Assembly (NCBI RefSeq): GCF_001956985.1 | Contig: NZ_CP019082.1 | Span: 4,216,001-4,280,000, forward strand | Direction of reading: 5' to 3' | DNA: 64,000 bases | Origin: Paludisphaera borealis | GTDB taxonomy: Bacteria > Planctomycetota > Planctomycetia > Isosphaerales > Isosphaeraceae | Shown: one piece after another, positions 1 to 64,000 of the stretch | Numbering within the stretch: position 1 is the stretch's first letter | Layout of the letters: each line of letters opens with the position of its first letter | The notes under the pieces: model-generated | What the model was told of the DNA's origin: nothing | Databases searched by the model: none | The model's input: the letters and a program-made list of their open reading frames with translations, nothing else | Made by a program: the position numbers and the translations under genes

Positions 1-7
1 AGGCCCC

Positions 8-43
8 CATTTTCATGAGGCCGGGTGTTCCGACCGCGTCATG
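8..43. repeat. dispersed repeat CATGAGGCCGGG, copy 1
   Basis: TTTCATGAGGCCGGG followed by TGTTCCGACCGCGTCATG, upstream of the first AIM24 gene. It differs from the copy at 8581 by only a few bases. Confidence 0.65.
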
Positions 44-181
44 GTGGTTCTCAATATCCGGCCGATCCAACCGAATGCATCGTCGTGGGTTTCGACGGAT
101 CGCACGCCCTGGCGTGTGGTATCTTGTCTACGAGTCAATCGCGATGGTGCGGGATCGCTTCGTCAACGCCTCGGGGCCGCC

Positions 182-844
182 ATGAAATTCGACGTCTCCG
201 GCAATCCCGACTACGGCCACGTGACCGTCGAGCTGAAGCCGGGCGAGACGATTCTGGCCGAGTCGGGGGCGATGAGCTGGATGAGCAGCCATCTTCAGAC
301 CCGCAGCCACCTGATGGGCGGGCTGATGCAGGCGGCTGTCCGGAAGGTCGTCGGGGGCGAGTCGCTGTTCGTGGCTGAATATACGGCGGACGGTTCCCCT
401 GGTTCGGTCGCGCTTTCGCCGACGGAGCCCGGCTCAGTGCTCCACCGTCGGCTCGACGGGGACGGCTTCATCCTCACGGCGGGTTCGTTCCTCGCCTGCA
501 CGCCGGGGATCGCGCTGCACACCCGCTTCGGCGGCCTCAAAGCCTTGTTTTCGGGCGAGGGGGCGTTCTTCCTCGAATGCAGCGGCCACGGCGACCTGTT
601 CTTCAACGCCTACGGCGGGGTGATCGAGCGCGACCTGGACGGCGTGCTCGTGGTGGACACCGGGCACCTCGTCGCCTGGGAGCCCGGCCTGACTTACACG
701 ATCGGCGGCATGGGGGGGCTGAAGCAGACGCTGCTCTCGGGCGAGGGCCTGGTCCTCCGCCTGGAGGGGCGCGGCAAGGTCTATCTCCAGACCCGGCACC
801 TGCCCAGCCTGGCCCGTTGGATCTTGCCGTTCCTCCCTTCCTGA
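182..844 (+). CDS. AIM24 family protein, paralog 1 of 3
   Basis: 220 residues from the ATG at 182. An in-frame extension back to 41 exists but lacks family character, so 182 is preferred. The whole protein is one AIM24 (TIGR00266-type) domain of short beta segments, with the signature ESGAMSWM near residues 27-34, a GGESLF segment near 60 and a late VVDTGHLVAWE segment. No signal peptide or membrane span is visible. Bacterial members have no established reaction; yeast Aim24 is a mitochondrial inner-membrane protein. A second paralog starts 27 bp downstream on the same strand, so the two are probably co-transcribed. Family call is firm, function unknown. Confidence 0.85.
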   Translation: MKFDVSGNPDYGHVTVELKPGETILAESGAMSWMSSHLQTRSHLMGGLMQAAVRKVVGGESLFVAEYTADGSPGSVALSPTEPGSVLHRRLDGDGFILTAGSFLACTPGIALHTRFGGLKALFSGEGAFFLECSGHGDLFFNAYGGVIERDLDGVLVVDTGHLVAWEPGLTYTIGGMGGLKQTLLSGEGLVLRLEGRGKVYLQTRHLPSLARWILPFLPS

Positions 845-871
845 TCACGCTCCCCCAACCTCGGAGGCCCG

Positions 872-1561
872 ATGCAGATCGAGATCCCCGATCGGGGCGG
901 CTTCGCCTCGGCCCTGGTCCATCTGAAACCCGGCGAGGAGTTCGTCTCGGAAGCGGGGGCGATGTACGTCGCGTCGGACAACATCGACATCGACGTGACG
1001 ACCCGCGCCAAGCATTCGGGGGGCGTGCTGGGGGGCCTGCGGCGGATGCTCGCGTCCGAGGGGTTCTTCCTCTCGACGTACCGTACGACCGACGGGCGGC
1101 CCGGTCACGTCGGCCTGGCCCCCGTCCACATGGGCGACGTGTCGCGGGTCGACATGGACGGCTCCGTCGCCTGGCTCTGCGCCGGCGGGAGCTACCTGGG
1201 CTCGGCCCGCACGATCGACGTCGACACCAAGTTCCAGGGGTTCAAGGGGTTCTTCTCCGGCGAGTCGCTTTCGTTCGTCCGGCTCAGCGGGACCGGGCCG
1301 TTCCTGGTCAGCGCCTTCGGCCAGATCGTCGAGCTCGAAGTGCGCGGCGGGCTCACGGTGGACACCGGGCACGTGGTCGCCTACGAGGAGACGCTCGAAT
1401 ACAGCCTGGGCAAGATCGGCGGCTCGTGGCTCCAGTCGTTCCTGGCCGGCGAGGGGATCGTCTTCCATTTCTCCGGCCACGGCAAACTCCTGGTCCAGTC
1501 GCACAACCCCGACGAGTTCGGCCGGCGGATCGGCTCGGCGCTCCCGCCGCGCGAGCGCTAG
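872..1561 (+). CDS. AIM24 family protein, paralog 2 of 3
   Basis: 229 residues. The ATG at 872 has a good ribosome binding site (GGAGG about 7 bases upstream). It is the same AIM24-type all-beta domain as its neighbours, with a diverged signature (SEAGAMYVAS near residues 26-35), a glycine-rich SGGVLGG stretch and the late VDTGHVVAYEE segment. It is soluble by appearance, with no signal peptide or hydrophobic span. It lies 27 bp after paralog 1. A repeat element with short terminal inverted repeats (1571-1710) separates it from paralog 3. The conserved spacing of motifs suggests tandem duplication, but the copies are well diverged. Function unknown. Confidence 0.85.
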   Translation: MQIEIPDRGGFASALVHLKPGEEFVSEAGAMYVASDNIDIDVTTRAKHSGGVLGGLRRMLASEGFFLSTYRTTDGRPGHVGLAPVHMGDVSRVDMDGSVAWLCAGGSYLGSARTIDVDTKFQGFKGFFSGESLSFVRLSGTGPFLVSAFGQIVELEVRGGLTVDTGHVVAYEETLEYSLGKIGGSWLQSFLAGEGIVFHFSGHGKLLVQSHNPDEFGRRIGSALPPRER

Positions 1562-1570
1562 TCTCCTGAT

Positions 1571-1710
1571 TTGGAAGTTCGTGAATTTGAATCGGGGTGG
1601 CACGGGTTCGAGTCGAACCCGTGGACGCGAGCCGCGGCCTTTCGAACACGGGTTCGGTTGAGCCGAACCCGTGGCACCCACCGGCCCTTGGTTATGTAAC
1701 GAACTTCCAA
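1571..1710. repeat. MITE-like element with 12-bp terminal inverted repeats
   Basis: The ends are a perfect 12-base inverted repeat (TTGGAAGTTCGT at 1571-1582 and its complement at 1699-1710). Inside is a second near-palindromic part (1596-1680) built on CACGGGTTCG and its complement, given twice. The inner part recurs at 55172-55214 and 57085-57150. No coding capacity. It sits between two AIM24 paralogs. Confidence 0.7.
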
Positions 1711-1754
1711 TTCACCACACCAGGCCGACGCCCGTTTCCCAACGAGGGCTTCCG

Positions 1755-2426
1755 ATGGACTTCGAGATCGCCTGCGAACCGACCTACAGCGTCGTCGAGA
1801 TCGACCTGGACGAGGGCGAGGCCGTCGTCGCCGAGTCGGGCGCGATGGCCTGGATGACGCCGAACCTCCGCGTGGAGACCTCGACCCGCGGCGGCCTGAT
1901 GGCGGGCCTGAAGCGATCGGTCCTGGGCGGCGAGAGCGTCTTCCAGAACACGTACACCGCCCAGGGCGGCCCGGGCCGCGTCGCGTTCGTCCCCGGCTCG
2001 TCCGGCGACATCGTGGCGCACGAGATGCGCGGCGATCTGCTCCTGGAACGGGGCGCCTACCTGGCGTCGTCGCCGACGGTGACGCTCGACTCGCGCTGGC
2101 AGGGTATGAAGGGGCTGTTCAGCGAGGGGCTGTTCACCTTGCACGTCGCGGGCTCGGGGATGCTCTTCTTCGGCGCGTACGGGGCCGTCTACGAGGTCGA
2201 CGTCGACGGCGAATACACCGTCGACAGCGGCTTCGCGGTGGCCTGGGAGCCGTCGCTCCAGTACCGCGTGACCCGCGCCCGCCGCGTCCGCTCGTTCCTC
2301 TTCTCCGACCAACTTCTCGTCCGCTTCTCGGGCCGAGGCCGCCTGTGGGTCCAATCCCGCAGTCCCCAGGCCTTCGCCAACTGGCTGCAACCGTTCCGCC
2401 CCGTCAAGCAGAAGGGCGACAACTGA
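1755..2426 (+). CDS. AIM24 family protein, paralog 3 of 3
   Basis: 223 residues from the ATG at 1755, with GAGGG just upstream. A longer open frame back to 1671 runs into repeat DNA and is not used. It carries the AIM24 signature AESGAMAWM near residues 28-36, then a GGESVF segment and the VDSGFAVAWE segment late in the protein. It is closer to paralog 1 than to paralog 2 in these motifs. No membrane span or signal peptide is visible. It is separated from paralog 2 by an inserted repeat element, so it may have its own promoter. Role unknown. Confidence 0.85.
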   Translation: MDFEIACEPTYSVVEIDLDEGEAVVAESGAMAWMTPNLRVETSTRGGLMAGLKRSVLGGESVFQNTYTAQGGPGRVAFVPGSSGDIVAHEMRGDLLLERGAYLASSPTVTLDSRWQGMKGLFSEGLFTLHVAGSGMLFFGAYGAVYEVDVDGEYTVDSGFAVAWEPSLQYRVTRARRVRSFLFSDQLLVRFSGRGRLWVQSRSPQAFANWLQPFRPVKQKGDN

Positions 2427-2553
2427 GACGCCCGCCCGTCGCGGCCTCGATGGTCGTCGATCAAGGGGTGGTTCGGCATGCGGATTGCGGATGATCCTCG
2501 GCGAGTGGCGCGGTTTTGTTCGACCGCGCCGAGGTGGATCTCAGGAGAGTCCG

Positions 2554-2751
2554 ATGAAGAATCGTCTGATCTGGAGTGTGGCCGTCCTGTTCGTGACCCT
2601 CGCCCCGCTGGCGGGTTGCCAGAGCGAAGGCCCCGCCGAGAACGCCGGCAAGCAGCTCGATAAGGCCGGCCGCGACCTGAAGGACGCGGTGAATCCCCCC
2701 GGTCCGGGCGAGAAGGCGGGGCGCGCGGTCGACGACGCGATTAACAAGTAA
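2554..2751 (+). CDS. small lipoprotein
   Basis: 65 residues from the ATG at 2554, preceded by AGGAGAG. The N-terminus is a lipoprotein signal: MKNR, a hydrophobic run, then lipobox LAGC with the acylated Cys at residue 22. The mature part is short, charged and repetitive (KQLDKAGRDLKDAVN), probably helical. It resembles small entericidin-like or stress-related envelope lipoproteins in layout only; no family is claimed. A strong hairpin follows directly and probably ends the transcript. Its role is likely in the envelope. Confidence 0.65.
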   Translation: MKNRLIWSVAVLFVTLAPLAGCQSEGPAENAGKQLDKAGRDLKDAVNPPGPGEKAGRAVDDAINK

Positions 2752-2768
2752 CTGCTAGGGCGCGCGAG

Positions 2769-2795
2769 GCCGAGGCGCGGGGATCGCGCCTCGGC
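2769..2795. terminator. hairpin between two convergent genes
   Basis: A perfect 10-bp stem (GCCGAGGCGC with its complement) and a 7-base loop lie between the convergent small lipoprotein (ends 2751) and the minus-strand lipoprotein (ends 2815). A T-rich stretch follows on the plus strand at about 2796-2820. It probably serves as a bidirectional terminator. Confidence 0.65.
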
Positions 2796-2814
2796 TTCCG
2801 CTCTTACTCTTATT

Positions 2815-3303
2815 TTATTTGCTCAACCGCTCGACGACGGTCTTGCGGTCGGCGTCCTTGATTTCGGGCGCCTTCTCGATGAGTTCGACGGCCTTCTTGA
2901 CCGCATCGGCCTTGCTGACGCCGTCGAGCTCGCCGAGTCGCTGTTCGAGGGTCGCGATCAGGCTATCGAGCGTTTGGGCCTGCGGGGCCATCTTGCTTTT
3001 GACCTCGGCCTCTTTTTGGGCCGACTTGCCCGACGGGGCGTCGGGGTCGGGCAGGCTGGCGCGGACCTTCTCGGCCTTCGCGGCGCTGGCCTTGGCCTTG
3101 GCGCTCGTCTGTTCCGGCAGGCCCTTGTAGCGCTGGATGAACTCCTGGACCAGAGTTTCGGGCGTGTGCATGGCGGCCTTGTCGAACACGGGGGTGTCGC
3201 CCCCGCACCCGGGGGCCGCCATCGACGAGACGATCGTGACGACCGCCGAGAGGGCGACGAAAATCCACTTGAGGCGTTGCGAGGCGAAAATCTGTCGGGT
3301 CAT
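2815..3303 (-). CDS. helical lipoprotein downstream of the DUF1559 gene
   Basis: 162 residues from the ATG at 3303. An upstream in-frame extension overlaps the DUF1559 gene and is rejected. The N-terminus has basic residues, a hydrophobic segment and then APGCGG, a plausible lipobox with the Cys near residue 31. The mature part is Ala/Lys/Glu-rich and predicted helical, ending in a small domain (KADAVKKAVELIEKAPEIKD) like those in planctomycete proteins of unknown role. It begins 50 bp after the DUF1559 gene on the same strand and is probably co-transcribed with it. Such DUF1559 and lipoprotein pairs are frequent in planctomycetes. Confidence 0.7.
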   Translation of the reverse strand: MTRQIFASQRLKWIFVALSAVVTIVSSMAAPGCGGDTPVFDKAAMHTPETLVQEFIQRYKGLPEQTSAKAKASAAKAEKVRASLPDPDAPSGKSAQKEAEVKSKMAPQAQTLDSLIATLEQRLGELDGVSKADAVKKAVELIEKAPEIKDADRKTVVERLSK

Positions 3304-3353
3304 GTGCTCGTCTCGAATCGAGGCAGAGGCGGAAAAGGAAGGTCGTCGGGTTC

Positions 3354-4499
3354 TCAATACGCGTCGGCCGAGATCACCTCGCCGCCGTTGCGGGTGCCGA
3401 GCGCCCACCACGTCGGCAGGTCGACCGAGTTCTTGACGAACCGGACCGAGCCGTCCATGAAGGCGACGTTGACGCCGCCGGGATGGTTGCTGCTGGGGTT
3501 GGCGCCGGAGTCGCCTTCGAAGCAGCGGAGCGTGTTCGAGTAGTAGACGTGGATCGTCGGGGCGTTGGGGGGGAACAGGTGAGCGTACAGGTGCCCTTCC
3601 CAGGCGTCGGTGAACGCCCAGCTCGCCCCCTTGTACATCGTCCAATCGGTCCAGTTGACCGCCGGGCCCTTGAGGCCGTCGCGAACCACCGCCCAGATGT
3701 CGACGTCGGGCTGCTCGATCAGCGCCGAGTCGGTGTAGTTGAACCGGCGTCGCGGGTCGCTCGAATTGCCCGAGCCGTCGTTCATCAGGAACTCGCTCGC
3801 AGCGGCCGTGTTGGAGAGCCCGTCGGTGATCGACGCGACCGAGACGTTCACGTTGGTGTTATTGGCCTTGCCCGCGTCGCCGCAGGGGCCGACCGTGTTG
3901 TACATCCGGGACGTCGAGATCACACCCAGGTGGCCGGGAAGGTTGCCGTTGTTGGGCGCCTGGCCGGGCATCAGGATGTTCCGCGGCCGCGCCGTGTTGC
4001 CGGCGTAGTTGTTGTTGCCCAGCTTGCCGGTCCCGGTGTTGACCACCCCGTCCTGCGGCAGGCAGGTGATCCCGTCGGACGGGCAGAGGAACGTCGCGAT
4101 CGACGACCGCTGGACGGTGGCGTTGACGCCGTTGACGATGTTGTTGTTGCCGTAGAAGCCGTCCGAGTAGGCGAAATTGAACGCGTCGTACATCGGCTTC
4201 TCTTCGATGAACGGCAGGATCTGGCAGTGCCACGCCCGGTTCCCGGCCGTGCCCAGCGTGCCGCCGTTCTCATCGGCCCGGCGGTACTCGTGCACCGGCG
4301 TCGTGTTGAACGTCGACATGTAGTTATGAATACCCAGGCCGATCTGCTTCAGGTTGTTCGTGCATTGCATACGGCGGGCCGCCTCACGCGCCGACTGCAC
4401 GGCCGGAAGCAAAAGCGCGATCAAGACGGCGATGATCGCAATCACCACCAGCAACTCGATCAAGGTGAAACCACGTCGCGGACCGGGGGCGCTCATCAA
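3354..4499 (-). CDS. DUF1559 domain-containing prepilin-like protein
   Basis: 381 residues. The N-terminus is a type IV prepilin / type II secretion pseudopilin leader: after PGPRRG comes [12 protein letters not shown], with cleavage expected after Gly10 and Glu at +5, followed by one hydrophobic helix and REAARR. Next is [12 protein letters not shown], the start of the DUF1559 (SBP_bac_10) domain, which runs to the end and holds the C-terminal FMDGSVRF motif of the family. DUF1559 proteins are a large planctomycete-specific paralog family of surface proteins with unknown partners. The start codon is either of two ATGs (4499 or 4496). A lipoprotein gene follows 50 bp downstream. Confidence 0.93.
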
Positions 4500-4969
4500 G
4501 GGGGCTCCTTCGTTGCATTCAAAGGACGTCGGCGAGGATTGTCCTTCGCCTTCCGGAATGGAAGATGTTCCGGTTCGGCGGATACGAATTAGGAATGATT
4601 ACGTCGTTGCGCGCAGGCCGCAAATGTGTTCGCTCGTGGTCCCTGATTTTCCATCAAGCCGACCAAGATCAATCGATGCCAGGCTCTCGAAATCAAGGCG
4701 AGGAACATCTCCATGCGGCCCGTCGAACACCCAGAGTATCCAGAAAGTTGTGTGGATTCGACCAAGATTCTGTAAAGAATCCCGCCGTGTAGAGGATTTG
4801 CACGGCATTCTTTTGCGGAATTAATTAAGATGTTTTAATTATTCGGCCGACGACGACCCGAATTCCTTTCAAACGAGCCGGCGGGAGGTTGATGGAGCGG
4901 CGTCGCCGATATCATCGCAGCCGATTGGATCTGTTGGAATGTTCAGTGTCGAGCGATTGGGAGAGACGG
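4500..4969. other. 470-bp intergenic region between divergent genes
   Basis: This separates the minus-strand DUF1559 gene from the plus-strand DinB-type gene, so it should hold both promoters. The stretch about 4800-4860 is clearly AT-rich (TTAATTAAGATG, TTTTAATTATTC). I found no long ORF, repeat or RNA gene. No promoter boxes can be assigned with confidence. Confidence 0.4.
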
Positions 4970-5470
4970 ATGAACGATGATATCACGTCGTTGCTGGATT
5001 TCAATCAGTGGGCAGACCGGAGGATGTTCGAGGCCTGCCGGGGGCTGACCGCCGAGCAGTACTCCGCCGAGCCGGTTCCGGGGTAGAGTTCGGTGCGGTC
5101 GACCGTCGCGCACCTGGTGATTGCGACGGAAGGTTGGCTGCGTGGATTGACGGGAGAGGGCGTCGTGAGGGTCCCGACCGAGGCCGAGCTTGCCACGGTC
5201 GACGACGCCGGGCGCTGGCTCGACCAGGCGCGGCGGACGGTCGAGACGCTGGTGCCGAAGTTTACCCCCGAGTGGCTGAACGCCCCGATGGCCCTGAGGC
5301 GCGGCCCGCAATCGGCCGTCCTGCCCCCCTGGGTGGTGATCCGCCACGTCGTCAACCACGCCACCTACCATCGCGGCCAGATCGCCTCGAAGCTCAAGCG
5401 TCTGGGGATCGAACCCCCCGCCACCGACCTCGTCTTCTGGGCCTTCGAACGCCTCGCTCCGAAGGCCTAG
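4970..5470 (+). pseudogene. DinB family protein interrupted by an in-frame TAG
   Basis: Read as one frame from the ATG at 4970 this gives 166 codons, the usual size of a DinB/YfiT-like four-helix protein. The N-terminus (LLDFNQWADRRMF) and the rest (RSTVAHLVIATEGWL, then NHATYHRGQI) are both typical, and the three metal-binding histidines of the fold are present (AHLV, NHATYH). A TAG at 5084-5086 splits the frame after EPVPG with no frameshift. A restart at the GTG at 5093 would give a protein lacking the first helix. It is best called a nonsense-mutated gene; a sequencing error is possible. Confidence 0.75.
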
Positions 5471-5483
5471 TCGACTGTTCAGG

Positions 5484-5810
5484 TCAGCGGCCGGTCGCGC
5501 TCGCGCCGACGACCATCGCGTCGTCGATCCCGGCCGGGGCGGCGAGGATCATGCGGTCGTCGATTCCGGTCGGCGCGGTGACGATCATCGCGGCGTCGAT
5601 CGAGGGCGTGAGCATGAGCGGGGGGACGGCGATCGGGACCGGGACGCCGGTGCCGAGCGCAAAGCCGCCGCTGGGGCCGCGTTCGCTTTCGGCCCGGGCC
5701 AGCATCAGGACCGCCAGCACGAGGCAGGCGACGGCCGTGAGCGCCGGGAACCGCCGTGGCGATCGGGGTTTGGGGGGCCAGTCGGGATCGAGAGCGGGCG
5801 AGGGTTTCAT
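5484..5810 (-). CDS. small single-span membrane protein with a C-terminal repeat
   Basis: 108 residues from the ATG at 5810, which has a clear GGAGG upstream; an in-frame ATG at 5825 is less well placed. One hydrophobic segment (ALTAVACLVLAVLMLA, about residues 24-39) is preceded by a Pro/Arg-rich cytosolic part. The outer part ends in three imperfect copies of a 12-14 residue unit (IDAAMIVTAPTG, IDDRMILAAPAG, IDDAMVVGASAT). No family was recognised. It is convergent with the DinB-type gene, 13 bp apart. Confidence 0.55.
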   Translation of the reverse strand: MKPSPALDPDWPPKPRSPRRFPALTAVACLVLAVLMLARAESERGPSGGFALGTGVPVPIAVPPLMLTPSIDAAMIVTAPTGIDDRMILAAPAGIDDAMVVGASATGR

Positions 5811-6076
5811 CGTAAGGTCCTCCACGAAGTGGATCGATGCACCTCCAGCTTCAACGTATCAGGCGACGGATTCTTAGACATAGCTCAAAAGGCCGGTTTT
5901 CCCCAGGTCGTTTTGGGACGAGCGGCGCCAATCTGAAAAAAACGTAACCCGAAAGGAGGTTCCCCACTCTAGATCGATGGATTCGCTCGCGCCGTCCCGT
6001 TGCGGGGCCTTCCGTCCGTCCATCGAGGAAAACCGGATCTTCTCGATACTCATCACGCGCAGGGAGATAGCAACTC

Positions 6077-7177
6077 ATGTCCAAGCTCCATCGTCGTCTC
6101 GTTTTGACTGCGTGCTTGGCGTCGTTTCTGGCGGCGCCGCTCTCGGCGCGGGCCGGCTTCTACCAGCAGACCAACCTCGTCTCCGACGTCCAGGGGCTGG
6201 CCAAGTTCACCGACCCCAACCTGAAGAACCCCTGGGGCATCTCCTCGAGCGCGACGAGCCCGTTCTGGGTTTCGAACCAGGGCTCGGGCAACTCGACGTT
6301 GTTCAACACCGCCGGCAAGCCGCAGGCGCTGGTCGTCACCATTCCGGGCGGCGGCGGGCCGACGGGGCAGGTCTTCAACACCTCGACCGACTTCGCGCTG
6401 GCGACCGGCGGTAAGGCCTTGTTCATGTTCGCCAATCTCAACGGCACGATCTCGGGGTGGAACGGGGCCCAGGGGACGACCGCCGTGGTCGAGGCGACGA
6501 CCGCCGGCGCTTCCTTCACGGGGCTGGCGATCGGCAACAACGGCGCGGGGAACTTCCTGTACGCGGCCGACTCCGCCAACAACAAGATCGACGTCTTCAA
6601 CGGCACGTTCGGCGCCACCACCCTGGCCGGCTCGTTCGTCGACCCGAATCTCGCCGCCGGCTTCTCGGTCTACAACATCCAGTCGCTTGGGGGCGTGCTC
6701 TACGTCACGTATGAGCACGGGGCCTTTGGCGGCGGGGTGGTCGACGCCTACGACCTCAACGGCAACTTCCTCCATCGCGTGGCGGCGAACGACTCCTCCG
6801 GCCCGCTCCAGTCGCCGTGGGGTCTGGCCCTGGCCCCTTCGTCGTTCGGCCCGTTCGGCGGCGCGCTTCTGGTCGGCAACGAGGACGACGGCCACATCAG
6901 TGCGTTCGACCCGACGACCGGCGCCTTCCTGGGGCAGCTCCTGGGCAAGGACGGCGACCCGATCGCCAACACGGGCCTCTGGGGCCTGAAGTTCGGCAAC
7001 GACGGCAACGGCGGACACTCGAACACTCTCTATTTCAACGCCGGGATCAACGGTGAAGTCGATGGCCTGTTCGGCTCGATCACCTTCGTTCCCGAGCCGT
7101 CGTCGATCGTGATGGGGGGCCTCGCCTTCTCGCTCGTCGCCGGGACCGGCTGGGTCCGCCGGCGCCGGGCCGCCTAG
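6077..7177 (+). CDS. TIGR03118 family secreted protein with PEP-CTERM anchor
   Basis: 366 residues. A signal peptide ends near residue 26 (LSARA|GFYQ). The body is a beta-propeller-like domain matching the TIGR03118 type, with TNLVSD near the start, NPWGIS, WVSNQ, a glycine-rich middle and GKDGDPIANTGLWGLKFGN late. The C-terminus is a PEP-CTERM sorting signal: VPEPSS, a hydrophobic helix and RRRR near the end. It should be exported, then cleaved and sorted by an exosortase encoded elsewhere; none is in this window. The short repeat-bearing space downstream separates it from a convergent PEP-CTERM gene. Confidence 0.88.
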   Translation: MSKLHRRLVLTACLASFLAAPLSARAGFYQQTNLVSDVQGLAKFTDPNLKNPWGISSSATSPFWVSNQGSGNSTLFNTAGKPQALVVTIPGGGGPTGQVFNTSTDFALATGGKALFMFANLNGTISGWNGAQGTTAVVEATTAGASFTGLAIGNNGAGNFLYAADSANNKIDVFNGTFGATTLAGSFVDPNLAAGFSVYNIQSLGGVLYVTYEHGAFGGGVVDAYDLNGNFLHRVAANDSSGPLQSPWGLALAPSSFGPFGGALLVGNEDDGHISAFDPTTGAFLGQLLGKDGDPIANTGLWGLKFGNDGNGGHSNTLYFNAGINGEVDGLFGSITFVPEPSSIVMGGLAFSLVAGTGWVRRRRAA

Positions 7178-7276
7178 CTCCGTCGTCCCTGGCACGAAGT
7201 CATGCGACGCATTCAGAACGTCTGGTCGTCCATGAACAACATCCACGCGAAGTGTGGAGTCGAAGAAATTCAGGAT

Positions 7277-7379
7277 TTCACCACGGAGGATACGGAGCGG
7301 AAAGGGAGAGGATTCGGGAAGAGATCCATTGATGAATCGTTTCCACCCCATCCGGATTCTCCGAGTCCTCCGTGGTGAA
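7277..7379. repeat. palindromic intergenic element (CACCACGGAGGA family), copy 1
   Basis: The ends are a 14-base inverted repeat, TTCACCACGGAGGA at 7277 and its complement ending at 7379. The interior contains AGATCCATTGATGAATCG. Two related copies lie at 12370-12450 and 12658-12753. It sits between two convergent PEP-CTERM genes. Non-coding. Confidence 0.75.
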
Positions 7380-7439
7380 TCTCCTCGAACCAACTTGAGA
7401 GTCTGTCCTACAAGCGCGTATTACGGGAGGGCGAGGCTC

Positions 7440-8171
7440 TCAGCCGCGGCGACGGAGTTTGACGGCGCCGAGGCCGACCAGGCCGAGGGCCATGAGCGAC
7501 AGGGCCGTCGGCTCCGGCACGCTGGCGACGACCGACACGCCGTCGAGCAGGACGAACGGGGGGACGCCGTCCGGGGTGCCGACCGCCAGGAACGAGAGCA
7601 ATTCGCTGGTATTCTGCGCCGTGAAGGTGAACGTCTCGTGCATCCAGCCGCTGAAGCCGTGGTCGGGGTTGTGCCAGACGCTGGTCGACTGGGTCTCGCT
7701 GCCGAAGCTGACCTGCCACTGCTCGGTCGTGGCTCCGTCGAAGCCCTGCTGCTGGGCGCCCGCCCAATAGAAGCTGACGTCGTAGGAGGCGCCGACGGTC
7801 AGGCCGTTGATGGTCTGCTCGATCGGAGCCACATGGCCTTCGAAGGCGCCGTCGGCGGCCACGAAGTTGCCGCCGTCCGGGCTGGCGGTGGGCAGGCCGT
7901 TGGCCGAGCCGTTGTTCGGGCCCCAAAGCTGGAGGTTGCCGTACTGGCCGGTCACGCCGGTCGTGTCCGCGGTCCCCTCAGGGAAGATGAAGTTGTAGCC
8001 GGTCGTCGTCCAACCCGTGGCGTTCGTGTTGAAGCCCATCTGGCCGCCGCCGTGGGTCGTCGACTCGAAGCTGCCGTTGACCACCAGCTCCGCCGCTCGG
8101 ACGGCTCCGGACGCTCCCAGAGCCACGGCGACGGCGGGGATGCCGACGAAAGCCCATTTCTTCAGAAACAT
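7440..8171 (-). CDS. PEP-CTERM secreted protein, DUF642/choice-of-anchor type
   Basis: 243 residues from the ATG at 8171; the signal peptide ends near residue 27 (AVRAAE). The mature start LVVNGSFES followed by a galactose-binding-like beta-sandwich is typical of DUF642 and choice-of-anchor C type extracellular proteins. VPEPTALSLMALGLVG with the closing KLRRRG is the PEP-CTERM anchor. It is probably a surface or extracellular carbohydrate-binding protein. An in-frame extension upstream of 8171 has no signal sequence logic and is rejected. It is convergent with the TIGR03118 protein. Confidence 0.85.
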   Translation of the reverse strand: MFLKKWAFVGIPAVAVALGASGAVRAAELVVNGSFESTTHGGGQMGFNTNATGWTTTGYNFIFPEGTADTTGVTGQYGNLQLWGPNNGSANGLPTASPDGGNFVAADGAFEGHVAPIEQTINGLTVGASYDVSFYWAGAQQQGFDGATTEQWQVSFGSETQSTSVWHNPDHGFSGWMHETFTFTAQNTSELLSFLAVGTPDGVPPFVLLDGVSVVASVPEPTALSLMALGLVGLGAVKLRRRG

Positions 8172-8716
8172 GTGCGGTCCTTGTAAGAGTCGAGGATGTC
8201 GATTCCAGGTCATGATCGAAGTCGTGAGGACGCATGCGGCCCGAAAAGCGGGACCGGCGCAAGAAGCGAACGGGTGATCGTCAATCTCGGGGCGTTCTCC
8301 GGTGCGTCGCGCACCCATCGCTGTTCATCGCGATGCGGATCGAGGACGGAGCGGCGTTCACCGCGGCTCGCCAGGTCAAGGTAGGAGCGATTGACGATGC
8401 TTTCAAGTGTTTCCGGCCGATCCAGCGCCCGACCTCGCGAATTGATCGAGAACGGTAAACAAAACACCCCGGCGCGTTGCGTGAACACAACGGCTGGTGT
8501 TTCAGATCTTCATCAATCGGGTGTGACGTCCGCGAGGAGGCGGCCCACCGTACGAGCCCGGCCGACCGCGAGTCACTCGCGTTTTCATGAGGCCGGGCGT
8601 CCCGACGGCGTCATGATGGCGCGTATCCGCTTCTGGTAGAATCGATGGTCGGGCCGTCTTCTTCTTCATCATCGGCCCTATGAGCGTCATTCTGCTTCCA
8701 TCGTGAGGATCATGCC
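8172..8716. other. 545-bp intergenic region with a dispersed repeat
   Basis: It lies between a minus-strand PEP-CTERM gene and a plus-strand VOC gene, so promoters for both are expected. The only structure seen is a copy of the CATGAGGCCGGG repeat at 8581-8619. Short ORFs here have no family character or ribosome binding sites. Confidence 0.4.
8581..8619. repeat. dispersed repeat CATGAGGCCGGG, copy 2
   Basis: Core TTTTCATGAGGCCGGG, then GTCCCGACGGCGTCATG. The same sequence with few changes occurs at 8-43 and, inverted, at 15248-15283. Each copy starts and ends in a CATG-containing half, so it is an imperfect palindrome. Non-coding. Confidence 0.7.
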
Positions 8717-9124
8717 ATGCTCGCACATGCACTGACGCCGATCCTGAACGTGTCGGACATCCAGCAAAGTTTCGCCTGGTTCGAGAAGCTTGGGTGGAGG
8801 AAGGGCTGGGACTGGGGCTCGCCTCCCACGTTCGGGGGCGTCCGCTCGGGCAAGTGCGAGATCTTCCTCTGCCAGGGCGCCCAGGGCGGGCGCGGCAAGA
8901 GCGACCTCGCGACCACGTGGGGGAGCGGCGAGGCGGGCGACAAAGGGGTCTGGATGTCGATCTGGGTCGACGACGTCGACGCCGTCTACGAGCACTGTCT
9001 TGAACAAGGCGTCGAGGTCACCCACCCGCCGACCGACGAGCCCTGGGGCGTCCGCGAAATGCACGTCCGCCATCCCGACGGCCACGTCTTCCGCATCAGC
9101 CGGGGGATCGAGAACGCGAAGTAA
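8717..9124 (+). CDS. VOC (glyoxalase/bleomycin-resistance-like) protein
   Basis: 135 residues, a single glyoxalase/bleomycin-resistance (VOC) domain of two beta-alpha-beta-beta-beta halves. N-terminal half: TPILNVSDIQQSFAWFEKLG. C-terminal half: SIWVDDVDAVYEHCLEQGVEV, then EMHVRHPDGHVFRIS, the usual metal-side strand. The family includes metal-dependent lyases, dioxygenases and drug-binding proteins. Substrate cannot be told here; the set of metal ligands appears incomplete, so a binding role is possible. It is preceded by a spaced AGGATC and stands alone in its orientation. Confidence 0.85.
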   Translation: MLAHALTPILNVSDIQQSFAWFEKLGWRKGWDWGSPPTFGGVRSGKCEIFLCQGAQGGRGKSDLATTWGSGEAGDKGVWMSIWVDDVDAVYEHCLEQGVEVTHPPTDEPWGVREMHVRHPDGHVFRISRGIENAK

Positions 9125-9490
9125 TAGGCGACGAAGGCGGGTGACGTCCACCCTGCAAGAGCTTGACCTCGCTCCTTCGTGCAACGAGCGCGGTTTGCAT
9201 GGGAATTGCACACGGGACGTCGGCCGCCGCCTCTCTCTCCGGCGTAAACGAATTCTCGGATTAGCGAATGGTTTTCCCCTCTCCCCCCGGAGACGGTGGC
9301 CGGAACGACCGGATGAGGGGGGATTTCCAGGGTTCGAGGCCATCGAAGACCCCTCATCCGCCCCTTCGGGGCACCTTCTCCCCGCATGCGGGGAGAAGGG
9401 CATTCGGCCTCGGTTCGTGTGCATCCCAAATACAAACCGCGCTCGATTCGGACGGCACGATCAGAGTAACCGGGAGGCCGCGCGTTCGCC
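9125..9490. other. 366-bp intergenic region holding a CTCATCCG/GGAGAAGG repeat
   Basis: It lies between the convergent VOC and kinase genes. About 9276-9400 is a double palindrome of the family described at 18841. The remaining sequence shows no gene. Confidence 0.5.
9276..9400. repeat. CTCATCCG/GGAGAAGG dispersed repeat, copy 1
   Basis: Two oppositely oriented half-units: GACGGTGGCCGGAACGACCG then GATGAGGGG, and CCCCTCATCCGCCCCTTCGG then GGCACCTTCTCCCC. The second half ends with a CCCCGCATGCGGGG hairpin. Related copies lie at 16549, 18841 and 33008. Confidence 0.75.
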
Positions 9491-11686
9491 TCAGGGGAGT
9501 TGGCGGATCGTCGACGACTTCTCCTTCTTGCCAGTCAGATCCGTGGGAGCCCCGGCGTAGTCGAGCCGCGAGGCGGCCGAGAGATCATAAGTGAGTCGCT
9601 TCTGTGCGTCGACGGTCGCGTGCGACGAGCCGGTCAGCTTGACGGCGGCTTCGCCGAAGGCCAGTTTCGCCAGTTCGAGACGACTCGCGCCCGACGCGTC
9701 CAACCTGGCCGAGGCCGCTTTCCCCTGGAGCTTCGCGACGCTGGAGCCGTCGAGCTTGATCATGACGTCGGCCGCGTCCACCGACCCTTCCAGGTGGCTC
9801 GCGCCCGAGGCGCTCGCCTTGAAGGGCCGGCCGGATAGGACCGCCAGCACGATGTGCGAAGACCCCGAGAGCTTGACCTCGCATTCTTTGATGGGGAACT
9901 CGTCAAGCTCAAGCCGGCTCGCTCCGCTGACGTTGAGCCGGGCGGCCCCGGCCGAGCCGGCGAGGGTCAACTGGCTCGAACCGCTGACGTCCAGCACCGC
10001 GTTCCCAACTACCATCGAGCCCTCGACCTTGCTCGCGCCGCTGAGGTGGAGCTTGAAGTCCGAATCGGAACGAAATCCTTTGAGCGCGACCCTCGACGAG
10101 CCGCTCGCGTCGAGTCCTTCGAGCAGGGGAAGCACGATCTGGGCCTTCAAGGGCTCCTTGAACTGGAAGCTCAGGTTCGGCTCCAGGCCGATCTTCAGCG
10201 TCTTGCCCTCCTTGACGATCCGGAGGTGCTCGACCACGTTGTCGTCCGACGACGTCGTCACCTTGAACGCGTCGCCCCTCGTAATCTCGGCGCGAAACGT
10301 CGACCCGATTTGAACCGACGTGAAGTCGGCGACGTCCCAGACCTTCGTCGCCGCCACGCCCGAGCCGATGATCCGGTCGTTCGAGGATCGGAACCCGTTG
10401 AACAGGGTCGCCAGTCTTCCGCCGTCGGCGGGGGACGACGCCAGGGCGAGGGGCCGGTTCGGGGCGCAGGCGACCGCCAGGCCGAAGAGGACGACCGAGG
10501 CCGCCACGATCCCGGCGAGCGTCGTCATCCGTGGGCGTTTGCGGACGGGAGGCGGGACGCTCGACGCGAGGGGCGCCGAGGTTCCCGTGCGCTGCAAATC
10601 GGCCAGGTGGTGCTTCAGGACGTCGGCGACCTCGGAGGCCGTCGCGAATCGACCGTCGGCGTTCTTGGCGAGGAGCCGATCGACGATCGCGGCCAGCCAG
10701 TCGGGGACGTCGGGGTTGACGTCGCGCAGCGGTCGCGGCCGGTCGTCGCAGACCCGCCGGAGCACGGCGGGCGTAGAGTCGGCTCGGAACGGCGGACGCC
10801 CCGCGCACATGAAATACATGACCCCCCCGAGGCTGAACAGATCGGAGCGGTGGTCGACCGGCTCGCCGCGCGCTTGCTCGGGCGACATATATTGAGGCGT
10901 GCCGGCGATGACGCCGCTCTGCGTCTGGCTGGCGTCGTCGACGGCGCGGGCGAGGCCGAAATCGGACAGCTTCACGCGCTCGACGCCGTTCTCAAGCAGG
11001 ATGTTCGAGGGCTTGACGTCGCGATGGACGAGCCCCTGGTCGTGGGCCGCGGCCAACCCGAGCGCCGCCTGCATGCCGACCCGCAAAACCTCCTTGACCG
11101 CCAACGGCCCGTCTCGGTCGACGCGCTCCTGGAGCGACCGGCCGGCGATGCAGGGCATGACGAGGTAGGGCAGGCCGTTCCATGAGTCGACCGCGTGGAT
11201 GGCGACGACGTTCTCGTGAACGACCGCCGCGGCCGCCCTGGCTTCCCGGGCGAACCGACCTCGCGCCGCCGCGCTGACGGCGAATGGCGCGGCGAGGACC
11301 TTGATCGCCACGAACCGGCTCAGCTCGGGGTCGAACGCCTTCAGCACGACGCCGAACGCTCCCCGGCCCAGGACCTCCTTCACGTCGTACGGACCGAGGC
11401 GGCCGAGCGATCCCGGCTTCGTCGAGGGCCCGAGGAAGTCGAGGGCGATCAGCTCGTCGATCTTCGGCGACCGCCGAACGTGAGCGTCCACCGTCTCGGG
11501 CGCCGACCCGCGCAGCTCGGCGCAGATTCGGCTCCCCGCCGCCAGTTGCTCCAGCGTCTTCCGGCACGGCTCGCAATGGTCGAGATGGTCGGCCAACCGG
11601 CTGGTCTCCGGCTCGGACAAGCGGTCGTTCAGGAACGACCTCAGCCGTGTCTCGCTGCATTCGCCCCGCATGATTCGCGACTCCAT
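9491..11686 (-). CDS. membrane Ser/Thr kinase with N-terminal anti-sigma zinc finger and C-terminal DUF2807
   Basis: 731 residues from the ATG at 11686, with AGGAGA upstream. Order of parts: a zinc-finger-like H34-x3-C38-x2-C41 motif of the anti-sigma type; a eukaryotic-like kinase domain at about 98-360 with Gly loop GRGAFG, Lys129, HRDVKPSN at 221-228, DFG at 242-244 and SPE at 268-270; one membrane helix at about 388-407; and an extracellular DUF2807 (GIN, adhesin-like) beta-repeat domain from about 450 to the end. All kinase catalytic residues are present. It starts 11 bp after the ECF sigma factor gene, so it probably controls that factor, with the outer domain as sensor. The pairing is a planctomycete theme; the ligand is unknown. 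Confidence 0.9.
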   Translation of the reverse strand: MESRIMRGECSETRLRSFLNDRLSEPETSRLADHLDHCEPCRKTLEQLAAGSRICAELRGSAPETVDAHVRRSPKIDELIALDFLGPSTKPGSLGRLGPYDVKEVLGRGAFGVVLKAFDPELSRFVAIKVLAAPFAVSAAARGRFAREARAAAAVVHENVVAIHAVDSWNGLPYLVMPCIAGRSLQERVDRDGPLAVKEVLRVGMQAALGLAAAHDQGLVHRDVKPSNILLENGVERVKLSDFGLARAVDDASQTQSGVIAGTPQYMSPEQARGEPVDHRSDLFSLGGVMYFMCAGRPPFRADSTPAVLRRVCDDRPRPLRDVNPDVPDWLAAIVDRLLAKNADGRFATASEVADVLKHHLADLQRTGTSAPLASSVPPPVRKRPRMTTLAGIVAASVVLFGLAVACAPNRPLALASSPADGGRLATLFNGFRSSNDRIIGSGVAATKVWDVADFTSVQIGSTFRAEITRGDAFKVTTSSDDNVVEHLRIVKEGKTLKIGLEPNLSFQFKEPLKAQIVLPLLEGLDASGSSRVALKGFRSDSDFKLHLSGASKVEGSMVVGNAVLDVSGSSQLTLAGSAGAARLNVSGASRLELDEFPIKECEVKLSGSSHIVLAVLSGRPFKASASGASHLEGSVDAADVMIKLDGSSVAKLQGKAASARLDASGASRLELAKLAFGEAAVKLTGSSHATVDAQKRLTYDLSAASRLDYAGAPTDLTGKKEKSSTIRQLP

Positions 11687-11697
11687 CGTGGGATCTC

Positions 11698-12309
11698 CTA
11701 AGAATTCTCCGCCGATTCCCAGCCGAACTGCTCGATCTCGCGCCGGATTCGGACGACGGCCCGGCTCTTGTATTGATAGACAGTGCCCAGGCTCATCCCC
11801 AGGGCTTCGGCGACCTCTTTGGGCGGCCGTCCTTCGACCCCGGCCTGCCAGAACGCCTGCCAGGCCGCGTCGGAAAGCTCGCCTCGGATTCGGTCGGCCG
11901 CCCACATGATCAAAGTTCGTCGGTACTCGGCGTCGAAGACGGCCGAGTCCTCGCCGGTCGGGTCGGGCTGATCCTCAAGGAGGCGCTGGACGTCCGTGTC
12001 GCCGGACCCTTGCGGATGACGTCGCCGGGCGGCGAGGAGGTTGATGATCAGGTTCCGGGCGATCCGCGACAGCCACGCCCGGAACGAGCCCTTCTCGGGG
12101 TCCGGGTCGTACCGCTCGATCGCTCGGGCCACGGCGCGGAAGACCTCCTGCGCGAGATCCTCGGCGTCGGCGTCCTGAAGCCGCCGGTGCCGCGCGATCC
12201 GCCGCACCAGCGGGCCGTAAATCTCCATGAACTCCGACCAGGCCCCTTCGTCGGCCGGGTCTCGAAGCCGGATCAAGAAACTCGGGTGCGTGCTCGGCGC
12301 GTCGTCCAT
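11698..12309 (-). CDS. ECF sigma-70 family RNA polymerase sigma factor
   Basis: 203 residues. Region 2 is clear (YGPLVRRIARHRRLQDADAE, then DLAQEVFRAV and FRAWLSRIARNLI). Region 4 is a helix-turn-helix (RPPKEVAEALGMSLGTVYQYKSR). There is no region 1 or 3, as in the ECF class. It directs RNA polymerase to specific promoters and needs a partner that inhibits or activates it. The gene directly downstream, 11 bp away, encodes a kinase with an anti-sigma-like zinc finger, the likely partner. Repeat elements fill the space upstream, so its own promoter lies within about 60 bp of the start codon or further back among them. Confidence 0.93.
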   Translation of the reverse strand: MDDAPSTHPSFLIRLRDPADEGAWSEFMEIYGPLVRRIARHRRLQDADAEDLAQEVFRAVARAIERYDPDPEKGSFRAWLSRIARNLIINLLAARRRHPQGSGDTDVQRLLEDQPDPTGEDSAVFDAEYRRTLIMWAADRIRGELSDAAWQAFWQAGVEGRPPKEVAEALGMSLGTVYQYKSRAVVRIRREIEQFGWESAENS

Positions 12310-12369
12310 TTCGTTGAGCCTTTCGCGGAGTACACATACGCCGAGCTGATTGCTTGGAACTCAGACCGA

Positions 12370-12450
12370 CTCACCACGGAGGAGAGATGATTCAACGAAT
12401 GGATTCATGAAGCATTTCCTCCTCTTTCCTCTCCGCGTCCTCCGTGGTGG
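12370..12450. repeat. palindromic intergenic element (CACCACGGAGGA family), copy 2
   Basis: It starts CTCACCACGGAGGA and ends with the complementary TCCTCCGTGGTGG. The interior holds ATTCAACGAATGGATTCATG, like the other copies. It is shorter than copies 1 and 3. Confidence 0.75.
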
Positions 12451-12458
12451 GTTAATCC

Positions 12459-12638
12459 TTAGAGTGGTTTGCGCTTGGGTTGCACACACCCGGTGTACGC
12501 AGGAAACCCGTATCGTTGTAGGGGCGCCCCTTGTGGGCGCCCGAGTCGCCAAGGCCGCCGCAGTCGCCGACGCCGACGCCGATCGGGCGCCCACAAGGGA
12601 CGCCCCTACGTGTGCAACCCAAGCGCAAACCGCTCTAA
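12459..12638. repeat. 180-bp MITE-like element with 29-bp terminal inverted repeats
   Basis: The left end (12459-12487, starting TTAGAGTGGTTTGCGC) matches the complement of the right end (12610-12638) with one mismatch over 29 bases. Nested inside is a second inverted repeat (12518-12544 and 12583-12609, starting GTAGGGGCGCCCCTTGTG). No coding capacity. Its structure resembles a non-autonomous transposable element, but no transposase is near. Confidence 0.75.
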
Positions 12639-12657
12639 TTCTTAAAGGTCAAGACGA

Positions 12658-12753
12658 CTCACCACGGAGGACTCGGAGGAGAAACAATTCGATTGATGAG
12701 TTCATGAAATCTCCTCTCTTCTTCTCCGCGTCCTCCGCGTCCTCCGTGGTGAG
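12658..12753. repeat. palindromic intergenic element (CACCACGGAGGA family), copy 3
   Basis: It starts CTCACCACGGAGGA and ends TCCTCCGTGGTGAG. The interior has AATTCGATTGATGAGTTCAT. It directly precedes the stop codon side of the serine hydrolase gene. Confidence 0.75.
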
Positions 12754-12774
12754 TTTCTTCGAGGACCGGCGCGC

Positions 12775-15075
12775 CTACTTGCCCCCGCCGGCCTTGGGTT
12801 CGTCGTCGAGCCGCTTCGCCTGGGTGTCGTGATCCTCCTCGTGCAAGACGATGTGAGTGACCTTGCCGTCGCCGTCCTTGACGAACGTGATCGTGGCGTC
12901 CTGCGTCGGCTTCATGAAGAAGACGGTCTCCGACTCCGGGAAGACCTCGGACGCCCCTTCCCCGGTGGCCTGGGCCTTGAGGTGTTCGCCCTCGCGGGTG
13001 AACGTCAGGACGACGGCGGGAGTAAGCTGGTACCGGCCGACGTAGGATTCGTAGATCTTGGGGTCGACCTGGGCCGTCTTGTGGGCGACGACCTTGGTTT
13101 TCTTGAGGCCCGACTTGCCGGCGATCAGATAGGCGTTCAAGACGTTGTCGATTTTCGAGGCGTCGTCGTTGTTGACGAGGAAGACGTATCCGATCCCCTG
13201 GTCCTTGTACATCAACGACTGGCTCGTGAACCCCGTGTTTCGGCCCCCGTGCCCGTAGTTGACGCCGGTCGGGGTTTCCTGGATCGCGATGCCGAGGCCC
13301 CACGAGGCTCCCTTCTGATCCGGGATCTTCACCTGGGAGCGGAGCATCTCCTGGGCGGTGGGCTCGGAGAGGCCTCTCCCCTGGACGACGGCCGTCAGGA
13401 ACTTCGCGTACTCGCCGGCGGCGATATGAAGGCTGGCGGCCGTGTTGGGCTCGCTGGGCTTCCCCTTCTCCATCGGCGAGCTGCCGCCGTGTCCCGTGGC
13501 GGTGAGGCGCGCGATGTCGTCGTTCCAGACGAGCGAGGCGTGCTCGACGCCGAAGGGGGTGAAGACCTCCTCGCGGATCAGGTCGACCAGCTTCTTGCCG
13601 GTGAGCTTCTCGACGACCTTGCCGAGATACACGAAGCCCTCGCCGGAGTACGAGACCTCGGTGCCGGGGGTGAACTTGATGTCGAGCTTCCCCGTCCGCC
13701 AGTTCGGGAACCCGGTCCGGTGGGTCATCACCATCCGGGCCGTGATCAGCTTGTAGCGGTCGTCGTGGGCGATGTCTTCATAAGGTAGATACGTGTAGAG
13801 CGGCGTGTCGAGCTTCAAGACCCCGCGATCGACGAGGCGGAGCACGGTGTACGCGAACACCGGCTTGGTCATCGAGGCGGCTTCGAACACCGTGTCGTCG
13901 CCGACCGGCTCGTGGGTCGCCGTGTTCTTGACGCCGAACCCCTTGCGATAGACGACCTGGGAATCCTTGATGACGGCGACCGAGACGCCGGGAATCTGGT
14001 AGTAATCCAGATAGGCCTTCACGAACCGGTCGAGCGCGTCGGCGTTCAAGGGGCCCGCGCTTCGGAGCACTCCTTCGTCGCCGATCAAGCCGGGCCAGGG
14101 GATGGCACTGACGCGGAGCAGGTCGGCCGTCGCCGGACGGTCGGCCTCGATCCGGACGTCGACGCGCCGCTTCGAATCGACGCGCAGGTCCACCGAATCC
14201 ACGGCGTGGACCGCGTAATCGCCCACGGGGAGACCCGTGACCTTGTAGCCGCCCGACCCGTCGACGGCCGCCTCGCGCCAGAGCTGCGGCGTGCGCGTCG
14301 ACTGGACCCGGACCCGGGCGGGGAGGGGGGCCGACGACGGGCCGTCCCAGGCGACCTTGCCCGACGCCTCGCCGAACTTCGTTTCCGGCGTGACGAGGAA
14401 GAATTCACCGCAGCGGTCGGGCGAAGAGGCCTTCTGCGTCCCGCTCCCCCAGGCGGCCCACGAGAACGAGCCGTCCTTATCTCGATCGGCGACCGAGACG
14501 TCGAATCCGATCGACCGCTCGGGGTCGAGATCGGCGGCGACCTCGATCCGCCACTCGTAGACGATCCGGGAATCCTTCCGGACCACGGCCACCTTCATCG
14601 TCTTCTCGGCCGACTCCAGCGGCCCGACGAACTGGTTCCGGTTCCCGTACCGGGCGTACTGGAAGACGGGAGACCCGCTCCCGGCGTGGGCCGAGTCGAT
14701 GTAAAGCTCGCAGCCGTCCTGGGCGTCCCACGCGACGTCGCCCACTCCGGGCTTGTCGAGGACGGCCGAATCGTCTTCGACCTCGACGGCGACGTACAGG
14801 GCGTGCTCGCCCGGGTTGTAGGCGAACCGGAAGTGGGCCTTGAGGTCGTCCTCGCCCTTGAGCTTGTCACCGAATTCGATGCGTTCGATCGGGTAGGTCT
14901 TCAGGCCGACGGGCCAGTCGCCCAGGTCGCCGTCGATGGTGATCCCTTGCGCCGGATAGGCGATTCCGACCGCGCCGTTCTGACCCAAGGTCGATTTCGC
15001 CCCGATCAGCATCAACGCGGCGAAGCAGGCGGCGAGCCTCCAACGAATGGTCGACGAGGTGCGATTGGCCTTCAT
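12775..15075 (-). CDS. secreted serine hydrolase (beta-lactamase class C fold) with CBM9-like N-terminal domain
   Basis: 766 residues from the ATG at 15075; a signal peptide ends near residue 32. Parts in order: a CBM9-like carbohydrate-binding domain (about 42-230, ITIDGDLGDWP to FFLVTP); a carboxypeptidase-regulatory-like beta domain (about 235-320); and a class C beta-lactamase / penicillin-binding-like domain (about 345-690) with SMTK at 401-404, YSG at 476-478 where YxN is usual, and YGHGG near 600. A short C-terminal lipocalin-like tail follows. The nucleophile Ser and Lys are intact. It is probably periplasmic or extracellular with ester or peptide hydrolase activity; true beta-lactamase activity is not implied. 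The third YxN residue is changed to Gly. Confidence 0.85.
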   Translation of the reverse strand: MKANRTSSTIRWRLAACFAALMLIGAKSTLGQNGAVGIAYPAQGITIDGDLGDWPVGLKTYPIERIEFGDKLKGEDDLKAHFRFAYNPGEHALYVAVEVEDDSAVLDKPGVGDVAWDAQDGCELYIDSAHAGSGSPVFQYARYGNRNQFVGPLESAEKTMKVAVVRKDSRIVYEWRIEVAADLDPERSIGFDVSVADRDKDGSFSWAAWGSGTQKASSPDRCGEFFLVTPETKFGEASGKVAWDGPSSAPLPARVRVQSTRTPQLWREAAVDGSGGYKVTGLPVGDYAVHAVDSVDLRVDSKRRVDVRIEADRPATADLLRVSAIPWPGLIGDEGVLRSAGPLNADALDRFVKAYLDYYQIPGVSVAVIKDSQVVYRKGFGVKNTATHEPVGDDTVFEAASMTKPVFAYTVLRLVDRGVLKLDTPLYTYLPYEDIAHDDRYKLITARMVMTHRTGFPNWRTGKLDIKFTPGTEVSYSGEGFVYLGKVVEKLTGKKLVDLIREEVFTPFGVEHASLVWNDDIARLTATGHGGSSPMEKGKPSEPNTAASLHIAAGEYAKFLTAVVQGRGLSEPTAQEMLRSQVKIPDQKGASWGLGIAIQETPTGVNYGHGGRNTGFTSQSLMYKDQGIGYVFLVNNDDASKIDNVLNAYLIAGKSGLKKTKVVAHKTAQVDPKIYESYVGRYQLTPAVVLTFTREGEHLKAQATGEGASEVFPESETVFFMKPTQDATITFVKDGDGKVTHIVLHEEDHDTQAKRLDDEPKAGGGK

Positions 15076-15247
15076 GAACGATGGCTCCTGATGACATGGG
15101 GCGGTCGACTGGATCAAACGTCCTATCCGACTACACAAGCCAAGGCGGAAAGTTTGAACGGGGATTCGCGGATTATGACGTCTCCCCGCCCGCCAAGCGA
15201 CTTTGTGATTCTTCGGCCAGAACGACGAAACCTTGTCCGGAAACCAA

Positions 15248-15283
15248 CATGACGCCGCCGGGACGCCCGGCCTCATGAAAATG
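15248..15283. repeat. dispersed repeat CATGAGGCCGGG, copy 3 (inverted)
   Basis: CATGACGCCGCCGGGACG followed by CCCGGCCTCATGAAAATG, the reverse complement of the element at 8 and 8581. It lies 14 bp before the first copy of the 78-bp element. Confidence 0.65.
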
Positions 15284-15296
15284 AGGTATCGCGGCC

Positions 15297-15374
15297 GGGT
15301 GGCTGTGGCAGAATGCCACAGATGAGCGGGCCTGGGCTTTCCCCCTGTGGCGTTCCGCCACAGCCACCCAGACG
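15297..15374. repeat. 78-bp palindromic element, copy 1
   Basis: GGGTGGCTGTGGCAGAATGC at the left end pairs with GCGTTCCGCCACAGCCACCC at the right; the centre includes GGGCCTGGGCTTTCCCCC. It is nearly identical, one mismatch seen, to 15968-16045 in the same orientation, and the two copies flank a frameshifted gene. Confidence 0.85.
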
Positions 15375-15442
15375 GGTCCGATACGAGCCCGAAGCGCCAG
15401 CGAGGGAATCGGGTCGTGCGTCCGGCGAGTCGAACGCGACGC

Positions 15443-15924
15443 TCAGAGTTCTTCCAGCGGGCTCGTTTCTTTCGACGATGAGGCCGGCCTTCGCCGGTCG
15501 ACCACACGAATGCAGCCGACGCCCACGGCCCACAGAGTCACGCCCGCCAACCAGACGTAGTAGCCGGAACGTAGCTCGAAACTGCCCGGCCTCTCCATCA
15601 ATATCCAGAAGCTCGCCGGCAGCAAGTTGAGGCAACCCATGATGAACGCCCGCCGGTGGCGGCCTTGCCAGAGCCACATGGCCGAGAAATACATGGCGAC
15701 GATCGAGAGACCAGACTGGCACATGCAGGGGAAACCCAGCACGACGGCCCACCCTGAAACTCAGTACCGCCTTCGAAGAAGCCGCCTCGCCCCCAGGCGC
15801 CCGGCAGTAGGCATGCGGTCAGGTAAAAGCCGGCTACAGCCGCGGAGAGCGCGAACTTCGCAACTCGAAGCCCTTCGCCATCGGGTGGTGATGACCATGT
15901 GACCGGAGTTTTCAACCTGTTCAA
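15443..15924 (-). pseudogene. frameshifted small membrane protein
   Basis: Two overlapping minus-strand frames together make one plausible membrane protein. The 5' part (from 15924, VAKFALSAAVAGFYLTACLL, to FFEGGTEFQ) and the 3' part (GWAVVLGFPCMCQ, AMYFSAMWLWQ, GYYVWLAGVTLWAVGVG) join if one base is restored near 15750-15760. The 3' frame has a stop just upstream, so neither frame is complete alone. About four hydrophobic segments result. No named family. The gene lies between two direct copies of a 78-bp element. A sequencing error cannot be excluded. Confidence 0.55.
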
Positions 15925-15967
15925 CCTATGAAACCGGATCGGGGCTCAAGATGGGTCTTGGGGCACC

Positions 15968-16045
15968 GGGTGGCTGTGGCAGAATGCCACAGATGCGCGG
16001 GCCTGGGCTTTCCCCCTGTGGCGTTCCGCCACAGCCACCCAGACG
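15968..16045. repeat. 78-bp palindromic element, copy 2
   Basis: Same sequence and orientation as 15297-15374, differing at the centre (ATGCGCGGG for ATGAGCGGG). The outer arms GGTGGCTGTGGC and GCCACAGCCACC are complementary. Confidence 0.85.
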
Positions 16046-16419
16046 CACACCAACAGAATTTTCAGAGCAGCGTACGGCCGGCGTACATGCCGAACGGGTT
16101 GAGGAAGAACAGGGCAGTGATGACATCCTCGCATCCGCTTCCAGCCCTATGCCAGTGGCTCATCCGCCGCACTTCGTTTGTCCACTCTCCGCGACAACCC
16201 GGACGGCGTCGAGATTCTTAGCCGTCGAGGGAGAAATCCTGTTCGAAATCGGTCGGCGTGATACACACTTATCATGGACGACTCCGTTCATCGGATCTTT
16301 GATAATTCGGATGAAGCGGTGATCGCGATTTCTCGCATGGATTGGAATGCGCGGGCTGTGTGGCGTGGGCTGGCGTGGCGAACGGTGGCCGGATCGTCGG
16401 GGGTCGCGAAAAGTGAGCG

Positions 16420-16885
16420 AGCGAAGCCAATTTCGGCGGGTGGGGGTCGCGACGGGCGGAGCCGAACTCGGGGCGAAAAGTGAGCGAGCGAAGCCAATTT
16501 CGGCGGAAGGCGGACGGCGGTCGTGGGGGGCGCATCGAAGCGCGCGGACCCTCATCCGGCCGTTCCGGCCACCTTCTCCAGGGGGGAGAAGGGAAGATTG
16601 TGGGCGATCGAAGCCAATCGGAGCGTTGCGTTGAAGTGGCTGTGAAATCATGAGTTATGGCGAGTGGGCGGCTCGCGGGCACGGCGCGAACGAAGCCAAT
16701 TGGCCGCAGGGCCGGCGTGCGGTGCAACTGCGGCCCGTCGGGTGATTTCGGCGCGAACGAAGCCAATCGCGCGGGAGCTGGGACGGTGCCGCGCGGGGCG
16801 GTTTTCGGCGCGAACGAAGCCAATCGCGCGGGAGCTGGGACGGTGCCGCGCGGGGCGGTTTTCGGCGCGAACGAACCCAAACGCG
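16420..16885. repeat. cluster of CGAAGCCAAT motif with a 57-bp tandem repeat
   Basis: The motif GCGAAGCCAAT or CGAACGAAGCCAAT occurs near 16421, 16488, 16608, 16689, 16755 and 16812, with a variant near 16869. From 16751 the unit GCGCGAACGAAGCCAATCGC to TTTTCG repeats with an exact period of 57 bases (16751, 16808, 16865), about 2.3 copies. Confidence 0.8.
16549..16593. repeat. CTCATCCG/GGAGAAGG dispersed repeat, half copy
   Basis: CCCTCATCCGGCCGTTCCGG followed by CCACCTTCTCCAGGGGGGAG and AAGGG. Only one of the two half-units is present, embedded in the AGCGAAGCCAAT cluster. Confidence 0.7.
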
Positions 16886-17019
16886 GGGAGGGGCTTTCCC
16901 AACCGGCGGAAGTCGTCGTTAAGATGAAGGGCGGGGACCGACGGTTGAAACCACTCAGGTCGGGCCTCGCGCCGGTCGTTCGATCGGGAGGGCGAGGTCC
17001 AGGAAGAAGCGCATCGTCC

Positions 17020-17922
17020 ATGATTCACAAGCTAGGCTGCATCGCGACGGCGATGGCGACGCTCCTGGTCGCGGCCGCCGCCGGGGCTCAGGATAAACCG
17101 CGCGTCGCGGAAGGCAAGGACGCGCAGGTCGGGCGGTCGTTCCGGGTGCCGTACCGGCTGACCGATACGAACCATTTCCTGGTCCGAGTGCGGATCAACG
17201 GCAAGGGGCCGTTCAACTTCCTGGTCGATTCGGGCGCCCCGGCGCTGTACGTCGCGACCGAGACGGCCGCCAAGATCGGCCTGAAGCCGCCGGCCAACGG
17301 GTTCTGGACGCCTCTCGACCGCCTGGAGATCGAGGGCGGGGCGCGGTTGGAGGGGGTCAAGGCGCGGGTGGAAGACCCGTTTCAGCTCGTGGGCATGAAC
17401 GCGCTGGGCCTGCCAGGTGCGTCGATCGACGGCATCCTCGGGTTCACGATCCTGGCCAAGTTCAAGCTTGAGATCGACCCGACCCAGGACCGGATGACCT
17501 GGACCCGGCTCGACTTCAATCCGGCCGATCCCCCCGTCCCGCACAAGGACGACGGTGAGCAGGCGCCGATCGAGTTCCAACTGATGAACGCGCTCGGGCC
17601 GGTCGCCAAGGGGCTGGCCTTCCTGATGGGCAAGCAGCCCGAGGAAGTTCGCGTGGCCCGGGGCTTTCTGGGCCTCACCTGGACCGAGGCCGAGCCTGGC
17701 GTTGTGCGGGTTGTGTGGATTTTGGCGGATTCGCCGGCCGCGGCCGCCGGGGTCAAGCCGGGCGACCGGCTGTTGAAGATCGGCGGCAAGTCGGTCGACG
17801 GCCTCAAATCGGCTCGCGCCCTGCTGGCGGACGTCCGCCCGGCCGACGCGGTCGCAATCGTCGTCCGGCGGGCCGGCGGCGACGAGTCGACGCTCACACT
17901 GACCGCCGGGGAGGGGCTCTGA
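17020..17922 (+). CDS. secreted retropepsin-like aspartic protease with PDZ domain (1)
   Basis: 300 residues from the ATG at 17020, preceded by AGGAAG. An open frame reaches back to 16657 but translates the repeat cluster. The signal peptide ends near residue 23. A retropepsin-like domain follows: GPFNFLVDSGAPALYV with catalytic Asp70 in D-S-G, and DGILGFTILAKFKLEID, the flap and second-half region. A PDZ domain closes the protein (about 205-300, GVVRVVWILADSPAAAAGVK then PGDRLLKI). Such single-lobe proteases act as dimers. A paralog starts 3 bp after its stop. It is probably envelope-located; the substrate is unknown. Confidence 0.85.
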   Translation: MIHKLGCIATAMATLLVAAAAGAQDKPRVAEGKDAQVGRSFRVPYRLTDTNHFLVRVRINGKGPFNFLVDSGAPALYVATETAAKIGLKPPANGFWTPLDRLEIEGGARLEGVKARVEDPFQLVGMNALGLPGASIDGILGFTILAKFKLEIDPTQDRMTWTRLDFNPADPPVPHKDDGEQAPIEFQLMNALGPVAKGLAFLMGKQPEEVRVARGFLGLTWTEAEPGVVRVVWILADSPAAAAGVKPGDRLLKIGGKSVDGLKSARALLADVRPADAVAIVVRRAGGDESTLTLTAGEGL

Positions 17923-17925
17923 ACC

Positions 17926-18804
17926 ATGGACACCGATCAAAAGCTTTCGGCGGCCTCAATCTGGCGCCCGCTCCTCGTCTGCGTCGTCACGGCCCTGGCG
18001 GTGGCCCTGGCGCTGCTCGGCCCCGCGCCGGCTGATGAGCAGGCGGTGAAGGAGAAGGGGAAGCCGGCCAAGGTGCCGTTCTCGATGCTGCCCTCGAACC
18101 ACATGCTGGTCCGGGCGATGATCAACGACAAGGGGCCGTACCGGCTGATCTTCGACCTCGGGGCGCCGATCACGCTCTTGAGCAACAGCGCGAGCGAGAC
18201 GTCGGGGGTGGTGAAGGACGACGCGCCGAAGTCGTTCCTGTTCTCGATGCGGGGCGAGGCCGAGGTGGCCAAGCTGCGGGTGGGGGACCTGACGGCCGAG
18301 AAGCTGCCGGTCGTGGTCTTCGACCACCCCGCGCTCAAGATTCTGGGCGACGTTCTGGGCCGGCCGATCGACGGGATCATCGGCTTCACGTTCTTCGCGA
18401 GGTACAAGACGACCATCGACTACCAGATCAACCAGATGACGTTCGAGCCGGTCGACTTCGAGGTCCGCGACCTGATGAAAGACCTCCCCGCCCGGCTCTC
18501 CGGACCCAAGACCGCACGGAGGAAGGTGCTGGCGCCGGGGGCCTTGTGGGGCCTCCGCCTGGGGCCGGCGGCGAAGAGCGCGGACGGCGTGCCGGTGTCC
18601 GAGGTGCTGGCCGACTCGCCGGCCCTGGCGGCGGGCCTCAAGCCGGGCGACGTGCTGACCTCGATCGACGACCGCTGGACCAGCTCGATCCACGACGTCT
18701 TCGCCGCCGCCGCCGACGTCGCGCCCGGCCAGGCCGTCGCCGTCGTCGTCCGCCGCGACGGCAAGGAACTCGTCCTCACGCTCCGACCCGAAGACGGCGC
18801 CTGA
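17926..18804 (+). CDS. retropepsin-like protein with PDZ domain (2), active site altered
   Basis: 292 residues. The N-terminal hydrophobic segment (about 14-35) is a signal peptide or anchor. The domain order matches the gene 3 bp upstream: a retropepsin-like part with DKGPYRLIFDLGAPITLL, where Asp77 stays but the motif is D-L-G instead of D-S/T-G, then DGIIGFTFFARYKTTID, and a C-terminal PDZ (about 205-290, LADSPALAAGLKPGDVL). It is tightly coupled to the first copy and surely co-transcribed. The changed residue may reduce or remove activity, which would fit a dimer of one active and one altered subunit; that is inference. Confidence 0.85.
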   Translation: MDTDQKLSAASIWRPLLVCVVTALAVALALLGPAPADEQAVKEKGKPAKVPFSMLPSNHMLVRAMINDKGPYRLIFDLGAPITLLSNSASETSGVVKDDAPKSFLFSMRGEAEVAKLRVGDLTAEKLPVVVFDHPALKILGDVLGRPIDGIIGFTFFARYKTTIDYQINQMTFEPVDFEVRDLMKDLPARLSGPKTARRKVLAPGALWGLRLGPAAKSADGVPVSEVLADSPALAAGLKPGDVLTSIDDRWTSSIHDVFAAAADVAPGQAVAVVVRRDGKELVLTLRPEDGA

Positions 18805-18840
18805 ACCGAGACGTCCATAAAGAAAGAGCATCGCAAACAT

Positions 18841-18977
18841 CCCTTCTCCCCTTGCGGGAGAAGGTGGCCGGAACGGCCGGATGAGGGATTGACCTAATAG
18901 TCTGCTCGAAACGCCACGGCGATCGAACACCCCTCAACCGCCCCTGCGGGGCACCTTCTCCCGCAAGGGGAGAAGGG
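18841..18977. repeat. CTCATCCG/GGAGAAGG dispersed repeat, copy 3
   Basis: Left half CCCTTCTCCCCTTGCGGGAG followed by AAGGTGGCCGGAACGGCCGG and ATGAGGG. The right half is the inverted version ending CCGCAAGGGGAGAAGGG. It lies between the retropepsin pair and the next lipoprotein gene. Confidence 0.8.
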
Positions 18978-19036
18978 AAGCAGCCTCCGATCCGTCCGCA
19001 ACACAACCGCAAGCCTTGACACCCCGGAGAATCCTC

Positions 19037-19561
19037 ATGCGATCGCGAACGACCAAGAGCCCCGCGGCGATCCTGTTGACGACGGCGACCGTGCTGCTGG
19101 CGGCCGCCGGCTGCGAGGAGGAGCGGCACGCGACCGCGCCCGCCGGCGCCAAGTCGAAGAACGCGGTCGCCCATGGACCGGCGGCCCCTCCGAAGCCCGA
19201 GTTCATCGTCGGCAAGCGGACCCAGGAGATCGTCAAGGTGGCCCCCGAGCTGGCCAAGGGGGCGAAGGCCTCGGAGAACAAGATCACGGCCAAGGACTAC
19301 ATCACGCTGCAAGGCAACGCCTACGTCACCATCATCGGCAAGACCTCGGTCATGATGATCGACCAGGCCATGAACCTCTACAAGGCCGAGCACGACCGGT
19401 TCCCGAAGGACTACGACGAGTTCATGGCCGACATCATCAAGGCCAACAACATCGCCCTGCCCAAGCTTCCTTATTATCAGAAATATGGATACGACGAGAA
19501 TGAGCACAAGTTGAAGGTCCTCGAATACGAAGACCTCAAGAACCAGCCGCTCGGCCAGTGA
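19037..19561 (+). CDS. lipoprotein with a pseudopilin-like C-terminal segment
   Basis: 174 residues from the ATG at 19037, with GGAGA upstream. The signal peptide ends in LLAAAGC, a lipobox with Cys at residue 25. After a linker, the C-terminal half (TSVMMIDQAMNLYKAEHDRF, PKDYDEFMADIIKANNIALP, then YYQKYGYDENEHKLKV) resembles the globular part of type II secretion G-like proteins, where a helix and a short sheet describe an item-length segment. No prepilin leader is present. It is probably an envelope protein. Function not established. Confidence 0.7.
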   Translation: MRSRTTKSPAAILLTTATVLLAAAGCEEERHATAPAGAKSKNAVAHGPAAPPKPEFIVGKRTQEIVKVAPELAKGAKASENKITAKDYITLQGNAYVTIIGKTSVMMIDQAMNLYKAEHDRFPKDYDEFMADIIKANNIALPKLPYYQKYGYDENEHKLKVLEYEDLKNQPLGQ

Positions 19562-19582
19562 CGCGACCCCGCCTGGGCCTGG

Positions 19583-20296
19583 TCACCGCGCCGGCTCGGG
19601 CGGGTTGAAGGGGATCATGCGGCGGCCGCGCCCGGCCTTTTCGGGGGCGTCCGTCCGGGGGTGGCGCCTTCCGAAGAACGGGCGTTGGGTCTCGCTGGGC
19701 TCGACGCGGGGGGCGTTGATCGTCGCCGCCACGTTGTAGGGGAGCGAGACCGGGGTGATCCGGTTCACCAGCCAGACCTTCGGCTTCGCCTCCTCGAAGC
19801 CCAGCGACCACGAGGTGTTGGCCGCGCCCGCGCCCCCCATCCCCAGCGGCCCCTGGACGTTCCCCTGGACGAAGACCTTGAACTCCGCCTTGCCCCGCCG
19901 GGTCTGTCGACCCACACTGGTCTGGAGGTTGTGGATGCGGAGCGTCTCGAACCGCGAGCCCGCCATGCTGGTTCGGATCAGCAACCGGGTCGCCGCGCCG
20001 GAGAGCGTCTGCCCCTCCTGGACGTACTGCACCTCGGGCGTCATCCGGGCCAGCACGCCGTCGACGTCGCCCGCCAGGAGCGCCTTCCGGAGGTCGTACA
20101 CCACGTACTCGATCCGCTCGTCGTCCGTCACCCAGACCCATTCCACCGCCACCACCAGCCCCGCCCCCGCCAGGGCGGCCACGCCCCAGATCAGGTACTT
20201 GCCCTCCTGCGTCGTCTTGAGCGCCAGAAAGCAAGCGACCGCCGCCAGCGCCAACCCCCCCGCCAACCACGTCGGATCGTCGGATATCAGATACAT
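19583..20296 (-). CDS. membrane protein with NTF2/SnoaL-like extracytoplasmic part
   Basis: 237 residues. Two hydrophobic helices (about residues 10-26 and 34-51) are followed by a soluble region that looks like an NTF2/SnoaL-like fold: DLRKALLAGDVDGVLARM, then TPEVQYVQEG, and a set of beta segments. The C-terminus is a Pro/Arg-rich tail (FFGRRHPRTDAPEKAGRGRR). No catalytic motif is visible. It is convergent with the lipoprotein upstream. Similar proteins occur in planctomycetes without assigned role. Confidence 0.6.
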   Translation of the reverse strand: MYLISDDPTWLAGGLALAAVACFLALKTTQEGKYLIWGVAALAGAGLVVAVEWVWVTDDERIEYVVYDLRKALLAGDVDGVLARMTPEVQYVQEGQTLSGAATRLLIRTSMAGSRFETLRIHNLQTSVGRQTRRGKAEFKVFVQGNVQGPLGMGGAGAANTSWSLGFEEAKPKVWLVNRITPVSLPYNVAATINAPRVEPSETQRPFFGRRHPRTDAPEKAGRGRRMIPFNPPEPAR

Positions 20297-20379
20297 GACG
20301 GCCCGCTCCTTCTAAGCTCCGACGCTTGTAAGACACAGTCCATTATTCGGCCGCGGCGGACCCGGCGGCAAGGGGGCGG

Positions 20380-21531
20380 TCACTTGGATTTCTTGGGTTG
20401 GTCGGTCTTGGGAGCGTCGTCGGCCTTGGGCTTGGCGTCGTCGGCCTTGGGCTTGGCTTTGTCCTCGTCGCGCTGGGATTCGGACGGCTTGAGGGGCGCC
20501 TTGTGGCGGGTGGTCTGGATGTCGGAGTAAGCCACGGGGATCTGGTTGTAGCGGGGCTCCCACTCGCTGGGGCGGAGCTTGAGGTTGGTCTCCAGGAACC
20601 GCGACAGGGCGGCGGTGACCTTGGGTTCGAGGCGGAGGAGCTTGTAGCCGTGGAGCGACGAGGGGAAGAGTTCGATCTTGTTGAGCCGGGCGCGTTCGAC
20701 GCTCTTGCGGGCCGACTCGACGGCGTCCTTCGATGCGTTGTCCTTGGCGCCGGCGAGGACGAAGAGGGGGATGCGGAGGGCGAGGGGGGCGAGCACGTGG
20801 TCGAGCACGTAGCCGGCGCCGTCGGGCATGGGGGAGACCAGGATGAGGGCGTTGACGTCGCTGGGGCGTCCCTCGGTGGAGACGGCGGCGCCCGGCTGGT
20901 AGGCCCAGGCGGCGGCGAGGTTGGCCCCCGCGCCGACGCCCAGCACGCCGAGCTTGCCGACGTTGAGGTCGCCCCGGTTGTGGCGGTCGAGGAGGAACTG
21001 GTAGGCGGCCTGCAAGTCCTCGGCCATCGCCTCGCGGTCCTCGGCGTTGCGCGCCCGACGCGGGTTGAGCCCCTGGCCGCGCAGGTCCATGGTGAGGACC
21101 GCGTAGCTCTGGTCCTGGAGGTGCTCGGCCAGCCCCTGGCCCTTCAGCTCGGTCACCGGGTCCTCGAAATCCTTGCTCGACCGGCTGGCCTCGTGGATCA
21201 GCATCACCACCGGCGCGCTCGAGCCGAGCTTCGAGGGGTAGTACGACGCGGCCAGTTGCGTGCCGTCGAACGATCGGAGCTTGAACGTATAGTGGTACGT
21301 CCCCTTGGTCAGCCCCTCTTTCTCCTTGGCCGGCGCGTCGGCGGCCTTCGGGGCGAGCGGGTCGGCGGCCTCGGGGCGGGCCGCCTTCTTGAGCGGGACG
21401 CCCCCCTGGTTGCGGAGCCGGCCGCGGTTGGCGCGCGGCCGGGGCTGCGGCTCCTGGGCCGCAACGGCCAGCGTGGCCGACAGCGCGATCAGCAAGGCCC
21501 CGAACTTCCCGATCCGCTTGAGACTCGGCAT
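20380..21531 (-). CDS. secreted alpha/beta hydrolase-fold protein lacking the nucleophile serine
   Basis: 383 residues. The signal peptide ends near residue 25; a Pro/Ala/Arg-rich linker precedes the fold. Alpha/beta hydrolase elements: VVMLIHEASRSSKDF (oxyanion strand), YAVLTMDLRGQGLNPR, then the nucleophile elbow LGVLGVGAGANLA, where residue 200 of G-x-S-x-G is Gly, so the Ser is absent. IPLFVLAGAKDN supplies the acid region and SSLHGYKLL the His region. The C-terminus has repeats of KPKADDA. Without the Ser it should not act as a normal esterase. A binding role or altered mechanism is possible. Confidence 0.75.
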   Translation of the reverse strand: MPSLKRIGKFGALLIALSATLAVAAQEPQPRPRANRGRLRNQGGVPLKKAARPEAADPLAPKAADAPAKEKEGLTKGTYHYTFKLRSFDGTQLAASYYPSKLGSSAPVVMLIHEASRSSKDFEDPVTELKGQGLAEHLQDQSYAVLTMDLRGQGLNPRRARNAEDREAMAEDLQAAYQFLLDRHNRGDLNVGKLGVLGVGAGANLAAAWAYQPGAAVSTEGRPSDVNALILVSPMPDGAGYVLDHVLAPLALRIPLFVLAGAKDNASKDAVESARKSVERARLNKIELFPSSLHGYKLLRLEPKVTAALSRFLETNLKLRPSEWEPRYNQIPVAYSDIQTTRHKAPLKPSESQRDEDKAKPKADDAKPKADDAPKTDQPKKSK

Positions 21532-21660
21532 GGCGCGACGTCCTCGGTGAAAGGAGGGAAAGGCACGTTCCGAAGTGGTTTCGCGGCCTTCCAGCCCTCT
21601 CCCTCATCCATCGTAGGACGGCCGACGGAGATCAACAAGCGGGAGCAGCCGATCGAGCCG

Positions 21661-22632
21661 TCAGGACGAGGCCGCCGCCAGCGCCCGAAACGTCGCGAGC
21701 ATGTCCTGGAGCGTCTGGTCGATCGAGTAGATCGGTGCCCAGCCGACCTCGGCCCGGAGCTTGGAGGCGTCGGCCACGAGCAGCGGCAGGTCGACCGGCC
21801 GGACCCGCGCGGGGTCGATCCGGACCTCGACCGGCCGGCTCGCCAGCTCGGTCAGCCGGCGGAGGGCGTCGGTCAGCTTCAGCCCCGTTCCCGAGCCGAG
21901 ATTGTAGATTTCGCCGGCCCGGCCGCGCTCGGCGAGCAGGCGGTAGCCCCGGACGACGTCGCGGACGTCGGTGTAGTCGCGGACGACTTCCAGGTTGCCG
22001 ACCTCGACGCAGTCTTGCCGGCCCTGTTCGACCTCGACGACCTGCTTCGCCAGCGTCGCCAGCACGTACCGGGGCGACTGCCTCGGCCCGGCGTGGTTGA
22101 ACGGCCGGACGATCACGACGTCGAGCTTGTCGGTCAGGTGGGTTTGAATCCCCAGCAGGTCGGCCGCCGCCTTGCTGGCCGCGTACGGGTTGTTGGGCCG
22201 CAGCGGGCACGACTCGGTGACCGGCACGTGCTCGGGCGCGGGGTCGCCGTAGCAGACGCCCGTGCTGACCAGCACGATCCGCGGCGACTTCGCCAGCCCG
22301 GCGGCCTTCACGGCCTCCAGCAGGTTGAGCGTGCCGCCGAGGTTCAGCGCCCAGGTCCCCCGAGGGTCGGCCAGGCTCGCCTGGGGATTCGACTGCGCCG
22401 CGAGGTGGTAGATCGCCTCGGGCTGCTTCCGCTTGATCAGGTCGGCCAGCTCAGCCTGGTCGCTTTCCAGCAAGTCGCAGCGCTCGAGGCGGACCGATCG
22501 GCCGACCTCGGCGAGTTCCGCCGGCCAACGGCCCGACGCCGACACCCCCACGACCTGATCGCCGCTGGCGAGCAGGTGCTCCGACAGATGCCCGCCCACG
22601 AATCCCGTAACGCCGGTCACCAAAACACGCAC
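21661..22632 (-). CDS. NAD-dependent epimerase/dehydratase (GDP-mannose 4,6-dehydratase / GDP-sugar reductase-like SDR)
   Basis: 323 residues. Extended SDR fold: the nucleotide-binding TGVTGFVGGHL near residues 6-16, NLGGTLNLLEA, the catalytic STGVCYG region, and Y-x3-K in NPYAASKAAADL. RPFNHAGPRQSP is the typical GDP-mannose 4,6-dehydratase / GDP-4-dehydro-6-deoxymannose reductase segment. It should act on a nucleotide-activated sugar for cell-surface polysaccharides. It lies 33 bp downstream of the dTDP-glucose dehydratase gene and is likely co-transcribed. The exact sugar (dehydratase or reductase) cannot be fixed from sequence alone. Confidence 0.8.
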   Translation of the reverse strand: MRVLVTGVTGFVGGHLSEHLLASGDQVVGVSASGRWPAELAEVGRSVRLERCDLLESDQAELADLIKRKQPEAIYHLAAQSNPQASLADPRGTWALNLGGTLNLLEAVKAAGLAKSPRIVLVSTGVCYGDPAPEHVPVTESCPLRPNNPYAASKAAADLLGIQTHLTDKLDVVIVRPFNHAGPRQSPRYVLATLAKQVVEVEQGRQDCVEVGNLEVVRDYTDVRDVVRGYRLLAERGRAGEIYNLGSGTGLKLTDALRRLTELASRPVEVRIDPARVRPVDLPLLVADASKLRAEVGWAPIYSIDQTLQDMLATFRALAAASS

Positions 22633-22665
22633 GCGGCAAGCCTCCCGATCCTTGGAGCGATCCGA

Positions 22666-23676
22666 TCACGCTTCCTGGTTACGATACGCGCCCGACTTCA
22701 CTCGATCGACCCAGGCCGCGTTCGCTTTGTACCAGGCGACGGTGTCGGCCAGGCCCTTCTCGAACGTCACGGTCTGGGTCCAGCCCAGCTCCGACTCGGC
22801 CTTGGCGCAGTCGACGGCGTAGCGGCGGTCGTGGCCGGGGCGGTCGGTGACGTACCGGATCAGGGTGTCGGGCTTGCCGGTGAGCTGGAGCACGGCCTTG
22901 GTCACGTCCATGTTGTACCGTTCGCTGCGGCCGCCGAAGTTGTAGACCTCGCCGCTGATCCCCTTGCGGAGGGCCGCGTCGACCCCCCGGCAGTGGTCGA
23001 GGACGTGGATCCAGTCGCGGACCTGCTTGCCGTCGCCGTAGACCGGCAGGGGGATGTCGGCCAGGGCGTTGGTGACGAACAGCGGGATCAGCTTCTCGGG
23101 GAACTGGTACGGCCCGTAGTTGTTCGAGCACCGGGTGGTGACGACGTTCATGCCGTGGGTGTGGAACGCGGCGCGGACGAGCAGGTCGGCGCCCGCCTTG
23201 CTGGCCGAGTACGGGCTGTTGGGCGTGAGCGGGGTGTCCTCGGTGAACGCCGGGTCGTCGGGGCCGAGCGTGCCGTAGACCTCGTCGGTCGAGACCTGGA
23301 CGTACCGCGGGACCTTCGCCGCGCGGGCGGCGTCGAGCAGGTTCTGAGTGCCGATGACGTTGGTCCGCAAGAACGGCGTGGCGTCCTCGATCGACCGGTC
23401 GACGTGGCTCTCGGCTGCGAAGTGGACCAGGGCGTCGAAGCCCCCCTCGGCCACCAGCTTCATGATGAACGGCCGGTCGGCGACGTCCCCCTTGACGAAC
23501 CGGTAGCGCGGCTCGGCGGCGAGGTCGGCGAGGTTGTCGGGATTGCCGGCGTAGGTCAGGGCGTCGAGGTTCGTGATCGATAGGCCGGGGTCCTGCTCCA
23601 GCTCCATCCTCACGAAGTTGGCCCCGATGAACCCGCAACCCCCGGTCACCAGAATCCGCTTGATCGAGGAACTCAT
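22666..23676 (-). CDS. rfbB: dTDP-glucose 4,6-dehydratase
   Basis: 336 residues from the ATG at 23676; an in-frame extension to 24114 overlaps the next gene in another frame and is rejected. Extended SDR: TGGCGFIGANF near residues 10-20, SHVDRSIEDATPF, the catalytic STDEVYG with Asp-Glu, and Y-x3-K in NSPYSASKAGADLL. TRCSNNYGPYQFPEKLIPLF is diagnostic of RfbB. It converts dTDP-glucose to dTDP-4-keto-6-deoxyglucose, the step towards dTDP-rhamnose and other deoxysugars. The following SDR gene, 33 bp on, also acts on a nucleotide sugar. Confidence 0.92.
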   Translation of the reverse strand: MSSSIKRILVTGGCGFIGANFVRMELEQDPGLSITNLDALTYAGNPDNLADLAAEPRYRFVKGDVADRPFIMKLVAEGGFDALVHFAAESHVDRSIEDATPFLRTNVIGTQNLLDAARAAKVPRYVQVSTDEVYGTLGPDDPAFTEDTPLTPNSPYSASKAGADLLVRAAFHTHGMNVVTTRCSNNYGPYQFPEKLIPLFVTNALADIPLPVYGDGKQVRDWIHVLDHCRGVDAALRKGISGEVYNFGGRSERYNMDVTKAVLQLTGKPDTLIRYVTDRPGHDRRYAVDCAKAESELGWTQTVTFEKGLADTVAWYKANAAWVDRVKSGAYRNQEA

Positions 23677-23776
23677 GTCGATCCCTAATTCACGAGCTGT
23701 CCCAGTATTCGGTCGTAACGCCTGGACAGCCAGGGTAATCGGGCCGGCTCTTGACAACAAGGCGGATCGAGAATCC

Positions 23777-24481
23777 TCACCCCAGGTCGACGACGAACGC
23801 CCCGGGCGCGGCCGCCTCGACGAGGGCGCGGGCGAGGTTGAACCAGGAGTCGCAGCGATCAAGAATGGCGGCGTCGGCGGTCGCGATGGGGTCGCCGGGG
23901 AGGGCGAGGAGGGCGTCGGGGTCGGGGACGACCTCGGCGCGCCAGGTTGGGGACTTCGCCCGGATGATCGCGGCGAGCTGGCCGCTGTTGGAGACCGGGG
24001 CGTCGAGCAGCCAGGTGCACGGGCCGACGCCCCATTCCGCCAGCCATCGGGCCGCGAGATCGAGCGCCGGGCGGGTCTCCTCGACCCGTCGATAGGTCCC
24101 GTGGACGCTGGCAAGGTCGCGGTAGCAGCCGTCGCGGCCCCCCAGCACGACCCCGCCGCCGAGCGCCGACTCCAGTGTCAGCACCAGGTTGAACCCGTCG
24201 ATCCGCAACGGCCGCCCCCGCATCGCCCCCAGATCGACCCGCTTCGCCCGGCGGCCCGCGAGCGCCTCGTCGGAGCAGCTCGATCGGCGGACGGCCGTCC
24301 GCTGCCGATCCACCAGCCGCCAGCGGTCGCCGACCAGCTTCAACGACGACGCCTCGGCGTACCCCCGCGACAGCAGCCACGACAGGTCGACCACGGCCGC
24401 TGCCAACCCCGGCCGCTCCTCGGCCCCGAACCACTCCCGATCCCTCGGCCCCGGACCGCGATGCGTGCGGGTGTCAGGCAT
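23777..24481 (-). CDS. DUF434 / DUF5616 domain protein
   Basis: 234 residues. The N-terminal part (GLAAAVVDLSWLLSRGYAEA, then SSLKLVGDRWRL) matches the DUF434 type, and the C-terminal part (RIDGFNLVLTLESALGG, then VVLGGRDGCYRDLA) matches DUF5616. The latter includes conserved Asp residues in IDGFN, LDAPVSNSG and ADAAILD, in a layout recalling PIN- or Toprim-like nuclease folds; this is inference. Members are found across bacteria and archaea without known role. It is a single gene, 100 bp upstream of rfbB on the same strand. Confidence 0.7.
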   Translation of the reverse strand: MPDTRTHRGPGPRDREWFGAEERPGLAAAVVDLSWLLSRGYAEASSLKLVGDRWRLVDRQRTAVRRSSCSDEALAGRRAKRVDLGAMRGRPLRIDGFNLVLTLESALGGGVVLGGRDGCYRDLASVHGTYRRVEETRPALDLAARWLAEWGVGPCTWLLDAPVSNSGQLAAIIRAKSPTWRAEVVPDPDALLALPGDPIATADAAILDRCDSWFNLARALVEAAAPGAFVVDLG

Positions 24482-24664
24482 GATTCCCCTCCTCGCCGGC
24501 CCCCGAGCGGATTTCAGTCTCTATGTGCGTTCATGAAGTAGAGTTAATAGTGATGGTGTGAGCGTTATTAATTGCGACATTTCTTGACGGGGCCTAGCCG
24601 TCCACTTAGCATCGTCCTCCGGCCGCCTGCAATTGAACCAAGCATAACCGGTTCGGAGTCGCAC

Positions 24665-25231
24665 ATGATGATAAGGATTTCGTTCCTGGTCGGTCTGTTG
24701 GTCTTCGCGATCGCCCCCGCCCGGGCAGGGGTCATCGTCTACACGCCGGACGTCGATTTCGGCGGCGCGAGTTTCGGAGGAGGCGAGGCCACGGGGGTGG
24801 CGGAGTACGTGCCCAACTATGGCGCGACGGCCGCCGATTTCACCGGGTTCACGGCCGGCCACATCGCGGTGATCGATCGCGGCGTGGTCCTCTTCGCCGA
24901 GAAAGTTCAGAACGCTCAGGACGCCGGCGCCATCGGCGTGATCGTCCTGGACGCCCCGCCTCTCAACCCGTCCTTGGGCATGGGCGGATCGAGCGCGACG
25001 ATCATCATCCCCTCGGTGCGAATCGCAGAGTCGCTCGGCGACGCGTTGAGGGCCGAGCTGCTGGCGAACCTGTCGACGCCGATCGTCTTCCACCTCTCGC
25101 TGTCGCCGCTGACTTTGGAGCGATTCGAAGCGGTCCCCGAACCCTCCGCCCTGATCCTCTCGTCGATCATGCTGGGCGTGGCCGGCGCGGGCTGGAGCGT
25201 CCGGACCTTGAGGCGGCGATCTCTCGTCTGA
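24665..25231 (+). CDS. PEP-CTERM protein with protease-associated (PA) domain
   Basis: 188 residues; the signal peptide ends at ARAG near residue 20. The body carries a PA domain, with AGHIAVIDRGVVLFAEKVQN then AQDAGAIGVIVLD being the typical core, and a later IIIPSVRIAESLGDAL segment. VPEPSALILSSIMLGV followed by a basic RTLRRRS end is the PEP-CTERM anchor. PA domains act in binding or substrate access, without catalysis here. The ATG at 24665 or the next at 24668 starts it. It is probably exported and sorted to the surface. Confidence 0.85.
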   Translation: MMIRISFLVGLLVFAIAPARAGVIVYTPDVDFGGASFGGGEATGVAEYVPNYGATAADFTGFTAGHIAVIDRGVVLFAEKVQNAQDAGAIGVIVLDAPPLNPSLGMGGSSATIIIPSVRIAESLGDALRAELLANLSTPIVFHLSLSPLTLERFEAVPEPSALILSSIMLGVAGAGWSVRTLRRRSLV

Positions 25232-25265
25232 TCGATCGCCTCCGTTCCGCTGACTTTCGAGCCGG

Positions 25266-25889
25266 TCAGCGGCTGACTTGCTTCCCGCCGTCGTAGTGGA
25301 TCGCCTTCTGACGCTCGATGACGAAATCCCAGTCGAGGCGGTGGGGCGGTTCGAGGTAGTGGCGATAGGCCGCGGGCATCTGCCTCGCGGCCTCGCTGAA
25401 GGGCACGCCGCCGAACCCCGTTCCCATCGCGGAGAAGGCGGCGATCTCGATCGGCCGGTCGGCGATGCGGTTGAACGAATGGATCGCCAGCAGGGCCGCC
25501 CAGGTGGCGTTGTAGACCTTGTCGGTCCCGTCGATGCCGCTCGGCACGCGCATCGTCGGGGCGTGGCAGAGGAACGGCACCGCCGGGTGACCGGTGGGAT
25601 CCACGAAGGCCGTCCCGACCGGCTGTCCGCCGAAGTACTCGTCCAAGATCCGGTGCTGGATCTGCTGCATGATCGACTCGCCGAGGAACCGGTCGACGGC
25701 GGCGTCGATCCCGGCCGTCATGATGCCGAACGAGTTGCCGGCCGTGACGAAGCAGTCGTGCGGCTCCAACTCCTCGAAGCGCTTCTGGACGACGCGAACG
25801 CCCGGAAGCCCGTCGAAGCGGACGCGAAAGGCGTCGCACATGGCCGCGTCGGGGTGGACTAACCAGAGACGGTCCAGAATCAGCGTCAC
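25266..25889 (-). CDS. macro-domain-like protein
   Basis: 207 residues from a GTG at 25889. A longer in-frame reading to 26009 would enter a hairpin and the neighbouring gene end, so it is rejected. FVTAGNSFGIMTAGIDAAVD matches the macro domain phosphate-binding N-terminal signature (GNSFG-x-M-x-GGID type). IEIAAFSAMGTGFGGVPF, with an SAMGTGFGG stretch, matches the second binding loop. Macro domains bind ADP-ribose or remove it; hydrolase activity is possible. The tail includes VIERQKAIHYDGGK. It lies between two PEP-CTERM genes, tail to tail with the one at 24665-25231. Confidence 0.7.
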   Translation of the reverse strand: MTLILDRLWLVHPDAAMCDAFRVRFDGLPGVRVVQKRFEELEPHDCFVTAGNSFGIMTAGIDAAVDRFLGESIMQQIQHRILDEYFGGQPVGTAFVDPTGHPAVPFLCHAPTMRVPSGIDGTDKVYNATWAALLAIHSFNRIADRPIEIAAFSAMGTGFGGVPFSEAARQMPAAYRHYLEPPHRLDWDFVIERQKAIHYDGGKQVSR

Positions 25890-25913
25890 CCCCGTTGCTT
25901 GCGCTGGCCGGTG

Positions 25914-25955
25914 CCGAGGGCCGATCGCCGAGCCGCCTCGGCGATCGGCCCTCGG
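25914..25955 (-). terminator. 19-bp perfect hairpin after the PEP-CTERM gene
   Basis: CCGAGGGCCGATCGCCGAG is followed by CCGC and the exact complement. It sits 28 bases after the minus-strand PEP-CTERM stop (25984) and just before the GTG of the macro gene. It is probably a terminator; a T-tract is not evident, so a regulatory stem is also possible. Confidence 0.55.
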
Positions 25956-25983
25956 ATGGCGATCGGGTTGAACCGAAGGCCCC

Positions 25984-26646
25984 TTACTCCGCGCGTCCCT
26001 TACGTCCACGCCAGGCCAGGGCGGAGAGCAGGCCGACGCTGAGCAGCACGGCTGAGCCGGGCTCGGGGACCACCGCCGACGCGATGCCGCCGGCTACATA
26101 ATCGACGATCGTGTTCGTCCGGTCGATGACGGCGACGCCGTAATCGAGCGGCGGCCCGCCCGGCCACGTGCCGTTGCTCCACAGATTCACGAGGTAGCCG
26201 TTGCTCAGCTTGAACACCATTCCATAGACGTCCAAGTACCCCCCGAAACCCGGGTAATCCTCGCACACCCACGGCGACCCGCCGGGATAGAGCAGGTTGT
26301 CGTAGGAGGTTCCTCCGCCCGGGTGGGACGGGTTCGTGACGGCGATCGAGCTGAAGCTCACAGGGAAGAGCCCGCCCTTCGGCGGGTTGACGGGGTCGAT
26401 CGGCAACAGCCCGACGATCGTCACGTTGGAGAGCCCCAGGTTCGAGTCCGAGAAGGTCCCGCTGACGTCGGTGATCGCGTACGAGCCGGCGGGATCGCCC
26501 ACGACCGTGTTCGGTCCGTAGGTCAGGAGGCCGGAGCCGCTGACGCCCGCCCCGTTGAAATTGAAAGCGACCACGCCCGCCTGAACCCTGGGCCCGGAAA
26601 TGAGCGCCGCGGCCACGGCGACGATGGCCAGAAGCTGATGTCTCAT
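25984..26646 (-). CDS. PEP-CTERM secreted protein (beta-sandwich)
   Basis: 220 residues from the ATG at 26646; the signal peptide ends at VQAG near residue 24. The mature region has many beta segments (VVAFNFNGAGVSGSGLL, GGLFPVSFSSIAVTN, VFKLSNGYLVNLW), with a closing VPEPGSAVLLSVGLLSALAW and a basic tail RGRKGRAE, the PEP-CTERM anchor. No catalytic motif. It is similar in layout to other extracellular planctomycete proteins of unknown role. A long hairpin follows its stop codon. Confidence 0.8.
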   Translation of the reverse strand: MRHQLLAIVAVAAALISGPRVQAGVVAFNFNGAGVSGSGLLTYGPNTVVGDPAGSYAITDVSGTFSDSNLGLSNVTIVGLLPIDPVNPPKGGLFPVSFSSIAVTNPSHPGGGTSYDNLLYPGGSPWVCEDYPGFGGYLDVYGMVFKLSNGYLVNLWSNGTWPGGPPLDYGVAVIDRTNTIVDYVAGGIASAVVPEPGSAVLLSVGLLSALAWRGRKGRAE

Positions 26647-27039
26647 GCGTCTCCCTCGACTTTGGTGTGCATCCGACTGTTTGATGCGGATGAGTCGCGG
26701 AATTTCACCATATTTATTAAGGACGATCAAGGCAAAAGTGTCGAAAGGCCGAGAAGCGTTTGTAAAAAACCGAGGCGAAATTCGGCGTGCGAGCAAATAT
26801 GTAAGACGTTAGCATGGGTTGTCGATATAATTGTGTTGAATTTAAAGTGAAATCGATTGATTTGGCGCGGGCGCGATCCGGGGAGGGGCCCCCGCCTCCT
26901 CGCGATTCGGGCGTGGGCCGCATCCGTCCTGGATGCGCCGGGACGGCCGCATCGATGGGAATGATCGCCGAAAGCTGAAGAATTCTCGATTCAATGGGAC
27001 GCCGGGCCGCCGCGGCGGGCCCGGCCCCCGGCCTGGGCC
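26647..27039. other. 393-bp intergenic region, partly AT-rich
   Basis: It holds the promoter of the PEP-CTERM gene (26690-26860 is noticeably AT-rich) and the 3' region of gyrA. The block 27001-27025 (GCCGGGCCGCCGCGGCGGGC) is a GC palindrome that may end gyrA transcription. No gene seen. Confidence 0.45.
27001..27025 (-). terminator. possible GC-rich gyrA terminator hairpin
   Basis: Imperfect palindrome GCCGGGCCGCCGCGGCGGGC with CCGGC, starting 15 bases after the gyrA stop codon (27040). No T-tract. Low confidence. Confidence 0.35.
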
Positions 27040-29721
27040 TCACGCCTCCGGTTCGTCGTCGGCTTCGGGCTGGTCGTCGATGTGGTCGCTGGCTTCGGCT
27101 TCGGCGACGCCGTCGTCGATGATGTGGCCGTCGACGTCGCCGTTCTCGGCCCTCAGCGAGTCGGCTTCGAGGGCGTCGAGCGCTTCGAGGGCGGCGGCGG
27201 CGGCGAGTTCTTCCTCGGGGAGCTTGGCCAGGCTGCTGACGGAGTGGCCGTCGTCGAGGCGGATCAGGCGGACGCCCTGGGTGTTGCGGCCGATCGGGCG
27301 GGTGTCGCCGACCCGGGTCCGGATCAGGATGCCGCCGGTGGTCGTGATCATGACCTCGTCGGCCTCGGTGACCTTGGTCACGGCGACCACGCGGCCGTTG
27401 CGGTCGCTGGTCTTGATGTCGATCAGCCCCTTGCCGCCCCGGTTCTGGGACCGGTACTCGGTGAGCATGGTCCGCTTGCCGTAGCCGTTCTCGCAGACGG
27501 TCAAGAGGCTCGCGGGGTCCTCGCCGCCGTTGGCCACGACCATGCCGACGACCTCGTCGCCCTCTTCCAGGTTGATCCCCCGGACGCCGTGCGCGGGGCG
27601 GCCCATCGAGCGGACGTCGGACTCGTCGAACCGGATGGCCATGCCCTGGCTGGTGCTCAAGACCACCTGGTCGCCGGCCTTGGTGCGGGCGACGCCGATG
27701 AGCTGGTCGCCTTCGTCGAGGCCCAGCGCGATGATCCCCCGGCCCAGCGGGCGGCGGAACGCGGTCAGCTCGGTCTTCTTGACGGTCCCCCGGCGGGTGA
27801 CCATCATCAGGCACTCGTCCTCGCCGAAATGGCGGACCGGGATCAGGCCGGTCACCTTCTCGCCGTCGGAGAGCTGGAGCAGGTTGACGATCGCCCGGCC
27901 GCCGGAGGTCCGGGTCGCCATCGGCAGGTCGTACACCTTCAGCCAGTAGACCTTGCCCTTGTCGGTGAAGAACAGCAGGTAGTCGTGGGTCAGGGCGACG
28001 AACATGTGTTCAAGGAAGTCGCCCTCGCGGGTGTTGGTGGCCGCGATTCCGCGCCCGCCGCGGCCCTGGGCCCGGTAGGTCGAGGGCGCCTGGCGCTTGA
28101 TGTAGCCGTCGTGGGTGACGGTCACCACCATGTACTCCTCGCGGATCAGGGCTTCCTTGTCGTAGTCGCCCAGCTCCTCGTCGGAGATCTCGCTGCGGCG
28201 CGGGTTGTCGTATTTGGCCTTCATCTCCTGGAGGTCGGCGCGGATCATGTCGAGGATCAACTGCTCGTCGGCGAGGATGGCCTCGTAGCGGTCGATGTCG
28301 GCCTTGAGCCCGACGTATTCCAGGGCGAGCTTGTCGGCTTCCAGGCCGGTGAGCCGCTGGAGCTGCATCGCGAGGATGGCGTCGGCCTGCATCCGGGTCA
28401 GGCTGGCCGACTGCTTGGCCTCAGGGTCGTTGAGCGCCCGCTGGAGGATTTGGGCCGAGACCTCCATCGCCATCAACCGGACGCGGGCCTCGGCCGGGTT
28501 GGCCGACGTCCGGATCACCCGGATGATCTCGTCGATGTGGTGCAGGGCGATCAGCAACCCCTCGACGATGTGCGCCCGCTGCCGCGCCTGACGGAGCAAG
28601 AACCGCGTCCGGCGGCGGATCACGTTGATCCGGTGCTCGACGAACAGCCGCAGAAACTCCCGGATCGGGAGCGTCTTGGGGCGGCCGTCGACGAGCGCCA
28701 GCATGATGACGCTGAACGTGTCCTGAAGCGGCGAGAACTCGTAAAGCTGGTTGAGGACGACGTTGGGGTCCTCGGCCTTCTTGAGCTTGACGACGATCCG
28801 GACCGGCTGTTTGCGGTCGCTCTCGTCGACGATGTCGGAGACGCCGGTGATCCGGCCGTTGTTGACCAGGTCGGCGAGCTTCTTGAGCAGCGGCTCCTTG
28901 GTGAGCTGGTAGGGCATGTCGGAGAAGACGATCTGGGAGCGGCCGTCCTTGAGTTCTTCGACGGTGGAGCGGGCGCGGAGGATGACGCGGCCCCGGCCGC
29001 TGCGGTAGGCTTCCTTGATGCCCATCCGGCCGCAGATGGTGCCGCCGGTGGGGAAGTCGGGCCCGGGGATGTGCTCCATGATCTCGTCGAGTTCGATCGC
29101 CGGGTTGTCGATGTACGCCATCAAGGCGTCGCAGACCTCGCCCAGGTTGTGGGGCGGGATCGAGGTCGCCATGCCGACGGCGATGCCTCCCGAGCCGTTG
29201 ACCAGCAGGTTGGGGAACTTGCCGGGCAGGACGCGTGGTTCCTGGTACTTCTCGTCGTAGTTGGGCTGGAAGTCGACGGTGTCGTAGAGGATGTCTTCGA
29301 GCATCTCGGCGGCGACCGGGCTCAATTTGGCCTCGGTGTACCGCATGGCGGCGGGGGGGAGGCCGTGGATGCTGCCGAAGTTGCCCTGGCCGGTGATCAG
29401 CGGGTGCCGCATGTTCCACCACTGCGCCATGCGGGCCAGGGTGGGGTAGATCGAGTTGTCGCCGTGGGGGTGGTAGCGTTTCATCGTCTCGCCGACGATG
29501 CCCGCGCACTTGCTGGTGGACGCGCCCGGGGTCAGCCCGAGGTCGCGCATGGCGACCAGGATGCGCCGCTGCGACGGCTTCAGGCCGTCGCGGACGTCGG
29601 GCAGGGCCCGGCTGATGATGACCGACATCGCGTAGTTGAGGTAGCTCTCCTTCAGCTCCTCCTCGATGTCCAGCGGGAAGGGGGCGAGCGGGGCGTTGGC
29701 AGGTAGTTCGGCGGTACTCAC
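27040..29721 (-). CDS. gyrA: DNA gyrase subunit A
   Basis: 893 residues. Type IIA topoisomerase A subunit: the winged-helix/tower region begins [20 protein letters not shown], and the active-site Tyr is in [12 protein letters not shown] (about residue 129). The C-terminal beta-pinwheel has several blades, and QNRGGKG at about 786-792 is the GyrA box that distinguishes gyrase from topoisomerase IV. A long acidic tail ([15 protein letters not shown]) ends it. It works with GyrB to supercoil DNA. At the quinolone-resistance positions the motif reads [11 protein letters not shown], so Asn and Pro replace the Ser83 and Asp87 of E. coli. gyrB is not in this window. Confidence 0.96.
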
Positions 29722-30236
29722 TGTGGTTCCGATCCCTCGACAAACCTCGACCGCCGCGACTGCTGGACGGTCCCATTCGCAAAACGTCGATTTTACCCGA
29801 TTCGGCCCCCTTCACGCAACCTTGGCGGCTTCCTCTCGGTGCGTCTTTAAGTTCAAGGCCGCCAAGACGTTTTGAGCTGCGGCGCCTGGGGCGTCGCCCG
29901 CGCTTCACCCCGCCGTCGGCTGGTGGCCGAATCTCGTCGATGGGTCGTGCGTCGAGATCACCGAGAAACGCATCCGGAGCGGGGCGTTCCGGGGGGCGGC
30001 GGCCATCTGAGAGCGTCTGGAACATCACGACGACGCCCTCAAGCTGTTCGAGCGGCGGCGGCGAGATTCGTTGCATATTCGTCCAACAGCCTGGCGGCCC
30101 TCCCCGAGTGGGCTTATTCTCGACGTGATCTCCAATCGCCCCCAGTCGGTGCACCGTCGCCTCCCGCGCCGCGTGCTCGGGCCGCCTGCGAGGCGGCTCG
30201 ACCGGCGATTTCGATTTGATGATTGAGGGTGGCGCC
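29722..30236. other. 515-bp intergenic region between divergent gyrA and gntP
   Basis: It should hold both promoters. A minus-strand reading around 29930-30080 shows a protein-like stretch (LEQLEGVVVMFQTLSDGR), which may be a remnant but has no start or family. No repeat was found. Confidence 0.4.
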
Positions 30237-31682
30237 ATGGGACTCCTCGGGATATTGCTCGCGCTCGCACTGTTGATGTGGCTGGCCTTTCGAGGGTGGA
30301 GCGTGCTGCTGGTGGCCCCGGCGGCCGCGCTGCTGGCCGCGGCGATGTCAGGCGAGCCACTGCTCGCCCATTGGACGCAGACTTTCATGGGGGGGGCGTC
30401 TCGCTTCGTCGCGCAATGGTTTCCCTTGTTCTTGCTTGGCGGGTTGTTCGGCAAGCTTATGGACGACAGCGGCTCGATCACCTCGATCGCGCGTTATTTG
30501 ACCGAACGGTTGGGGACGCACCGCACGATGCTCTCGGTCGTGATCGCCTCGGCTGTGGTCACCTATGGCGGCGTCAGCGTCTTCGTCGCCTTTTTCGTGC
30601 TGGTACCCATGGCGCAGGAGATGTTCCGGGCCGCGGACATCCCGCGCCGGTTGATGCCGGCCACCATCTGCCTTGGCGCATTTACGTTCACCATGTCGGC
30701 GCTCCCGGGATCGCCATCGATCAATAATGCCATTCCGATGCCTTACTTCGGCACCACGCCCTTCGCCGCCCCCGGCCTCGGTATCATCGCGTCGATCATC
30801 ACTCTGGCTTTCGGGATGTGGTGGCTCGGCCGCGCCGAAGCCGCCGCGCGCCAGGCCGGCGAGGGCTATGGCGGCGGTTTGTATGTCGCTCCCGCCATCG
30901 ACGAGAAGATTCGCGAGCATGCGACGGCGGCAGGCGAATTCGATCCGGCCGAGATACTCCACGGCAAGCGCTGCGACGGCGGGCCATCCTTCGCCCTCGC
31001 CGTGCTGCCTCTCGTTCTGGTCATCGTCACGAACTTCCTGATGTCACTGGTCGTGCTCCGGCGTCTCGACTATTCATTCCTGGCCGAGAAGGCGTGGGGC
31101 GGGATCACGATCGGAGCGGTGGCCGGCACATGGTCGGTCGCCGTGGCGCTCGCGGTCGGCGCCCTGACCGTCGTCGTCGTCAACTACCGGCGTCTGCCCG
31201 CCCTGCGCGAAAGCATGGACGCCGGCGCCAATTCTTCGGTCTTGCCGGTCCTGACGATCGGCAGTCTCGTAGGCTTCGGCGCCGTGGTGGCGGCCATGCC
31301 TGCGTTCGCGGTGGTCCGCGACGCGGTGCTGTCGATCCAGGGAGGGCCGCTGGTCTCGCTCACCGCCGCCATGAACGTGCTCGCCGGGCTGACCGGTTCC
31401 GCCTCCGGCGGGATGGTGATCGCGCTCGACGCACTCGGCGACACCTATATGCGCCTCGCCGCCGAGCAGGGCATCGATCCGGCGCTGCTGCATCGCGTGG
31501 CCACGATCAGCTCAGGGACACTCGACGCCCTCCCTCACAACGGCACGGTCCTGACGGTGCTCCAGGTCAGCGGACTGACGCACCGCGAAAGCTATTTCGA
31601 TATGGTGATGACTGTGATCGTCAGCGTGATCATCTCATCCCTCGCCGTCATTGTATTGGGCTCGGTGTTTGGGTCGTTTTGA
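30237..31682 (+). CDS. GntP family permease
   Basis: 481 residues from the ATG at 30237, with GAGGG upstream; starts at 30216 or 30219 are less well placed. It is a membrane protein with about 12 hydrophobic segments (LLGILLALALLMWLAF, VVIASAVVTYGGVSVFVAFF, LVSLTAAMNVLAGLTGSA), typical of the GntP gluconate/H+ symporter family. FPLFLLGGLFGKLMDDSGSI and PGSPSINNAIP are characteristic loops. The substrate may be a hydroxy acid such as gluconate. No kinase or dehydrogenase for gluconate use is adjacent. Its codon choice looks somewhat less GC3-biased than gyrA, and the sequence style resembles proteobacterial homologs, so transfer is possible. Confidence 0.82.
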   Translation: MGLLGILLALALLMWLAFRGWSVLLVAPAAALLAAAMSGEPLLAHWTQTFMGGASRFVAQWFPLFLLGGLFGKLMDDSGSITSIARYLTERLGTHRTMLSVVIASAVVTYGGVSVFVAFFVLVPMAQEMFRAADIPRRLMPATICLGAFTFTMSALPGSPSINNAIPMPYFGTTPFAAPGLGIIASIITLAFGMWWLGRAEAAARQAGEGYGGGLYVAPAIDEKIREHATAAGEFDPAEILHGKRCDGGPSFALAVLPLVLVIVTNFLMSLVVLRRLDYSFLAEKAWGGITIGAVAGTWSVAVALAVGALTVVVVNYRRLPALRESMDAGANSSVLPVLTIGSLVGFGAVVAAMPAFAVVRDAVLSIQGGPLVSLTAAMNVLAGLTGSASGGMVIALDALGDTYMRLAAEQGIDPALLHRVATISSGTLDALPHNGTVLTVLQVSGLTHRESYFDMVMTVIVSVIISSLAVIVLGSVFGSF

Positions 31683-32216
31683 CGACGGGGGGGGGCGCCT
31701 GCGGGGCTGCAACCGGAACCCTGTGGGTGGCGGCTTGATCGGGGGGGGTCCCCTTTTGATGGATCGCGAGGCCGCAAGCCGGCCGGCTCCTTACTCGGCA
31801 TTCGTAGCCTGTTCGTGGGTGCTGACGCCCTGTCTCAATCCCGCCCGCCGATCTGGAATCCGCCCCGTCGCGTCGGGCGGCGGCGTGCGACGTCTTTACG
31901 GCGTGCGAGTCGGGACCTCTTCGTCGCCTCGATGTTCTGCAGGCACAAGGCGATAAAAGGACGTGGGTTACGCCTATTGAAGCGGTGTTGGGGTTGGGGG
32001 ACGAACCCGGGGGATGGAGCCTCGGCTCGCGCCTTCGCCCCGCCCCCGGCGGTTGACGCTGATCGACCGGGGCCGTTACGATCGGCGTTGAAGTCGGGAC
32101 GCCCTGGCGCGGACGCGACGAGACGACGGGCGGGGCGGGAATCGATCGGGCTCACACTTCGGCCTTGGCGGGATCGTCGCGATCCCCGCTTCCTCTTCGG
32201 GACGCAAAGTTTTCCC
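31683..32216. other. 534-bp intergenic region upstream of surE
   Basis: An in-frame extension of surE to 31815 exists but has no family similarity. There is a GC-rich run GATCGGGGGGGGTCCCC near 31738-31754. I see no gene, repeat or RNA here. Confidence 0.35.
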
Positions 32217-32978
32217 ATGCATATTCTTCTGACCAACGACGACGGCGTGTTCGCGCCCGGCCTCCGCGCCCTCCGCAAGGAGCTGATGAAGCTGGGCGAC
32301 GTCACCGTCGCCGCGCCGGCCCTGGAGCAGAGCGGCGTGGCGCACACGATCACGCTCTTGACCCCCCTGGTGGTCAAGCAGGTGGACGACGACGACGGCA
32401 CGACCCTGGGCTGGTCGATCGAGGGCTCGCCGGCCGACAGCGTCAAGCTCGCCATCTGCGAGCTGATGGCGCGTCCCCCCGACCTGATCGTCTCGGGGAT
32501 CAACTCCGGGGCCAACGCCGGCATCAACGTGCTGTACTCCGGCACGGTGGCCGCCGCCATCGAAGGGTCGTTCTTCAAGATCACCAGCATCGCCGTCTCG
32601 CTCGAACTCGCCGAGCACTTCGACTTCCCCCACGCGGCCAAGCAGGCCCGCAAGGTGATCGAGCAGATCCTGGCCAACAAGCCGGCCAACGGCTCGCTGT
32701 TCAACGTCAACCTCCCCGCCCACTCGCGCGGCGAGCCCAAGGGCGTCCGCGTCGTGCCGATGGGCCTGGGCCGCTACGGCGAAGGCTTCGAACGCCGGCA
32801 AGACCCGCGCGGACGCACCTACTACTGGATGACTTACACCCCCCCTTACGACCTCAAGGGGCCCGAGACCGACGTCACCGCCCTCTGCGACCGCTACATC
32901 ACCGTCACCCCGCTCCACTTCGACATGACCCGCCACGACGTCATCCCCGAAGTCGCCAAGTGGGATTGGAAAGACTGA
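32217..32978 (+). CDS. surE: 5'/3'-nucleotidase SurE
   Basis: 253 residues from the ATG at 32217. MHILLTNDDGVFAPGL holds the metal-binding Asp pair (NDDG at residues 7-10); EQSGVAHTITL supplies the conserved Ser/Asn region; PDLIVSGINSGANAGINVLY is the diagnostic SGIN-GxN loop, and YSGTVAAAIEGSF follows. It is a metal-dependent nucleoside monophosphate phosphatase involved in nucleotide turnover and stationary-phase survival. The length is typical (250-260). There is no clear operon partner; pcm, the usual neighbour in gammaproteobacteria, is absent. Confidence 0.95.
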   Translation: MHILLTNDDGVFAPGLRALRKELMKLGDVTVAAPALEQSGVAHTITLLTPLVVKQVDDDDGTTLGWSIEGSPADSVKLAICELMARPPDLIVSGINSGANAGINVLYSGTVAAAIEGSFFKITSIAVSLELAEHFDFPHAAKQARKVIEQILANKPANGSLFNVNLPAHSRGEPKGVRVVPMGLGRYGEGFERRQDPRGRTYYWMTYTPPYDLKGPETDVTALCDRYITVTPLHFDMTRHDVIPEVAKWDWKD

Positions 32979-33007
32979 CCGTCTCGCCGAAAGCCGAGGC
33001 GCGCGAG

Positions 33008-33124
33008 CCTTCTCCCCGAGCACGGGGAGAAGGTGGCCGAAGGCCGGATGAGGGGCGATGCGACGGCTTGCGCGCCCCCTCTCCGCCGCTGCGCGGCACC
33101 TTCTCCCCCGGGAGGGGAGAAGGG
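33008..33124. repeat. CTCATCCG/GGAGAAGG dispersed repeat, copy 4
   Basis: CCTTCTCCCCGAGCACGGGG, then AGAAGGTGGCCGAAGGCCGG and ATGAGGGG. The inverted half ends in a CTTCTCCCCCGGGAGGGGAG hairpin at about 33100-33120. It lies between the convergent surE and MFS genes. Confidence 0.75.
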
Positions 33125-33172
33125 CGAAAGGGACCGTGCGGCGGCTTGCTCGCCCACTTATGCCCGCTTCCC

Positions 33173-34636
33173 CTACACCTCGACCGCGACTTCGGGCTTG
33201 GCGGCGGCGCGGGCGGCTTGGCGACCGATGCCGAGGCGGAAGATGATGCAGGCGGAGATGACCATCGAGGTCGAGAGGATCCAGATGCCCAGTTGGTACG
33301 AGTTGGTGCTCTGCTTGAGGACGCCGAGGATCGTCGGGCCGGCCAGGCCGCCGAGGTTGCCGAACGAGTTGATCAGGCCGATGCTCGCCGCCGCGGCCGA
33401 CTGCGTCATCAGCATGCTGGGAAGCGTCCAGAACGCCGGCAGATAGGCTTTCAACCCCGTCATCGCCACCAGGAACAGCGTCACGGTCAGCCACGCCGGG
33501 TTGCCCCGAATCGCGGCGAAGGCCAGGGCGGCGGCGCCGATCACGATCGGCAGCGACGCGTGCCACCGGCGCTCGTTCATCCGGTCCGAACTCCAGCCGA
33601 CCGCAAGCTGGCCGAGCAGCGACCCCACCGGCGGGATGATGACGAGCCAGGCGATCTTCGAAACCTCGAACCCGTACCAGTCCTTGAGGATCGACGGCAT
33701 GTAGAACTCGATGCCGTAGTTCCCGGTCACCACGAAGAAGTAGGCCGCGGCCAGGATCAGCACCTTGGGGTGCCGGAGCGCCTGCATGACCGTCATGTGG
33801 CCCTTCTCGCCGGCCTCGTCCCGCTCTCGGTCGAGTTCGGATTGCAGGGCCTCGCGTTCTTCTGTGCTGAGCCAGAGCGCCTGGTGCGGCCAATCGGTGA
33901 GCCTCACCAGCACGATGAGGCCCAGGACCACCGCGGGAATTCCCCAGAAGATGAAGATCCACTGCCAGCCGACCAGCCCTAGGATCGGCGGCTTGTCGCC
34001 GACGCCGATGTTGATCAGCCACGCGGAGACCGGCGGCCCGAGGATCGTGGCGATCGGCGACCCCACGAAGAACCAGGCCAGCGCCCGGGATCGGTCGCGG
34101 TGCGGGAACCAGTGGGTCAGGTAGACGATCACCCCCGGGTAGAACCCGGCCTCGGCCACCCCGAGCAAGAACCGCACGGCCCAGAACTGGAAGACGTAGA
34201 CCGAGCCGTCCTGCTTCAGGCTCGACGCGTCGCCCCCGAACGATTCGACCAGGCCCGACAGCCCCCGGAGCATCGCCTCGGCCGGCCCCGTCACGCCGGG
34301 GATCCGGCAATGCACGAACGCCGTCATCGCCGCGACGATTCCCCACGAGACCAGGATCCGGCTGATCCACTTCCGCGCGCTCCAACGCTCGACCAGGAGC
34401 GTCCCGGGGATCTCCAGGATCAGGTAGCCGATGAAGAAGATCCCCATGCCGAAGCCGAGGACCGACTCGGTGAACCCGAGTGAGTGCAGGTCCTCTTGCA
34501 TCTGGAGCTTCGCGAAGCCGACGTTGACCCGGTCGATATAGGCGATCACGTAGCCGATGAACAGGAGCGGCAGGAGCCGCCAGTACGCCTTGGACACCGC
34601 TCGATCCAGGGCGCTGGGAGAGGAGGGGGACGACAT
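33173..34636 (-). CDS. MFS transporter, anion:cation symporter type
   Basis: 487 residues with 12 hydrophobic segments. AYWRLLPLLFIGYVIAYIDR followed by VNVGFAKLQM is the typical start of the ACS (phthalate/tartrate/glucarate permease) subfamily, and GYLILEIPGTLLVERWSARK is its loop 2-3 signature. The cytoplasmic loop between the halves is helical (STEEREALQSELDRERDEAG). Substrates of the family are organic acids such as tartrate and hexarates; which one cannot be said. It starts 87 bp downstream of the DUF4965 gene on the same strand, so co-transcription is plausible but not shown. Confidence 0.87.
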   Translation of the reverse strand: MSSPSSPSALDRAVSKAYWRLLPLLFIGYVIAYIDRVNVGFAKLQMQEDLHSLGFTESVLGFGMGIFFIGYLILEIPGTLLVERWSARKWISRILVSWGIVAAMTAFVHCRIPGVTGPAEAMLRGLSGLVESFGGDASSLKQDGSVYVFQFWAVRFLLGVAEAGFYPGVIVYLTHWFPHRDRSRALAWFFVGSPIATILGPPVSAWLINIGVGDKPPILGLVGWQWIFIFWGIPAVVLGLIVLVRLTDWPHQALWLSTEEREALQSELDRERDEAGEKGHMTVMQALRHPKVLILAAAYFFVVTGNYGIEFYMPSILKDWYGFEVSKIAWLVIIPPVGSLLGQLAVGWSSDRMNERRWHASLPIVIGAAALAFAAIRGNPAWLTVTLFLVAMTGLKAYLPAFWTLPSMLMTQSAAAASIGLINSFGNLGGLAGPTILGVLKQSTNSYQLGIWILSTSMVISACIIFRLGIGRQAARAAAKPEVAVEV

Positions 34637-34723
34637 GGAGCAACCTCGAAAAAAGCGTGCGCGGCGGGAGAGAACTTGGGCGCCGCGGCTCCCGTCTTGG
34701 AGCCCGCGGCGCCATGGTGGGAA

Positions 34724-38449
<3,726 letters not shown>

Positions 38450-38584
38450 GCACGTCACGTCGGGGGGCGATTGATTGGAAACGTGGTAATGTCTCGGGTC
38501 GAGGCTTTGGTTGTCGGCCCCCTCGGTATCGACTAAAATCGGAGTGTCGCGAGTCGTCGTAAACCCGTAGCGCGAGTGTACGTC

Positions 38585-38893
38585 ATGGCCACCGAAACCA
38601 GATCCCTTCCTGGAAGTGACGCGGCCATCATGTCCCGCCTCATCAAGCCAGACGACGACGATCTATCGGCCGAGGCGGCGAAGTCGCTGCTGAGGCTTCG
38701 CTTTGATCCGCGCGACCTGGATCGAATGCACGCGCTGGCGACGAAGAACCAGGACGGCCGACTCACCGTCGATGAGCAAACCGAGATGGAGAGTTACCGC
38801 CGGGTCGGATTCCTGCTCGACCTGATGCACTCGAAGGCCCGGCGGTCACTGAAGAGGCGTCAGGCGGGGGAGATGGCGGAAGCGCGGTCTTGA
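38585..38893 (+). CDS. conserved small protein of planctomycete type
   Basis: 102 residues from the ATG at 38585. It is mostly helical: a DDDDLSAEAAKSLLRLRFDP segment, then DLDRMHALATKNQDGRLTVD, and EQTEMESYRRVGFLLDLM, ending in a basic KARRSLKRR tail. I recognise the pattern as a frequent short planctomycete hypothetical protein (helical with a LTVDEQ-ESYRRVG block), but no function is known. It lies between a metallophosphoesterase and a convergent polysaccharide deacetylase gene, 6 bp from the latter. Confidence 0.65.
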   Translation: MATETRSLPGSDAAIMSRLIKPDDDDLSAEAAKSLLRLRFDPRDLDRMHALATKNQDGRLTVDEQTEMESYRRVGFLLDLMHSKARRSLKRRQAGEMAEARS

Positions 38894-38899
38894 CCGCGC

Positions 38900-39982
38900 T
38901 CACAGCCACGACTTCCCCAACGCCGCGTGAATCGCCGCGCGGCTGCGGAGGAGGGCGGGGGTGTCGCCGGCGCCGATGTTGAGACGGCGGAGGGCGAGGG
39001 GGGCGAAGTCGGGGGCGTCGAGGTGGTTGACGCCTTCCAGGGCGGTGAAGCCGACCGTGTAACCGGCGTCGGCGGCGAGTTCGATCGTCCGAGGGGTGAA
39101 CGCGCCGGGCCAGCCGTAAGGGTAGGCGACGGTCTTCACCGGGCGGCCCACGGCGGCTTCGAGGATCGTCCGCGAGAGGGCGAATTCCCGGCGCTGAAGG
39201 GTGTCGGGGAGCGTCGCCAGCGCGACGTGGCCGTGGCCGTGCGAGCCGATCGTGTGGCCCCGCGCTACAAGCCGCTTCAGATGCTCCCAGGTCATGAACA
39301 GATCGCGGCCGAGGGTGGGGGAATCGACGGCGACCTTGGCCTGTGCTTCGAGCCGGGCCAGGAACGCGGCCTGGTCGGGAACCTCGCCGGCCAGGACCGC
39401 GCGGATCACGCGCATGATCGCCTCGGTCCGCGCGTCGGGCGTCGGGTCGGGGCCGAGTTCGATCGTCAGCGGCGAGGCGTCATCATCCGTCCGCTTGAGG
39501 ACCAGGCGCGGAGCGGGCGTCGTCTTGAGGCAGTAGGCGACGTGGTCCCACCATGGCAGCCTCGGGCGTTCGAAGAAGTCGGTGGGGATGAAGAACGTCG
39601 CGGGGATTTCCAGCTCCTGAAGGATCGGCAGGGCGGCGTCGTGGTTGTCGCGGTAGCCGTCGTCGAACGTCACCATCGCGAGCGGCTTGCGGCCGTTCGC
39701 GACCGACGCGCCCCCCGCCAGATCCTCGGGCCGGACGATCTGGAATCGGTCGCGGACCATCCGCATCTGGTCGCGGAACCCTTCGGGCGTCGCCGAGATC
39801 ACGGGATCGTAGTACGGATCGGCCCCGACCCCGCGCGGGGCGATCCGATGGTACGTCAGGACGACGAGCGTCCGCCGCGCCTCGGCGAGCCGCTCCAGCA
39901 GCCGGAGGCCGCCCGTCGCGCCCAGAGATCGGGCCAGGAAGTCGCGCTTGTTGGGAATGCTCTGGAACAGCCGCGCTGGCAA
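38900..39982 (-). CDS. polysaccharide deacetylase family protein
   Basis: About 360 residues. No good ATG is present; TTG at 39982 (with GGAG upstream) or TTG at 40003 is likely. The NodB-homology domain has TYHRIA near the start, AMVTFDDGYRDNHDAALPIL with the metal-binding Asp pair, TIGSHGHGHVALA with H-x3-H, and VAYPYGWPGAF. It removes acetyl or related groups from polysaccharides such as chitin or peptidoglycan glycans. No signal peptide is visible, so an intracellular or membrane-associated role in glycan synthesis is possible. It follows the O-methyltransferase gene closely on the same strand; if the 40003 start were used they would nearly touch. Confidence 0.82.
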   Translation of the reverse strand: MPARLFQSIPNKRDFLARSLGATGGLRLLERLAEARRTLVVLTYHRIAPRGVGADPYYDPVISATPEGFRDQMRMVRDRFQIVRPEDLAGGASVANGRKPLAMVTFDDGYRDNHDAALPILQELEIPATFFIPTDFFERPRLPWWDHVAYCLKTTPAPRLVLKRTDDDASPLTIELGPDPTPDARTEAIMRVIRAVLAGEVPDQAAFLARLEAQAKVAVDSPTLGRDLFMTWEHLKRLVARGHTIGSHGHGHVALATLPDTLQRREFALSRTILEAAVGRPVKTVAYPYGWPGAFTPRTIELAADAGYTVGFTALEGVNHLDAPDFAPLALRRLNIGAGDTPALLRSRAAIHAALGKSWL

Positions 39983-40008
39983 GGGAAGGTCGCTCCGGAT
40001 CAAGAATA

Positions 40009-40698
40009 TCAGCGCTTTTTGATGGTAATCCCCAGCCCCGGCCCGTCCATGAGGACGAACGAGGTGTCGAGGTCGGGGTTGGTGGTGACGGCTTCGAGGT
40101 AGCGGGGGTTGGGGGGCGGGTAGTGCATGTTGTGGGCGAGGATCAGGCCGCCGGGGCGGACGAGCGGGAGCAGTTCTTTGAGATAGCGGTCGTAGCCGTC
40201 TTTCTCGGCGTCGATGAACAGGACGTCGATCGGCTCGGTGTTCTTGACGGCAGTCTCGTGGGCGTCTCCCTCGACGACGACGATGAGGTCTTCGACGCCG
40301 GCCTTCTTGAAGTTCGCGCGGGCGACGGCCAGCCGGCCGGGGTCGATGTCGTGGGTGTAAAGCTTGCCGCCGGTCTTCCGCAACGCGAGCGAGAACCACA
40401 GGCCCGACTCGCCGGTTGACGTCCCCAGCTCGACGACCCGCCTGGCCCCGACCGCCTCAACGAGTTGCCGCATCAGCCGGCCGTCGGCCTCGGAGACGTT
40501 GGCGTAGTGCTCGCCTTCCCGCGCCGCGACGATGGCTTCGAGAATCCGCTTCTCGCCGTCGTCCTTGGCGACGGCCGGCTTCTGGTAGTTCGGCGCCGGT
40601 TCGTGTCGTTGGGCGAGGCTCATGGCGGGCGCTCCGAAGAAAAGGGCTCCGGTCAAGCAGACGGCAGCCGTCGCGCGGCGGGTCGTTCTCATTCTCAT
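40009..40698 (-). CDS. O-methyltransferase (class I SAM) with N-terminal signal
   Basis: 229 residues from the ATG at 40698. A basic and hydrophobic start (MRMRTTRRATAAVCLTGALF) looks like a signal peptide, unusual for a SAM enzyme. The Rossmann domain is clear: RVVELGTSTGESGLWFSLAL (SAM motif I), THDIDPGRLAVARANF, VLFIDAEKDGYDRYLKELLP with the catalytic Asp region, and GGLILAHNMH. It belongs to the catechol O-methyltransferase-like family 3. It precedes the polysaccharide deacetylase on the same strand with almost no gap. Substrate unknown; export would deprive it of SAM, so the N-terminus deserves care. Confidence 0.82.
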   Translation of the reverse strand: MRMRTTRRATAAVCLTGALFFGAPAMSLAQRHEPAPNYQKPAVAKDDGEKRILEAIVAAREGEHYANVSEADGRLMRQLVEAVGARRVVELGTSTGESGLWFSLALRKTGGKLYTHDIDPGRLAVARANFKKAGVEDLIVVVEGDAHETAVKNTEPIDVLFIDAEKDGYDRYLKELLPLVRPGGLILAHNMHYPPPNPRYLEAVTTNPDLDTSFVLMDGPGLGITIKKR

Positions 40699-40888
40699 CG
40701 TGTCGGCTCCCTCGGTGATTCGTCGCTCGTGAACGTGAACGTCGGGATTCGCCCCTTTAGTATGGCGACGGCCCCTGCGCGGGGCCACCCCTGGCCATGG
40801 ATCGTCGCCTCAGCCGTGGCCGCTGTTGGTTGCCTTGAGGCGTCGATTGACTCTGAGGGGCGAAGTGTGAATGGAACGAGTCGGACTC

Positions 40889-41239
40889 TCAGAGTCGCCA
40901 CTTCTTGGACTCGGCAGCCTCGATCAAGTCCCGAACCGTGATGGGAGTCAATCCCCGCGCTTCGTTCGGCTCCTGCTTTCGGAGAATCCCGAGTCCCTCC
41001 AAGGTCGCTCGAATGAGGGCGGAAAAGGGAAAGAACAGGTTGGCGCTGGCTTCCGGGCCGAAATGCTTGGCGGCGGCGAAGCCGGATAGATCGACCTCGA
41101 GTTCCTTGCCGAACGATTCGATCAACTCCCAGCCATCGGCGCCGTCCACGCCCAGAGCATCAAGGCCGGTATCCAGGTCCAGTCGCTGCGGATCAACAGA
41201 ACACTCTCTGCCGAGGAACTCTCTGACTCGGGATCCCAT
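40889..41239 (-). CDS. DUF1493 acyl-carrier-like protein
   Basis: 116 residues from the ATG at 41239. The region RVREFLGRECSVDPQRLDLD, then TGLDALGVDGADGWELIESF, is the DUF1493 type, a fold related to acyl carrier proteins. The ACP attachment Ser (DSL) is replaced by GADGWE, so it would not carry phosphopantetheine. The tail (TPITVRDLIEAAESKKWRL) resembles the end helix seen in DUF1493 proteins. It starts about 65 bp downstream of the GNAT gene on the same strand. Confidence 0.7.
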   Translation of the reverse strand: MGSRVREFLGRECSVDPQRLDLDTGLDALGVDGADGWELIESFGKELEVDLSGFAAAKHFGPEASANLFFPFSALIRATLEGLGILRKQEPNEARGLTPITVRDLIEAAESKKWRL

Positions 41240-41304
41240 GTCGTGATTCAATGGGCCGCTCCGAAGCCGTTTGCAGGTGACGAGCGCATCGAGCACAGAA
41301 ATTC

Positions 41305-42366
41305 TCACGTGTACGCATAATCCCCTTCGATCGGCGTGAACTGGAACGGCCGGTCGCGGGGGATCAAGCGGTTGGGATCGCGGAGGTGGAAGTCGAGAGG
41401 GTGTCGGGCGACGTAGCCGGCGCGGCGGAGACCCTCGGTCGTCCAGGGGGTGCCGGTGTAGGCTTCGGCGACGTCGGCGCCCTGGCGCGCCAGCTCGCGC
41501 GAGAGCAGCTGCGCGGCGGTGTGTCGGAGGTCGGGGTCGGCGTCGTCGAGCAGGCAGTCGACCACCTTGCCCACGACGATCTGCGTCCGAGGCTGCGGCA
41601 GCAGATTCAGCAACGCGAACCCGCGCGTCCGGCCGCTCGGGTCGCGGAAGACGAAGCCCGACATCGCCTGGCGCGGGAACCGGAGGAAGTAGTTCAGCCG
41701 CTCGGGCGTGCGCTCGGTCAAGACCGCGTGCGCGGCGGCCCGGCTCGCGATATCGGCGACCTCGGCGCCGAACGTCGAGGCTGGAACCAGTTCGAGCTGG
41801 CTGCGGATCGGTGCCGGCCGGTTCAAGTAGTGCTTGGCGAGGTCGCGGGCGATGCGGGCGGCCTGCCGAGGCGAGCCCAGGCCGCTCAGCCGCGCCCACC
41901 GCGCGGGGCGGAGCATCCGCTGATAGACCCAGATCGGCGGCAGAAGCTCGTACCCGCTGCGCTCGGCGACGTCGCGGCCCGCGCGGCTTCCTCCCAGCCC
42001 GAACTGAACCGAGGCGATCTCGTTCACCTTCCGCATCAGGCTGACGCCGACGCCCCGCCGGGTCGGCGAGCCCAGCCAGTCGATCATGTGCAGGGCCGGC
42101 ACGCGGCCCCCGGGCGCTTCGATGGCCGAAGACGTGAAGGCCGTCGGACAGATTCCCAGATGGCCGACGATCGCACCGGACTCATCGCGCGCGACGTAGC
42201 TGCGCGGCTCGGGCTCCTGGCTGTCGCCCATCGATTCGAGGTACTTCCAGCGGAGCACGTCGGGCGCGGCGAAATCGGCGTCCGCCGCCGCGCCGAAGCC
42301 CGACGTCAAGAACCGACTCAGGGCGTCGAGGTCGTCCGACTGCAACGGCCGGATGTCGCGGGTCAT
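41305..42366 (-). CDS. GNAT family N-acetyltransferase
   Basis: 353 residues from the ATG at 42366. The N-terminal half is a GNAT domain: IRPLQSDDLDALSRFLTSGF, GAIVGHLGICPTAF, then the acetyl-CoA loop in WLGSPTRRGVGVSLMRKVNE. The C-terminal half (NYFLRFPRQAMSGFVFRD and a SRELARQGADVAEAYTGTPW stretch) looks like a second, degraded GNAT-like lobe. The substrate is unknown; in this size class (about 350) acyl transfer to polysaccharides or sugars is common. A palindromic element lies just upstream. Confidence 0.72.
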   Translation of the reverse strand: MTRDIRPLQSDDLDALSRFLTSGFGAAADADFAAPDVLRWKYLESMGDSQEPEPRSYVARDESGAIVGHLGICPTAFTSSAIEAPGGRVPALHMIDWLGSPTRRGVGVSLMRKVNEIASVQFGLGGSRAGRDVAERSGYELLPPIWVYQRMLRPARWARLSGLGSPRQAARIARDLAKHYLNRPAPIRSQLELVPASTFGAEVADIASRAAAHAVLTERTPERLNYFLRFPRQAMSGFVFRDPSGRTRGFALLNLLPQPRTQIVVGKVVDCLLDDADPDLRHTAAQLLSRELARQGADVAEAYTGTPWTTEGLRRAGYVARHPLDFHLRDPNRLIPRDRPFQFTPIEGDYAYT

Positions 42367-42400
42367 GAGAAGCTCCGGCGCTTTGCCGATGAGTTGTATC

Positions 42401-42475
42401 CGTAGGGCGGGCGCCGCCCACCATCTTCTTAAGATGCGCCAGAGCCGCCCGAAGGTGGGCGATGCCCACTCTACG
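42401..42475. repeat. palindromic intergenic element CGTAGGGCGGGC
   Basis: Left arm CGTAGGGCGGGCGCCGCCCA, right arm GGTGGGCGATGCCCACTCTA followed by CG. The arms pair imperfectly. It lies between the GNAT gene start and a small membrane protein gene. A single copy in the window. Confidence 0.55.
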
Positions 42476-42526
42476 AGGGATTGGGAGAACATCGCTGCTT
42501 GGGCTGGAGACCGCTGCAGCGCGAGG

Positions 42527-42739
42527 TTAGCCTGTGGGCTTCGGCTTGCTGCACGCCAGATAGAGGCCCGCGAGGATGAGCAGGATGCCGAAACCTGGCA
42601 TACCGATGATAGAGGAATCGCCAGCGGAAAGCCGCTGGCCGTCCGGCCAGGTTATCGAGATGAGGAGGAACCACAAGAGCATCAAGACGACACCGCAGGT
42701 AGAGGAAAGAATGCCGGCGATCTTGAAAACCCATTCCAT
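42527..42739 (-). CDS. small two-helix membrane protein
   Basis: 70 residues from the ATG at 42739; a GTG at 42748 is an alternative, and AGGTGG precedes the ATG. Two hydrophobic helices: FKIAGILSSTCGVVLMLLWF and GMPGFGILLILAGLYLA. There is a short external loop between, and a cytosolic KPKPTG end. No family recognised. A gene remnant lies just upstream. Confidence 0.55.
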   Translation of the reverse strand: MEWVFKIAGILSSTCGVVLMLLWFLLISITWPDGQRLSAGDSSIIGMPGFGILLILAGLYLACSKPKPTG

Positions 42740-42784
42740 CGAAGCCACCTAACAAGTGATTAAGTGGAAAGAAAAGGAGCGATT

Positions 42785-42949
42785 TCAACGACCTCCGGCA
42801 ACAAAACGAGGGATACAGATAACGCAACGTACATCCCTCAAGTTTCGGAAGACTGCCGCCTCGAACTCGCCTCGGGACGGGAAGGCAGAGTGGTCGTCGA
42901 AGTTCCAGGGTATCTCGTCGAGCAGGAACTTCGGGAAGGCCAGGTTCAT
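42785..42949 (-). pseudogene. short ORF, possible gene remnant
   Basis: 54 codons with a very strong GGAGGAGG ahead of the ATG at 42949. The first 30 residues (MNLAFPKFLLDEIPWNFDDH) have high GC3 codons like real genes here, while the last 15 codons are AT-rich, as if the true 3' end were lost and replaced. No family seen. It may be a truncated gene. Confidence 0.3.
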
Positions 42950-43035
42950 GTGGCCTCCTCCGCCGCCACGGCGAATTGTGATCTCCCATAGTCCAACAGG
43001 CGGCTGTCGTGCATTGCAGCGCCTGGTTCGGCCGC

Positions 43036-43878
43036 TCACCCCGTTGAATAGATCACATGTGCCACCTTGGCGTCCGGACCGATCCGCTCTTGCTCCGCCT
43101 CCTGTTGGGCCTGGAGACAGCTCCGGTACTCGGTGCTGATCTCCCGTAGGCGAGCCATGTCGTGGTCCCATTTCAGATCGTCGCTGGCGTACTCACCAGT
43201 GCGGGGGATCATGGGCTGGCCCAAGACAAACATGTGCGGGATATTTGTCTTGTGAAGCTCCTGCCGATGCCACCGGTTCAGCGCCAGCAGCGGCACCACG
43301 AACCCGCCGTCCTGCAACGCCTGCTCCAACTGATCCCGTCGCTCCCCCTGAACGTTCATGGTGTCGAAATAGGCGTACCGGCCCTTGAGGAGTGCCTCCG
43401 CTTGGACGCCAGCGATCCGCACCATGTCCTCCACCGGGAACGCCTGGAACGCCTTGACGTTGATAATGAGGTCGAACGCCTCCGGGCGGAACTCGGTGCG
43501 GAAGTCGTGCAGTTCGGCAGCGAAAGAACCGGCGGGATCGGCCGGGCCGAGTCGCCCCATCAAATCGGCGAATTCGCCCGCCTTGCTACGCTGGAACTGG
43601 ATCGCCACCGGCGACACATCGGTCGCGACCGCCTGCAACCCGAAGTGGGCGAGGAGGCGGGCGAGCGGTGACAACCCGCACCCCGGAACCCAGACGGCCC
43701 TCCACCCGCGCGACTTGAGATCTTCGGCGAGTTGGGGCAACTGCTCGGCCCCGATCGTGCCGGTTTCAAGGTCCCACGGGTCGCGCTTAGGGCGTTTCAG
43801 CTTCGACTCGTAATAAGCATTCCAGCCCGCGTGGTCGTTCCAGTTTTCGGGCATCCGCACTTCGCGCTTCTTCGCCAC
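43036..43878 (-). CDS. class I SAM-dependent methyltransferase
   Basis: 280 residues. WNDHAGWNAYYESKLKRPKR is the start; RAVWVPGCGLSPLARLLAHF is SAM motif I in the thiopurine-methyltransferase-like style (PGCG); AVATDVSPVAIQFQRSK and EAFDLIINVKAFQAFPVEDM are motifs II and IV. The C-terminal part is a helical region specific to this group. Substrate unknown. The codon use has more A/T ends than the core genes around it, and its GC is slightly lower, so it may be an acquired gene. It is convergent with nothing; nearest genes are distant. Confidence 0.75.
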   Translation of the reverse strand: MAKKREVRMPENWNDHAGWNAYYESKLKRPKRDPWDLETGTIGAEQLPQLAEDLKSRGWRAVWVPGCGLSPLARLLAHFGLQAVATDVSPVAIQFQRSKAGEFADLMGRLGPADPAGSFAAELHDFRTEFRPEAFDLIINVKAFQAFPVEDMVRIAGVQAEALLKGRYAYFDTMNVQGERRDQLEQALQDGGFVVPLLALNRWHRQELHKTNIPHMFVLGQPMIPRTGEYASDDLKWDHDMARLREISTEYRSCLQAQQEAEQERIGPDAKVAHVIYSTG

Positions 43879-44164
43879 CCGAAGCCCCCTTCGGCCGAAA
43901 TCGCGCCCTCAAAAAAAAGAGTCAAATCATTCTACACCAATCGACCTCTTCCTCGCGGCCTGGGGCATCGTTTACGAAGCTGAAATGCCGGCGCGAGTAA
44001 GGGAGGGCAATTTCCGTTAACCGTACAAAGAGTACATAATCCCCACGCTCACCGAGGAGCGATGGGGAATAGATTCTTAAAGCGTCTCGTGCCCGGTGTC
44101 GTAGATTCCGCCTCCACCGCACCGAAAACAATCATCGAGGGAGCCGTACGACGGCTCGACTTCC

Positions 44165-45298
44165 TCAAACCTTCTTCCCGACGCCCGTGACGGATCGGAT
44201 GTAATCGACTTCCTTGGCGTCGTAGGGCGTTCCGTCGGTCCGGAAGACGTCGTGGAACCAGACGGGGGGCTCGGCGAGGTAGCGCTTCTGCCACGAGTCC
44301 CAGGGATAAATGGTCTGGGACTTGCCGTCGACGAAGCCCCAGTTGTAGGCGCCGACGCCTTCGCTCTTGAGGTAGGCCAACAGCGGGTCGAATCGGCTGC
44401 CGGCGGGGCGCGCCATGTACTCGGTGCAGAGGATCGGCCGGCGGTAGCGCTTGAGGGTCTCGACGTCGCGCTTCAAAGCGTCGAGCTCGTGGTAGTTGTG
44501 GAAGCTGATCACGTCGGATTGCTCAAGCATGAACTTGTTGATCGGGCTCAAGGCGTCGGCCTTGGTGAGGTCGCCCGACCAGACGCCGGCGGTCAAGGGC
44601 TGATCGGGGTTCGCCGCGCGCGCCCAGGCGAACGCCTTGCGCAAGAGGGCAAGCGCCATCTCGGCCTTGTTCGGGAGTTCGAGGCGGCCGTAGCTCGACT
44701 TGTTGGGGTTGTCGGGCTCGTTGAACAGGTCCCAGGCGTGGACCCGGCGGTCGTTGCGGAATCGACTGACCACGCCGGTCACGTAGCCCTTCAGCTCGTC
44801 GTGGCGGCTGGGGGCGGCGAGGATCACCCGGCCGGGGCTCTGGACCCACCCCGAGTTGTGCAGCCCCCGGCGCGGGGCGGGCTGCTTGCCGGCGTGGGGG
44901 TAGGGGTCCCAGACGCCGTCGAACAGCACGAGCATCACGCCGATGTGGTGGCGGTCGGCGACCTCCAGGAACTGGTCGATCCGCTTCAAGAAGCCGTCCG
45001 AATCCTGCTCCCAGGGGATGTGGTGCAGGAACACCCGCAGGCTGTTGAACCCGAGCGACTCGGCCCAGCCCAGTTCGCGGTCGATCGTGGCGAGGTCGAA
45101 GGTGTCGGCCTGCCACATCTCAAGCTGGTTGATCGCCGTGCTCGGCGCGTAGTTGCAGCCGACTAGCCAGGGATGCTCCTTGGCCCATGCCGCGGCCTTC
45201 TCGACCGGCCAGGGGCCGTCAGCGGCCCGAGTCGACGAAGCCAAGCCGAGGGTGAACGCGAGGGTTGCGATGATTTTTGGGAAGAGGGCGCGTTTCAT
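44165..45298 (-). CDS. secreted glycoside hydrolase, family 5-like
   Basis: 377 residues from the ATG at 45298; the signal peptide ends at TRAAD near residue 26. It has a TIM-barrel hydrolase layout with WDLFNEPDNP (acid/base Glu194 of the N-E-P motif) and PILCTEYMAR (nucleophile Glu293). LVGCNYAPSTAINQLEMWQA is the typical N-terminal strand of such cellulase-like proteins, and LFDGVWDPYPHAGKQ is a subfamily motif. The domain fills the mature chain. It should cleave a beta-linked glycan such as mannan or xylan; which one is uncertain. Confidence 0.85.
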   Translation of the reverse strand: MKRALFPKIIATLAFTLGLASSTRAADGPWPVEKAAAWAKEHPWLVGCNYAPSTAINQLEMWQADTFDLATIDRELGWAESLGFNSLRVFLHHIPWEQDSDGFLKRIDQFLEVADRHHIGVMLVLFDGVWDPYPHAGKQPAPRRGLHNSGWVQSPGRVILAAPSRHDELKGYVTGVVSRFRNDRRVHAWDLFNEPDNPNKSSYGRLELPNKAEMALALLRKAFAWARAANPDQPLTAGVWSGDLTKADALSPINKFMLEQSDVISFHNYHELDALKRDVETLKRYRRPILCTEYMARPAGSRFDPLLAYLKSEGVGAYNWGFVDGKSQTIYPWDSWQKRYLAEPPVWFHDVFRTDGTPYDAKEVDYIRSVTGVGKKV

Positions 45299-45619
45299 GG
45301 CGGGTGCTTCATTCCAACCGTTGAATGACAGGGTGGGCGTTGCCGACATCGCCGCAGTTTACGGGCTGCTACGGCGGCGAATCAATCACCCGCCGCCGCT
45401 CGACCGAATCCCCGACGAACCGCCCGCGTCGATTTGCGTTTCAAAAGACCCGTGGCATAATACAGCCGACCGAGGAACGCAGCGTCGCCCGGCCGGCCCG
45501 ACCCTTCCTCCACGAGACACATCGACACACTCCCCAGGTGGGCGGGGCGCCAAGGACCAGGTGCGCCACGCCCGCCTTTATTCTATTGCGACTTCCGCCC
45601 CGCGATTGCAGCGGGATCG
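45299..45619. other. 321-bp intergenic region between the hydrolase and efflux genes
   Basis: It lies upstream of the GH5-like gene and downstream of the DHA2 permease gene, both on the minus strand. It should contain the hydrolase promoter. No gene, repeat or hairpin stands out. Confidence 0.35.
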
Positions 45620-47224
45620 CTATTCCGCGGCGAGGTGCGCGCCTTTCTCGGCCACGGCTCGCTTCATCAGGAAGACCAGGGGGACGAGCGTCAGGGCGAG
45701 GACGGCGAACGCCCAGAAGCAGTCGAAGTAGGCCAGCGAGAGCGCCTCGCGATTGCGGACGTCGGAGACGCGCTGCCAGGCCATCACCGTGGCCCCGGCC
45801 GGGTCGCCTGTCATGCCGTAGAACGTGGTTCGCAGCTCGCCGAAGGCGTCGGCGAGGTTGGGGTTGAGCGGGTCGAGCCACTCGCCCAGGCGCTCGACGT
45901 GGAACTGCTCGCGACGGTCGCGGAGGGTCTTGGCGATCGACGTGCCGACGCTCCCCCCTTCATTCCGGAGCAGGGCGAACAGGCCCACCGCCGCGCCCCG
46001 GAGTCGAGGATCGAGCGACGCGTAGGCGGCCACGTTGAGCGGCGTGAACAAGATCGACAGTCCGACGATCTGGACGACCCGGGGCCAGACGACCTGCCAA
46101 GGGCTGATGAAGAGGTTGAGCTGCGACATCCAGTAGCAGCCCGTCGCCATGACCAGCGCGCCGACCAAAATCAAGGCGCGCGCGTCGACCCCCCGGCTGA
46201 GCAGGCCGACGACGACCGGCAGCATCATCAGCGAGAAGAAGCCCGCCGGCGAGAGCACCAGCCCCGCGTGGACGGCGTCGTAGCCGAACAGGGTCTGGAG
46301 CATCCCGGGGAGGGTCGTGGTCGACCCGAAAAGGACGCCGTAGGCGCAGAAGATGATCACGGCGCACGCCGCGAAGTTGCGGTCGGCCAGCGGCCGGAAG
46401 TCGACCACCGGCGATTCGACCCGTAGCTCCCACCAGACCGCCAGCGACAGCCCGCCGACGACCCCCGCGACGAGCAGGTGGACGCGGTGGAACGGGTCGC
46501 CGAACCAATCCCATTCCTGGCCCTTGCTGAGCACGATCTCCAGGCTGGCGAGGCCGATGATGATGAGCCCCAGCCCGATGGTGTCGAACCGGATCGGCTT
46601 GCGGAGGAACTCGGCGCGCTGCGCCTTGAGGTAGGGAGGATCTTCGAGCACCGCGGCGCACATCGCGAGCGCGAGGAGGCCGGTGGGGACGTTGATGAAG
46701 AAGATCCAGCGCCACGTATAGTTGTCGGTGATCCAGCCCCCGAGGGTCGGACCGAGGATCGGGGCGATCAGCGTGGCGATCGCGAAGACGGTCATCGCCG
46801 CCCCTTGCTTCTCCTTCGGGAACGAGTCGAGCAGCACTCCCTGCGTGCAAGGCTGGAGGCCGCCGCCGGCCAGCCCCTGGAGGATCCGGAAGAGGATCAG
46901 CGATTCCAGGTTCGTGGCCAGGCCGCAGAGCAACGAGCTGATCGTGAACCCGGCCACCGAGAGCAGGAAGTAGCGGCGGCGTCCGAAGAAGGTCGAAAGC
47001 CAGCCGGAGAGCGGCAGGACGATCGCGTTGGCCGCGAGGTAGCTCGTGATCACCCACTCGCTGTCATTCGAAGCGGCCGAGAGCCCGCCGGCGATGTAGC
47101 GGAGGGCGACGTTGGCGATCGAGGTGTCGAGCACCTCCATGAACGTCGGCACCGTCACCGCGACGGCGATGAGCCACGGGTTCACGGCGCGGAGCGTCGG
47201 AGTCGGGCGTCCCGGTTCGTCCAT
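45620..47224 (-). CDS. emrB: DHA2 family MFS multidrug efflux permease (EmrB/QacA type)
   Basis: 534 residues from the ATG at 47224. Fourteen hydrophobic segments, as in the DHA2 family. Motifs: MEVLDTSIANVALRYIAGGL (TM1 D motif), SWLSTFFGRRRYFLLS (motif A), LFRILQGLAGGGLQP (motif B), and ILGPTLGGWITDNYTWRWIF (motif C). It exports hydrophobic drugs or ions using the proton gradient and needs a periplasmic adaptor; the gene for that lies 14 bp upstream. Its codon pattern matches the core genome. No outer-membrane channel gene is nearby. Confidence 0.92.
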   Translation of the reverse strand: MDEPGRPTPTLRAVNPWLIAVAVTVPTFMEVLDTSIANVALRYIAGGLSAASNDSEWVITSYLAANAIVLPLSGWLSTFFGRRRYFLLSVAGFTISSLLCGLATNLESLILFRILQGLAGGGLQPCTQGVLLDSFPKEKQGAAMTVFAIATLIAPILGPTLGGWITDNYTWRWIFFINVPTGLLALAMCAAVLEDPPYLKAQRAEFLRKPIRFDTIGLGLIIIGLASLEIVLSKGQEWDWFGDPFHRVHLLVAGVVGGLSLAVWWELRVESPVVDFRPLADRNFAACAVIIFCAYGVLFGSTTTLPGMLQTLFGYDAVHAGLVLSPAGFFSLMMLPVVVGLLSRGVDARALILVGALVMATGCYWMSQLNLFISPWQVVWPRVVQIVGLSILFTPLNVAAYASLDPRLRGAAVGLFALLRNEGGSVGTSIAKTLRDRREQFHVERLGEWLDPLNPNLADAFGELRTTFYGMTGDPAGATVMAWQRVSDVRNREALSLAYFDCFWAFAVLALTLVPLVFLMKRAVAEKGAHLAAE

Positions 47225-47238
47225 ATCGCGGCCTCCCC

Positions 47239-48714
47239 TCACTTCGAAGGCGTGGGGGCGGACCGTCGGACGTCCTGCAGCCTCTTGCCGGCGTCCGGCC
47301 CTTGAGGCGGCTCCTTCACGAACACGTAGGGGGTCGCCGAGAGCCCCGCGAAGAGAGGGTTCTGGTCGGGGTCGTAATCTTCCAGCTCGATGCGGACCGG
47401 CAGCCGCTGGACGACCTTGACGAAGTTCCCCGTAGCGTTCTGCGCGGGCAGGACGGCCAGGGTCTGGCCGGTCCCCATTGTGAAGCCGGTCACTCGGCCC
47501 CGGAACAACCGCTCCGACCCGTACATGTCGACCTCCACCTCGGCCCGCTGGCCGATCCTCAGGTCGGCGAGCTGAGTCTCCTTGAAGTTGGCGTCGATCC
47601 AGATCTCGGTGAGCGATCGGACGGCGAGGACCGCCTGACCGGCCTGTACGTTGTTGCCGGGATTGACGTTCCTGCGGGTGACCACGCCGTCGATCTCGGC
47701 GCGGACCTCGCAGTAGCGGAGGTTCAGCTCCGCCTCGGCGGCGTCGCGCTGGGCCTGGGCCAGCTTGGCGTGGGCCTGTCGGACGGGCGGGGAGTCCGGG
47801 ACGATCTTCGCCAGCAGGCGATCGATGTTCCCCTCCTTGTCGCGGCCGATGAACTCCTCGATCGCCCCTTTCGGCGTCTGGGTCGAGGAGACCAGGGGAA
47901 GGCCGACCTGCGCGACGCTCTGCACCAACTGGGCGAGCGCCTCGCGGACGCCCGAGAAGGTCTGGTTGAGGTCGGCGGGGACGCTCGCCAGGTCCCCGTT
48001 TTCGGGGAGGGGAGGGAGGCCGAGCGAGACCCGGGTCTCCGAGACTTCCTCTCTGGCCTGGTTGGCCAGGGCGTCGGCGACCCGCTCGGCCTCGCGGCGC
48101 TGGTCGAACTCCTCGCGGGAGATCGCCGTGCGGTTCAAGAGCCCCTGGGCGCGGCTGAGGTCGGCCTTCGCGCGGTCGTGGGTCGCCTCCTTGCTCCGGA
48201 GGGCCGCGACCCGGGCTCGGAGCAGCGCCACGTCGTTGTCGACGTGCTCCATCGCCGTCTGGAGCTTCCAACGCTGCCCGCGGAGCACGCCCAACGTGGC
48301 CCGCACCTGCGCCTCGGCGGCCCTCACGTCGGCCTCGGCGTTGGCCACCGCCGCCTTCTTGATGTCGAGCAGCACCTGGTACGGCTCGCGGTCGAGTTCC
48401 ACGAGCAGGTCCCCCTTCGAGACCCGCATGTTGTCGTCCACCAGCACCCGCGCGACCTGGCCCGGAACGCGAGGCGCGACGAAAGTAACGTGGCCGTTGA
48501 CGTAGGCATCGTCGGTGGACGCCGTGTTCAGCATCCTCCAAACGATCGGCGTCAGCCACCATCCGACCGCGACCAGCGCCGCGAGCCCCGCGACGCCCTG
48601 CGCGATCCGTCGCCGCGACGGTTTGTGAATCGGCGGGAGCGGCGCCTCCGTGGGCGGCGAGACCGCCGCCGTCTCGGTCGCGGTCTCGGAAGACGCTCCT
48701 TCAACGGGACTCAT
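47239..48714 (-). CDS. emrA: HlyD/EmrA family periplasmic adaptor
   Basis: 491 residues from the ATG at 48714, with GGGAGG before it. One membrane helix (about 36-55), then a biotin-lipoyl-like part (VAPRVPGQVARVLVDDNMRV and SKGDLLVELDREPYQ), a long coiled-coil hairpin (about 110-330) and the second lipoyl half (CEVRAEIDGVVTRRNVNPGN), ending in a beta-barrel. The hairpin carries an insertion (SSTQTPKGAIEEFIG and after), longer than in E. coli EmrA (390). It bridges the inner-membrane pump EmrB to the outer membrane. It sits first in the operon, 14 bp ahead of emrB. Confidence 0.9.
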   Translation of the reverse strand: MSPVEGASSETATETAAVSPPTEAPLPPIHKPSRRRIAQGVAGLAALVAVGWWLTPIVWRMLNTASTDDAYVNGHVTFVAPRVPGQVARVLVDDNMRVSKGDLLVELDREPYQVLLDIKKAAVANAEADVRAAEAQVRATLGVLRGQRWKLQTAMEHVDNDVALLRARVAALRSKEATHDRAKADLSRAQGLLNRTAISREEFDQRREAERVADALANQAREEVSETRVSLGLPPLPENGDLASVPADLNQTFSGVREALAQLVQSVAQVGLPLVSSTQTPKGAIEEFIGRDKEGNIDRLLAKIVPDSPPVRQAHAKLAQAQRDAAEAELNLRYCEVRAEIDGVVTRRNVNPGNNVQAGQAVLAVRSLTEIWIDANFKETQLADLRIGQRAEVEVDMYGSERLFRGRVTGFTMGTGQTLAVLPAQNATGNFVKVVQRLPVRIELEDYDPDQNPLFAGLSATPYVFVKEPPQGPDAGKRLQDVRRSAPTPSK

Positions 48715-49017
48715 AATCGTCCTCCCCCGCCGGAATGGCTCACCCATTCGACGCTCCGCCACCGATCGCCTTCCAGGGCGCATCGCCGGCCGCTTTTCAA
48801 ATATTGATGCGGGGAGGTCCTAGGCCGACGCGATGTCGTCCCAAGGCGCATCCTTAAAACTCTCTCAAAGTCCGACGCTCCGCACCATCCGAAACCGAGC
48901 TTGGCTGCGAAATCTTGTCGCGTTACGCCTCGGCTCGGGTGGGCGAAGCTGTCGCCGATGGAGCGGGCGCTCAAGACGGCGGCCAACTTCCGCGACATGC
49001 GAGGGATGGACGGCTCG
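48715..49017. other. 303-bp region upstream of emrA
   Basis: This is the promoter side of emrA, divergent from the frameshifted GyrI-like gene. It includes in-frame extensions of that gene with ATG at 48958. Nothing else is seen. Confidence 0.35.
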
Positions 49018-49525
49018 ATGGAGTACGACGTCCGACTCGAACAACTTGGCAGTCGCGCGCTGGCCGTTGTGCGCCGTCAGGCGAGCACTCGCGAACTGCC
49101 CCGGATCGTTCCAGACGCCTGCGGCACAGTCTGGAACGTCGTCCGCCCCCAACAGGTCACAGGGGCAGGGCGGCATGTCGCGGTTTACTGGGACGATCAG
49201 ATCAACCTTGAAGTCGGTGTGGAACTCGCCGCTCCATTCGCCGGGCATGGCGAAGTCGTCGGCTCGGCCACCCCAGCCGGTCCCGTGGCCACAACGACCC
49301 ATTACGGGCCGTACGGCCAGCTCCACCGGGCGCACGAGGCGATTCGCCGATGGTGCGGGAGCAAGGGGTACGCGTTGGCAGGTCCCAACTGGGAGATCTA
49401 CTGGTCACTGGAACGACGAATGGAACTGCGATCCTACCAAGATCCGCACCGACGTCTTCCACCCGCTTGTTGCGGACGGGAGTTCAGCCGCCGGACCCGG
49501 CGCGGCGGCAGACGGCGGGGCTTGA
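49018..49525 (+). pseudogene. GyrI-like small-molecule-binding protein, frameshifted
   Basis: From MEYDVRLEQLGSRALAVVRR through AGPNWEIY the frame is a full GyrI-like (SHS2, AraC effector-binding) domain. The normal end GHWNDEWNCDPTKIRTDVFH is in the next frame. Removing one T at about 49402 (TAC-T-GGT) joins them, giving 168 residues, the usual size. As it stands the reading frame runs on into unrelated Arg-rich sequence. The 5' end is uncertain (49018 or an upstream ATG). Such proteins bind drugs or regulate; placed head to head with the efflux operon this could have been its regulator. Sequencing error possible. Confidence 0.7.
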
Positions 49526-49582
49526 TTCGTTTATGGGACTTGAAGCTCTCCGGCGCCCCGCCGGCTTGCACGGCCGATGGAT

Positions 49583-50221
49583 TCACCGCGCGCCGCGGCC
49601 CGAACGCATACGACGATACCATCCGCAACCGCCAGCCGAGATCAGGCCGCCGAGCGAAGCCATGACCAGGGCGCTAGGCTCGGGGATGGTCGCCGACACG
49701 ACCGTGACCACGGCGTCGGCCGCGCTAGTGGGATCCAGGACGTCGCCTTGCGCCGTGATAAAGCTTGACCCAGGCTCCAGCGTGGCCACGCTGACGTCCG
49801 TGCCGCCGAGCGACTGGCCCGTAAAAACAAAGGTTCCCAGAAGCAAGGGACTGGACAGGTCGCTGATCCCCAGCAGGGAGACCAATCCGAGGTCGACCAA
49901 CGTGTTCGAGCCGTTCGTGGAGATGTTCACGGAACTGGCGTCCCACACGGGGGCGGGGGTGACGTCGGTCGCCACGCCGACCGTCGCCGCGCCTGTGGTT
50001 GCGAACGTCAGCTCGATGCCCGCGGACAGCAGTTCATTGCCCGCACCGACTTGAGGCCCGTCCGGCGTCTGAGAGAGGAAGACCTGGACCGCCGTCGTAT
50101 TGCCGACGCCATCGATGGTGTAATAACTCTTGTCGAGCGAGAGAATCAGAGCCGCCGAGGCGGATTGTGCAAGAACCAGGGGCAGTGTAACGATAAGAAA
50201 GGCGATTTGAATTCGGTTCAT
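49583..50221 (-). CDS. PEP-CTERM protein with cohesin-like domain
   Basis: 212 residues; the signal peptide ends near residue 24 (SASAAL). The beta-sandwich has the layout of a cohesin-like or DUF-type extracellular domain: ALILSLDKSYYTIDGVGNTT, ELLSAGIELTFATTG, and PLLLGTFVFTGQSLGGTDVS. IPEPSALVMASLGGLIS then a basic WYRRMRSGRG tail is the PEP-CTERM anchor. Cohesin-like domains bind dockerins, and the next gene on this strand, 128 bp upstream, ends in a dockerin-like segment, which suggests a partner. That is inference. Confidence 0.8.
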   Translation of the reverse strand: MNRIQIAFLIVTLPLVLAQSASAALILSLDKSYYTIDGVGNTTAVQVFLSQTPDGPQVGAGNELLSAGIELTFATTGAATVGVATDVTPAPVWDASSVNISTNGSNTLVDLGLVSLLGISDLSSPLLLGTFVFTGQSLGGTDVSVATLEPGSSFITAQGDVLDPTSAADAVVTVVSATIPEPSALVMASLGGLISAGGCGWYRRMRSGRGAR

Positions 50222-50349
50222 CTTGGGTGCTCACTAACAGACGAGTGGTTGGGGATTGCCAGGGGGGACGGACGTTCGTCGATGCGATCGGCCTGGCGGC
50301 CGTCTCGAAGCGAATCGAGACGGCCGCTCAGTCAAGCGACGGCCCTCGG

Positions 50350-53301
50350 TCAGGTCAGCTTCCGCTTGGTGAAGTTCACCGTGAACATATTGAGGTCCAG
50401 AGCCGAGAACGTGCCGTCGCCGTCGTAGTCGAAGTACGAGTTCGCGGCTGTTACCGTGTGGCTGTTGTACGCGGCTCGGAACGCCAGATAGTCGGTGGCG
50501 TCGACGACGCCGTCGCCGTTGGAATCACCGAAGAACCGGAAGAACGAGATGGTCCCCGCGCTGCCGGCGACGCCGTTGTTCGCCGCATCGACCGGATTGC
50601 CGAGATTGTCGAGGATCTGACTGCCGGCGACGGTCAGAACGTAACGGCCGTCGGGGAGCGAGGAGCCGTTGAGGTTGGCGCCGCCGAAGGTCAGCACGAC
50701 CGTCGTCACCCCGCCGGAGTAAACCGGAGCGCCGACGACCACCGGGAAGGTCTGGCCGTCCTCCGTGCGTTTGAGGCCGAACGCCGACGTCGGAAGCGTC
50801 GTGACCTGGCCCTGGAACTTGAGGGTCAGCGAACGCACCGCCGATCGCTGGGCCGTGCCGATGTCGATCGCGTCTTGAGTCAGGACCGAGTGGGCGGAGA
50901 CCACCACGTTGTCGAGGGCGAGCCCGAGATCCGGCGCGAAGCCCGTGTCCGCGTTGTAATCCTGGAACTTGATCTGCGTGTCGGCGCCGAGCGTGACGCC
51001 GTACGAGGCGGCGATCGCGCTCAGGTTGAACGAGAGCGTGGAATACGGAGTCGAGGAGGAGCTTCCCAGGTTCGTGATCCGATACCAGTGCGTGCCGTCG
51101 ACGCTGAAAGCCACCCCCGAGGAGTTGTTGTGACCCGTGAACGTCGAGGGCATCGCCGTGGGCGGCGAGCCGAAGTTGTTCACGTACTTCTGGTCGAACG
51201 TCAGGTTCGCGCCGGTCCGCCCCGCCAGATTGACGTGCATGACCGCCTCGTCAAGGTGGGGGAAGACGTAGCCGTCAAGGTTTCCACTCAGGACGAGCTG
51301 GTACGCGCCGCTGGCGGGCCCGCCGTCGGAGGTGACCTGGACCCGGCCCGCGGAGCCGGTGTAGACCTGCCACTGGGTGCCCAGCGCGCCGCTCTCGAAA
51401 TTGTCGGTCGTGCTGGCGTATACGGGGACCGGGCCCCCGAAGATGGCCTTGTAGACGTCGATCAGGCCCGAGCCGACCTGGTTGGGGTTGCCGGCGCCGA
51501 TGTTCGGGTCGGCGGTCGACTTGAGAAGGCTGTAGACCTGTGCGGGCGTGTAGCTGGGTTTGGCCTGAAGGATCAACGCCGCGGCGCCCGCAGCGTGGGG
51601 CGCCGCCGCCGACGTGCCGAAGAAGTTGGGGTAGCCATTGATGAAGCTGCCGCCGAAGAACGTGGTGCTGACGCCGTCCGGCGCCGAGAAGTCGGGCTTG
51701 GCGACCGTCTCGGGCGTGGTGAGACGATTGCCGGCGGCGTCGAAAAGGAACGTGACGGGACCGAACGAGGTGAAGCTTTCGGGGGTGCGCTGGTCGTAGA
51801 ACGGCACCGCGCCGACCCCCATGGCGCTGGCGACGGCCGCGTGGGAGTTGACAGTGGCGCTGTTCGTGGCGAACGTCCCGAAGTTCACGTCTCCATAGGA
51901 ATTGGCGCCGTAGTTGACGAATTTCAGCTCCCCGGGCGTCGCCCCGGCGTACAGGTTGATCATGAGATCGTACTGCTGCGTGGAGCCGGTGGTGTTCTGA
52001 TAACCGAAGATCTCCAGGGGCGTCTGGTTGAGGAGGTTGTTGCTGTTGCTGCCAGCCACGATGGTGGTGCTGTTGTGCTGGACCAGGTAGATGTCCAGGT
52101 CGGAGGTGACGCCGTTCGTGGTGTAGAACGGCTGGTCCCACTGGAAGCCCAGCGTCAGCGCCTGGCCGGCCGCAAGCGTAAGCGTCATCCGGTCGTTCGT
52201 CCCGGCGCCCGGGTTGAAATCGAACCACGATCCGCCGAAGCTCGCGTCCGTGGTGAAATGGAGCGGGCTGGAGCCATAGGATTGCGGGCTCGCCGTATCG
52301 TACCCCTGAGTGTCGAGATTGCCGGCCGAGGAGAAGTAGGAGACCCCCTTGTTGGCCACCACGTCGTTCACGGCCTGCGCGATGATGCTGGGCTGGAAGA
52401 ACGGCTCGTCGAAATAGAAGACGTCGTCCGTGATGACTTTGGCCCCGGCGTTCGCCAGGTTTCGGATGTTGGCCGCGAAATTACCCTCGCCGCCGTTGGC
52501 CGTCGCAAAGGCCAGACTGGCCCCCGGTGCGACGTCGTGGACGATCTGGAGCATGGCCCGGCCTTCGTCCTCGCCGGACGAATCTTGCAACACCTGCACC
52601 CCCGACGCGGGCAGGTCTCCGGAGGCGACGTCCGCGGCCGCGCCCCCCAGGGAGTTGTAACTGTCGCTGAGCACGCCCACCTTGACGCCGGCGCCGGTGT
52701 AGCCGGGAGTGGACGCCTGCACGCGGTCGGCCTCCATCACGTTCACGCCTTCGCTCGTCACCAAACCCGCGCTCGTCATCGGCTTGGGGATGCCGATGAT
52801 CCCCATCACGCCCTTGCTCCCCAGGTTCGAGATCGTCGGCAGCTTCGACCACGGAATGTAGGCCTCAAGCCTATTATAGAGCGGCAGCACCGAGATCACG
52901 TTGACGCCCAACGACGTCAGGATCGGCGCCAGAGTGGTTGCGGTCGCGGTGGTGATCGCTACTCCCACCCGCCCCTGCGCGTCCGTCATGAGGGGCATGA
53001 CGTTCGTCGAGGCGGTGTTCTGAGCCTTCGCGTTCGTCGACGTCCCCACCGCCTGGGCGTACCCCTGGAGGAGGTCCGTCGAAACGCGATTCGCGTCCCC
53101 CCCCGGCAGCGAGAGCGTCTGGAGCTTGGTGACCGCCGCCGACGACGTGACGGCGGTCACCGAAACCGAGAGAACCAGACGCTGCTCGAGTCCGTCGACC
53201 CGAAGCGTGACAGCACGCCTTCGACGCTGACGCGCACGGCTTGACGCGATCATCTTGCTCGACCTTGCAGTTTGCAGATCCGTTCGACTTCTCAGGAACA
53301 T
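50350..53301 (-). CDS. secreted S53/S8-like serine peptidase with C-terminal dockerin-like repeat
   Basis: 983 residues from the ATG at 53301, with GGAGGAG before it. The N-terminus carries VDGLEQRLVLS, like the LEPR-LLS motif of large exported planctomycete proteins. The peptidase domain is at about 200-625: Asp213 in VGVLSDSYN, EDEGRAMLQIVHDVAPG at 244-260 with Glu where subtilisin has His, and GTSAAAPHAAGAAALI with the nucleophile Ser. This is the Ser-Glu-Asp layout of S53-like enzymes. Beta domains follow. The end (GDSNGDGVVDATDYLAFRAA, then FDYDGDGTFSALDLN) is two dockerin-type calcium loops. It may attach to a cohesin-like protein such as the downstream neighbour. Confidence 0.88.
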   Translation of the reverse strand: MFLRSRTDLQTARSSKMIASSRARQRRRRAVTLRVDGLEQRLVLSVSVTAVTSSAAVTKLQTLSLPGGDANRVSTDLLQGYAQAVGTSTNAKAQNTASTNVMPLMTDAQGRVGVAITTATATTLAPILTSLGVNVISVLPLYNRLEAYIPWSKLPTISNLGSKGVMGIIGIPKPMTSAGLVTSEGVNVMEADRVQASTPGYTGAGVKVGVLSDSYNSLGGAAADVASGDLPASGVQVLQDSSGEDEGRAMLQIVHDVAPGASLAFATANGGEGNFAANIRNLANAGAKVITDDVFYFDEPFFQPSIIAQAVNDVVANKGVSYFSSAGNLDTQGYDTASPQSYGSSPLHFTTDASFGGSWFDFNPGAGTNDRMTLTLAAGQALTLGFQWDQPFYTTNGVTSDLDIYLVQHNSTTIVAGSNSNNLLNQTPLEIFGYQNTTGSTQQYDLMINLYAGATPGELKFVNYGANSYGDVNFGTFATNSATVNSHAAVASAMGVGAVPFYDQRTPESFTSFGPVTFLFDAAGNRLTTPETVAKPDFSAPDGVSTTFFGGSFINGYPNFFGTSAAAPHAAGAAALILQAKPSYTPAQVYSLLKSTADPNIGAGNPNQVGSGLIDVYKAIFGGPVPVYASTTDNFESGALGTQWQVYTGSAGRVQVTSDGGPASGAYQLVLSGNLDGYVFPHLDEAVMHVNLAGRTGANLTFDQKYVNNFGSPPTAMPSTFTGHNNSSGVAFSVDGTHWYRITNLGSSSSTPYSTLSFNLSAIAASYGVTLGADTQIKFQDYNADTGFAPDLGLALDNVVVSAHSVLTQDAIDIGTAQRSAVRSLTLKFQGQVTTLPTSAFGLKRTEDGQTFPVVVGAPVYSGGVTTVVLTFGGANLNGSSLPDGRYVLTVAGSQILDNLGNPVDAANNGVAGSAGTISFFRFFGDSNGDGVVDATDYLAFRAAYNSHTVTAANSYFDYDGDGTFSALDLNMFTVNFTKRKLT

Positions 53302-53920
53302 CGAGACTCCTCCCTCTCCGGAGAGCACTGCGCGCCGCGCCCGAATCCTCCGGACGCATCGCAGCAACGAATTCGTTCTCGTCGAACGGCTCGATCCATC
53401 GAAACCGCCGATAGTTCATGTCAGGTTGTGGACGCGCTGCTGCGGTTGGGCGATCCCGGTTCGTAGGCCTAGGTTCTCGACTTCGAGACCAGAGAATCGG
53501 CTTCGAGCGACTTCGATATTGGCCCACTCGTTCTGTGAAGTTCGCATAGTTTTAGATCGCAAAGATCTTAAATTCAACAGGGTGCTTGGTTTTTTTTTAG
53601 AATTCAAATCCGATGTTTCGCGAAAGCCTCGGTTCCTGTTAGACTCGGCTGTATTTGTGGAGCGGGCTGCCGCGCGACGCCGGGGCAAGGGTTGCTTAAG
53701 TTCTCTCTCTTGAAGGGTTTGCGGATCAATACGCGAGTGGGCGGTCGTCTCGTTTCCGTCGCCGCAGGCGGGGGCGGGCCAGGGTCGCTCGGCATTGCGC
53801 TGGTCTTCGAGAATCTTCCCGCCCGACCCTACCGGCGGAATACGAGGTGCCCGCCGGCCGGGCGCGTTCATCGGCTCAAGCCGATTTCCGACCCGAATCG
53901 CGATTTATCGGAGCCGAAGG
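53302..53920. other. 619-bp region between divergent secreted-protein genes
   Basis: It holds both promoters. The stretch near 53535-53610 is AT-rich (TTTAGATCGCAAAGATC, then TTTTTTTTTAG). I found no repeat or gene. Confidence 0.4.
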
Positions 53921-55162
53921 ATGATGCTCGACCGCAGGCGATTTCTCGGCCACTGTCTCGGTTCGGCGGCGGTCGCAGGCAGCTCGCGAATCGCCGACGC
54001 CGGCGCGAACGTCCCGGACCGCCTGACGCTTCCGTTTCATCTGAAGGAAACCGCGGGCCTGCGGCGGTTCGGCTACCCGGTCCACGCCGTGCTCCCCAAC
54101 CACACCCGAGAGCAGGGGACCCACTATCGCCTGCTCCACCAGGGGAAGGTGGTCCCCGCGCAGTTTCGCTTGCTCGAACCGGATCAGCGGGAAGTGATCC
54201 TCGCCTTCAACGCGAGCCCCGGGCCGCTCGAAACCACCGACTACACGGTGGAATTCGGCCCGTCGGCGACGCCCGGCGCTGAACCCAGGGGGGGACTCAG
54301 CTCACAACACGACGCGGGATTGTTTCAGATCCGGAACGACCCCTACCTGACCTCTTCCATCCCCGAGGATCTGTCGGGCCTGATCTCGTCGATCCGGACC
54401 AAGGACCTGGAATACTTCACCCCTCACTCGCGGGGGCTGTTTCTGACCGATCGCGAAAGCCGCAAACGAACGACGCTGAAACTCCCCCGGCAGGGCGGCG
54501 ACGGCTCCGCCGTCTGGCGGTGGCAAGGACCGATTTCCGTGGGTCTGCGATTCACCGGAACGGTCGCCATGCCGGGGGGCAAACCGCTCCGGACCATCGT
54601 CGACCTCTCCTTCGTCAATTCGAAAAGCTGGATCGAGACGACCTGGACGATCGACGACCCAGACGACCGCGTCGGATCAATGGGCTTCGACCTGAGCCTC
54701 TTGATTCAAGGGGAACCCGCACTCGTCGATTGTGGCGCGGGCTCGACGGTCTATAGCCATCTCCGGAGCGGAGAAGTCCTCTCCTTCGAGAGCCGTCCCG
54801 CTCCAAAGCTCGGAGAGTCCGGCCCTCGGTGGCTCATGGAGCAGGGGGGAGCGTCGGGGCTCAAGCCATTCGCCGTGGCGACGCCCACCGACCGGGCGGC
54901 CGAAGGCTGGGTCCATGTCATGGATTCAACCCGATGTTCGGCGATCGCCGTGGCCGACTTCGCCCGGAGCGGCCCGGACCGCTTCACGATCGAAGCCGGC
55001 GGACGGGTCGAGCTCGAGCGACGCTTCACCCTCCCGGCGACTCCCGATCGTCCGAAGATCCTGAAATTCTGGATCCACGTCGTCCCGACGCCGGTCCAGG
55101 TCGGCGCCGTCACCTCGCCGCAAGCGATGCTCGCCCCGCTGGTCGTCGACTGGGCCGGTTGA
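53921..55162 (+). CDS. secreted protein of unknown function (Tat-like signal)
   Basis: 413 residues from the ATG at 53921 (or 53924), with GAAGG upstream. LDRRRFLGHCLGSAAVAGSS is a twin-arginine-like signal (RRRFLG). The mature region is largely beta (RRFGYPVHAVLPN, VVPAQFRLLEPDQREVILAF, TTDYTVEFGP) and continues in beta strands to the end. No motif points to an activity. Planctomycete exported proteins of this size often have sugar-related roles, but I cannot name a family. A copy of a repeat family that also lies at the far edge of the following GC-poor island begins 10 bp after its stop. Confidence 0.6.
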   Translation: MMLDRRRFLGHCLGSAAVAGSSRIADAGANVPDRLTLPFHLKETAGLRRFGYPVHAVLPNHTREQGTHYRLLHQGKVVPAQFRLLEPDQREVILAFNASPGPLETTDYTVEFGPSATPGAEPRGGLSSQHDAGLFQIRNDPYLTSSIPEDLSGLISSIRTKDLEYFTPHSRGLFLTDRESRKRTTLKLPRQGGDGSAVWRWQGPISVGLRFTGTVAMPGGKPLRTIVDLSFVNSKSWIETTWTIDDPDDRVGSMGFDLSLLIQGEPALVDCGAGSTVYSHLRSGEVLSFESRPAPKLGESGPRWLMEQGGASGLKPFAVATPTDRAAEGWVHVMDSTRCSAIAVADFARSGPDRFTIEAGGRVELERRFTLPATPDRPKILKFWIHVVPTPVQVGAVTSPQAMLAPLVVDWAG

Positions 55163-55171
55163 CCGATCGCC

Positions 55172-55214
55172 GAGGCTTGCACCACGGGGTCGGATGAGCC
55201 GAACCCGTGCCACT
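55172..55214. repeat. CACGGGTTCG-family repeat at the left edge of the GC-poor island
   Basis: GCCGAGGCTTGCACCACGGG followed by GTCGGATGAGCCGAACCCGT and GCC. It matches the second half of the element at 57085-57150, which also has CCGAGGCTTGCA and CACGGGG, and the inner part of 1596-1680. It lies directly before the GC-poor genes. Confidence 0.7.
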
Positions 55215-55404
55215 CGCCGTCGGGCCAAGTGGACCGACGAGATCCACTGTGCCATCTGATTTCTGGACTAGTTTTCTTTTTCAAAGCCGCTATTCTAAGC
55301 GGTTCGTTTGGTCCGCATGATTCAGGTGATATGCTTGAATGAGTTGCCAATGATCTCGAAATAAATCGCATAACAAATTACTGACAGGTTCTGAAGGGGG
55401 CGTA

Positions 55405-56394
55405 ATGGAGATTCGTGAGGAGATCCAGCGGAATAGGATCGCAGACGAGGTGGCGGCGCTCACTGCCGTCGTCCGGCCAATCCTTGAAGGAACTCTGTAT
55501 GCCTTGAGAAAGGAAGTGGTGGAAGAAGCAGGTGGTTATAGCGAAGTGAAACTGATGATGCTGCCTCGTCTCTACCGCCAAGGTGATGGAGATTGTGGCA
55601 TCTGCTTTGAATGGGCTGTTCATGCTGGAATTACAAATAACGACAATCAGATTTTGGAACGAATAGATGACTCATTAAAGCTATGTAAGGTTCCTGGGTC
55701 AAAAAGGGCGTCCATTTTGTTTGGGGCCGAGAAGACTGGTGCGGTGCAGTTAATCGATACAGCAGATCAAAAGCTCACAGATGACTCAAGATTGCTTGTA
55801 GGAACGCGGGGGCAGCCAATCAAATTAAAACAACATATTAATTCGGTCGCCGCTGCGTTTCGGCGACCGAATGCCAGATTAGCACTTCCACACAGCATCA
55901 GTGGATTGTGGAAGGCCGACTTATTCATGGGATGCACAGATTCTGATAGGTGGGTCGGTACGACTGTGAAAATCAACGAAAAAGATCTTGAGGCCGCGAA
56001 AGGCCTTCGTGTGGGTATAGTTCCGTCTAGGCAGGGAGCAAGCGATGCAGTTCGGAAGGATGATAGGCGAAATCTAGTAATTTGTCCTCTCCCGCACGAC
56101 GCTTCGTTTATGGAGATATTTTATCGGGGCTGGGGGATTGTTCAGCAGTTTATCTCTGCGGATGCTTTTTTACCCAAAGAGGTTGCATTGCCGTCGCCGG
56201 CAGACCGTCAGGTCGCAAAATACTTAGTCGACCGAAGAAAATTCTCTGTCGTCGATGTCATTGAAGCCCTTGGTCCGATCAGCCAGCCGGAACTGTTGGA
56301 GCCTCGACAATTGAGTGCGGAGGTGATTTTGAAACGCGCTGTAAAATCCAAGATTGGTGCGATTGTTGTGCCAGTCGGGGCCACCAATTCATAG
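55405..56394 (+). CDS. unknown protein of the GC-poor island
   Basis: 329 residues from the ATG at 55405, with AAGGGGG upstream. No named family is assigned. The central part is the most distinctive: a SISGLWKADLFMGCTDSDRW then VGTTVKINEKDLEAAK stretch has the order Asp, spacer, x-x-Lys of restriction-like nucleases (with T where D/E is usual), and ICPLPHDASFMEIFYRGWGI follows. An N-terminal helical part (ADEVAALTAVVRPILEGTLY) precedes an ILFGAEKTGAVQLIDTA segment. Two 60-base lines I counted have 33% and 43% G+C, against 70% in a reference line of a core gene. The gene looks acquired. Its partner downstream has a HEPN-type motif, which would suit a defence role; that is inference. Confidence 0.6.
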   Translation: MEIREEIQRNRIADEVAALTAVVRPILEGTLYALRKEVVEEAGGYSEVKLMMLPRLYRQGDGDCGICFEWAVHAGITNNDNQILERIDDSLKLCKVPGSKRASILFGAEKTGAVQLIDTADQKLTDDSRLLVGTRGQPIKLKQHINSVAAAFRRPNARLALPHSISGLWKADLFMGCTDSDRWVGTTVKINEKDLEAAKGLRVGIVPSRQGASDAVRKDDRRNLVICPLPHDASFMEIFYRGWGIVQQFISADAFLPKEVALPSPADRQVAKYLVDRRKFSVVDVIEALGPISQPELLEPRQLSAEVILKRAVKSKIGAIVVPVGATNS

Positions 56395-56495
56395 AGTCCA
56401 CTAGGTGCCACGAGGCCACTCGAATCGGTGGCACCCGCCTTGGCCCATCACCTCGACGAAATGCTGCGATTACTTCGCCGAGCTGGAGACTTCTT

Positions 56496-57077
56496 GTGGG
56501 GAAAGAGAAAAAGGTCTCAATACGCAAGACCAGGACAGTGATCACGTATGCGGAACTGTGGCATGCATCTTGGTCGCTACTCAAGAACGGGAAGGATCGT
56601 GAGGAGGGATCGCATTATCAATTCATGGGCAGCCTTGTATTTTCAGCCTTCACGTTCGAGGCCTACTTGAATGACATCGGCCCCAAATCCTTCTCAGAGC
56701 AGAATTGGAATGCGTTGGAGCGATTGAGCCCGAAGAAAAAGTTGGAAGTGATCGCCGAGCAGTTGGGATGCCCCGTCGACTATGGACGGCGGCCCTGGAG
56801 TATCATGAAGAAGCTCTTCGAGTTCAGAAACGATATCGCACACGGGAAGTCGGATCCGATAACGGAAACGCAGGTCGTCTCACTTGATGACCACGAAAAG
56901 CATCTATGGGAATTCGCTAAGCCCGAGTGGGAGAAGTTTGTCACAGGAGGGAACGCCGAGCGAGCGAGGGAGGACGTTGAACAGATGGTCAAAGCCTTAC
57001 ACGAGAAGCGAGGCGTGAAAGGCGAGACACCCTTCATAGGAGGGTTCCAAGATTCGGACATCTCGCTCTTGGACTGA
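56496..57077 (+). CDS. HEPN-like domain protein of the GC-poor island
   Basis: 193 residues from a GTG at 56496, with GGAGA just before it. The helical body (VFSAFTFEAYLNDIGPKSFS, then LSPKKKLEVIAEQLG) ends in LFEFRNDIAHGKSD, with R-x4-H in RNDIAH, the typical HEPN ribonuclease motif. HEPN proteins act as RNases in toxin-antitoxin, abortive-infection and CRISPR systems, or as non-catalytic partners. It lies 101 bp after the unknown island gene and shares its AT-rich codon style. A repeat copy follows its stop. No cognate MNT nucleotidyltransferase is adjacent. Confidence 0.7.
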   Translation: MGKEKKVSIRKTRTVITYAELWHASWSLLKNGKDREEGSHYQFMGSLVFSAFTFEAYLNDIGPKSFSEQNWNALERLSPKKKLEVIAEQLGCPVDYGRRPWSIMKKLFEFRNDIAHGKSDPITETQVVSLDDHEKHLWEFAKPEWEKFVTGGNAERAREDVEQMVKALHEKRGVKGETPFIGGFQDSDISLLD

Positions 57078-57084
57078 CACCGGG

Positions 57085-57150
57085 GGCCACGGGTTCGCTC
57101 GACCCGTGGACGCGGACCGAGGCTTGCAGCACGGGGGCTGACGAGTCGAA
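57085..57150. repeat. CACGGGTTCG-family repeat at the right edge of the GC-poor island
   Basis: GGGGGCCACGGGTTCGCTCG, then ACCCGTGGACGCGGACCGAG and GCTTGCAGCACGGGGGCTGA. It corresponds to both halves of the 1596-1680 element. The left-edge copy at 55172 has only the second half. Confidence 0.7.
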
Positions 57151-57208
57151 CCCGTTTCATCCATCAGCCAGTCGTAATGGATCAGTCTTATGGCCCGCTT
57201 CAGCCGCC

Positions 57209-58768
57209 TCACGCCCGGATGACGCCGGCTTCTTCCATCTGGAGCCAGCTCGCTTCGAGGGAGCCGTCGAGGTCGATGCCGCGGCAGGCGGATTCGATGA
57301 CGGTGACTTCGAAGCCGAGGCGGCGGGCGTCGAGGGCCGAGTAGGCGACGCAGAAGTCGGTGGCCAGGCCGGTGAGGAACAGGCGGTTGAGCCCGCGCTC
57401 GCGGAGGTAGCCGGCCAGGCCCGTCGGTGTCGTCCGGTCGTTCTCGAAGAAGGCCGAGTACGAGTCGATGTCGCGGTGATACCCCTTGCGGATGATCATC
57501 TCGCAGTGCTCGACCTTGAGCTTCGGGTGGAACTCGGCGCCCTCCTCGTTCTGGACGCAGTGGTCGGGCCAGAGGATCTGCGGGCCGTACGAAAGCTCGA
57601 CGCTCGTGAACGGCTTCGCGCCGGGGTGCGACGAGGCGAACGACAGGTGGTCCTCGGGGTGCCAGTCCTGGGTCAAGATCACATGCGCGAACCGCCGCGA
57701 GAGCTTGTTGATGATCGTCGGCAGCTCGTCGCCGCCGGGGACCGCCAGCGCGCCGCCGGGGCAGAAGTCGTTCTGCACGTCGACCACCAGGAGCACCCGG
57801 TTCTCGCTCGGCGAGGCCGAGGGGATCGTGCGCCCGGCCGTCTTCGCGGCGGGGATGATCACCGAGCCCGAGAACTTCGAGCCCGACCGCATCGACGCGC
57901 CCGCCGCCGGCTCGCTCGACCGCTGCGCGGCGCGGAGGTCTTCGATCAGCTCGGCGTAGGTCGCGTACCGGTCGTCGGGCGACTTGGCCATCATCCGCGA
58001 TACGATCCGCTCGACCGCCAGAGGGACGTGCGCCGGCAGCGGAGGGGGATCGTCGCGCTCGATCTTCCGCATCAGGCCGAAGACGGAATCCGCCTTGAAC
58101 GGCACGGTCCCCGCCAGCATGTGGTAGAGGGTCGCGCCCAGCGAGTAGATGTCGGCCCGGTGGTCGACTTGAGCAGCGTCGATGAACTGCTCGGGGGGCA
58201 TGTAGCTCGGGGTCCCGAGGGCCGCGCCTCCTTCGGTCCGACCGGAAGAATAGTCGACAGTCTCGCCGGCCGCGACGAGGGTTTTCGCCAGCCCGAGGTC
58301 GGCGAGCTTCACCTGGCCGCTCGACGTCAGAAGGATGTTCGCCGGCTTGACGTCGCGGTGGATCACGCCGACCTGGCTGAGCGCCTCGCCGAGCGCCCGG
58401 GCGACCTCCTCGGCGATCTGCAACGAGCGGTCGACGCCGACCGCCTGGCGCTCGTGGATGTGGTCTTCCAGGCTCTGGCCGTCGATGAACTCCATGACGA
58501 TGAACAGGTGGCCGTCCTTCTCGCCGCAGTCGAAGACGCGGACGATCCCCGGGTGGTTGAGCCGGGCGGCCAGCCTCGCCTCGCGGAGGAATCGCTCGGC
58601 CCCGTGCGCCTGGGCCGAGTGGCTCGGGTTGAGGAACTTGACCGCCACCGGAATGTCGAGGTCGTTGTGGAAGCCCTTGTAGACGACTCCCATGCCCCCT
58701 TCGCCGATCCGTGAAATCAGCCGGCAGCGGCCGACGCCTTCGAGGCGCAGATAGGGGTCGTCGGACAT
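57209..58768 (-). CDS. Ser/Thr protein kinase fused to a nicotinamidase (isochorismatase-like) domain
   Basis: 519 residues. The N-terminal kinase (about 14-280) has Gly loop GEGGMG at 22-27, Lys44, HRDVKPAN at 137-144, DLG at 157-159 in place of DFG, and TPSYMPPEQ at 186-194. A Ser/Ala-rich linker (about 283-322) leads to an isochorismatase-fold domain. The latter has LVVDVQNDF with catalytic Asp330, TQDWHPEDH with metal ligands Asp368, His370, His374, WPDHCVQ with His403, IRKGYHRDIDSYSAFF with Lys428, and LATDFCVAYSA with Cys473. All residues of nicotinamidase PncA are present. It should hydrolyse nicotinamide, feeding NAD salvage. The kinase is probably active; its target may be its own enzymatic half. 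Confidence 0.93.
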   Translation of the reverse strand: MSDDPYLRLEGVGRCRLISRIGEGGMGVVYKGFHNDLDIPVAVKFLNPSHSAQAHGAERFLREARLAARLNHPGIVRVFDCGEKDGHLFIVMEFIDGQSLEDHIHERQAVGVDRSLQIAEEVARALGEALSQVGVIHRDVKPANILLTSSGQVKLADLGLAKTLVAAGETVDYSSGRTEGGAALGTPSYMPPEQFIDAAQVDHRADIYSLGATLYHMLAGTVPFKADSVFGLMRKIERDDPPPLPAHVPLAVERIVSRMMAKSPDDRYATYAELIEDLRAAQRSSEPAAGASMRSGSKFSGSVIIPAAKTAGRTIPSASPSENRVLLVVDVQNDFCPGGALAVPGGDELPTIINKLSRRFAHVILTQDWHPEDHLSFASSHPGAKPFTSVELSYGPQILWPDHCVQNEEGAEFHPKLKVEHCEMIIRKGYHRDIDSYSAFFENDRTTPTGLAGYLRERGLNRLFLTGLATDFCVAYSALDARRLGFEVTVIESACRGIDLDGSLEASWLQMEEAGVIRA

Positions 58769-59131
58769 GGCAAACCTCGGTCGACGAGGAACGGGGAAGG
58801 GGACGAGGCCGCCGCCCCGCGCGATGCGTCGGGCGGCCTTTCGGATCGTACCAGCTTACCCGGTCCCCGCCCCCGGCGGCAACTCGTTGTACACCGGGTT
58901 GCGCCCCAGCTTGAAGCGGTTATGCATCCCACCGTCTTCGCTCCGTCCCGAGCAACTCCTCCATGCCGATCGGCGCGAGGTGGCCGCTCTTCCCCGGCCT
59001 CTCGACAGTGCGTACATTAGGGCGCATGCCGCCGAGTCCGACCCAGTCGCTACACGTTCCACCAGCGTTGCGAGGGGCGCAGGAGCCTGGCGCGGACGTT
59101 TCTCGGGCTGTGACTCGATAATTGAGTTGCA
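58769..59131. other. 363-bp region between divergent genes
   Basis: It contains the promoters for the kinase fusion and for the cyclase-repeat protein. A GATAATTGAGTTGCAATG AT-rich stretch lies just before the latter. No repeat or RNA is evident. Confidence 0.35.
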
Positions 59132-60184
59132 ATGATAAGAATGCACGTGATGTTATTGATGAATTTCATGACGTTGATTCTTGGTTGCTCGATTCCGTCC
59201 GCCGCGGAGGTCTCAGGGACGGCCGCGCCGGAGTCCCGCGCGCTCGCCTACCTCGCCCGCGAAGTCCCGCGCTGGCCGGTCGAGAACAAGTGTTTCTCCT
59301 GCCACAACAACGGCGACGCCGCCCGCGCGCTTTACCAGGCCGCCAAGCTCGGCGATCCGGTCCCCGACGCGGCCCTCGCCGAAACGACCCGCTGGCTGGA
59401 GCACCCCGAGCGTTGGGAGCGCAACGGCGGCGAAGGCCCGTTCAGTGATAAGGCGCTCGCGCGGGTCCAGTTCGCGGCGGCGCTGGCCGATGCGGTCGAC
59501 GCGGGACGATCGAAGGACCGGAAGGCGCTCGTGCGGGCGGCCGACCTGGTCGCGGGCGATCAGAGCGGCGACGGGTCATGGCGGGTGGACGCCGAGGGGA
59601 ACGTCGGCTCGCCGGCCACGTACGGGCCGTGCCTGGCGACGGTCATGGCCCGCCGATCCCTCCGCGCGGCCGACCCAAAACGGTTCGCCGCCGCCATCGA
59701 CCGGGCCGACCGTTGGCTCCGACGGGTTTCGGCGGAGAGCGTCCTCGACGCGGCCGCCGTACTCCAAGGGTTGGGGAACGCCGACGACCCCGAGGCGGTC
59801 GCCCAGCGCCGGCGTTGCCTCGACCAGATCCGCAAGAGTGAAGCGTCCCGCGGCGGCTGGGGCCCGTTCGTCAACGCGCCGGCCGAGCCGTTCGACGCCG
59901 CCGTCGTCCTACTCGCCCTCGCCCGCTGTGACGACTTCCCGGATCGCTCGAAGATGATCCGCCGCGGCCGCGCCTACCTCATCGCCGTCCAGCGCCCCGA
60001 CGGGAGTTGGCCTGAGACGACCCGGCCGCCCGACGGCGAGAGCTACGCCCAGCGCCTTTCGACCACCGGATGGGCGCTTCAGGCCCTCCTTATCACGAGG
60101 GACAAGCCGGAAGCGAAGCCGACTCCCGAAGAGGGCCGGGGCCGGGTCAAGACCCCGCCGGCCGGACCTCGAACGGGCGGTTGA
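59132..60184 (+). CDS. lipoprotein with a single CXXCH and cyclase-type helical repeats
   Basis: 350 residues from the ATG at 59132. A hydrophobic start leads to LILGCS, a lipobox with Cys19. NKCFSCHNN holds one C-x2-C-H (Cys54, Cys57, His58), a heme c attachment motif. From about 75 on, alpha-alpha repeats of the prenyltransferase/squalene cyclase type are seen: GDQSGDGSWRVDAEGNVGSP, VNAPAEPFDAAVVLLALARC, and VQRPDGSWPETTRPPDGESY. The catalytic DxDD motif of cyclases is absent, so it is probably a binding or redox protein. The 3' end overlaps the convergent gene by 38 bp. Confidence 0.75.
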   Translation: MIRMHVMLLMNFMTLILGCSIPSAAEVSGTAAPESRALAYLAREVPRWPVENKCFSCHNNGDAARALYQAAKLGDPVPDAALAETTRWLEHPERWERNGGEGPFSDKALARVQFAAALADAVDAGRSKDRKALVRAADLVAGDQSGDGSWRVDAEGNVGSPATYGPCLATVMARRSLRAADPKRFAAAIDRADRWLRRVSAESVLDAAAVLQGLGNADDPEAVAQRRRCLDQIRKSEASRGGWGPFVNAPAEPFDAAVVLLALARCDDFPDRSKMIRRGRAYLIAVQRPDGSWPETTRPPDGESYAQRLSTTGWALQALLITRDKPEAKPTPEEGRGRVKTPPAGPRTGG

Positions 60185-61322
60185 CGACGCGGGCCTCGAT
60201 GCGACGGCCGACGGGCTCGAACACGTCGAGTTCGAAGGGGTGCCGGAGGTTGTTGCCGGCGAGGTCTTCGAGGGTCGTGTCGACGGCGAGCTGATAAGTG
60301 CCGCCTTGCCAGGGGCGGTCGGGAGTAAAGGACCAGCGGGTCTCCTCGTCGGCGACGTTCACACGGCCGGGCACGTCGCGGCCGTCAGGGCCCTGCACGC
60401 GGACGAGGCGGCTGAAGAGGGCGTGGTCGAGCGGCTCGGGCGCCTCGACGATCAGAGGCGCGACGGAGCCGGCGACGGGCGGGCGGACTCGCCACGTCTT
60501 GATGTCGGGGCAGGTGGCGTCGGCGCTGGTCGTGCGGAAGGTCTTGCGGTACGGCCCCTTGAGCGGTCGGCCTTCGGCGTCGGGCCATCGGGCGTCGATC
60601 AGGAGCGTGTAGGTCTTGCCCGCCTCCAGCACGGGCCCGAACCCCTCGCGGGGCCCAACGTCGCGCTTGATGCGGCCGGGATCGATGAGCAGGGTCAGCC
60701 GGAGCCCGTCACGGTCCCAGAGTTCCTGGTCGAGCTTCAGGAACGCCCCGTCGATCTCCTTGCCGTCGGCGTCAAGGAGGTGGATGAAGTCGTAGACGTC
60801 TCCCTGGCTCATCGGGGCGTTGAAGTGGAGGTAGAACTTGAGTTGGTTCTCGGGCAGCGTCGATCGGCTCGGGTAGACCTGCCGGACGACCGTCGGGACG
60901 ACGGATACGGGTTTCGGCAGCGCGAACTCGACCGCGACGGGCTCGGCCGCGGGCCCAGTCCCCTCGTGGCCTGGCAGCAGGTCGGGCTGGAACACGGCGC
61001 GGTACCGCAGGCCGGGGACGAACGGGAAGCGGGGCTCGAACCGCAATACGCCGGCCTCGACCCGGTACGAGCCGAGGACCGGCGGCTGGCCGGGCCCCTG
61101 GCCCTCGACGGAGACCGCGAAGAGCTTCGCCCAGCGGCGGCCGTCCCAGTCAACCGCCGCGAGGCGGGAAAGGTCCGCCGGGTCCAGGCCCTTGACGTCG
61201 ACGGTGGCCTGGTCCCCCTGCCGGCGGAGCGCCACCGACGGCCCAACCTCGAACGCCGGCGGCGCGGCCAAGGCCAGCGCCGTCGGCACGGTCCACAACA
61301 AGAAGGTTCTGGCTAGGTTCAT
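60147..61322 (-). CDS. secreted Ig-like (Big_5-type) protein
   Basis: 391 residues. The signal peptide ends near residue 19 (LALAAP). The mature chain is built of beta domains: GLRYRAVFQPDLLPGHEGTG, LKFYLHFNAPMSQGDVYDFI, and a last WSFTPDRPWQGGTYQLAVDT segment. The FNAPM and LAVDTTLEDLAGN stretches are typical of Big_5 (SbsA Ig-like) domains, where a D-x-x-G loop closes the unit. No catalytic residue set. The gene starts 35 bp after the propeller gene and is probably co-transcribed. Its end overlaps the cyclase-repeat gene tail to tail. Confidence 0.75.
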   Translation of the reverse strand: MNLARTFLLWTVPTALALAAPPAFEVGPSVALRRQGDQATVDVKGLDPADLSRLAAVDWDGRRWAKLFAVSVEGQGPGQPPVLGSYRVEAGVLRFEPRFPFVPGLRYRAVFQPDLLPGHEGTGPAAEPVAVEFALPKPVSVVPTVVRQVYPSRSTLPENQLKFYLHFNAPMSQGDVYDFIHLLDADGKEIDGAFLKLDQELWDRDGLRLTLLIDPGRIKRDVGPREGFGPVLEAGKTYTLLIDARWPDAEGRPLKGPYRKTFRTTSADATCPDIKTWRVRPPVAGSVAPLIVEAPEPLDHALFSRLVRVQGPDGRDVPGRVNVADEETRWSFTPDRPWQGGTYQLAVDTTLEDLAGNNLRHPFELDVFEPVGRRIEARVVNRPFEVRPAGS

Positions 61323-61357
61323 CGTTTCAATCAGGAATACCCAGGGCCAGGGACGAG

Positions 61358-62455
61358 TTACGGCAGCGACACCGTCTTGAGATCGAGGCGGCCCCCCTCG
61401 CCTCGGGTGAGGACGACGGCGCTCTCGCGGCCGAGCTTGTCGAGTTGCTCGACCCCCTTCAGGGCGTCGATGGTCTCATACGAGAGCCCGGCCTTGTCGC
61501 TGACGCGCTTGACGATCCCCTCCTGTGTGCCAGCGCGGTCGGTGGAGATCTTCATGACGCCTCGGCTGCTGTTGGCCAGCAGGAAGTAGTCGCGCCCGTC
61601 CTTCTGGTAGACGATCATATCCAAGGGCTTGTTGCGGTTGCCCAGCTCGGCGATGGTCGTCCCCTTGACCCGGGCGCCGGGCCGCAGATCGGAGACGGGG
61701 AACTTGACGAGCGGGGTGCAGGTGTAGGCCGCGAGGATGTAGGGATCGCCGTTGATCTCGTAGGGGACGAACGTCCGGACCGGCGACGTCGTCTCGAACC
61801 GGCCGTGCGCGCCGTGGTAGATCTCGATGTGCGCGCCCTGCTGACTCGCCCCGGCGAACGGGAAGGGGATGGCGCGGAGGCTTGAGGAGAACTCCTCGTT
61901 CGACAGGCCCGCGATGAAAACGCGACCATCGACGTAGGCGAGGTCCGTGATCGCGTCCTGCTGCCCACGGCCCGAGGCGATGCCGGAGAGCTCGGCCCGC
62001 GCGAACTTCACGTTCTTGAGCGGGAGTTCCTGAGGCTCGCCCTTCGCGTTCACGCGGACGATCGCCGCGGGGGCGTCCGGGCCTCGGCCACGCGCGACGG
62101 ACAGATAAACCTCTCCCGAGGACGGGTTGACGGCCAGGTCCCGGATCAAGATTTGATCCGGCGTGGTCCCGAGCATCCCGGCGATCTTGGCGTCGACCCC
62201 CTCGACGTTGACCGGGGCAGGCGTCTGTGACCGGGACTGGCCACGGTCGCCGGTGTCGAGGGCGAACAGCGCCCCACCGGCCTGGTCCGCCACGAACAGG
62301 ACGCCGTCGGGCCCGAACGCCAGCGCGCCGGCCGACTTCACCTCGGGCGTGCCCGCCTTGAGGCTCTCGGTCAGGTCGCCGGCCAGGGCGGTCCCGGCAC
62401 CCAGCGCGAGCGCACAAGCCAGCGACGCCGTAGCAGAGCGGATTGCTCTCACCAT
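61358..62455 (-). CDS. secreted beta-propeller protein
   Basis: 365 residues; the signal peptide ends near residue 26 (ALAGD). The chain is a series of propeller blades: SAGALAFGPDGVLFVADQAG, IRDLAVNPSSGEVYLSVARG, ITDLAYVDGRVFIAGLSNEE and DYFLLANSSRGVMKISTDRA. The spacing suits a six-bladed NHL/SMP-30-type fold. No catalytic motif is apparent. It may bind a partner or ligand outside the cytoplasm. The Ig-like gene follows 35 bp downstream. The two form a small operon of exported proteins with unknown role. Confidence 0.75.
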   Translation of the reverse strand: MVRAIRSATASLACALALGAGTALAGDLTESLKAGTPEVKSAGALAFGPDGVLFVADQAGGALFALDTGDRGQSRSQTPAPVNVEGVDAKIAGMLGTTPDQILIRDLAVNPSSGEVYLSVARGRGPDAPAAIVRVNAKGEPQELPLKNVKFARAELSGIASGRGQQDAITDLAYVDGRVFIAGLSNEEFSSSLRAIPFPFAGASQQGAHIEIYHGAHGRFETTSPVRTFVPYEINGDPYILAAYTCTPLVKFPVSDLRPGARVKGTTIAELGNRNKPLDMIVYQKDGRDYFLLANSSRGVMKISTDRAGTQEGIVKRVSDKAGLSYETIDALKGVEQLDKLGRESAVVLTRGEGGRLDLKTVSLP

Positions 62456-62830
62456 CTTCGTCTCCTCTCCCCAGGATCAAGGTAGTCCATGCCGAGCCTC
62501 CAGATCCGATCCTCCCAAAGGCTATCGCGGCCGGAGGGCGTTGTCGACACCCTGAGCATCGGATCGGTAGGGAGGGCGCGGCGGCTCTCCACTTGCTTCT
62601 TTAGCGACAAATCCGGAGACCCCGGTCCCAACATCGGGCTGAACGCCGAAACGCCTGGATCTCTTGCCGTTGGAGCGCGCGGTCTGGCTGCTTCGCCTTC
62701 GCCGAAGGCTCAGCCAAGGAAACCGTTCCAGGCGTCTCGGGATGACGACCGTCGCCGGCTCCTTGGCGTCCTCGTCGATGTTTGGAGAGAAGAGGATCTC
62801 GGCCGCGGCGCCGGTGGTCGCTCGACGTCG
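62456..62830. other. 375-bp region upstream of the propeller gene
   Basis: It is the promoter side of the propeller gene and the 3' side of the methyltransferase gene. A GCCTTCGCCGAAGGC hairpin lies near 62693-62707. No gene recognised. Confidence 0.35.
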
Positions 62831-63847
62831 TTACGGCTTCGTCGCGACGATGATCGGCGACGGGCATCGGAGGTCATCGATCAGCTTCGCGTCGACGAAG
62901 CCGGCGGCGGCGAGCCACCCGGCGATCTCGGGGAAGCTGAAGGTGTCGCCCTCGGTCGTATTGACCAGCATGTTCACGGCGAAGATCAGCGAGGGGAGCG
63001 GGCCGGTCCGGCCTTCGTCGACGAGCCACTCGGTGATTACCACCTTGCCGCCGGGTGCAAGGGCGTCGAAGACCTTCTTGAGCAGCGCCTGGCTGCGGGT
63101 CGGGCCCTCGCTGTGGAGGATGTGTCCGATGGTCGCGTACTGGTGACCCGTCCCGAAGTCGGCGACCGAGAAGTCGCCGGGCGAGAACGTGAAACGGTCG
63201 GCCACGCCATGCCGCTCGGCGATCCGGCGGGTGACCTTCAGCACGGCCGGCCAGTCGACGGCCGTCGCCCGCACGCGCGGGGATTTCTCGGCCAGGGAGA
63301 CGCTCCACACCCCGGAGCCGGCCCCGACGTCGAGGACCGAGATCGGGCCGCCGGCCGCCGCCAGGCCCTCACGGTCCGCGAACGCCATCGCGGCGGGGCG
63401 GGACAACGGGAAGATGTCCTCGACGAACTGTTCGAAGAACGCCGCCCCGTCGGACTCCAGGTTCACCTCCTCGGGCGTCCGGCCGTCGCGCACCACGTCG
63501 GTCAGCCGCAGCCACTTGGGCATCAGCTGGGTGCTGGTATGGCGGAAGAACCCGCCCAGGAATGCGGGCCGCGAACTCACGAGGAAGGCGTCGGCCTCGG
63601 GCGTCAGGCCGTAGGAGTCGGCGGCCGGCTTGGTGACCAGTTCGAGCCCAGCCAGCCCGTTCAGCAAGATCCGCAGGCCTCGACGATCGGCGCCGACGGT
63701 CTTGGCGAGGTCGTCGAGGTTTCGAGGCCCGTCGGCCAGGGCGTCGAAGACGTTCAGCCGCACCGCCGCCTCGATCATCAGCGGAGGCGCGTAGGCGAAC
63801 GAGTAGCGGAGGATCTTCTCGGGGTCTGGGCCAAGCTTGTCGGACAA
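62831..63847 (-). CDS. O-methyltransferase (plant/bacterial small-molecule type)
   Basis: 338 residues from a TTG at 63847, with GGAGA upstream; the in-frame extension to 63997 is Arg-rich and unlikely. An N-terminal winged-helix dimerisation domain (LMIEAAVRLNVFDALADGPR, then GLRILLNGLAGLELV) is followed by a Rossmann methyltransferase domain: ISVLDVGAGSGVWSVSLAE (SAM motif I), YATIGHILHSEGPTRSQALL and GGKVVITEWLVDEGR. It belongs to the acetylserotonin/hydroxyneurosporene O-methyltransferase family. It methylates a small hydroxylated compound. No biosynthetic cluster is visible around it; the right part may lie beyond the window. Confidence 0.85.
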   Translation of the reverse strand: MSDKLGPDPEKILRYSFAYAPPLMIEAAVRLNVFDALADGPRNLDDLAKTVGADRRGLRILLNGLAGLELVTKPAADSYGLTPEADAFLVSSRPAFLGGFFRHTSTQLMPKWLRLTDVVRDGRTPEEVNLESDGAAFFEQFVEDIFPLSRPAAMAFADREGLAAAGGPISVLDVGAGSGVWSVSLAEKSPRVRATAVDWPAVLKVTRRIAERHGVADRFTFSPGDFSVADFGTGHQYATIGHILHSEGPTRSQALLKKVFDALAPGGKVVITEWLVDEGRTGPLPSLIFAVNMLVNTTEGDTFSFPEIAGWLAAAGFVDAKLIDDLRCPSPIIVATKP

Positions 63848-64000
63848 GGCGACGTCTCCGTAACAGGGGATGCGAGGGCTCCGGCCGTCTCTCCACGAGC
63901 CCGCGACGAATCGAAAAAGGGCGGAACGCTCACGGCCGACGGCGCATCGACGCCGCCCGGGACACGGACTATGGCATTCCTCCACTCCGATAGTCAATAC

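Follow-up and report, generated by a model that had tools for sequence, protein, structure and literature searches.

Some accepted members of the PD-(D/E)XK superfamily have no acidic residue two positions before the catalytic-type lysine, and the ExK motif of the restriction enzymes Cfr10I and NgoMIV is likewise without its canonical acid. Shedu acts as a single-gene system. Its protein SduA is a PD-(D/E)XK anti-phage nuclease (PMC12904381), and BstA is a prophage-carried defence with self-immunity (PMC8585504). The gene considered here, hereafter A, belongs to PHROG 30306, a cluster with no function assigned in its database, of which the present copy is chromosomal. As in Shedu, the system would comprise one protein with a restriction-like nuclease core and no regular methyltransferase partner, but A has a variant catalytic motif and shows no PADLOC, Pfam or NCBIfam match at E ≤ 1, the first two libraries being presumed to include Shedu. 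Cfr10I and NgoMIV align to the A model with VIA Z-scores of 3.7 and 3.6 (8% identity in both); unlike them, A has no fixed methyltransferase partner and no known site, and the constant cognate methyltransferase of type II restriction-modification systems does not accompany it. With BstA it would have in common the role of prophage defence cargo, but it matches no BstA model. We lean towards the view that A is a solitary, Shedu-like nuclease of the PD-(D/E)XK type that serves to counter competing DNA of phages or plasmids.

A low-GC locus in Paludisphaera borealis

The window, that is, the whole stretch of 64,000 nucleotides analysed here, comes from a genome of 7.65 Mb in 3 contigs. Two adjacent open reading frames had been predicted in it from the sequence, and both were found where expected: gene A (55405..56394, + strand, ATG start, 329 aa), encoding a putative PD-(D/E)XK-like solitary nuclease of the PHROG 30306 family, and gene B (56496..57077, + strand, GTG start, 193 aa), encoding a HEPN-like protein that was probably acquired independently. 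They lie on the same strand with a spacing of 101 nt. The GC content is 49.5% in A and 52.4% in B against 66.3% in the window (-6.6 and -4.4 sd), and the two genes are the lowest-GC stretches of their lengths in it: when the DNA on either side of the island was scanned at every tenth position for stretches of the length of A (990 nt) or B (582 nt), the poorest had 57.1% and 52.6%, respectively, the latter narrowly above B. The low GC originally predicted for the island is real, although the values of 33% and 43% then given are those of single lines and not of whole genes; the 60-nt lines between the edge repeats, in the register used, range from 0.37 to 0.60. The predicted preference for A/T-ending codons is likewise seen in GC3 values of 0.485 (A) and 0.675 (B), which fall below the 0.81-0.93 of the six flanking genes computed. 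The comparison of GC and codon use along the window, which the original prediction had called for, shows that the GC of the island does not match its surroundings.

No tRNA was found in the window. The gene downstream of the island is present in all five congeners (76-79%) and the upstream gene in 0/5. Two congeners (L050 and L051) have shared sequence on both sides of the locus, which breaks off at about 45.2 kb of the window and resumes at 57.2 kb; the comparison therefore gives no clean empty site with an exact junction. Gene A is absent from all five congeners (it is present in 1/59 relatives overall) and has relatives in phages and plasmids, and therefore looks acquired.

Distribution and neighbourhoods of the A family

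The original prediction had assigned A to no recognised family, which is correct for Pfam, PADLOC and NCBIfam but not for the PHROGs v4 collection, where phrog_30306 (unknown function) is matched with E 1.5e-101 over residues 1-304 of 329 and profile positions 18-335 of 364. Relatives with roughly 24-63% identity occur on phage contigs, on plasmids and in two other bacterial genomes. Four phage records (AUS531phi, the best, at 60% and the other three at 28-29%) and four plasmid records from Streptomyces and Micromonospora (53-58%) were recovered, and a contig of a Myxococcales MAG carries a relative at 59%. Viral contigs of IMG/VR required a profile: the single A sequence gave no confirmed locus, the profile gave 26 and a wider profile 2 more, some of these being duplicates or fragments. 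In the phylum, the single sequence found only its own genome among 294, and the profile found two genomes among 392, its own and G386. The window copy is not firmly placed in a tree of the family, its pairing with G386 having a support of 84/0. A literature search by the family accessions returned no paper, and none of the titles listed concerned the family; in the main text of one paper that mentions AUS531phi, the words 'nuclease' and 'methylase' occur 0 times.

Foreign composition extends to the family: in 29/30 loci, all but L019, the member has a GC below that of its surroundings, with a median difference of -9.5 points. The viral contigs L023 and L030 share 90.8% identity over a 7.8-kb stretch that ends about 125-200 nt before A, and the family members that they carry at the same place are only 23% identical, one clear case of a cassette swap. 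A 12-bp hairpin within the window copy of A is shared by none of the 25 relatives tested. We found no recurring small partner or antitoxin among the ORFs within 900 nt of A in 28 loci and the window. The matches between neighbouring ORFs of different A loci comprise TerL in L011 and L013, the entire flank of L023 and L030, one downstream ORF pair between L022 and L032 (E 2e-6 to 3.5e-6), and a few others at E 0.0004 or weaker. In L101, the locus of G386, the next gene after A is TauD-like, and the one after that encodes a protein without a significant family match, in which, going by its sequence, the stretch RRNEELHAG is possibly HEPN-like; the profile of B does not match it.

These settings bear on a rival explanation that we regard as unlikely, namely a free-standing homing endonuclease: A would be a selfish gene, of no benefit to its carrier, that cuts A-less alleles and is spread by their repair. 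A lone gene of foreign GC amid phage genes would fit such an element, and terminase or portal genes, some of them identified by sequence reading, lie close to A in six or more distinct loci, a setting which speaks against the defence reading and which a homing endonuclease might likewise favour. In L013 it comes about 120 nt after a GpA-type TerL and in L011 it lies on the opposite side of TerL, both by Pfam; sequence reading adds L014, with an HNH-type ORF just upstream of A, L017, L020, and L027/L028, with A between the portal and terminase genes. However, this is a variety of sites, on either side of TerL and, in L018 and L021 by sequence reading, beside integrase ORFs (Phage_integrase is matched by 5/131 neighbour ORFs, among the best 25 of 66 families, in a set drawn from 26 loci by a rough script; portal, terminase and methylases are further families among these best 25), and A also occurs between a methylase and an SMC-like gene, beside a plasmid parA and in chromosomes. 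Further, the place that A holds in AUS531phi, where it and one small ORF are flanked by a C5 methylase on one side and an SMC-like gene on the other, is taken by unrelated cargo in all nine relatives compared in detail from the 47 phage records that match the region: an N4/N6 methylase in phi297 and P52, an SNF2 helicase in D14I, a PAPS reductase with hypothetical ORFs in OQ658365, DndC in phiC725A, three hypothetical ORFs in Epa33, and one small ORF in BR153a, D14H and PP9W. The flanks of this place are not uniform: D14I, Epa33 and phiC725A have a LexA-like or DNA-binding gene on the far side, phi297 has a hypothetical gene on the near side, and in D14H and PP9W the aligned part starts only at the methylase edge.

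Residues, fold and proposed role of A

Six residues, E109 (codon 55729..55731, + strand), W169, D172 (codon 55918..55920, + strand; a putative metal ligand), K189, N191 and F235, are invariant in all 31 rows of the family alignment. E69 (codon 55609..55611, + strand), in a predicted helix at 63-77, is present in all 30 rows that reach its position, the one exception being a gap in a truncated sequence, and P323 is nearly invariant within the low-confidence C-terminal tail. K189 and N191 belong to the segment T187-V-K189-I-N191 (55963..55977, + strand). The order Asp-spacer-x-x-Lys, which the original prediction had pointed out, is real, with D172 and K189 as its family-invariant residues and the putative catalytic pair. 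Two positions before the lysine, where PD-(D/E)XK enzymes canonically have an acid, the family has threonine (20 rows) or serine (11 rows), which speaks against a nuclease. Purifying selection is evident in one close pair, L006/L007 (dN 0.015, dS 0.142), dS being saturated or near-saturated in the other pairs computed.

An AlphaFold model of A (23 rows; pLDDT 79, pTM 0.79; confidence is low in the tail, which starts at residue 297) has the element order H63-77, E101-105, E173-177, E182-188, E201-207, E224-229, H235-251, which is compatible with PD-(D/E)XK. Foldseek comparison of the model with the PDB and with BFVD gave no match at E ≤ 0.001, and the best hits of a sequence search for solved relatives, for A and for B, had E 0.12 or weaker and were not trusted. 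When 407 Foldseek-ranked PDB chains were re-aligned to the model with VIA, 23 chains reached Z ≥ 2, giving 22 rows; 13 of the first 14 rows are what we take to be PD-(D/E)XK-fold proteins, namely Tk-TIP26, McrC (twice), Cfr10I, NgoMIV, DdmD, VC1899, EcoT38I (twice), HindIII, influenza polymerase (twice) and the R2 endonuclease, with a V-ATPase subunit as the lone exception, and the last 8 rows presumably contain none. All Z-scores are at most 4.9, and for values below 5 the tool warns of a possibly common arrangement alone; this and the Foldseek result count against the nuclease reading. On the model, a PD-(D/E)XK-like fold is nonetheless likely for A, and the earlier description of it as a restriction-like nuclease gains support from the conservation of residues and, weakly, from the fold comparison. 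The protein would have a helical region at its N terminus, followed by the PD-(D/E)XK-type core, a short helical part on the C-terminal side and the low-confidence tail, with a predicted active site formed by E69, D172 and T/S-x-K189-x-N191 that is likely to be metal-dependent.

The replacement of the (D/E)xK acid by T/S could also be taken to mean that A is catalytically dead, and serves phages and plasmids as a DNA-binding regulator, an anti-defence protein or a replication protein; the parA/parB genes that adjoin its relative in pVMKU would suit such a role. We consider this unlikely, as the retention of E69, D172 and K189 at roughly 24-63% identity would be unusual in an inactive enzyme.

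It is still less probable that A represents a sequence-specific type II restriction enzyme left orphaned, with a methyltransferase that was lost or is borrowed. Restriction enzymes are among the VIA rows, a C5 methylase is encoded two genes away in AUS531phi, and in H66 the next gene after A is a short ORF annotated as C5-methylase-domain-like, with a full C5 methylase about 2.7 kb off. However, beside the counterpart of the AUS531phi place a cytosine methylase of varying similarity is annotated in 7/9 related records, all of which are without A, and, judging partnership by family tallies of the neighbour ORFs, C5 methylase Pfam domains are matched by 1/131 and D12 methylase domains by 2/131 (among the best 25 of 66 families). 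No methyltransferase lies beside A in the window. A host would presumably be killed by an unprotected cutter of this kind.

Based on these observations we return to the view of A as a solitary Shedu-like nuclease, and propose that its gene is a horizontally moving cargo of phages and plasmids, which travels alone and would now have settled in the chromosome. The most probable role of the protein is to protect its carrier through cleavage of the DNA of rival phages or plasmids. Because it has no regular methyltransferase companion, it would need a rule other than methylation for telling self from non-self, and the cue may lie in the state of the DNA, in a modification or in a trigger given by infection. 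In L026 a BstA-like gene (E 5e-18), whose protein has a KilA-N domain, lies two genes upstream of A. We put forward more tentatively that PHROG 30306 as a whole could be a single-gene defence system that has gone unrecognised, a PD-(D/E)XK-like nuclease with a variant D...(T/S)xKxN site and methyltransferase-free self-recognition, and a cassette exchanged among phages, plasmids and the chromosomes of several phyla. The fact that no PADLOC model matches A stands against defence, as does the large share of methyltransferases, possibly ordinary phage genes, among the defence-model matches of its neighbours (among the best 25 of 109 families).

Gene B and the repeats at the edges

The HEPN-type RNDIAH motif noticed earlier in the second gene is located at residues 111-116 of B (R111-N-D-I-A-H116, 56826..56843, + strand), and E55, R111 and H116 are invariant in 7/7 rows of an alignment of the window copy with six relatives, five of them at 20-27% and L102 at 35%. 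B has the RxxxxH motif in common with the HEPN Pfam families PF18735, PF18737 and PF18739, which it matches weakly in the same region, but all scores are below the gathering cut-offs (the best is 20.3 bits against 28.4); PF18735 is matched at E ≤ 0.1 by 3/7 rows. A single-sequence model of B is all helical with a pLDDT of 46, too poor for use of the fold. Relatives were found in 5 plasmid records and, by profile, in 4/392 genomes of the phylum including its own; there was no match in the phage collection and, with the single sequence, none in viral contigs, for the scanning of which the B alignment is too divergent. In G385 the relative adjoins a DUF2971 protein that matches the defence candidate PDC-S31. 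It is probable that B is an independently acquired HEPN-type RNase with R111 and H116, and it appears to have arrived separately and not as the antitoxin or partner of A.

The original prediction had viewed the two genes as one acquired unit, perhaps a toxin-antitoxin or defence pair. Both genes do look acquired, but a two-gene unit is not borne out, and we hold a pair of this kind to be very unlikely. In its favour, A and B are adjacent on one strand at a short distance and both are GC-poor, and the L101 protein with the RRNEELHAG stretch is the sole hint of a HEPN neighbour elsewhere. Conserved adjacency, on which the original prediction had made the pairing depend, was not seen in the loci and genomes searched: at E ≤ 1 the B profile matched 0/36 A loci, L101 included, and the A profile 0/6 B loci (counts that include duplicates and short contigs), whereas in controls, mostly by construction, the B profile recovered its own family in 6/6 and the A profile in 36/36. 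Among the 392 genomes of the phylum A is present in 2 and B in 4, and only their own genome has both. Their GC3 values also differ, and a degenerate copy of the repeat arm, with 2 mismatches in 16, lies between them (56421..56436, no strand assigned). With adjacency, profiles and composition against it, the A-B pair is rejected at present.

That copies of one repeat family occur at both edges of the island was correctly recognised; their use as bounds of a single element was not upheld. The left-edge copy (55170..55215) belongs to a REP-like hairpin family and the right-edge copy (57082..57162) is a degenerate double-hairpin form of it, neither with an assigned strand; the double-hairpin arrangement is also seen in some family copies. 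The arm of this dispersed hairpin, CACGGGTTCG, is present at 55200-55209 (-) and 57088-57097 (+); the window contains 6 such arms, where 0.39 would be expected, and an arm pattern allowing 3 mismatches has 7 matches in the window against 2.15 expected, a number reached in 1/100 shuffles. A strict palindrome search of the genome gave 20 matches per strand, the two strands mostly yielding identical sites, and a control search with the pattern reversed gave 0. With a 75-base query taken from the right edge, six further places came up at E < 0.01, one of them the left edge. The string CCGAGGCTTGCA, at 55170 and 57117, has no other site in the window even with one mismatch allowed, a two-site count also reached by 8/100 shuffles, and sits within a 39-nt direct repeat with 34/39 identity.

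A composite mobile element bounded by these repeats is not supported, although the longer 18-base string CCGAGGCTTGCANCACGG has exact matches genome-wide at the two edges only, since the family is dispersed throughout the genome and has one arm copy in the space separating A from B, and the left-edge 39-mer resembles a copy at C1:87510 (36/39; at most 24 of 39 matched when this locus was shuffled 50 times) more than it does the right-edge copy (34/39). Terminal repeats specific to a composite unit were not found at the edges, which carry this dispersed REP-like family, and on balance the repeats are markers of intergenic places in the genome and not of the two ends of a single element. A GC-poor island of two genes between repeats can thus represent two separate arrivals amid dispersed hairpin repeats. 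If the reading of A as a solitary nuclease is true, a family listed as of unknown function in the searched libraries would be a compact, single-gene and widely exchanged defence nuclease, and would pose the testable question of how a lone phage-borne nuclease spares the DNA of its own phage.

Variable segment around the A/B island

In the interval from about 45.2 to 57.2 kb of the window, no gene in common with two of the five congeners (L050 and L051) was found; the interval is flanked on both sides by stretches which are common to both. On this comparison of sequences it is a variable segment, containing an MFS-type transporter, a large, putatively subtilisin-like protein and the island of genes A (55405-56394, +) and B (56496-57077, +). 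The gene at 57209-58768 (-), whose product reads from sequence as a fusion of protein kinase and isochorismatase-like domains, is present in all five congeners (76-79%).

Inverted repeats and REP-like hairpins

Within gene A, at 55841-55872, lies an inverted repeat whose 12-bp arms match perfectly around a loop of 8 nt. None of 200 codon-order shuffles of the gene yielded an inverted repeat of equal length, and the repeat is absent from the corresponding place in all 25 relatives tested; the relative at locus L034 has a different, 10-bp inverted repeat. REP-like hairpins are scattered genome-wide (e.g. 1601-1673), several of them occurring in pairs spaced 46-49 nt apart.

Neighbors of relatives and a possible phage cargo hotspot

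The gene B relative in G385 is directly adjoined by a DUF2971/PDC-S31 defense candidate (L102:6992-7795, -). The second gene downstream of the gene A relative in G386 (L101:9895-10839, +) encodes a 315 aa protein without a significant family match, whose RRNEELHAG stretch may be HEPN-like. In AUS531phi and related Pseudomonas phages (L003:6418-8276 and L104-L112) gene content differs at corresponding places, which variously carry genes for methylases, DndC/PAPS reductase or an SNF2 helicase, gene A, or small ORFs. This place is possibly a cargo hotspot.
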